A stretch of 64,000 nt of DNA, taken from positions 12,110,945 to 12,174,944 of the forward strand of contig NC_134015.1 of the NCBI RefSeq assembly GCF_040712315.1, written 5' to 3'. This document shows positions 1-64,000 of the stretch, piece after piece. The notes under the pieces are model-generated. The model saw nothing but the letters and a program-made list of their open reading frames with translations, did no database searches and was not told the origin of the DNA. The stretch is from Castanea sativa (Eukaryota > Streptophyta > Magnoliopsida > Fagales > Fagaceae). Every line of letters begins with the position of its first letter. The stretch's first letter is position 1. The position numbers and the translations under genes were made by a program.

Positions 1-261
1 CTATCGTAATTTCGAAGGTAACATAAGGTTGTTTGATATATGCGTAACATTTGCAATTGTTAATATGGTTTGTCACTAATGGTCGCTAATAGTTTCAATG
101 CACTAGAACAGTAAATATTTTTATAAAAAAATTATATATATTTAATTATTAAGTGTTTAATTTTTAAGTATTTAATTATTAAGTATTAAATAAAAAGTTA
201 AAATACAGATTTTTTATAAAAGAATATATATATAGCTAATTTAATTAAAATTTGTTAAGAG

Positions 262-301
262 AACAAACTCTGATTAAATTATAATTTAATCAGAGTTTGT
301 T
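262..301. repeat. Perfect 40-bp palindrome
   Basis: Two 20-bp arms (AACAAACTCTGATTAAATTA and its exact reverse complement) meet with no spacer. The site is in AT-rich spacer with no gene assigned nearby. It could form a hairpin or cruciform, or be the core of a very small foldback element. Confidence 0.85.
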
Positions 302-881
302 TGATATTAGATTGCTTTATATATTCAATTTGAACAGTAAGTTTAACTTAGTCTTAAGTTTGGCTTCAAAAATAAATAAATAAATGACAAATACACACGC
401 CACTTTGGCCCCTTTTTTTTTCCTTTCAAATTTACCAATTAGTTGACTTATATAATTCCCTCCCAAAAAAAAATACTGACTTATATAAATTTCTATTTTA
501 TGTATGAACTTATATTTCTTCTATGGTGATGAAAGTGCTCATCGCTCCTATACGTAATCACAAAATGATAATATTTTTTTACATAAGCATTATATCATTT
601 GCTTATATCACTGATATAAAAACTCAAATTTAATCTTCTTAATTTCTTATTTTTGCTTCTAAGGAATTTGGTTTGAAAAGCAGTGATATTTGTTTTTATG
701 CTTGCGGATCTTCTGACTTAGGTTTCAATTGCATGTATATTTGGTAGATAAGAAATTAAGAATGTTATTGTTTATTTGATTATGATGTAGTGTTGTGTTG
801 TTTTGGGAATTTTCTTTCATCTCATGTTTTTGGATTTTATTTTCATTTGGGCCATTACTTTGAACTGATCTTTTATTGTAG

Positions 882-926
882 GAAAACGGTGTTGATGACT
901 TGGAGGATAACCCAAAGGAAGATTGA
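882..926 (+). other. Possible terminal exon of a plus-strand gene or gene relic
   Basis: A T-rich stretch ends in 'tattgtag' and is followed by a short frame reading ENGVDDLEDNPKED and then TGA, with AT-rich sequence like a 3' UTR after it. The acidic tail and the intron-like region before it (about 660-881) look like the last exon of a gene. I cannot find upstream exons in the window and cannot name a family, so it may be a relic. Confidence 0.25.
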
Positions 927-2391
927 TCTTTTAATTTATTAATGATTCAATTCTAGAACATATAAATAATTTATATTGAAGTTGTTCAATGTAGGTTTTA
1001 CTGTTGAACGTGTGATGTAGTCTTTTTTTTTAGGGTGTGATGTAGACTTTATTGGTTGGACCAAAAAGTTTGCCAGAATGTATTGGTGTGTTATGGATAA
1101 GGTTGAGACTCATATATAGACTCATAGTAGCTTTGTCATGGGGCTTTGGAACTAAGACAAGGCTATTATATAGTCCAAGAAATTATATGAAGTTTTATTA
1201 GTGAATCGTGTAGTTTTGTAGACAAATTAATGCATTTTGTACTCATCCTTGCTCATCTTTAAGGAGTGAAAAACATATAGTAGGATCTCTAACTCATATC
1301 TAAGGAGCAAAAAACAAACACCTCTTCTTCTGAAACTATGATAAATTACCAATGGTATCAAATAGGAGATCTTGAGTTTGATAACCTTATATGTAGGACC
1401 TAAGATACAGAAATAAAATTAGGACATTCACCCTGTAAATAACAACTCTTTAAGCCATGTAGTATGTATTTTAATTTCAAATTTTTAATTAAAAATGCTT
1501 AAGAGGGAACCAACTCAATGAGACCCATATTAAAAAATGGCTAAGTAGTACAAGTAGAGGCCAACCCATCATATTAGGTGGGCTTAGGTGCTAACACCAT
1601 CCCAAATTTTTACCCATTCTTACTTAAACGATTGGTCTTCACATTCCCCCACCCCTCAAGCACACTGCTTTCTATTTTCCTTGTTTATCTGCAACACTTT
1701 CCCTTTTGCCAACAACAACCCAACTATATATCAATTTAATGTTTTGTGTTTGTACCTCCATAATGAAATAACACCATCTATAAGAATAGCCAAACCCAAA
1801 ACCCTATAGAGGCTCTCTCACACTAGAACTTAACTCTTAATAGTGGCCCTCTCACAAACATGAAGGCCCACACCATGGCATTAACACCTTCCTTAAGGAT
1901 GAGTGAACCCAAATCCCCACTTAGGCCCCTTGCAAGACCAAAAGTATCTCCAAATAAAATATGTATCTCACAGTCACAGATATGTGAACTTCACAAGTAT
2001 AGACCCCACATCTTTGTGTGAGACCTACTCTATGAAACGAGCTATAGCCCAAGGGATACTTTCACCTTTACAAGACTAAATTATTTATTATAACTTTTTT
2101 CAATGGTTTATTTTACTTAAAAATAAAAAGTTGAATAAAGGTAAAATTATCCCTAGACAAGATAAAGTTCAAAGAAAAAAACAACTATACTTTTTCTATT
2201 AGGATGAAATAAAGAGATATTTACAGGCAAGTCAACCAGTTAATGGTTTAGTCTTCAGACCTAAAAAAAATTGTTAATAACAAGCTCCTTTCAGGTAAGT
2301 AGACCTATTAGTGGTTCAAACCTTTTAAAACTTTCAGTTGTTGTGAGCAAAATCAGCATTTTTGTACATCTTGTGGACCTAGAAAATGTTC

Positions 2392-14023
<11,632 letters not shown>

Positions 14024-14156
14024 TCTCTTTTTTCTCTCTCTGAGTCTCTATAAAAATTCAAGAGCAATTTTATGTCACGCGGCCCGTGTGTGTGTCACAA
14101 TAAATAGGTGAAAGATTTTACGCGTTTGTAAGTTACGGATTCTGATTTCGGATTGT

Positions 14157-14170
14157 TATATATATATATA
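14157..14170 (-). promoter_or_regulatory. Candidate TATA box of copine copy A
   Basis: A run of alternating TA lies about 135 bp upstream of the copy A ATG. It reads as a TATA-like element on the minus strand and is followed by a purine-rich leader. The similar position of a TA run in copy B supports it, but a simple TA repeat can look like this by chance. Confidence 0.4.
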
Positions 14171-14229
14171 GGAGAGAGTAACTGACTTTAGTTTTTGATT
14201 GGAAACTTGGAAATTTAAAGGGAATTTCA

Positions 14230-14915
14230 GGAAAAGGAGTTTTGGTTTTGTAGTTGAATGTATACAAGTAATAGTAATAGTGGTAGAGTATTCAATTAAT
14301 TCGCAGGGTCTTATTTCGCGCGCTGAAATCAACAACGCGTGTTTTTAAAAATAGAAATTATATGAAGCTGGGTCTCTTTTTTCCTTAATTTCTATTTATG
14401 GGAGAAGCGTATGCGTATGATGTTGGAATTTGAAATCGGGGAAGAGTTTTCCTCAAGAACAAAAAACAAGAATTTACAGGAAAGGCGAGAGATATAAATA
14501 CTAATATAAACAGAGGGGAGAAGAAAACCTTTTTTTTTTTTTTAATATAAAAGGAAAAGAAAATGAAGAAGAGAAATTGCTAAGAAAGAACTTAGTAAAA
14601 TCCATTAAAGTATTCTTGAAAGACCAAGAGGGATATTACATGTGTGCGTGTGCGTGGCACATGCTGATGATACTCATATCAATCTCATCACTCACCTCGT
14701 GCATCATTTTGATTGGTAAAAAATATTGAGCAGTTCTAATCTTGAACGGAATATAAGTTTGAATATCCTTTTCTTACTTTGTTTAAGTAAGATGATAAAA
14801 TTGGTTTCGGATATATTTTGTCAAAAATAATTAATTATTTTGATGGTTTTTTATATTTCAAATAAAAGTGGTGTCAAAATTTTTTTTAAATGATTTGTTA
14901 ACAACTGTTTTGAGA
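14230..14915. other. Spacer upstream of copine copy A
   Basis: Sequence beyond the copy A promoter, with a T-run near 14530 and no open frame of interest. It may hold distal promoter elements, but nothing specific can be pointed to. Confidence 0.4.
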
Positions 14916-15548
14916 AGCATTCGCATCAGTCTCAACAAACTAGTTTAAGATTAAAAATATAATTAAAACCCCACAAAAAACCCACACATCAATCTCATTA
15001 AACTACTCTCTCTCATGAATTGATCAACATCAATTGGTGGTTGGCTATGGTGGATGTGGTGGTTGGTGACAATGGCTGGGTTTTCATCAACGTTGATGGG
15101 TGGTTGCATGAGGTTTTGGGGTTTTGTAGGGTGGATGTTGGGAAGTAGTTGTTGGGTTTGTTCTATTTCCTTCTCTCATCTCTCTCATGCAGAGATTGAC
15201 CATGGTGGTTTGTGGTAGCTTGGGTTTGATATGATTTGTTCATTAATGGTGGTGGATGAGTTTCAACGGTGGCCAATGATTCCTAGGTTTAGTGCTTGAA
15301 GGTGGGTTTCGCCATTTCGCTGTTTCTCTTGTGATTGGGTGGGTAGTGCTCGGAGGTGCGAGCTTGAAGTTGGCTTTGACTAATGGTGGGTTTTGCTTTG
15401 GTGGTGTTGGATGTGTGGTTGGTGGGGGCAAAAAAAAAGTAGAAAAATAAATTTTGAGGCCGATATATGTGTCTATTTATTAAAATAGTAAAAGTGGAGC
15501 TTTTGGGGTTAGTTTAGTTAAAATTCTGGAGAGACTAGTGTGAATGCT
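14916..15548. mobile_element. Candidate MITE or small DNA transposon with G/T-rich core
   Basis: The ends are imperfect inverted repeats (left AGCATTCGCATCAGTCTC, right reverse complement AGCATTCACACTAGTCTC). The core (15030-15430) is rich in 'ggtggttggtgg'-like blocks. The proline-rich minus-strand frame there is a by-product of this composition. I could not see a clear target duplication. Confidence 0.5.
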
Positions 15549-16890
15549 TTAAAGATATCCGTTAATGGAACATATTATTTTTATAGGAAAAAAATTAATG
15601 TTAAGATACTATAAAAATTTGTTTATTTAAAATATATTTATTATATTGTTAGTGTCCTATACTATTTATTATTTTTTTTTTTTTTGAATAAGTAAAGGGG
15701 TGTCTAGAATAGCAGTATATATAGGGATGATAATGGAGATAGGGAAGGTGCCAGGACCCAAGTGTAGACGGATGGATGCCTCCCCAATTTTTTTTTTAAA
15801 TTATTAAAAAGTATATATATTTTCTAATGCATTTTGGAATCAATAATTTTAATTTTGTTTGATGCTTCAAATAAAAGTTTTCAAATGTCTTTTCTTATTA
15901 TACATTTTCTAATAAATTTAATAGTCATATTTTAGTGTCAAAAGTCTTATAATTTAACAACATAACCTAGTCTCTTTTATTAAAAGAACCATGATTTAAA
16001 TTTCTCCTTGTGATCTTATAACTATTTAATTATTCCAAAAGAAAAGTCTTAGCAAGATAGCATTAGAGGAATTTGGACCAGAAGGGCCAGGTCTTTTTAT
16101 TCTTTTCTTTGTTTTTTTTAAAGGGAAACAGAGCCAAGTCAGTCTTCTTCTTCTTTTTATTTTTGTTTAAGCCAAGCCAGTTGAGTGAACAAGTAATACA
16201 ACAATTAAAGTAAACATATTTTTCCCTTTTCTCTTCTTTGAAGTCATTCTATATCATTAACTCCAGCAACTACGTACGACGAGTCGAGATCTATTTTTCA
16301 ATATAATAGCGTGTTATATTACACATTCCAAAGTCTTTGATACAAAAAATAACAACCAACGTTATTAGTTTTAAAGTCTGAAGTTGATTGCTAAGTTTAT
16401 TGATTGTTCATAAATTCTAATAGTTGAGAAGAAGCAAGAAGAGAAAAGTGTCAATTCTTCTTATAGTTGGGTTTAATTTGAGGGTTTCATCGTAAAGTTA
16501 GAACAAAAATTTTTTATGAAAAAATTTGGCATAGCTATGATGCAGGCTTTGTTAAATTCATAAGAAATGCACGGCTATTTAGCAAGGAATTGCAGAGAGC
16601 TACGTAGAAGTAAAGGCAACGGCAAAGAAAGTTGTGACGAATTTTGTTGATCGAGGCAACTAAGACATAGCACTTTAATAAATGCAGAGAAAGAATTGTG
16701 GAACGCATTTCAGGGAGGTATGTGAAGGTGAAGCAAAATTATTGTACTCTTCAAAAATAAAATAACATATATTTACCGGAAAAAAAAAATAACAAATATT
16801 TATAATTAGATAAATGGGAGAGATAGGGAATAAAAATAGATAGTTTTTGGGTAGCAATGGATATTTCAGCAACCCATTTGTTGTGAAGTG
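15549..16890. other. Flank of unit A shared with 54920-56140
   Basis: AT-rich, gene-free sequence. From about 15870 it is alignable in blocks with 54920-55150 and 55830-56140 and so marks the right side of the segmental duplication. There is no coding frame. Confidence 0.55.
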
Positions 16891-16894
16891 TACC

Positions 16895-17020
16895 TTTTAG
16901 GTAGAAAGTGGGAGAAAGAGGCATGGAATTCAAACCACATACATTTTTTGAGAAGCTCAAACCACATACATTGAGGAACCATAAAAATGCGGATACTACT
17001 TAGTTATCACTTAAACCCCT
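16895..17020 (-). mobile_element. Candidate SINE
   Basis: On the minus strand it reads 'gtgataactaagtagtatcc', then 'atgtggtttgaattcc', an A-box/B-box layout like the SINE at 6443-6565, and ends in similar sequence. The target duplication is unclear. It lies just beyond the region shared with unit B. Confidence 0.45.
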
Positions 17021-17601
17021 GCTACATGTAGTAAGTTAATGTATTATCCCATTGTCTTTTAAAAATCATTTTATTATTATAAGTGTGTCCCAATTAATCT
17101 CATATGTCATACATAAGGATTATCCACAAAATAAACAAGCATCATTATTCATTATAGGTAAAAGAATTTACATATGCACCAGAATAAGAAAATGACCAAT
17201 TATTGCATGAATAAAGTTTGGCTTCAAACTAATTTAAAGCTATCCTGTTTAACTCATTACGTGATGATTTATAAGATTCTATTCAAGTATATTATTTATA
17301 TAAGATTCTACTGTGTTTCTTAATTGACACTTTTTTCATAAAGAATTGTATAAATGTAAAATTAATAAATATTAGTTTAATTAACATAGCTCACTTATAG
17401 TGATCCACCATCAAATTACATAAAATATCAATACTATTTCCATAATATTTCTTTCACCAATTATGAAGAAATCTCAATCTCACATTAATTTGTTGATATC
17501 TGTATTCTTAAAACATATATGTGTGTAAATGAGAAAGAGAGAGATATATCTGTAAATACAATGTTACAATGTTCAAATGTTTGTAAGTTGTAACTATAAT
17601 G

Positions 17602-17630
17602 TTATTATTATTATTATTATTATTATTATA
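17602..17630. repeat. (ATT)n microsatellite
   Basis: About nine ATT units just left of a repeated block with LTR-like character. Confidence 0.9.
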
Positions 17631-18030
17631 AACACATGGTTAAGCTTACACTTAACCAATGTGGAACACTAGGATCATAATATACCACCACATTCCGCAG
17701 CCAACATCCACAACGGCTCACTCTAATGACACTGACCCATTGGTAGTCCTTTTCTCTTTTTGATGACTCCACTCAACTATCAGTAATTTTAATCCAGCCT
17801 CTAGGTTGCCCCTTCCGAGTTCTGACCAAAGAGTCACAACTTATTTGATCCCATACTCAATGAGCTACACCCGACTAATCAGGGTGATGGTTGAATTTGA
17901 TACCAAATGTTACAAACTCATAGATAGAACTCACCCTTGAAAACCGGCTTACAAGGGGAGGGTGCCCAAGATCTTATAAACACATGGTTAAATTTACACT
18001 TAACCAATGTGGGACACTAGAATCATAACA
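17631..18030. repeat. Unclassified dispersed repeat with direct-repeat ends
   Basis: The block opens with 'aaacacatggttaagcttac' and the same sequence with few changes recurs at about 17978, followed in both cases by 'acttaaccaatgtgg'. On the minus strand it contains 'catttggtatcaaattc', resembling a primer-binding motif. It could be a degenerate TRIM-type retroelement. Unproven. Confidence 0.35.
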
Positions 18031-18032
18031 CG

Positions 18033-18470
18033 ATTTTCCACGTCAACACAATATTTAAATAAAATTATCATTTTTATTTAAATAAATTTATTTTTGTTAG
18101 TCCAAACTTAACAAGGAATAAAACTCTATCACTCTAACAAAGTCCAACTTAAACTCAAACTCATTATTATCATTTTTTTAAAACAAAATATTTTCCACGT
18201 CAGCACAATATTTAAATAAAATTATCATTTTTCAAAACTGTTTAGTCCAAACTTAACAAGGAATGAAACTCTATCTCTCTAACAAATCCAACTTAAACTC
18301 AAACTCATCATTATCATTTTTTTTAAAGAAAATATTTTCCATGTCAGCACAATATTTAAATAAAATTATCATTTTTTAAAACAAAATTATTTTTGTTTAG
18401 CCCAAACTTAACAAAGAGTGAAACTATATCTCTCTAACCAGTCCAATTTAAACTCAAACTCAAATATTGA
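18033..18470. repeat. Three tandem copies of a 142-158-bp unit
   Basis: The unit starts with 'ttttccacgtcagcacaata' and contains 'ccaaacttaacaaggaatga' and 'ccaacttaaactcaaactca'. Starts are near 18033, 18191 and 18333. No coding potential is seen. Confidence 0.8.
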
Positions 18471-19512
18471 TAATTTATCTCTAAATTTGCGAGGTTAATC
18501 ATAAACACTATAAAAACAAAGCAAACCCTAATATTTTTTTTTTTAAGTCGAGTAGAGGTATGAACTCTTCTTATATTATTTTCTTTTCATCTACTTTGTT
18601 AAAAAAAAAAATTATTTTATGATTTTTTATATATTTAAAAAAAATTAATTTTTGTACATAAACCACCAAACTCTCTTTAGCCGTTTTTTACAAAATAAAA
18701 AAGCTTGTAATAATTGAAATTATTCTTTCAAATGTAACCCATCTTTCTCTATTGTTTAGTCATATATATTTTGTTTTGTTTCAATAATTTCTAAGCCGTG
18801 AATCATCTAATTTTTTACTATTTTTTGGTCTTCCAGAAGTTTTAATATCTGAATTTTTGAGTTTTTTTTTTGCAGTATCTAAAATTATCTGACAAATTTT
18901 TTGTAAGCCATTGGATGTTCAAGCAATGGCTTATTCATCAAATTGTAACACAAATTGATGTCACACAAGATAAAAACATGCAATGGTGTAGTTTCTTAAA
19001 TTTTTTATAAAATTATTTTAGTTTACCTCACAAATAGATAGCTTTTCATGCATAACACAGGTTAGTGACTAGTTAAGTTATAATGTTATAACATTATAAC
19101 AATAATGTTATAATGTTATCAAAACAATAATGTTACAATTAAGTGGTTTTATATCTATAATTTTTTATTATAAAATGTCCATAATTATTAAGTTACATGA
19201 AAGATAAAAGATCATAATATGAATTTATGATGACATCTACGATCCCAAATAACAAATTATTATCTACTAGTTTTAAAAGAGAATTTTTCCATTAAAAAAT
19301 ACAACTTAAGAAATAATTTTTTAAAATAAATAATAATTGTAATACAAGTCCAGTACAGGCAGCTATTTTGTCAGAGCTATATTAATATTTTGCAAGTGCC
19401 GGATAATTTCTTACGTTGGTTTTGTCTCAACTTCTCCGGTTTTCTTTGAATTGAAAATATAATAGAATTACGTTTTTGGAAAAGGATTCCTTCCAATTGG
19501 TTTTGTCACCAC

Positions 19513-19554
<42 letters not shown>

Positions 19555-19613
19555 AGTTCTTTTAGAAGTGTATTAGGTTCCAACTCATTCAACTAATGAA
19601 TTTTCGTCAAGAT
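18471..19613. other. AT-rich spacer before the CACTA element
   Basis: No gene is seen. It contains an (AAT)n run at 19517-19550 and a cluster of 'ataatgttataacattat' palindromes at about 19078-19135. Confidence 0.5.
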
Positions 19614-19945
19614 ATTCACTACAATAAAGCTGACTTTTTTCAAGGGTCAAAATCCTTGAAAAATGTATTAAAAAATCTTGAGAAAAATTATTTTAAGAGT
19701 CAAATCGACCATGGATAACCTTCGAAACTTATACCGTCAAAAACAAAATTTTGAAGGCCTTCGTGACCCTCAAAACAAGTGCCCTAATATTATTTTAAGG
19801 GTCTTTTGACCCTCAAAATAAGATTGTCTTATAAAATAAATAATTAAATAAAAAAAAAAAAAAAAAACCACAATCATGCACAAAAACCACATACTACAAC
19901 CAAATACATCAAGTCCAATGTCCTAATTGTCTAACTAGTATATTT

Positions 19946-20012
19946 CCTGTATACTTGGGTGGCTCATTTTTTCGGATTTATATAATCTTATTACTTATAA
20001 CAAAAAAAATAA
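19946..20012 (+). repeat. LINE-like 3' tail fragment inside the CACTA element
   Basis: It reads 'tgtatacttgggtggctc', then 'tataatcttattacttat', then an A-run, the pattern seen at 3' ends of plant L1 copies. It is short and without a checked target duplication. Confidence 0.35.
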
Positions 20013-20210
20013 TTCTCCTTTGCACATACAAAGATCTTATTCCTAGGGCATCACAAAAACCGCTAGTTCATATAGAGCCATCAAACTGGCCGGACTAGCA
20101 ACTAGAGCTCTATGCATTATATGGATAGATATCAATCAACCCAGATCATTATAAGACAAAAATTAACATCTGAAAATAAGGATATTGTAAAGGTACTGAA
20201 AGAGTACGAC

Positions 20211-20859
20211 CTTGGAACTGAATTCTTCTGTCGAAAGCCAAGAACCCATTTTCAACAAGGCAGCCAAAGCAGGGGCAGCAGCTGAACCAAATTCAAGTGC
20301 AGAAGCTAATAATGGAACTAACTGTAGAAACAAGAAAATAAAAACATAAGCTGGCATTCAAAGACATTTCAAGTGGATATATAACATTAGAATTTCCATG
20401 TCACACCTTTTTCAGGACAATTGGACGAGGAAGCTGCTCTGCTAAATTTGGAAGCTTGCGGAAGAAGGTCTCCTTTTCAACACTGTCTTTTAAATTTAGA
20501 ATCTGCCTAAAATGTATCGTGTCCACCAGTTTATTTTGGAAATATTCTGCCAATCCATTGGTTGAAAAACTTTATAATAAGAGGAAAAAGAATGGCAGAG
20601 AAAAGAAAATCCATGAAGCAACATTATGCCTAAAACAGAAAAGCAAAGCTGAGAATAAGAATTCATAGCGAATTTCATCAAAATAGGTACACAACTTGAC
20701 ATAGCCACCACTCACAAGGCACATCATGTAGCAGGTTACCAAGACTAGAGTTTCTCCAAAATTATTAAATACAATCAAGTTTAAGAACTCACCACTATTT
20801 TCAATAAGCTTTGATGTATTCAACCTATGAGAAAGCCGCTGATAATCTGGAAGCAAAGA
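20211..20859 (-). pseudogene. SCY1-like pseudokinase (SCYL) fragment, three exons
   Basis: SCYL proteins are catalytically inactive kinases with HEAT repeats that act in Golgi/COPI and endosomal trafficking (family knowledge). Three consecutive exons are visible: 20793-20859 (SLLPDYQRLSHRLNTSKLIE), 20407-20546 (starts YFQNKLVDTIHF, includes FFRKLPNLAEQLPRPIVLKK) and 20211-20321 (LLASALEFGSAAAPALAALL, then KMGSWLSTEEFSSK). They join in one frame without stops, with intact GT-AG borders. They cover only the stretch after the pseudokinase domain and the start of the HEAT region; the kinase part and C-terminus are missing. The fragment sits inside the CACTA element, downstream of the UGE fragment on the same strand. 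Confidence 0.8.
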
Positions 20860-21910
20860 CTGTGAGGCAAGAAAACAGATGCAAATGAAAATTGAATCAA
20901 AGCAACCAACGCATGCATAAACAAAATAACACAACAATTAATATATTACTACAAAATAGAGGTAATGAAGGCGAAGGTTGGGTGGAGATAGTATAGCAAA
21001 GAGGCAGGGAAATAACTCATTGTAAGAACTCACAAAGCCCTACACAAAACCAATCCAAAAGGCCAAAAAAAATAAAAATAAAAATTACCCAATTCCTGAG
21101 CTTTACCCAATTCTGTTTAATCTAAAGTTGGATTAAAAATTTAAAAAAATCTTCAATGAGGGACACACCTTAAGTTGTCCTCAACCGGAAAAGAGTACTA
21201 AATCCAACGGAAAAGCCTGCATAAAAAAATATTTCAACGTTAGAGTTTCAATCTTGTTGAGGATCTATAGACTACTCCAATGTTTTGGGACTAAGGCTTT
21301 ATATCAACAGTCAAAATCTGTTTTACTATTGCTAACTCATATGACCTTAACAACTTTTGCTCAAGATGTACCAACAAATTGAAATTGGTCCATCTTATCA
21401 CTCACAGTGTGTTCAAGGTGACATTATGTTATCAAAAAAATTATTTTATCAATCAATAGCGAATCATATGCCTTCACTTGTCTCTATTGCGATCTCAATC
21501 TCCATCTTGCTTGTGAGTTGTGAGGAAGATAGATACCTACTGTTTTATCCATTTATCACTGTGGAGACTGTCATTTTGTTGCTGAACTTAAATGCATCAT
21601 CTTTCAGGCAACCTGATATATATAGAATCTTATTTTTATTTTTGAAAGACCCAAAATTTAAAACCATTACCTACTAGCTACTAGTGAAGATCTTTTTATT
21701 TCAGAATTGAAATCACCCTGAGACTTGAGTTGCATTGGATAAACACAGCTTGTTAATGCCATGTGTTTGTAAAATATGGCTAAAACAAGATTTTCATAGA
21801 AATCCCATGATAAAAGCATGAGTGTGTTAACTAAATGCCTAATAAACTGGTAACAGGTGACAGAAAATTCATTGACATACAAATTCGTATGCAAGGAAGA
21901 ATGATCGCCT
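20860..21910. other. CACTA interior between the two captured fragments
   Basis: I find no recognisable exon here. It probably includes captured intron sequence of SCYL and/or UGE and the junction between the two captures. The missing last exons of UGE are not in it. The 106-aa plus-strand frame at 21357-21677 has no protein-like character. Confidence 0.45.
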
Positions 21911-23992
21911 ATATCCTCTTTAGTAAAAAGCTTCCAAAGAGCAGCAATGTGACCATCAGCTAAGTCCATGACATGGATGTAGTCTCGGACCTGTTTAACA
22001 CAAAAACATTTGATATTTTGTAAGTGAAAAAAAATTTGTCAATTTAATTGAATTTTATGTAATGACAGAAAGTCAAATACTACTGCCATGGTTATAAAAG
22101 ATTATAAGTGGAATACAAAACTAGATATAGTCTGTGTCAAAAAGTCCATGAGATGGGACTAATGGATATTACTGAAACTAGGGAAATTCCTATCAACTAC
22201 TACTCAAAAATATTTACACAAAAAAGAACATACCGCACTACCATCCTTTGTGGGATAATCATGACCATACACATTAAGCTCAAGCAATCTGCCAATAGCC
22301 CACTTGCTGTATTTATGGCATGAGATTGATTGGGATGCCCTTTGGATCTTCACCAATTCTACCACTCTCATGAGCCCCAACAGGATTGAAGTAACTGAGT
22401 CATATAATTTTCCAATCTGGCTCTGCCTTCTGAATATCTCGAGCAATTTCTTCAAGGAAAAGCTATAAGTATAGAATATATTAAAAGTCAGGAAAGAATA
22501 GAAACTGCACTCCTATGAACGCAAGAAACAGCAAGTGGGATTATCCAACTTCAAAGACGGATCCTATGTGTGGTATGCCCAAAATAAACATTACTAAGCA
22601 CCCAGTGATACATACCTTGGTCCTTCCATAAGGATACATAGCTTTCAATTCGAAATCCTCAACACAAGGCATTTTTTCAGGTTGACCATAAACTGTTGCA
22701 GAAGATGAGAAAACCATCTATTTGGCCACAGGATAACATTACTTGTGTCAGTAGTGGACAGAGCATGCCAACATGTGATGTAATCAATAAAAAAAATGGT
22801 TCACATTCTAAGACTTAACAATTCTCTGTTAAAGATTCAACTGGAACTTGAATGCTATAACTACTTTGGACAAACAAATAATTAGACATTTTTTATGATT
22901 CAATAGTTACAATGGTGGGTGATATACAAGGCCCGTGACGTCAAAAGAATTAGACATTGAACATAAAAACTTCAATTTAGCAGTAAGACACCAAAAACAA
23001 CAATATTGCTTCCACAAATATACAGCTACATATACAAATCATAGTTTATGCAATTATGATTTGAAAAGAAATATACTGGAATCAAAGATTTTTCAAAATC
23101 AAATATGACTAAAATGAACGTTTAATGCATAACTCAACAGCCAAAAATTCTTTAAGACATAGATTATTGTTGATTCACTTCCAAATCATTTGTTACAAGA
23201 GCAAGATTCAAAAACAAAATCAAACGAATTCAAGAAATTAAATCGTGGACCTTTTTGCAATCATATTTTGCCATAACCTTATACAGATTAATAGTGGCAA
23301 TCAAATTGTTATCAAAATAACGGCGAGGGTTTGCAACACTCTCCCCAACAGCTTTTAGGCCAGCAAAATGGATCAAAGCATCAAATCTGTCTCAAACAAA
23401 GCCAATGGCACAAAATTAAGCCAATTCTGAAAAAGTCTATGATTCTGTTTGTTTCCGCAGAAAATAGTTAACAGTAAAACTGAATGAAAACAGTGGAAAA
23501 TCATAGCACTGCTAATGTAATTGAAATTAAACATACTGTGTTTGAGAAAAGAGCTTCTCCAAGTCCTTATTCCTAAGATCACCCTGCAATCAAACCAACA
23601 CGTAATGTAACCAAAAGCCAAAAACCTCAAAACGCCACCATTTGGTTGCCAAGAAACTGTTAAAAAAAAAATTTTAAATACAAATCTCCCGAAAATTAAA
23701 ACCAGCATTGCTCAAGATATTCAAGAATCTCTAATTTCTAACCTTCTTTTCCCTCATTTTCACGGTAACCAAACAAAACAGAAATTTACACACACACACA
23801 CACTACCAGGTGGAATTCAAGATTCTGAGAACGCTTAGGGCCACGAACCCTATCAACAGCTTCGGCGACGGAATTATCAAGATTGTCGAAGATCGAAACC
23901 CTAAAGCCTTCATTGAGAAGCTGAACCACAGTGTGAGAGCCAATGAAACCGGCTCCTTCAGTAACCAGAATCGTCTTTTCCGAGAAAGTCAT
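21911..23992 (-). pseudogene. UGE: UDP-glucose 4-epimerase (UGE) fragment, exons 1-6, disabled
   Basis: The parent enzyme interconverts UDP-glucose and UDP-galactose in the cytosol. Exons: 23807-23992 (ATG at 23992; [20 protein letters not shown]), 23537-23583 (GDLRNKDLEKLFSQTQ), 23251-23386 ([16 protein letters not shown]), 22616-22717 ([10 protein letters not shown], and YPYGRTK with the YxxxK pair), 22234-22462 and about 21911-21990 ([18 protein letters not shown]). Damage: the first glycine of the Rossmann motif is Glu (TEGAGFIG). Exon 5 is 229 bp, one base over the 228 needed. Exon 5 also has TGA after DWKII and TAA after INLMP, then shifts frame before [14 protein letters not shown]. 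The last exons, which should start after KEDIG, are absent, and the expected GT donor there is GC. A TTG six bases upstream of the ATG is not needed as a start. Lies within the CACTA element. Confidence 0.92.
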
Positions 23993-24147
23993 TTTCAATT
24001 CGAACTATAAAGAACAGGTAGTTCTGATAATATGTTCAAACCTCGTACATCCAACCCATACTTCAGATTCCAAAGGACAGGTATGTACAGGGGGGTGCCA
24101 CCTTCTGGCCAGGGTAGTCCCAAGGCACCCTGATCCGAAAAAAAAAA

Positions 24148-24168
24148 TATATATATATATATATATAA
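24148..24168. repeat. Short TA microsatellite
   Basis: About ten TA units after an A-run, inside the CACTA element between the UGE fragment and the nested hAT fragment. Confidence 0.8.
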
Positions 24169-24577
24169 TTTAAAATTTTATATTTACCTACCTTTGAAAA
24201 AAAATTTCGAAACACTTTAAATTTTTTTTATATCAATAAAATTAAATTTTGATCTATAATTTAAGAAACTTAACAATATATTAGAGTTTTTCAAGTAAAA
24301 AGAACTAAATAGTAGTTTTAGTTAATTAAGTGAATAAACTTAAAAAGTTACTTAATTTTTATATAACATCAATTAATTCATTATATATATATATATAATA
24401 AACTTTTTATTTTTATAATTATAATTAAACATGTAATTGTCCATTTTAAGGAAATTTGATTAAATTTACACGAAAAATGTCACTAAATATTATGTTTTTA
24501 CATTTTTCTATCATATTATTAGTAATAAACTTATTATATTTTTATTCATATAATTTAAAAGTTTATTAATTATATTA

Positions 24578-24678
24578 TTTATGACGACACCGGTTCGACC
24601 ATTGGTCGGATCTCAGTCCAACCAAAAAACTAGTAACTAGTCCATTTTCTGGTTCTTTCACTGGTTTATAAAACCATG
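24578..24678 (-). mobile_element. hAT-like element end nested in the CACTA element
   Basis: On the minus strand it reads CATGGTTTTATAAACC and about 75 bp later 'gtcgaaccggtgtcgtcata'. This parallels the left end of the element at 30070 (CATGGTTTTAAAAATCGG, then 'gattgaaccggtgacgtcat'). The opposite end is not visible, so only a fragment is called. Confidence 0.5.
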
Positions 24679-25362
24679 GAAAAAACCCAAAAAAAAAAAA
24701 AAAAAAAAACTTGAACAAAAATCTGGAAAAAAAAAATTATAATAAAATCACTAACAAGGTCCAAACCAAATGCCAATAAAAAAGCCCAGTACAAGATCAA
24801 TCTCATTCCAAACTAAGACTATCACTACTACAACACCAACAAGATTATGTTTTTAATTCAACAAATATTAAAAAAAAAATCATCAGTGCCTTGCGGATTC
24901 ACAAGTCATATTAAACAATTTAAACTAAAACTAAATCAAACCTAAAGGCTAAAAGGAAATAAGATACTCACTTACTCTCCTTAACCATCGTCGTCCATCC
25001 CTGTTCAGCAACACTAACAACAACCACAACTGAACTCCAAAAGCTTTATATTGTAAAATTTTATGTATTTGCGTATTTTTTTATTATTGTTGTTGTTGTT
25101 GTCAATATATACATTTTTCTTTTTTATTAGATTGTGTAATTTATACTTCTTAAGAAACACCCTAGAAAAAATTCCTAGAGCTGCTACTAGGTATGTAATT
25201 CCATTTCCAAAGTATCCAAAACCTAGCCCCAAATTATATTATTGGCGAGGAAGAGGAATATCAATGGAGAGAATGAGAGAGAGAAAACAAGAGAGAATAC
25301 CAAAAATTCTTTGCAAAGTTCTACTAGGTAATTTCCAAATTCAATTTTTTTTCTCAGGAAAC

Positions 25363-25400
<38 letters not shown>

Positions 25401-25872
25401 GTAATGGAACAAAGGGGCGGAGGAGAAGGCTCTGACTATCAACGGCTAGTCGTCGTCGAAGATATGATCACCGACCACAGCGCCTCAACCTACCGTCGGA
25501 GATGAGATGAGCTCCAAGAGAGAGAATTTTATAAGAGTTCACATTTACTTTGGAGGAAACAAAATGATAATGGGTTTTCTAAGAGAGTGAGCAAAGACTT
25601 TATTTGAAAATTGGTTTTTTGAATTTTGAGTTCGTGAAAGAGAGTCTTTATTCCGAGGGTTGTGTTAGAATTCCGTTGAAGAATGTAAAAATTTGAAGGA
25701 AACAATTACGCGGGATTTTAGTGTTTTAGTTTATTCCAAGGGTTTTAATGACCATTGTAAGAAGATTAGTCAGATTTTAATTAGCGCGCCAGTTTTTAGC
25801 ATTTGTTTCAACCATTTTCAGTAAACCCTTAGAAAAAAAGGGTTGAAACAATTCTTTTTTTTTTTTGTAGTG
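24679..25872. other. Right interior and subterminal part of the CACTA element
   Basis: It contains an A-run, an (AG)n microsatellite at 25367-25398, a GC-richer patch at 25400-25510 whose origin I cannot name, and the right subterminal motifs. There is no convincing exon. Confidence 0.45.
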
Positions 25873-25875
25873 ATT

Positions 25876-26444
25876 ACAACTGGTTGGCTCATCTATGATC
25901 ATGAATTCATGATTCATGATAGCTATTATAACTATTGAACTATCCAAAAATATATATTAATATTGAATTATCCAAAAAAAATTGGCAAAATCTTTTACCC
26001 TTAAATAATACACTTAAAAAAATATTAATATTTCGGCCTAATAATAAGCATTAATTATTATAAAACTAACGCATAAGCTCAAGTCATATGGTATCCATAA
26101 AGTATTTGGAAAACATATAGTATCCACAAAGAAAAAAAAAAAAGTAACGATAGTCACTGTAGACACCCTATTTCGTTCCTCAATTATAATGCATACCTTT
26201 TGTGTATGTGTCCCCCAATGATGAACTAATTGAATGATGTGCATAACTCTCTGATCTCTGTCTCTCATTAGACACTTTTTTTTTTTCAACTCCTTTATTT
26301 ATTCATTCATAGTTTTTACTGTCAATCTTTTATTTTAAGTGCATTTGAAGCAACAATTTTATTCATGCTTGACTTTTTTCCCCTTTTCCACAAAATCCTC
26401 AGTTTTTGAAAGTTATATCCAAAAAGGTCAAGTTTTGTCCCTCA
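25876..26444. other. Spacer with no recognised gene
   Basis: AT-rich sequence between the CACTA element and the next DNA transposon. Nothing specific is seen. Confidence 0.4.
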
Positions 26445-27010
26445 GGCTTCGTTTGGGAGTTCATAAGGGCATGGAATGAAATAGAATAGAATGATCATAA
26501 GGAAATGGAAAGGAATGGAATGGAATAGAATGCATTTAAGTAAGGGAAAGTAATGGAAAAGAATGGAATTAAGTAACCTTGATTGGATGTTTTAAAATAA
26601 AGGAATGGAAAGGAATGAAAATGAATGGAATGTAAGTAATCTTGTTTGGAAGTAACATGAAGGGAATGGAAATGAATCATTTTATGACAATATTGCTATT
26701 AGACCCCTATTTTAAAATAAATTGTTGAATATATAGGGGTATTTTGAGAGTTTTAGTAAAAAATTCATTAAATCTAATTTCATTCCTTTCCATTCCTTCC
26801 AATTTCGAGGGGAATGAAAATTTGAGGTTTAGAGGGAATAGAAATGAATGAGTGTTCCCTCCTACCCATTCCATTCTCTCCCACTTAAACTCCCAAACAA
26901 GGGAATGAACTTTCCATTCCCTCCATTAAAACTCCCAAACAAGAGAAGAGAAGAGAAGAGAAGAATATTCTAAAATTATTCTTTTTCATTCCTTCCTCCC
27001 AAACGAGGCC
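26445..27010. mobile_element. MITE-like element rich in GGAATGGAAT motifs
   Basis: The termini are inverted repeats GGCTTCGTTTGGGAG and (reverse complement of the right end) GGCCTCGTTTGGGAG. The interior is built from 'ggaatggaa' motifs and their complements, so the whole could fold back. The flanks are TCA and GCA, not an exact duplication. A Tourist-like relation is suggested by the GTTTGG termini. Confidence 0.6.
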
Positions 27011-28570
27011 GCAAGTTTCTTCTATTAATTTAACTTGAAAACAATTGCATTTATTTCAAATATATTGGTAAACCCAGCTTTAGTGGTCAAAAAGAAAAGG
27101 ACAAAAACAAAACAAATGGTGAGACGTCCATTTTCAGTATAGTGGATAGACACCTCCCACACTAAGTAGGTCCGACATGCCCTCCTCTGCACGATTTTTG
27201 TCTTGGTTGTCATTCCACTGTTCCAGCGGGGGCAGTAGGGTGTGTGCAAACAAAAACAGATAGGGTGATTGGATTTGGAATTTTTGAAAAACAGGAAGGG
27301 GGGAGAAAGAAGGAAAAAAAAAAAGAAGAAAGGAGAGAGAACAGAGTAAAAGAAAAGAAAAAAAAAAAAGGAAAACAGGGAGACCATTTTTTCCACTGGA
27401 TTCCAAAACTAGGACGGACCCATCTTTTTCTCATCTCCAAAAATCATTTTCATTACACCTCTTTGAATTCTAATTTTCAAAAAAGCTTTCAAAAAACAGA
27501 AAAAAAAAATTTGAGAGATTGAAATTTCTTGGGAGAAAATCTGGTCCTGATGGGGGACAAATCCCACACTGTACGCGGCTAGTTCAGCACCTCTCCGTCA
27601 ACCATCGTCAGTGGAGCGTCGCGTGGTGGGAGGACCATCCATTAGAAAATGACGTTGTCGTCACCATTCGTCTTAGTGGAGTCACCATCAAACTCGTCCA
27701 AGGGTGCTGGGTATGTTTTCGGCGTTCCCACTCTTTATTCTTGCGTGTTTCAGTTGTTTGAAGCTTGGTTGCTTTGCTGGGTATTTTCTTTTCAGTCTAA
27801 ATGTTAAAGCTTGAAGCTTGGCTGTCTTGTGAACAAAGAACAAAGCTTAGTTGTAATAAAAGAAACTAAAACTAAAAGTGAAAAGTAGGGTTAAATCATG
27901 TCAGCATGTGACTTCTTAAAAGGTGGACCCATGCATTGAAAGCTTGTGACGAAGACATAGTTTTATTTTTTTACACCGTAGCTAATCTCTACAAGTTGCC
28001 TAGACCCATGTTGTTTGCAACAACCTGATTTCAGTTTCCACAAACAAAATAAAAATATACTTTTTTTTTTACTTCAAATCAAAAGCAAGTCTATATTTTC
28101 GGTTTCCAATTTCCACATACAAAAATAAGAATATGCTTTATTTTTTTACCAAGTCCATCATTTCAGTTTCCACAAACAAAAATAAAGTTTTTTGTTTTTT
28201 ACTTTAAATCAAAATCAAGTCACAAGCTAACCTGATTAAGCCCCACTTTTTTCTTAGAAAAAGTATAACCCCACTAGTTCCCTTAAAATGAAATCTTCTC
28301 ATGTTGCTCAGATCATGACTTGGAAGAGTTTAAGCTTGCACATGTTTTTTATAATAGTCGTTATATCAATTCCTCGAAATGCTTCTTAATTTCTTGGTTA
28401 TTGTTTCGTTTTATTATTAAGTTGCTGCTTCTTTTTATTATTATTATCTTGTCTTGTGATCTAGCTTTAGGCCACCATGCCATAAAATCAACTACTTGCT
28501 TGATTTGGTGTAATGAATTCGATTAATAATATTGTGCCCATTGAACAATTAATTGAACATCAAATAGTCC
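27011..28570. other. Gene-free region with a GC-richer exon-like patch
   Basis: 27520-27710 is richer in GC than its surroundings, has few stops in one frame and ends at 'gctgggtatgtt', a good splice-donor context. A purine-rich tract lies upstream at 27290-27390. It could be a first exon or leader of an unrecognised or broken gene, but the translated frame matches no family I know. The rest (27760-28570) shows nothing. Confidence 0.3.
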
Positions 28571-28900
28571 TTGCTTATTTAGTAGAGACCGGGTAGACAT
28601 ATCGGGCGTGCGTGGGTGCCTCATACCTTCCCACGGCGTAATTTGACCCCCGAACTTGTCCCTGGTGGACATAGACCGTTTTCCTTATCCATTGAGTCAA
28701 TCAAATAAAAAAGAAAGGGTTTTTATTTCTTGTTTTGTTTTCCCTTAAAAAAAATAATAAAATAAGTGGTGGCTCCTCAACTTTTTTCAGACTCGTGATT
28801 TTTCTAATAAAAAATACTCCAAAAATCAAACATTTCTTTCCTTAAAAACCCATCCCAAGAGGCGTCATGTGGTCGTGTCCACAGTCACACACTTCTCGTT
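28571..28900 (+). mobile_element. Relic of a Gypsy-type LTR element (leader region)
   Basis: The stretch 'gggtgcctcataccttccca', then 'taatttgacccccgaacttg', and about 100 bp later 'agtggtggctcctcaac', resembles the leader region of plant Tat/Ogre-type Gypsy elements. No open frames, LTRs or target duplication are visible. Confidence 0.35.
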
Positions 28901-29343
28901 ACATACCCACCATACGTGTATTGCCACATGAATTGAAATGTGAAATAGTGAAATTTTTTGAATTCACAATTTTTAGAAAGAAAAATAAGAATGCACTTGG
29001 ATCACGTCTTGTATGGCAACAATAAAGTGCTAAATATACTTGAGTATAGTGCTAAATGTACTACAAAGTTTACTAAATTGGCTTACAAATTGATATGTTA
29101 CCAATCATAAAGAGTCAAGTTAAGTGCCAAAATCAATTTATAATATTATGTAATAAAATTTATAATATCTTTCCGCATTTTTAATAAAGTTTGTAGGCGG
29201 CATTTTAGGTGCATCTTCAATAAACATTACCCAAGCTTTAGTTTGGGGGTTGAGCCATCAGTCGTGAGTTGATTGGGCTTACAAGTATTCATAGTCAATG
29301 CAAATCAACCAATGACTTTTCCCTACATATACAAGAGAGTTAA
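28901..29343. other. Spacer with no recognised gene
   Basis: Nothing beyond AT-rich sequence can be supported. Confidence 0.4.
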
Positions 29344-29814
29344 GGGTCCATTTGGTTGGAGGAGTGGAAAAGTGGGAGGATGGAAAATTAGTAGGAGGAT
29401 GGAAAAGTGGGAGGATAGAAAAAATTTGGTTTTCCCTCATGTGTGTTTGGTTGGAGGGGTGGAAAAGTGGGAGTGTGGAAAACTTTTTTGTTTGGTTGGA
29501 TAGAAAAATGGGAGAATGGAAAATGCAGTTTATATAAATTGACTATTATGTCATTAGGAAAGTGAGTGGGGGTAGGTGAGTACAATAAAGTGAGGGTATT
29601 TGTATAAATTACATCATTCAATATCTTTTCCTCCTCATTTTCCTCCCAAATTGGAAGGATAAAAAAATGTGGGTCTGGATGGATTATTTTCCTCCAAATT
29701 TTCTGTCTCTTTTGTTTTCTCTCCTGAACCAAATGGTGAAAAATGCAATTTTTCACCCTATTTTTCTCTCCCTATTTTCCATCCTTCATGTCTTCACCCT
29801 AACCAAGCATACCC
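29344..29814. mobile_element. Tourist/Harbinger-like MITE with GGAAAATGGAAAG motifs
   Basis: The left end is GGGTCCATTTGGTTGG and the right end, reverse-complemented, is GGGTATGCTTGGTTAGG. The flanks are TAA and TTA, near the TWA target of Harbinger-type elements but not an exact duplication. The interior contains repeated 'gtggaaaagtgggagg' blocks. The frames in it are compositional. Confidence 0.6.
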
Positions 29815-30069
29815 TTAGGCACCAACAACAATGCACATATCAATCACTCAGCCAAAAAAAACAACAACAACAACAAAAGGTCATACTCATATCAATTCAA
29901 ACTAGATAGCATGGCTAGGCATGAGTAATTTGCATGGGATGCTTATTACTTCTCATTTTTTTTACCTAAAAGCAAGCCATATAAACAGTAGACAAAACCA
30001 ACTAAGCTTTTAATTAATATATATAATTAACTAATTAAGGTCCCCTTGTCCCTTGGGCTTTGTTCTACA

Positions 30070-31368
30070 CATGGTTTTAAAAATCGGTACGGTGAAAGAA
30101 TCGGTCGAGGAGTTAATTACCGGTTTTCTGATTGAACCGGTGACGTCATAAATAATTTAATTATTAATTATTTAAATTATATAAATAATTTTTAATTTTT
30201 AATATACTAAAACTAACAAACCAATAGTAATAAATATGTTTCCTTTAAAAAAAAAAAAGTATATAACATTTTTTTTAAAGAATTTAACATAACAACATTA
30301 CAAAACAATCATCCTTAACATAATAAAGTTTCAACAAAACCAAATAAATAAGTTCATTAGTCATTACATTTACATCCAAATGGCAAATAGCAAATAAGTT
30401 CATTACATCCAAACAATAATGCTACTCTGTAAATATTTCACAAACAATAATGCTACTCTGTAAACTATTTTCACAAACAAAAAAGCTCTGTAAATCAAAT
30501 CCACAACATAATCCTCAACACACACAAAATCGCATATAAACTAAAATGATATGCTAAACTAATAATTGAAAGAATAAATTGAATAATTAATTTAATGAGA
30601 GAAGTTACCAATGAAGTCACTGAACTGATTGGAAATTTGAAGGCAAAGAACATGAACAGAGAACTTGAGATGAAGCTAAGAGAAATGAAAAAAAAAAAAC
30701 AGAAGCCAAGAGAACCAAATCACAGATTGATGCTAAGGTGAATAATTGTGAGACAAATGAAAGAAAGAGAATCAACAAATTACAATCAAAAGCAAAGGAA
30801 AAAGAAAAATAATCCAAATACCTGATGAAGCAGAGCACAGAGGATGGGCGTGACCGATACCGAGACGGTGACATTGAGAATAAAGAAGAAAAAAACCCGA
30901 GACAGCAAGAGACGTGACCCGTGATGATGAGAAGCAAATCAGATGAGAGGCTGTGACTCGTGAGCTTGAGTGAGGTGAGAGTGAGAGTGAGAGCGAGATA
31001 GAGGGGCGAGAGGCATGAGAGACTGAGAGGTGAGACTTAAGAGTGAGAGGCATGAGCGTGACAAAGAGGTGAGAGGCGTGAGTGAGAGTGAGGGTGAATC
31101 AAGTGGTTAGGGTTAAGATCTAGTTTTTAGGTTCCATTGTTCCAAAACGAGGTAGTTTAGGCTGGGCAAAACGGTGTAGTTTAGGTTTTCAACCCAAACG
31201 GGCATTAACCGGTTTGACCGTGTAGGTTCCCAGTTGAATCGGCCAGTTTTCGATTTTTCCCGATTTTTATGTAATTTTTAGTTTTTACTCATAATTGGAC
31301 CAGATTGAAGGCCGGTTCCTGGTTGAACCAGTTGGACTAACTGGTCCGGTCCGATTTTTAAAACTATG
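30070..31368. mobile_element. hAT-like non-autonomous element, 8-bp target duplication
   Basis: The ends are near-perfect inverted repeats: CATGGTTTTAAAAATCGG on the left, and CATAGTTTTAAAAATCGG as the reverse complement of the right end. GTTCTACA is repeated on both sides (30062-30069 and 31369-31376), the 8-bp length typical of hAT elements. Subterminal regions are rich in 'ccggtt' and 'aaccgg'. The interior has GA-rich repeats (30930-31100) and no transposase. Confidence 0.8.
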
Positions 31369-31376
31369 GTTCTACA

Positions 31377-32129
31377 TCCATGGTTTTATGAGTATTATAG
31401 CAATCTGAAAAGTCAAAGCACTTTTTATTTATAAAAGAAATCTTAAAAGGGTCAAAGTCAAAGTTCAATTATTGGAAGTACTAGGGTTGGAGCTCAATGC
31501 AAAAAGTGAAGCTTTCAAAACAATAAGAATGTTGTTATTTGATATTCATATGTAACCACATCTTGTACATTCTACGCCTTGGCTAGTTGGCTTTGCTCAA
31601 ATGATCAAGATTTAAGAGGATCTTCAAGGAGTTAATGTAAGTTCCTTTTTTTTTTTTTTTTAAATTAAAAAAAACCATGTGCTTTGTTTTCTTTCTTCAC
31701 TTTGAAATCTTAGGTTTAATTTATTTTTATTTCTCTGCTTTCGTTTCGTTCCTAGTTTAGAAGTAATTGCATGTTAAGATAGTGGAGATATAGAAATTAG
31801 AGTTACAAATGTGTGCGTAGCCCTCCATTGTGTATGCATCTTGAAGCATTGTGTAGTGTGTACACTGCTCTAGTCCCTACCTAAGCATATGCCTCAGACT
31901 CAGAGAAACCCTGAATTCCTGCTTTCTTTCATTGGTTTTCTTTAAAGAAAAGTGATTCACATGTGGTGCTTGTCAAGGTGATGTCTGAGCAACTTTAAAA
32001 TTGAAAATTTCCAATTAGGGTTTTATAAATGAAGCCCTAAAATTAGGACACCCACCTCTAAGTGATTGATCTTTGAGCTTGTGGTTTATGTATTTAATCC
32101 TATATATGTGTGTGTGTGAGAATTTTACA
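31377..32129. other. Spacer left of unit B
   Basis: AT-rich with a T-run near 31645. No gene or clear repeat is seen. Confidence 0.4.
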
Positions 32130-33218
32130 TGCTTAGAAGGGAACCAACTTAGTTGGACCTTGTTAGAAAATGACTAAGCAGTACAAGTGGAGGCCAGTCC
32201 TTTAAGTTAGGTGTGCATAGTTGCTTAACACATTCCCAAGTTCGTATTCTAACTTCAAAAGACTTAAAGTTTGGTGATTTAACCTCTACATAGGCATCAA
32301 AAGAACGGTTCTTAGACCCAACTCAAGTGACGACTGATGACTAGCTCCCATCTTTGCTTAGACTTTGCCCAAACCATGATCCAGTGACATATTATCATAT
32401 TTATGTGTAAGAGTATTCACATCAGGCAACACTCAAGAGAGTCATCCCATGGTAGACATTGTGGAATTCACAAAATATTTGAAATCATTCAAAAAAGAAT
32501 CCTTTACATTCTTTGTAATATAAAAATTGAAGCATTTCTAAAAACATAATAATACAATGTAACGAGGCTCTTTTTGGAGGAATGTCACTATTCAACGCTC
32601 ACACAACACAAATAGTGAAATACTTCAACCGCAGTATATTATTCCTTTTGTTAACAGCTTCTCAATTAGATATTGATTTAATCTAAAAATGTTTGTACTC
32701 CACACAATGTAGTGACATTCGATAAAGATAAGTGGACCTAGATCCTTATTTAGGGCCAAAAATTGCTACACCAAAAATTATCGCCAGATCACATACATGT
32801 GAACCCACAACGTGACAACAACACCTTCCTTACAGATGGGCGCTACAAATCCTTGTGAGAGTCCTACTCCATGGAACTAGCATGTAGACCAAAAGACACT
32901 TTCTCCTTGCAAAACTAACTTCTTTTTCATTGCTTTGTTTACTTAAAATATAGGTTGAACTTGAAAAAAGTTTAAATTCTACCTATACAAGATAAAGATT
33001 TTTTTTTTTGGGTTAAAAAATCTGTACATTTTCTTTTAGGATGATATAAAGAAATTCTTTCAGGAAATTCAACCTGTTAGTGGTTCAGACCTAAAAAATT
33101 TGTTAATAGATAGCTCCTCTCAGGTAAGTTAACTTGTGATTGGTTCAGACCTAAATTTTTTCAGTTGATATGAGCAGAACAGCATATTTATAAATCTTGT
33201 GTACTTGGTAAATGTTAG

Positions 33219-44512
<11,294 letters not shown>

Positions 44513-44662
44513 TCTCTCTTTCTTTCTTTCTTTCTCTCTGAAACGGATTGAAAGAAATCTTATTACGCGTTTGGATGTAACAGACAGACGTAACAGATAC
44601 AACGTGTTTTGATGAAGTTTCTCCGACCCAGATTGTAAGTTGTGGATTATTATGTAATCTCG

Positions 44663-44675
44663 ATATATATATATA
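44663..44675 (-). promoter_or_regulatory. Candidate TATA box of copine copy B
   Basis: ATATATATATATA lies about 150 bp upstream of the copy B ATG, at the position matching the TA run of copy A. The leader between it and the ATG ends in GAAA repeats (44513-44537 seen from the minus strand). The flanking sequence is still alignable with copy A, so the proximal promoter was duplicated with the gene. Confidence 0.4.
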
Positions 44676-44784
44676 GACACAGAGTATAGGGAAGACGAAC
44701 TGTCTCTCTCTTGTTTTGGTTAGAAACTTTGGAGGGAGTTTCGTTGCAAAAGCCAAAGACTTGACACGGTTGTGAAACTTTGAA

Positions 44785-46150
44785 GCTTCTTTTGTTGAAA
44801 ACAACTGGTCTTAACTCAAAGATCCCGAACTATGAAAACACGCAGAGGCGGAGCAGGCTTGGGGCGAGGGGGGCAATTGACCCCCTGACTTTATGAAAAA
44901 TTCCCCAAACTTAGAGTGCTTGACGCTTTAACCCACCCCTTGGATACGAGAGAGAGAAAAAGCAGGCCTACTCCACTGAAATTAGGGAGGAAAAAAAAAG
45001 CTACAGTAAAAAAATATGAAGAAGTGATATATTTATAATATTTTTATAATAAATTATATGTATAAAATGTAATGTTTTAATTTGATCTTATTATTGAAAT
45101 TAATTTTTTTCTTCATCAATAATAATTTGTAATAACTTATTGTTTAAGATTTGTTAAAAAAATATTGTGAATATAGCACATTCCTTATCTTTGTTATTTA
45201 TTACATTATTCATGCATTTGTCTTTCTTGTTTATCTCTCATAAATGATCGGTTCCATAAATAAATAGTGAAATGCCATTTAAATTATATTGTCTTTTAGA
45301 TAAATAGGATGGGGCTTTTTTTTTTTTTTTAACAATATGCAACATTTACTTTTTGTTAAATTTGTTTACAATTATTTATTTATTTTGTTACAATAATCGA
45401 TTAATGTATTATTTTTTTAAATACTATCTTTTAATCTTGTCCCCCTAAACTAAAATACTACCTCCACACGATGAAATCAAATTCTGTAAAAGAGAGTTTT
45501 TATTTTCTTTTTCTTTTCCTAAAACGGGAAATAGGAGAACTTGTTAAGAAAGATTATATCACAAACACACTTTTTCATACACTTTGTCTTATGTGACACG
45601 TTGTAATTGGACTTTTTGTCATTGTTACGTGTACTCATCACTATTACTATTTTTTTTTTTACCGTAACAATTTATTCCATAGTTGATAGTTCTGCTGAAA
45701 CAGCCAAAATTTTTCATTCCAACTTTCCAATCTGGTAACAAGTACTAATCTACAAATCACCTATCTATTCTATCTCAATCTAAATTTCATCTCATTCCAC
45801 TTGTTTCAGTCTATTCTTTCTATCATGTATTGTGATTCTGGCCGACATGTGAACGAATTATTATTCTTTTTCCTAAACCCTTTTTTTATTACTTCACTCG
45901 TATATAACGATTTATTATTTATTTTAACAAATGTGTTTTTTTTTTTTTGGTTTACTTTACTTATATATGACAGTTTTTTTACTTCATTAATATATATTTT
46001 TTCTTTACTTATATATGAAATGTTATATATTTATATTATGCAATGATGATATTACTTAAGAATGTGCCTTATTTGATATTGAATTTTATATTTTGGTACG
46101 GTACAATATCATGTGATCCGGGCTTAGATATTAAATTTTGTAATATGTAT
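44785..46150. other. Spacer upstream of copine copy B
   Basis: AT-rich with T-runs near 45317 and 45640 and a GC-richer patch at 44840-44900. No gene is seen. Homology with unit A fades just past 44780. Confidence 0.4.
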
Positions 46151-46166
46151 AATTATAATACCATTT

Positions 46167-46319
46167 TTTAAAGAGTTTTAATTTACAGCGTCCGCTCCTA
46201 ATGATGTTCTTTATCATCAGATTAAAACATTAATTTGTTTGTGGTGTAGGCAGGGATTGCACTCCAAATCTCTTATTCAACCACTAGAGATTTTACCAAT
46301 TAAGCTAACTGGAACCCAC
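46167..46319 (-). mobile_element. tRNA-derived SINE with 16-bp target duplication
   Basis: AATTATAATACCATTT occurs on both sides (46151-46166 and 46320-46335). On the minus strand the 153-bp insert starts 'gtgggttccagttagcttaa', with 'ttagcttaattggtaaaatc' as A-box, then a degenerate B-box 'ggagtgcaatccc', and ends in a non-tRNA 3' part ('ctgatgataaagaacatcat'). It is a dispersed retroposon, not a tRNA gene. Confidence 0.85.
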
Positions 46320-46429
46320 AATTATAATACCATTTGATTTTGAAAGATCGGCTGAAACAGTCTAGTATTAAAACATTCTTATCACAATATGAAAACTAAG
46401 GTGCCATATAAAAAGTAAATAAAAATAAA

Positions 46430-47330
46430 ACTGGGAGGGGGTGTACGTGTGTGTGTGGGCTTGGTGGCTTAGTTGTTGGTTCTTGTGTGTGTGGGCTTGG
46501 TGGCTTGAGTGTAAGGTAGGGTAGGGCTGCTATGATGATTAAATGATGTGTGCTAGGCGTTGGGCTAGTTGGGGATGGCTGAATGCATGGACAAGTGCTA
46601 GTGGGTTGATGACAATTATCTACGTGCTACATGTAGGCATGTTGTGTGGGCTGTAGTGCTGATGGGAGGCTTTGAGCATGGGCCAAGCCTCCCCAAAACG
46701 TGTAAGAACATGTCAAGTGGGGTGCTGGAGGATGGGCAGAGGCCCCATGGTCTACTAAGACATGGGTTGTGCATGTGCAGCATGTGCGATAGCAGTTACC
46801 AAGCAGTCCCTAGATTTCCTGATGTTTAGACCTACTATGTAGGGGTTGGAAACATGGAGAACATACCAAGATAGCATCAGTTGAAGGTATCCTAAGTCAA
46901 AACACAAGTGGCAGATTGTCCAACACAAGCTGTTACTAGGTGTAACTGTCATAGCAATTAATTCTGTGTATTTAATTCTTAAGCTGTTGGGGGTGTCAAC
47001 AGCAGAGTATATTTTGGCCTTGAGAACGTTTTGTGTAATTCTCTAGGGCTTGTAAAAGGGTTTCCTTTGTACTTGAGATTAGGTAATAAAAGTTGGGGGT
47101 GAGTTCCCTGTAAATATTATGTGTGCTGTGTGTTTAAACATCCCTATATAATTTGTTCTAAGTGTTATTACAGTGGGTGTGTGGTGTTGGCTGAGACTAA
47201 GTCAGGGACTTAAGGCCATCACAAGTAGAAAATTTGAGTGAAAAATTGACCCTGTGACAACGTGGCACGCTAATACAGTATCACACTCATTTTGTGTTCA
47301 ATTTGTTTTGGCAGCATTGTTCGGCTCTAC
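46430..47330. repeat. Possible LTR-like sequence
   Basis: GT-rich blocks ('gtgtgtgggcttggtggctt' occurs twice near 46450-46510), a TATA-like 'ctatataatttg' near 47143 and a purine-containing leader suggest part of a retrotransposon LTR. The ends and target duplication were not found. Confidence 0.25.
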
Positions 47331-47652
47331 TCGTGAATGGAATAAAGTTTCAATATCCTTTCTTTATTTTTATTTTTGTTTTGGGAAAAATTATTTATAT
47401 ACTGTTAATGTCCAATCTCTCATATTTATTGTTATGTCTTTATATGGTAATGTATAGGATGAAAATCGGACTAGATGGGATCAGATCATGGATTTTCCAT
47501 TATCACCTCGTATTCTTTTTATGATGGGAAAAATTTATGTAGGATGGGAGTAGATAGTTTGCAGGGTAGAAGTATTTTATTATATCCCTAATTAATTAGG
47601 TGATTTTTTTTTTAAAGAAGGTGCCACTTAATATAATATTTATAAAACTAAG

Positions 47653-47655
<3 letters not shown>

Positions 47656-47722
<67 letters not shown>
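47656..47722. repeat. (AT)n microsatellite
   Basis: About 33 uninterrupted TA units, the longest in the window. Confidence 0.95.
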
Positions 47723-47724
<2 letters not shown>

Positions 47725-48189
47725 GTTCTTAAAAATAAGAGTCCAAATTGGATAAGGAAGGGTGTAAAACTCATGGTTTATACCATTCAATTAGAGATTT
47801 CCACATTATCTTTTTGCTTAAAACTCAATACATTTTACCACATCTAATAACATCTTAATACACTTCTAATTTGGATGGATTTTCATATAAGCATTAGAAT
47901 TGATTCGGTGTGGTTATGTTTATTCTTTAATATGTAATATAATGATGTGGTATGTTGGGATTGGAGAGTGTAAAACTTAGGTTTTACACCACATCCTTAT
48001 AGAATTTAATCTCTAAAAATAAACCTAATACACAGATCTCACATTCCTAAAAATCTTATGAATTTCCTTATCAAACTAAACATGGAGATACTTATATTCT
48101 CGGATATTTAGGTTCTTTATCACATTCCCAATAATTTATTAGATACCATGGAAAAAAAGTATCTGATGCAAATTTTATTTGTTACGCAT

Positions 48190-48819
48190 TGATGATGTGC
48201 TAAAATCGTCAGTAAGTTGTAAGCTCCAAATCGCTCCAACGAGTACCTGTGGAATAAGAACAAATGGACCAAACAGAAGGCACCGGTGTGGTATTGGCCA
48301 AGAACCCTCTGAAGGTCAAGTTAGTGGATGAAAAATCTCTAAGAACTCTATAGTGAGAGAGCTCGGGATTTTCTACGTACCTGAGGAAAGTGGAGGTCTG
48401 GTGCTTATATAGTGATGAGTGGTGAATCAAAATCCCTTCAAAGTAGGGATCTTTTCTTGCTGGGAGGGTTTAGTACTTAGGGTTTCCAAGATTTATGAGT
48501 ACCTTTCCATATGAGGGTAATACAGGTGAGTAATGGGCTTTATCTTACGTATCACGCAAGATATTTCCATGTATAGACATTCATGGGGATCAAGCCACGC
48601 CATGCTGGACCCGTCGGCCTCTTTACCCTGTTGACCTCTTCACCCTCATTAGTTTACAAAGGTTCCCATCAGGTTATCATTGTGGGGTTGCCACTCGTGC
48701 TACCATTCCCCTTAATCTTTTAGATCGTTTTTATACAGCTAATGGGACTGTGGGCGCCATCCACATCTGTGTGTGATGTGTCCAGGGGTATTAAATCTCT
48801 GGCTAAAATACCCCTATCA
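48190..48819 (-). repeat. 3' LTR of the Tat-type element (complete)
   Basis: 630 bp from TGATGATGTG to CCCCTATCA. The last 250 bp match 54195-54444. A related LTR lies at 55236. Confidence 0.85.
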
Positions 48820-49293
48820 ACTGCCCCCTACTCTGTGGTACCGTTGGCTTTGGCTGACGGGCCGCGGAGTACATAAGTATTCATGATCATTAATTATGTG
48901 TTTTATTGGAGAAAGTGTCATTAAATGGTGTAAGTAACCCTACGTGGCACTTGCTGGTTGGCCTCATTTCTAATTGGAAGCGTTGCTTCGTATGTCATGC
49001 CCCTCCTCTTTATAAATAGTCCCCCTCCCCCCCCCCCCTTTTAGTTATTACTTATACCTTGCTGTTTATTTCCTTAAGAGCTCTAGAGATTAGAACTGCT
49101 GTGCTGTGCAACAGTCATTTGCGTGCTCCGTCATCTTTTAGGAAACTGTTAGCTCGAGCCGTCGTTCGTACCTCGTAAGTTTCTTTGTCCTGCCTTGTTA
49201 TTATCTCCAATTTGTTTTCTTAGTTGGTCCTTACTTTCTTAGAGATCCATCAAGTAGGCTCTTAGAATACCTCCATCGCTTATAGGTGAATAA

Positions 49294-51569
49294 ATGTCAG
49301 GTGATAAAGAAGCAACAAGTGAATAGTTGTCGTCAATCCGTGAAGGCACGAGCTACGACGAGGTCTATCCGTTAGGGCGCGAGCCCGAGGAGGATGTAAC
49401 ATGGTCCCAAGAGAGGGATCCGTCTGCCTATTCCCCTGCCAAGAAGGAAAAGGAGTGTGAAGAGGGCGAGGAAGGGGAGGAAGAGGGAGCCAAGGAGGAA
49501 GATGATAAGGAAGGTGCCGAGGGTGACAGAGAGAAGGTAGGTCAAGCGGACGGTGACAGTCATAGGCCCTTCATCCTTCCTCTAATATGGAAAGTTAATG
49601 ATTTCTACTCAACTATGTCCCTAAACGTCTTTAATAAACTTCGTGATCGCTTCTAAATTCCAGAGAACATTCATATCCGTTTGCCTAAGAAATTTCAGAA
49701 GTGTTACTCTGGAAAGACAGCAGGCGTTGGTATGTTTGACGCCATGTTTGCTGCAGGACTGAGGCTGCCACTGACAAAGTTACATCATTAGTTAGCTAAC
49801 TACCTAGGTTTATTCGTCAGTCAAATAGCGCTCAACGCGTGGAGGATATTCATTGGAGCTGAAGTGCTCTGGAGCCAGCTTAGTGGTGGCAACCATCGGC
49901 TTATCCTTGACGAGTTCTTCTATTACTACAAGCCTCAGCAGATTTCTTTGTCTCAAGGTATTTATCATTTTTTGGCGAGGAAGATGTCGCTTAGGCTAGT
50001 GTCTGATATGCCCAACTCAAATAGGAATTGGAAGAACATATAGTTTTTTGTTGAAAGGACGGACTAGGTGTGTAGGCCTAAGGAATGGGATAGCATGCCC
50101 AACAGTTTTGATAATACTTAGGGTATAGTGAGGGAGTCAAGTGTGCCATCCGATTTTATTCTCACCACCCCGTCTTATTTTGTTATGTATCTAATATCCC
50201 TTCTTTTTCTTGCTTTTAGCTCAAGTCCGTCTGCAAATTATTGACGAACAGGAGGCTTTCATCTGTCGTGTTTTGGAGATTCCTTCGAACGAAGGAAGTG
50301 GAAGGATTTAGTCACCCTTGATACTCTCCACGCATTTTGTGGTGGCCCCAAACCGGCGCCAGTAGCCCGAGAGTTGCACGCTTTCTCCCGTTGACATAAG
50401 TCTTAAACCTTATACCCCTTCCAAATCGTCTACTTTCTTTCTAACATTCCTTGTCATCTCTTTACAGAAATGAATGCAGGTAGACAAAAGGGCCTTAGTG
50501 AGGAAGGCCACCGCCGCGCGTAAACAACAGAGGCAGGCTTTAGGGTAGACCCCTAAGGGGGCCACTAAAACCACCCTAAAGAGGAAAAACGATGACAAAG
50601 ACGGCAAGGACAACCTTCCGCCTAAGAAGGGGACAGGCCCGTCCGTTGGAGATCACCAATGGAAGTCTCCCTCTCCTCTTCCTCCCTATCACGGCATTGG
50701 GAAGGCTTAATGACGGGTAAGGGGCCCGTCATCTCTGACTTTGTCCATAGGCTGGTCACTCACAAGGACTACGCCGTTGAGATGGATAATTCGATCATCA
50801 GGGAGACTGATTTGGATCGCTGTGGTGAGCATTCCTCTGAGGACTTGGGGCTTCTGGCCTTTTTGACTTGTCACGGGTACATTTCCGTCGCTTATGGTAC
50901 TTGGTTTATTTTTTGCATTCTTGCTCTAACCGTCGATTCTTATTTCAGTAGTTGGTGTGCATAAAGGCCCTACAGGATAGGTGTGTGGCCAACGAAGGGG
51001 TGATCCAACGGTTCCGTAAGCGTCAAGAGATACAAAACAAGGAAAAGGCACAATATACATATGTCGTCCATACCCTTAACGAAGTGCTGATGGTGAAAAT
51101 TGCGGCGCTTACAGAGGAGACTCGTCAAGGGGTTGAGGCATAGAAGGCAAGGACCAATCTAGCAACGGAGCTGGTTGCTCTTCGTGAGCAGATGGAGAAA
51201 GCAAAAGCTGACGTTGTGGCGGAATTCTGAACCTTGCAACCTTACTTTGACTTGTGCATTGTTTATTATGGTGATGGGTTTGACGACTACTTGAAACAAG
51301 TTGGATCTATCTACCCCTACTTGGACTTGTCTAAGATTGCCATAGATGAGACCGTACCGCAAACACCTAGAGGAGATGACGTCGCCAGCGACGAGACTGA
51401 TGACTCTGTTCATACGGTTGAGCAGGAGGTGAAGGATGATGATGTGGTCCTTGTTCAGTTTGCCCCTAAGGGTCCTAACGCCCCCGTAGCTCCGTCCATT
51501 GTGGATCCGTGGTCTAGAGATGGCCCGGCTTCCGTGAACCCAACACTCTTTAATGCTTCTCTGTCTTGA
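49294..51569 (+). pseudogene. Antisense accessory ORF of a Tat element (putative gypsy-type transposon protein)
   Basis: The frame starts MSGDKEATSE at 49294 and hits a TAG. It then continues through an acidic Glu-rich region (about 49435-49540) and a domain with FYSTMSLNVFNKL, GMFDAMFAAGLRLPL and FVSQIALNAWRIF, of the family often named 'putative gypsy type transposon' (Transposase_28). Further stops lie at about 49655, 49790 and 50041. The C-terminal part (51234-51569) is Asp/Glu-rich and ends NPTLFNASLS. It is non-functional. Its role in intact elements is unknown. Confidence 0.65.
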
Positions 51570-51738
51570 TTCCCCCCTTCCCCTTTTTTAAGTTGTATCT
51601 AAATCCTATTTTTTATGAGTTCATTTGTCAGACAATAGTGAATGCCCTTTTGGTTTTGGGGCTTTTATGTAAAAGATTTTACCCCTTGGGTTTTTATCCA
51701 ATGTTTTTATTCGTTGCTTGCACCTGTGGTTTTATTTT

Positions 51739-52558
51739 ATTGGTTGATCGTGAATATACCCCCGTCACATGTGTATCATCAATATTTTACTCCATCCGTT
51801 CGTCCTGTGGGACTTATAATATTTTGCAAACCAAGTACCCGTAGGTAGGACTTGGTAGAAATTTAACAACTAAGGCATCCGTCCATCCACCTCGTAGGTA
51901 GGATTTGGTGAAATTTAAAGAACAGGTACTTGTCCGTTGGTAGGACTTGGCAAAATTTTAAAGGTTAGGTACTCGTTCGTCCACCCTGCAAGTAGGACTT
52001 AGTAAGATTTCTAAGACCAGGTACCCGTCGGTATCCTTGGTCGTCTGTCCACCCTGTAGGTAGGACTTAATAAAATTTCCAAGACTAGGTACTCGTCAGT
52101 ATCCGTGGTCGTCCGTCTACCCCATAGGTAGGACTTAGGAGAATTTTTATTGGTTGATCGTGAATATACCCCCGTCACATGTGTATCATCAATATTTTAC
52201 TCCATCCGTTCATCCTGTGGGACTTATAATATTTTGCAAACCAAGTACCCGTAGGTAGGACTTGGTAGAAATTTAACAACTAAGGCATCCGTCCATCCAC
52301 CTCGTAGGTAGGATTTGGTGAAATTTAAAGAACAGGTACTTGTCCGTTGGTAGGACTTGGCAAAATTTTAAAGGTTAGGTACTCGTTCGTCCACCCTGCA
52401 AGTAGGACTTAGTAAGATTTCTAAGACCAGGTACCCGTCGGTATCCTTGGTCGTCTGTCCACCCCGTAGGTAGGACTTAATAAAATTTTCAAGACTAGGT
52501 ACCTGTCAGTATCCGTGGTCATCCGTCCACCCCATAGGTAGGACTTAGGAGAATTTTT
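51739..52558. repeat. 410-bp direct tandem repeat with inner ~50-bp units
   Basis: 'tggttgatcgtgaatatacc' occurs at 51741 and 52151, and the 410 bp after each are nearly identical. Within each lie five or six shorter units of the form 'gtaggtaggacttggtaaaatt' with 'ggtactcgtc'. It lies between the accessory ORF and the integrase and creates the repetitive minus-strand frame near 52421-52675. Confidence 0.9.
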
Positions 52559-52799
52559 TATGACCAGGTACTCGTCGGTATCTGTGGTCGTTCGTCCACC
52601 CTGTAGGTAGGACTTAGAGCGAATTGGATGGTCCACTGAAGGGTAGAGAATAGAGCAACATTTTTGATAATGCATCCAAGTCTTATTAATAATAGAAAGA
52701 GTTTAAAAAAGGAACTTAACATCCTTAGAATCTCATCATCTCTTGTTAACCTTAATAATAAAAAAGAAAAAGAAAGCAATAAAATGAGCTGCTTCTAAT

Positions 52800-54010
52800 T
52801 ACTATTGGTAGTACTTCCTCGAGTGTTCGGTGTTTCATAGGTGATGGAGTTTCTAGCAATCGAGGGTTTCCAGGTAGTAGGTCCTTTTTCTATGATAGTT
52901 GACAATCTTATAGGGTCCCTCACAATTGGGGCCCAGCTTGCTTTGTGAGGAATCTCTAGTGGTCGTTGTTACCTTTCCTAGGACTAGGTCCCTAACTTAA
53001 AAGTGACGAGACCTGACCTTGGTGTTGTAGTGCTTTGCCATCAAATCCTAATAACGGGCCATCATTTGTTCTGACATTGCTCTGACTTCATCAAAGAGAT
53101 CTAATTGTAGGCATCCCTTCCTTGTTCTTTTCTTCATTGTGGTGGGACACTCGATAGTTGGTCAGTCCAACTTCTGCTAGGATGATGGCTTCATGTCCGT
53201 ATACGAGGCAGAAGGGTGTCTCGCCCATAGATGTGCGAGTCATTGTCCTATATGCCCACAAGACGCTGGGTAGCTCATCTAGCCATATACCCTTTGCCCC
53301 CTTAAGCTGAGTCTTGAACATCTTGAGCAGGGATCGGTTTGTGACTTCAACTTGCTCGTTGGCAAAAGTTCCTGAATGCGTCGTTGTCAAACTGCTTTCC
53401 ATTGTCAGAGACGAGGACCCTGGGGATTCCAAAACGGCAGATGATGCTTATCTAGACGAAACTCTAGAAATTCTTCTCTGTTATAGTGGCCAATGGTTCT
53501 GCCTTAACCCATTTGGTGAAGTAGTCGATCCCCTCGATGAGGAACTTAAGCTGCCGTATGGCAATGGGGAAAGGTCCTACTGTGTCCAGTCTCCATTAGG
53601 CGAACGGCCAGGAGGCGCTCATTAGTGTAAGTTCCTCAGTTGGTTGCCTCATGACCTTGCTGAAGTATTGGCATTTGTCACATGCCTTTATGTAAGACTG
53701 GGCGTCCTTTTACATAGTGTGCCAGTAGTATCTAGCCCGTATCATCTTGGACTAATGAGTGTGCCCCTAAGTGATTCCCGCATATTCCTTCGTGTACTTC
53801 TCTTATGACATAGTCTGCTTTGATGGGGGTTAGGCATCTCAAATATGAACGGGAGAAACCCCTTTTGTAAAGGACATCCCCAATCATTAGGAAACGCGAG
53901 GATTGCACCTTTAGTTTACGAGAAGTGTTACAGTCTTCTGGCAATGTCCTGTTCTTGAGGTAGGATACGATTGGTGTCGTCCAGTCGGTCCCCAGGAGGA
54001 TAACCTGCAC
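52800..54010 (-). pseudogene. Broken integrase of the Tat-type element
   Basis: On the minus strand, 54010-53732 encodes the zinc-binding part (ADYVIREVHEGICGNH). 53640-53440 encodes the catalytic core with stops (RQLKFLIEGIDYFTKWVKAE, later IPRVLVSDNGKQFD). 53432-53091 encodes the core end (LPSVLWAYRTMTRTSMGETP, then FCLVYGHEAI). 53050-52800 encodes the C-terminal part. Several in-frame stops and shifts break it. Confidence 0.85.
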
Positions 54011-54194
54011 CTCTATTTTGTCAATGGTAGGGGAATATTGGACAATGGCTAGTACCTAATCAGTAACGCCCGTATGTTCTGTGGATGCAGCTTTGGCCAA
54101 GTGGTCTGCTTGTTCATTCTTTTTCTTTGGAACTTGCACAAACGTAGCCGAGAATTCCTCACTCATACTGCTTCTAATTATACTCAACTATGCT

Positions 54195-54444
54195 TTCATA
54201 CAGGCATTTGTGGGGATCAAGCCAAGTCATGCTGGACCCGTTGGCTTCTTCACCCATCGGCCTCTTCACCCCGTCGGTCTACAGAGGTTCCCGTCAAGTT
54301 ATCACTGTGGGGTTACCGCTTGTGCTGCCGTCCCCCTTGATCTTTTAGTTCGTTTTCATACAGTTGACGGGGCTGTGGGCGCCATTGGCTTCATTGTGTG
54401 ATGTGTCCAGGGGTATTAAATCTCTGGCTAAAATACCCCTATCA
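54195..54444 (-). repeat. Truncated 5' LTR of the Tat-type element
   Basis: It matches the last 250 bp of the LTR at 48190-48819 and then runs directly into integrase-side sequence, so one deletion removed the rest of the LTR and most of gag-pol. Confidence 0.8.
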
Positions 54445-54449
54445 CGCAT

Positions 54450-55235
54450 CTATTTAATGATGGGAGTCCAATTAATAGTAAATTACATGTGAAATCAATA
54501 AAGAAAAATGTTTATCGAGAGTATTAATAGTTAATACACTAGTTCTATTGGAATTTGATGTTTACAACATATTAATTAAACTCAAAAGCTATGAAAGTTA
54601 CGTGTTATCTAACTGCAACTTATTTGGTTTGGTTAATTTGGGTTGGTATGACATCAACCTCAATGCTAACCTCAATGAAGTTTCTTAGTAATGACCTTAT
54701 CCCATTAGGTCAAGAATCATTTTCAAAATTTCGTAAATTATAGGGAAGTTGTGAAGTTCATCCGTTGGAAAAAAATTTATGGAGATTAGTCCATGATTTA
54801 CAACTACATGCATATCGCTTTCTTTTTTTCATGAAAATAAAAGGAATGACAAAGTGAAAGAATTCGCCTTTTTGGGGGAACTAGGTCCACTTATTTTAAT
54901 AATTTAGAGATCTTAGACAATCTTCAAATAAAAGTTTTCCAAATATCTTTTTTGATTATCCATTTTTTTAATGAATTTAATAGTCATACTTTTGCTAGCA
55001 AGATAGCATTAGATTTGCATGTAATTTTGCGGACCTGAAGAGCCAAGTCAATTGAGTGAACAAATAATATAACAATTAATTAAAGACTTTAAAGTCCCAA
55101 AAAAATAAAGTCCCTTTTTCTTTACGATGAGTCATTCTATATCATTTTTGAGTTAAATAAATGCAAAATGCCCTAAAAAAAGAAGGTACCAAAAGGCACT
55201 TGGCCTATCAATTATCAAGATTTGGCCATAACTCC
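54450..55235. other. Flank of unit B shared with unit A
   Basis: No gene is seen. 54920-55150 aligns with 15870-16260 ('agcaagatagcattaga', 'gagtgaacaa', 'gtcattctatatcat'). Confidence 0.55.
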
Positions 55236-55801
55236 TGATGATGCACAAAATTGTCAGTGAGTTGATCGTCCACACGCATGCCAATTAGGGTACCTGAAGA
55301 CCTACAAAGAGCACAGGCGTGATGCTGGCCAAAGATCCTCTAGAGATTAAGTTAGTGATAGAAGAATCTTCAATAACCCAAAAAGTGTAAGAACTAGGAA
55401 ATTGCACGTACCTTGAAGAAAATGAGACTTGGTGCTTATATAATGGTGTATGGTTGACTAAGATCCCATGAACGTAGGATCTTTTCTTATAGAGAAGATA
55501 TGAAGCTAATGTTCTAAGATCTTAGGGCTTTACTTCTCATTCTAAGAGGATACAAATATGTAGAAGGATCTTTGGACGTGGTATGCAAGTTTTTTTTTCA
55601 TATAGAGATGCATGAGTGGAGAACACGCAAATGGCGTGGGACTAAGTGTAATCCACCGTTATACCGGATAACCCGACAGGAGAAATGGATGGAGTAGGGA
55701 AGTGTCCTCGTTGGTGTCAAACTTGAAGAGGGACCTCCAACCCGAAGGGTATCCTTACCCCCGAAGGATACTCTAAAACCGAAGGGTACTTTTATATTTC
55801 A
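55236..55801. mobile_element. Solo-LTR-like copy related to the LTR at 48190
   Basis: It starts TGATGATGCACAAAATTGTC and follows the order of the 48190 LTR ('cgtacct', 'ttggtgcttatataatgg', 'taggatcttttctt'). The right end near 55801 is not certain and I see no target duplication, so it may be truncated. It splits the homology between the flanks of units A and B and so came after the duplication. Confidence 0.65.
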
Positions 55802-56140
55802 TTATTAGATGTCATGTAGAATTCATTGCTAAGTTTTCAATATAACAACAATAACCTTAATCCCAAATTTTGAAGCTGATAGTTTAGTTTTCTATATTGG
55901 TCAAAATTTCTAATTGCTGGAATTCTTGAGAAAATGGAAGGAGATCAGAAAATGTAAAATCTTCTCAAAGTTTGGTTATTTTAAGGGACTTCATGGTAAA
56001 GTTAGAACAAAACTCTTGCAAGAAAAAGTTTGGCATAACTATGAAGTTTTCCAGACATTTGACGTATCTTCATGCATGCATGCATATATGGCAATGACAA
56101 AGAAAGTTATGACTAATTCAGTAGAGGCAACTGAGGCATG

Positions 56141-56206
56141 CCTCTTTCTCAGCGTATACGAAATGCTAATGCGCATTAGCATTTCGTAAACGCTGAGAAA
56201 GAAGCG
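56141..56206. repeat. 66-bp near-perfect palindrome
   Basis: Two 33-bp arms with two mismatches and no spacer, centred on AATGC/GCATT ('gaaatgctaatgcgcattag' lies at the core). It begins exactly where the similarity to unit A ('gaggcaactaagacatag' near 16650) breaks off. Confidence 0.9.
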
Positions 56207-56610
56207 TGAAACCATGTTGCATTTATGGGAGATAAGTCTATGTGCTTTCCACGTAATTTTGTCTCCACTGATCTCATTTCTTACTTCTTTTCCCTATTTT
56301 TCTTCTTCAGCTAGGTCTGTCGTGATATTATATTACGCCGTAATATTACATTATTATAATTACATTAATATAATCTCAATACAAAAATACAATGTTATAT
56401 TGTTTAGAAAGATGATGAAATTAAGATGTTATATATGTGTAGAGAGGGAAAATTCCCGACCTATCACAAGCTGACACATCATACTACCAAGTCCACAAAA
56501 TACAGCCAATTACAAGGCGCCACGTATTGCTGCTAGGTTTTTCCATCACTATTCGGATTCCAATAGAAATTTGCCAAGTGTCATTGAAATAAAGGCATGA
56601 AACTGCATCA

Positions 56611-56700
56611 GCATGTGTAAGCGATGACACAAGCAGCCCTGCACGTGTAAGCGATGACACAAGCAATCCAGCACGTGTAAGCGATGACAAAAGCGGACCA
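56611..56700. repeat. Three 30-bp tandem units in the LTR
   Basis: The units start at 56611, 56641 and 56671, each of the form 'gcacgtgtaagcgatgacac'. The second and third contain CACGTG (G-box core); the first has CATGTG. They lie 70-160 bp upstream of the LTR TATA box and may act as enhancer units. Confidence 0.85.
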
Positions 56701-56765
56701 ATCAAGCTATGACAAGTGTCACCAATCAAACTCCGCCATGTGTCGCTCACCTACCCCTAAACTCC

Positions 56766-56773
56766 TATAAATA
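56766..56773 (+). promoter_or_regulatory. TATA box of the 5' LTR
   Basis: TATAAATA in a C-rich context ('actcctataaataaaagcc'), followed by sequence that looks like a transcribed leader up to the primer-binding site at 57410. Confidence 0.6.
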
Positions 56774-57495
56774 AAAGCCTTCCTAAGACATTTGGGAGGA
56801 CAGACAGACAGGACACACAGAACAGAGAGAAGGAAGAAGATATCTTGAGTTCAGAAACCCAGAAGCTCTGCCAGGATCAAACCTCAAAGCCTCCAAGAAT
56901 TTCAAGAACTTCAACCTCGAATACAAACAACATTCGAAGCAAAATCATCCAAACTACTCGTCCAGATCTCAAAGTTCACTAGAACCAAGCTCAAAAGCCT
57001 TCAGAAACCTCAACAAACCACAAATTGGTGAAGCTCTATGGATTCAAGCCTCCAAAGCCCTGAAGAATTTCTACCACAAACCTTGAAACACGAAGAACAC
57101 ACGAAAAACACGAAGAACACGAAGAACAAAGAATTTCTAACAAGCTCATAGTCAGAGATTCATTGTAATTCCGTTTCAAAGATCTTCGATCCATTCCTCA
57201 GCTAAATTGAAGAATATCTTATGTTCAAATCAAAATCACATTACCACAATTACAATCAATAAATCTTTCAAGGGGATCGAATCAGAGGATCACTCTTTTG
57301 TAATTACAGAGAATTGTACCACACATTTATCAATACAAATTTGTATTTGTGAAACTATTTTACTTGTTTGATTTATTTCGAACTAAGAAATTTAGTCGTC
57401 TACAAATTCTGGCACGCCCAGTGGGACATCTCTGCCTCTCATCTCATTCTTCTTCAAAGAAAAAAAAAGATTTCATCATCTTGCTACCAACTTCA

Positions 57496-59313
57496 ATGGC
57501 CTCTAGCAAGAACATTCAAGCTTCAACAATAGCTACTTCAATTAAACTTGGTACGGCTACCACCAACAGTTACATTGGAGTAATCAATTGTAGCCAACCT
57601 AAAGCTCACAATAAGCTTCAATCTCAATCAACCGAGGAAGCCAAGGTCCAGACAATCATCTCTTTAGACCCTCTTAAAAGAAACAAGGTCATCAACAAAG
57701 ACATCTCCATCTTGGAACACCTCAAGTATGGGGGCAAATCCCCTTCTTCCTTCATAAGAAGCTGGTCGCACGATTTCTCTCTCATCAAAGGGAACCCAAA
57801 AGATGAGATTTCACGTGCTCACTTCAATTCACTTCCTTCTCCATCATCTGTGGAAGTTGTGTCAGTCATGATGACTAACACCTCTACCATGGAAGAAAAG
57901 ATGGCTGAAATGGAACAAAGGGTCGTCCTTCTCACAAAAGCACTTGAAGATAAGGACCTCCAAATTGCAACTTTAATGAACAAACTCGAAGTACAAGATC
58001 TTGGTGAATCAAGCCATGGTCATAAATTCGCATCTGCGAAGGATGATGAAGGGAAAGAAATTAAAAACACTCCCCGACAGGAACAATCCACCTCAATGGC
58101 CTCAATATCTGTCCAACAACTGTAGGACATGATAACGAATACCATACGAGCACAATATGGAGGTTCTTCTACAAATTCTCTCTTATATTCAAAACCCTAT
58201 ACGAAGCGCATTGACAATATGAGAATGCCAAATGGGTATCAACCCCCTAAGTTCTTGCAATTTGATGGAAAGGGAAACCCTAAGCAACACATTGCTCACT
58301 TTGTAGAAACTTGCGAGAACACAGGGACTCAAGGAGGCCTCTTTGTAAAGCAGTTTGTTCGTTCACTAAAAAGGAATGCCTTTGATTGGTATACAGACTT
58401 AGAACCCAAGTCAATCGATAGTTGGGAACAACTTGAAAGGGAGTTCCTCAACCGGTTCTACAGCACACGCCGTACGGTAAGCATGATGGAGCTTACCAAT
58501 ACTAAGCAGTGGAAAGACGAGCCCGTTGTTGACTATATCAATCGATGGCGTTCTTTAAGTCTAGACTGTAAGGATAGACTTTCTGAAATATCTGCTGTAG
58601 AAATGTGCATCCAAGGCATGCACTGGGGACTTCTGTACATGCTGCAAGGGATAAAACCCCGAACATTAGAAGAATTGGCAACTCGTGCGCACAACATGGA
58701 ATTGAGTATCTCTTGCCATGAAAATACAAAACCTCCCATACCTGAGGAAAGCAGAAAGGAAGTAAAGATGAATGACAGAAATGCAAAAGGCAATCTCAAA
58801 GACCCAATAACTATTAACACTACCATAGTTAAGGTTCCAAGGGGAGGAGCAAAGACAAATGAAAAACAACTTGAAAGATGGCAAAAGAACGAAGTGCGTC
58901 GTCTGACCTTTAAGGAACGTGAGCAAAAATCATATCCGTTCCTCGATGAAGATGTGCCAAACATCTTAGAACAACTATTGCAATTACAGCTGGTTGAATT
59001 GCCAGAATGCAAGCGACCAGAAGACATAGGGAAAGTTGATGACCCTAACTACTGCAAATATCATCGCATCATTGGCCACCCAATTCAAAAATGCTTTGTC
59101 TTCAAAGAACAAATCATGAAGCTTGCCAAAGAAAACAAGATTGATCTAGACCTTGATGAAGTTGTCGGGTCAAACCATGTGACCATTGCTTGTGATGTAC
59201 TTCCAACTTTTTGGCAGGGGGCAAACACCAATAAGGCTTACAAATTGATTGACAATGAGGGTGTAAGGATCGGCCCCATCAATGGAAAGTTCCTCAAACG
59301 CTTCTATGCTTGA
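57496..59313 (+). pseudogene. Retrotransposon Gag with one in-frame TAG
   Basis: The frame starts MASSKNIQAS and would give 605 residues, but TAG stands at 58123-58125 (SVQQL, stop, DMI), one transition from CAG. Before it is a coiled-coil-like region (MEEKMAEMEQRVVLLTKALE). After it is the Retrotrans_gag domain (YQPPKFLQFDGKGNPKQHIA, FVRSLKRNAFDWYTDLEP, FLNRFYSTRRTVSMMELTNT). A CxxHx4Hx4C knuckle-like motif (CKYHRIIGHPIQKC) replaces a classical zinc knuckle. The rest is open, so this is a young element. Long minus-strand frames across 58533-59027 are shadows. Confidence 0.85.
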
Positions 59314-59447
59314 AAATCAAGAATTGCTCCTCGGTAAGAGCTTAAACTACCCACTACAGCACTACAAGGGTACATGATGTTTTCCCACTACCTTTGAAAG
59401 TGCACAAATAAAGAGAAATTAATCCCACTCTATGTCACCATTTGTGA

Positions 59448-59617
59448 GTGTGGCGTAGTGGTTGGATGCCCATGTCACCCTTAAGGCCAAGGTCTCGGGT
59501 TCGATTAGAGGTGATACCCACTATTGCACAATTGGTACCCATGAAATGACGTGGGGTGTAGGGCGAGGATTACACACGTGAGCCCTCTCTTTTTGTAAAC
59601 AAAAAAAAAAAAAAAAA
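59448..59617 (+). mobile_element. tRNA-derived SINE downstream of gag
   Basis: A-box-like 'gtggcgtagtgg' (59450-59461), B-box 'ggttcgatt' (59508-59516), a non-tRNA body and a poly-A tail. It lies within the retrotransposon; a clear target duplication is blurred by the A-rich repeats. Confidence 0.7.
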
Positions 59618-59781
59618 CAAAAAAACAAAACAAAAGAAAAACAAAGAAAAAAAAATCATCAAAACCATGAAAAAAAAAATCATCAAAACCAAAGAAAAAA
59701 AAATCATCAAAACCATAAAAAAAAAAAAAAAAAAATCATCAAAACCAAAGAAAAAAAATCATAAAAAAAAAAAAAAAAAAT
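59618..59781. repeat. A-rich minisatellite
   Basis: Repeats of the form A-run plus 'tcatcaaaacca', about six copies, following the SINE tail and probably expanded from it. Confidence 0.85.
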
Positions 59782-60520
59782 TGGTTGAACTACGTAAATG
59801 ACTTGATCCCTCTCCGGGGTACATAGGCAGCTTAGTACTTTTCACTAAGTTCAGTCACATAAAAAGAAGAAGGACTGCCAATCTAGCTTGAAGAGTTTGT
59901 CCAAAGGTCGTCAACATACTTTCAAGAACCCTTTGATTGGCAAGGCATCGCTTAAGATCAATCAATTGCTCACTATATGATGATCAAAGATTATTGTGGT
60001 AGAAAGTGATAGCTGCAAAGAATTGGTGTCACTTAGCTTTCCTTGAAATAATGATAAGTTGATTCTCGGTTGTGAAATAAAATAAAATCTTCAACCTCTG
60101 TTGCAAGGAATGGAGTCTGCATGGCATTGCTCATCTTTTGTGGACATATTCCCATGTCTCTGAAGTATACTTTGCATCATTTATCTCCTGGGGGCATCTT
60201 TTTTTGTACCTTTCAAGTCTAGGCTATATTGTCTCTCTTCTAGGTTGTGCCACTTCACAACTCTGAAATTTGAACCACATCATCTCCCTTTTGAGTGGTA
60301 TTGTTTCACATCATGTCTCTGAAATCTGGACAACGTCACCTTCCTCCAACATCTGAAGTTGATGTTGCATCATCTCTCCTCTAAGGGCATGTTCGTGCAA
60401 TGTGAAAATCATGGCGGCATTCTTCTCACATCTTCAAGGTTTTATTGGCATCTCTTTGCATCCTCAAAGTCTTGATGGGAGCTTCTTGAAACTTCAAGCT
60501 TCATTATAAAGGCTAATATT
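59782..60520. other. Non-coding part of the Gypsy element
   Basis: It contains 'gacttgatccctctccgggg' and 'acataggcagc', resembling the 3' untranslated part of related Gypsy elements. No frame is seen. Confidence 0.4.
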
Positions 60521-61140
60521 AGTGCAGCTTCGATGTGAATGAAGTGTTGACGTAGCTTCATGGCAAAGATGAATGTTGGCATGGCTTCTGTGCAAATGGA
60601 GTGTTGACACGACTGCATGACAAAGATGGATGTCGGCACCACTTCAATATAGATGAACTGTTGGCCTAGCTTCGATGCAAATGAAATGTTGACGTAGCTT
60701 CATGGCAAAGATGAATGTTGGCATGGCTTCTGTGCAAATGGAGTGTTGACACGGCTGCATGACAAAGATGGATGTCGGCACGACTTCAATATAGATGAAC
60801 AGTTGGCCCAGCTTCGATGTGAATGAAGTGTTGACGTAGCTTCATGGCCAAGATGAATGTTGGCATGGCTTCGATGCGAATGAAGTGTTGACGTAGCTTC
60901 ATGGCAAAGATAAATGTTGGCCCAGCTTCAATGCGAATGAAGTGTTGACGTAGCTTCATGGCAAAGATGAATGTTGGCATGGCTTTTGTGCAAATGAAGT
61001 GTTGACGTAGCTTCATGGCAAAGATGAATGTTGGCATGGCTTTTGCGCAAATGAAGTGTTGACGTAGCTTCATGGCAAAGATGAATGTTGGCATGGCTTT
61101 TGTGCAAACGAAATATTGACGTAGCTTCATGGGCGATAGC
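60521..61140. repeat. 57-bp minisatellite
   Basis: About ten units of the form 'gacgtagcttcatggcaaag' plus 'atgaatgttggcatggcttc'. Since 57 is a multiple of three, the minus strand stays open and encodes a 19-residue repeat (MKLRQHFICTKAMPTFIFA). I consider it non-coding repeat of the retroelement. Confidence 0.85.
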
Positions 61141-62362
61141 ATTATTGCCTAGCTGAATATTATTATGGAAACGTCGTTGCAAAGATGAATATCACTAAAA
61201 GATTGTTGATACAAGAAAAGAATGTAACAACATGAAGGCATACGTTCTTGCAACGTTGCTATCAATGAAATACAAAGCCACCAAAAAAAGGCAAACACTT
61301 CTATGAGAACCTCAGCGTGGAGTTTGATGTCAAAACCCAAAGATCAAGGAAACTGAGCTGCAAAACAAAAACAAGCAACAACAAAAAAAATATCAGAAGA
61401 AAATCTCATTGCATGTCTAAACAAAGGACAAAAGAAAAAGGAAAAAAAAAATTCTTAAAAGCTGGAGAAGAAGACTGAAGGCTAAGAATGCCCAAATGAA
61501 CGAAGCCAACCTCACATCTTATATAGAGAATTTCTGCTAAACTAGTAGACAAAAAAAAAAAAAAAATGAAGAAAGTCAGCAAACCCAACTGACCAATAAA
61601 AAAAAAATTTACATTCACATATCAGAAATGTGAAAACAATTGGAACTCAAAGTCAGATTTTGCAAACTCAAATGCACTTAAAATCAGAGAAGTCCAACAA
61701 TTCTTCGGAGGACTTCAAACAAATATGGAGGAGTCCAACAATGCTTGCTTATCTTCCAAACTTTCAAAGTTCTCTGATAAAGATGACCCAAAGAATCAAC
61801 ATTCAGCGGCCACCTTAATGTCTTCATCCTGTCAGGGCGGCCACCAGAATTTCTGCATCCTGTCAGGGCGGCCACCACAAAATTAGACCAGAAAAAAAAG
61901 CCATAAGTCCAACAAAGACCCACGACTTTCTCATCCAAATTTGTGAAAATCCAGACCTTATTTCACAAATCTGACACCACAGGAGTCTTCGATCCGCCAA
62001 ACCTGAAAATTTCAGGCCCAGATACCCGGCCACGCGCCGCCACACACGGCCACAAATCTCAGTGAACCACGGGTTTCTCACTCAAAACTGTGCAAATCTG
62101 TGCACAATTTCAAAAAACCGACCACACAGGGCTCTTCAACAGCCTTAGATCTACAAAACCTAAAAATTTTAGGTTCAGAGGCCAAGCCACGCGCCGCCAA
62201 AAACTCCGACGAAGGAACACGTGCTCCCACGCGCCACCGTCGTCTTCCACGCGCCGGATCTTCGTCTCCACGCGCCACACGCGTCGCACGCGTCAGATGC
62301 AATCCGATGACGTCATCCTTTCGACCCGGTTCGACCCGAGAACCCGACCTGGATCCAGACCG

Positions 62363-62393
<31 letters not shown>

Positions 62394-64000
62394 TTAACAA
62401 ATTAAGACTTTGACTTTGACCAAAAAGTCAAAATTTTCAAAACGGACCTGTCCCACTCAAATTTTCGCGTACTTTCCAATTTTGGGATGTTTCTTCAACT
62501 GAGGCTCGAAAATTGTACAACAGTCCAATTTCTAAAAAAATTGACTTTTGCACAAACTTTGACCAAAAGTCAAAATTTTTAAGATTGACCTGTCTTGCTC
62601 AATTTTTCGCGTACTTTCTAATTTTGGGGTCTATTTATTCATTTGAGAATCCAAAATTGCTCAAAATAGTGTGATTCTACAACTATGGGCTTTGATGTAA
62701 ACTTTGACCGAAGATCAAGATGTTCAAGCAAAACTTGTCTTATTAGGTTGTCGCAAAGATTTTGATTTTGAAATCTAGGTATTTGTTTTGGACTTAGAAA
62801 CTACACCCGCTTCTCCAAAGTACTAGCGGTGTCCAAAATTTAAGCTCTCAAGATCATAATTTGAAATCCATCCATTTGGTCTGGATTCCCTCAAAATTAT
62901 CCTCCAGACTTGATCAAGGCTCCCCTTTCAAAAACAGACGAACTCTCACAAGTATGTCTCAAAATTGAAATTACATTGGGTCACTACTTCAGCCAATTAT
63001 TTCCGTCGGTGCCTACCAGTCTCCAACCTAACATTCTCATTCGGCGCCTACCGTTCCCATCCACCATTCTCACCAAAAAGTCTCGTCCGCCATTCTTAAA
63101 CCACCGAGCTACCATTCTTCATCTCTTCACTATAAATAGAAGGGCCGGATCCGCTAAATCCATCAAGAAAAAAAAAACACATACATTGAGTCATGAAATG
63201 AAGATTTGCTTCTTTCAAATTTTCAAATCCTCCTTCTCACGGCCATTTCTCACTGTGGCCTCATCATTCTCAACACCTAGCAACCAAAATCGCTTCATAA
63301 TCAGCTTGAAATCAACCCTCTCATGGTTCAGTAGAAACCCTTCTCACAACATTATCGCTGTTTTAGGATTCAAACAAATTTTGTTTCCCTACTTAACGAC
63401 CTCATTTGTCCATAAAGTTACTCATAACACGGTCTGCATCGTTGTTCCATGCTTTCTTGGATTTGGTTGACCAGGAAATCCAAGTCCAGCAGAGACACCC
63501 GTTCCTAAGATCAGGGCTTTCGTAGTCTCTCTCCAACTGCTTGGTCTCCCATTAGAAGTAGCAATTCGGAACAAACAACAACCTGGTTGGTTTCTAAAAC
63601 CAGGATCACAAGTTAGCTCTATCTTTCATCTTTTGTGCTTTTCCAACAAGTGGCATTAGGTGAAGGTTGTAAAACGTGTTGGGGTATCCTACAAATTGTC
63701 TCCCATCCAACACTTGTGATGACCTCCAAGGTACCAGCTCATCAGAAATTAACCTTTGGTGTCGGTGAAGGGTTACCAAAGCCTCATCCCATGTTTCCGC
63801 CATCATGGGGTCCAAAGGTCATCGTTGCTGGTACCACAAAACACACTTTCTGGAATTACTCCAACTTAAGATCACTTTGAAGAATTTCGAAAATATACTT
63901 CCGAAATTACTTCAACTTAATGTCCGTCGGTATGGTCCAATCACACATGCACATTCAACGACTTGCTATCGGACCTCATTCAAGATGCAATTCCACATCC
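61141..64000. other. Non-coding right end of the window
   Basis: It includes A-runs (61553, 62370), a GC-rich patch at 62030-62340 and a diverged direct repeat of about 140 bp (62421-62560 and 62561-62690, each with 'ttcgcgtactttc'). A TATA-like 'ctataaatagaagg' lies near 63129. The 186-aa frame at 62910-63470 is not recognisable as a protein. No gene can be supported. Confidence 0.4.

Follow-up and report, generated by a model that had tools for sequence, protein, structure and literature searches.

A predicted non-autonomous Pack-CACTA transposon carrying fragments of UGE, SCYL and DC1-domain genes

The window analysed here, a 64,000-nucleotide stretch of the Castanea sativa genome (C3:12110945-12174944), contains a CACTA element that occupies positions 19617-25872 as a single 6256-bp unit. 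The sequence CACTACAA starts at position 19617 on the forward strand, and its reverse complement is located at 25865-25872 (reverse strand). The trinucleotide ATT is present on both outer flanks, at 19614-19616 and 25873-25875, and forms a 3-bp target-site duplication. The left terminal and subterminal region, which was delimited by matches to other left ends of the family and by repeat counts, spans positions 19617-19925 (forward strand), and the right terminal region, which was delimited by the alignment of siblings and ends in TTGTAGTG, spans positions 25186-25872. The motif AGGGT/ACCCT occurs four times in each of the two 250-bp ends, against a mean of 0.41 per 250 bp, and AAGGGT/ACCCTT occurs two times in the left and three times in the right end, against 0.13. 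Some of the subterminal motifs, the longer ones such as GACCCTCAAAA, are restricted to the left end. The inverted terminal CACTA repeats, the 3-bp duplication, and the subterminal repeats at both ends identify the element as a member of the CACTA superfamily, and the 6.26-kb unit with its CACTACAA ends, ATT flanks, and terminally enriched AGGGT repeats is as described in the initial annotation. Rfam and tRNA scans of the window found nothing.

The octamer CACTACAA is not rare in the A+T-rich window, where it occurs six times against 2.66 expected, and four of 100 shuffled sequences reach six. Therefore, the pair of octamers is weak evidence when taken alone. Two inverted exact pairs are possible in the window, and only that of 19617/25872 has equal 3-bp flanks. 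When one mismatch outside CACTA was allowed, three further pairs with equal flanks no more than 20 kb apart were found, so that the matching of flanks alone is no proof. The remaining four octamers, three of which end at 4842, 11390, and 53032 and one of which starts at 59360, could not be paired exactly with equal flanks, and no internal CACTACAA remains inside the element. That the ends of the element arose as a chance pair of octamers was rejected, which was decided by the evidence from its family.

The initial annotation had proposed that the termini be searched in the host genome, and this search of the 716-Mb assembly (13 contigs) uncovered a family of related elements. The best 40 of the 133 candidates scored with the first 200 bases of the element comprised the window and 39 other left ends at 84-89%. 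Ten kilobases were examined at 20 of these 39 places. The first approximately 187 bp of the element match in all 20 of them, and most have the same CACTA left end. Nine of the 20 (L010, L011, L012, L017, L018, L020, L021, L023, and L028) have an exact TTGTAGTG right end whose three following bases repeat those in front of the left end, and are 5194 to 8406 bp long. An exact right end with an equal duplication was not found within 10 kb in the other 11, one of which is L024, and the right end of L014 was false and was dropped on alignment. The 128-residue open reading frame of the sibling L011 matched neither a Pfam family nor a solved structure.

A TNP2-bearing partner with the ends of the family, which had also been sought, is probably represented by L024. 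This 7.86-kb relative has a right end at 8055 and TAA on both sides, and its left end differs in the first base. Its open reading frame contains PF13960 (9.8e-53), a part of TNP2 proteins, and a partial PF02992 (1.8e-4, under Pfam's cutoff). Judged by these predicted domains, the family has, or had, a form bearing a putative TNP2-type transposase. The longest stop-to-stop open reading frame listed inside the window element has 123 residues and consists of UGE exon 6 and intron, and the matches of the element to L024 are restricted to end pieces. The window element thus shows no transposase of its own.

The largest gene-derived segment of the interior, at positions 21774-24014 on the reverse strand, corresponds to the UGE gene L029 on C10, in which all nine exons for residues 1-350 of P0001 are present and open. 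The segment comprises exons 1-6 with introns 1-5, a part of intron 6, and 22 bp upstream of the ATG, and it aligns to L029 in a single unbroken 2287-column alignment, introns included, in which 2087 of the 2218 ungapped positions (94.1%) are identical. One of its breakpoints falls inside intron 6, about 44 bp short of exon 7, and the other 22 bp upstream of the start codon. Relative to its parent, the copy has stops at codon 182 (TTA to TGA) and codon 211 (TAC to TAA), one inserted G, which shifts the frame, and 12 missing exon bases, and the donor of its exon 6 is GC instead of GT. Because of the two stops, the frameshift, and the changed donor, the copy in its present state cannot encode the whole of UGE, and it is a pseudogene. 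The copy and the parent differ at 6.7% of non-exon positions and 4.5% of exon positions. Their pN/pS of 0.34 (16 synonymous and 19 non-synonymous changes) includes the constraint on the parent's own branch and is therefore not evidence of selection on the copy. The effect of the element is exon reshuffling rather than UGE activity. The adjacent interior segment at 24015-25185 contains a dispersed 61-bp repeat at 24027-24087, which was recognised from its matches in the genome.

On the other side of the interior, positions 19926-21018 (reverse strand) contain three exons of a SCYL (SCY1-like) gene with their introns. The exons, placed by comparison with SCYL, are at about 20865-20770, 20550-20404, and 20324-20205. 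The segment aligns to the SCYL gene L030 on C5 in a single unbroken alignment of 1126 columns, introns included, with 1027 of 1091 ungapped positions identical (94.1%). Together with the adjoining L035, L030 contains ordered exons without stops for residues 76-477 of P0228. This series of exons continues past either end of the captured piece; in the examined sequence of L030 and L035, neither residues 1-75 nor those from 478 on were detected. The captured SCYL has a 15-bp exon deletion relative to L030. The description of UGE exons 1-6 and three SCYL exons on the same strand, taken up as genomic DNA, agrees with these alignments, which also placed the breakpoints on L029 and L030. Since the alignments are unbroken across introns, UGE and SCYL were captured as DNA, and a retroposed, processed copy was rejected. 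The two segments have diverged equally from their own sources, by 5.9% each, which is consistent with their capture at about the same time.

The initial annotation named UGE and SCYL as the two gene sources, and both stand, but it missed a third fragment between them. At about 21377-21779, several blocks of the forward strand match a C12 cluster at about 88-94%, and a locus of this cluster (L033) encodes a C1_2 (DC1) domain (3.1e-9). The fragment reads ESYAFTCLYCDLNLHLACEL and YHCGDCHFVAELKCIIFQ on the forward strand. The window's own 20-residue stretch ESYAFTCLYCDLNLHLACEL had no Pfam match alone, and the call of the domain is based on L033. L033 is the source of the fragment or a paralogue, and the match in three separate blocks would be in keeping with a paralogue. 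The cargo with identifiable sources thus comes from three unrelated genes on three chromosomes (C10, C5, and C12), in line with the earlier reading of the element as a vehicle of gene shuffling. Two smaller segments lie between SCYL and DC1. A 133-bp segment at 21248-21380, in which no coding was seen, matches three places on C3 near 13.2-13.4 Mb at 83-93%, the best of which is L034 (93%). The 157-bp segment at 21092-21248 has 24 other matches among those listed in the genome; it is probably family-internal sequence, because five of these are located 6-8 kb inward of a listed left end of the family. Adjacent pieces of the interior share 4 bp at one join and 6 bp at another, possibly through microhomology or because the alignments extended by chance.

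Parts of this cargo recur elsewhere in the host genome. For the whole stretch 20780-21990, the window was the sole match among the best 40 of 77 candidates scored. This search of the genome thus recovered the full composite of SCYL, DC1, and UGE a single time, and no amplification of the composite itself is evident here. The locus L031 on C11 contains UGE and a DC1 piece with the same UGE breakpoint as the window (L029 position 1941), and no SCYL match was found within the 4.8 kb examined there. UGE-like partial copies are located on C11 at 50.01 and 50.17 Mb, and the DC1 piece accompanies one of the two. In L032 on C9, a left-end-like piece adjoins a SCYL fragment that lacks the 15-bp deletion, and the counterpart of window positions 19865-19925 (87%) also adjoins this fragment. 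L032 resembles the Castanea dentata gene model P0135, with the first 36 residues identical and 47 of 49 identical in the next exon.

The siblings L010, L011, L012, and L020 contain UGE from exon 1 to intron 2 directly joined to the right end, and the same stretch of UGE is matched at a fifth place, C3:25706931. A 3-bp deletion in UGE exon 2 is common to the window and these four siblings and is absent from the parent and from L031. In a small tree of the UGE piece, the window groups with the parent (support 0.85) and not with the siblings. Since the tree is against the grouping, the kinship of the siblings is argued from the deletion and the neighbouring right end, both of which are shared; the deletion may, however, have recurred. 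Over 3.8 kb, L012 and L011 have 97.4% identity, and positions 783-1572 of L012, which replace a different block, contain an alpha/beta-hydrolase fragment (PF00561, 9e-17). The sibling L021 contains an F-box fragment (PF12937, 1.4e-8). Because of the hydrolase and F-box fragments, the family seems to have taken up genes repeatedly.

The captured SCYL and UGE-SCYL pieces match gene models of Quercus, Castanea, and Lithocarpus, among others. In P0127 and P0342 from Quercus suber and P0334 from Lithocarpus litseifolius, UGE exons are followed by SCYL exons, and all three have the 15-bp SCYL deletion that is absent from L030. P0127 and P0342 probably represent one Q. suber locus, since they share sequence. 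A stretch of P0342 agrees at 15 of 15 positions with the reverse strand of the window's DC1 region. The deletion is also present in P0121 (Q. lobata) and in P0125 (Q. suber), at the start of which UGE exon 6 is read in a different frame. The chimeric UGE-SCYL models are predictions and use different exons. Their shared features suggest that the composite would be older than the split of these genera.

Based on the ends, the family, and the sources of the cargo, the origin of the element can be proposed. It is very probable that the element is a non-autonomous Pack-CACTA of the En/Spm type, the interior of which was assembled from DNA-level copies of UGE, SCYL, and DC1 genes and a further piece, and which moved as one unit by a TNP2-type transposase acting in trans. 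The interior would have been assembled first, from UGE on C10, SCYL on C5, the DC1 cluster on C12, and at least one further piece from C3. The whole unit would then have been mobilised by the transposase of related elements, leaving the 3-bp duplication. The movement in trans, the order of the captures, and the capture mechanism are what we infer from these comparisons. As the capture mechanism, we slightly favour aberrant DNA repair or template switching within the element over the fusion of neighbouring elements, because a block of L012 looks locally replaced and no inner ends are left. A model in which Pack-CACTA elements acquire cargo by fusion is described in PMC8903248 and PMC13317346, and an inner element could have left behind the family-like 157-bp piece at 21092-21248. 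However, the inner block swapped between the near-identical L012 and L011 looks like a local replacement, and any inner element would have lost its CACTACAA ends. Fusion is a real possibility, even if we lean against it.

Other arrangements could bring UGE and SCYL fragments between CACTA ends. The two ends differ in the make-up of their repeats, with GACCCTCAAAA restricted to the left one, as might be expected if two separate CACTA insertions or solo ends flanked an older cluster of UGE and SCYL pseudogenes. The equal ATT on both outer sides speaks against this, as do the nine of 20 examined siblings that pair the same type of left end with their own right end and their own duplication, and the L010-type siblings that hold a UGE piece between the same two types of ends; we consider such independent insertions extremely unlikely. 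The partial UGE-like copies on C11, one accompanied by DC1, might instead point to an ordinary segmental duplication of a host UGE-SCYL locus that transposons invaded later. Yet the source genes of UGE and SCYL lie on different chromosomes, C10 and C5, L031 combines UGE and DC1 elsewhere with no SCYL in the 4.8 kb, and among the best candidates scored in the host genome there was no place with both UGE and SCYL, nor one where they are adjacent without CACTA ends, an arrangement that, if present in related genomes, was to refute the proposal of the initial annotation. Such a duplication is hardly credible. The chimeric models in two other genera and the low pN/pS could suggest that the composite is a functional chimeric gene under selection in the oak and chestnut family. 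Nevertheless, the window copy has the two stops, the frameshift, and the changed exon-6 donor, the pN/pS includes the constraint on the parent's branch, and the models are predictions with different exons, which makes a selected gene very unlikely. We speculate, as a long shot that we regard as improbable, that transcription of a UGE-SCYL fusion from this lineage of transposons goes back to a time before the separation of oaks, stone oaks, and the host, and that in Quercus or Lithocarpus some copy with less damage yields a functional product or RNA, such as small RNAs directed at the parental UGE or SCYL genes.

Autonomous CACTA elements of the En/Spm type have ends and a duplication of this kind and encode a TNP2-type transposase. 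The window element resembles them in its ends and duplication, and in the predicted TNP2-type transposase of its relative L024, but shows no transposase itself. The capture of several genes by CACTA elements is already established, and the element described here adds a documented case from this plant family. Tgm-Express1 of soybean, reported by Zabala and Vodkin, is a 5.7-kb CACTA element with five unrelated gene fragments that include exons and introns, as does the cargo described here, and chimeric transcripts from the F3H gene holding it were detected by RT-PCR (PMC1947982). For the window element, a chimeric transcript is hypothetical; in this case, a single genome provides the positions of the sources, of siblings that differ in part of their cargo, and of a relative with a transposase. 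According to PMC8903248, Pack-TYPE elements of maize often combine two or more loci, and this holds above all for Pack-CACTA. The Pack-CACTA elements of maize and Arabidopsis described there share with the window element a small target duplication, non-autonomy, and genic cargo from several loci, and those of Arabidopsis have the same CACTACAA ends; the window element differs in coming from another plant family and in containing an unbroken 2.2-kb gene copy with six exons. In a limited literature search, we found no report of UDP-glucose 4-epimerase captured by a CACTA transposon or of Pack-TYPE CACTA elements in Quercus, and none of the papers listed was by its title on gene capture by CACTA or Pack-MULE elements in Castanea or Fagaceae.

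How DNA transposons take up pieces of genes is still debated. The value of this element is in the completeness of its record, which includes source genes, siblings, a transposase-bearing relative, and gene models from other genera. Because one genome contains the sources, siblings with partly shared cargo, the transposase relative, and near-twins with a swapped block, breakpoints and the order of captures can be read directly. As the fused models in oak and stone-oak annotations indicate, such elements can be filed as UDP-glucose 4-epimerase genes.

Two partial copies of the UGE gene are present on contig C11 of the host genome, one at L031, a locus that also holds a DC1-domain piece, and the other at C11:50168210-50170128. 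Both copies end at a place corresponding to position ~23795 of the window, just within intron 1, and exon 1 is absent from them. The copy at L031 carries an insertion of approximately 0.9 kb, and no pair of CACTA ends was seen in the 4.8 kb of sequence that makes up this locus. In the CACTA element of the window, the 5' breakpoint of the UGE segment is adjoined by a 61-bp dispersed repeat (24027-24087), the copies of which are 88-97% identical. A 133-bp segment of the element (21248-21380), in which no coding was seen, has matches at three places on C3, at 13.20, 13.25, and 13.45 Mb.

Sibling elements of the same family contain fragments of other genes. The L021 element includes an F-box gene fragment (4570-5076, plus strand), and the L012 element a fragment of an alpha/beta-hydrolase gene (8617-8970, plus strand), which is likely epoxide-hydrolase-like, as judged from reading its sequence. 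BLAST found no match to the block of L012 holding the hydrolase fragment in the siblings L011 and L020, which are 97% identical to L012.

The CACTA element of the window is located between two copies of a tandemly duplicated locus (1495-16540 and 32129-56044), the main blocks of which are 76-87% identical. The second copy is lengthened by other sequence at 45-55 kb. Open reading frames of the duplicated locus at 13634-14047 and 44240-44719 resemble BONZAI-type copines. Two adjacent 414-bp units with 98% identity form a direct repeat at 51735-52558. Further downstream, two successive long open reading frames (57304-59313) resemble an LTR-retrotransposon gag, and a local array of repeat units (60525-61132) encodes MKLRQHFI-like repeats in one frame.
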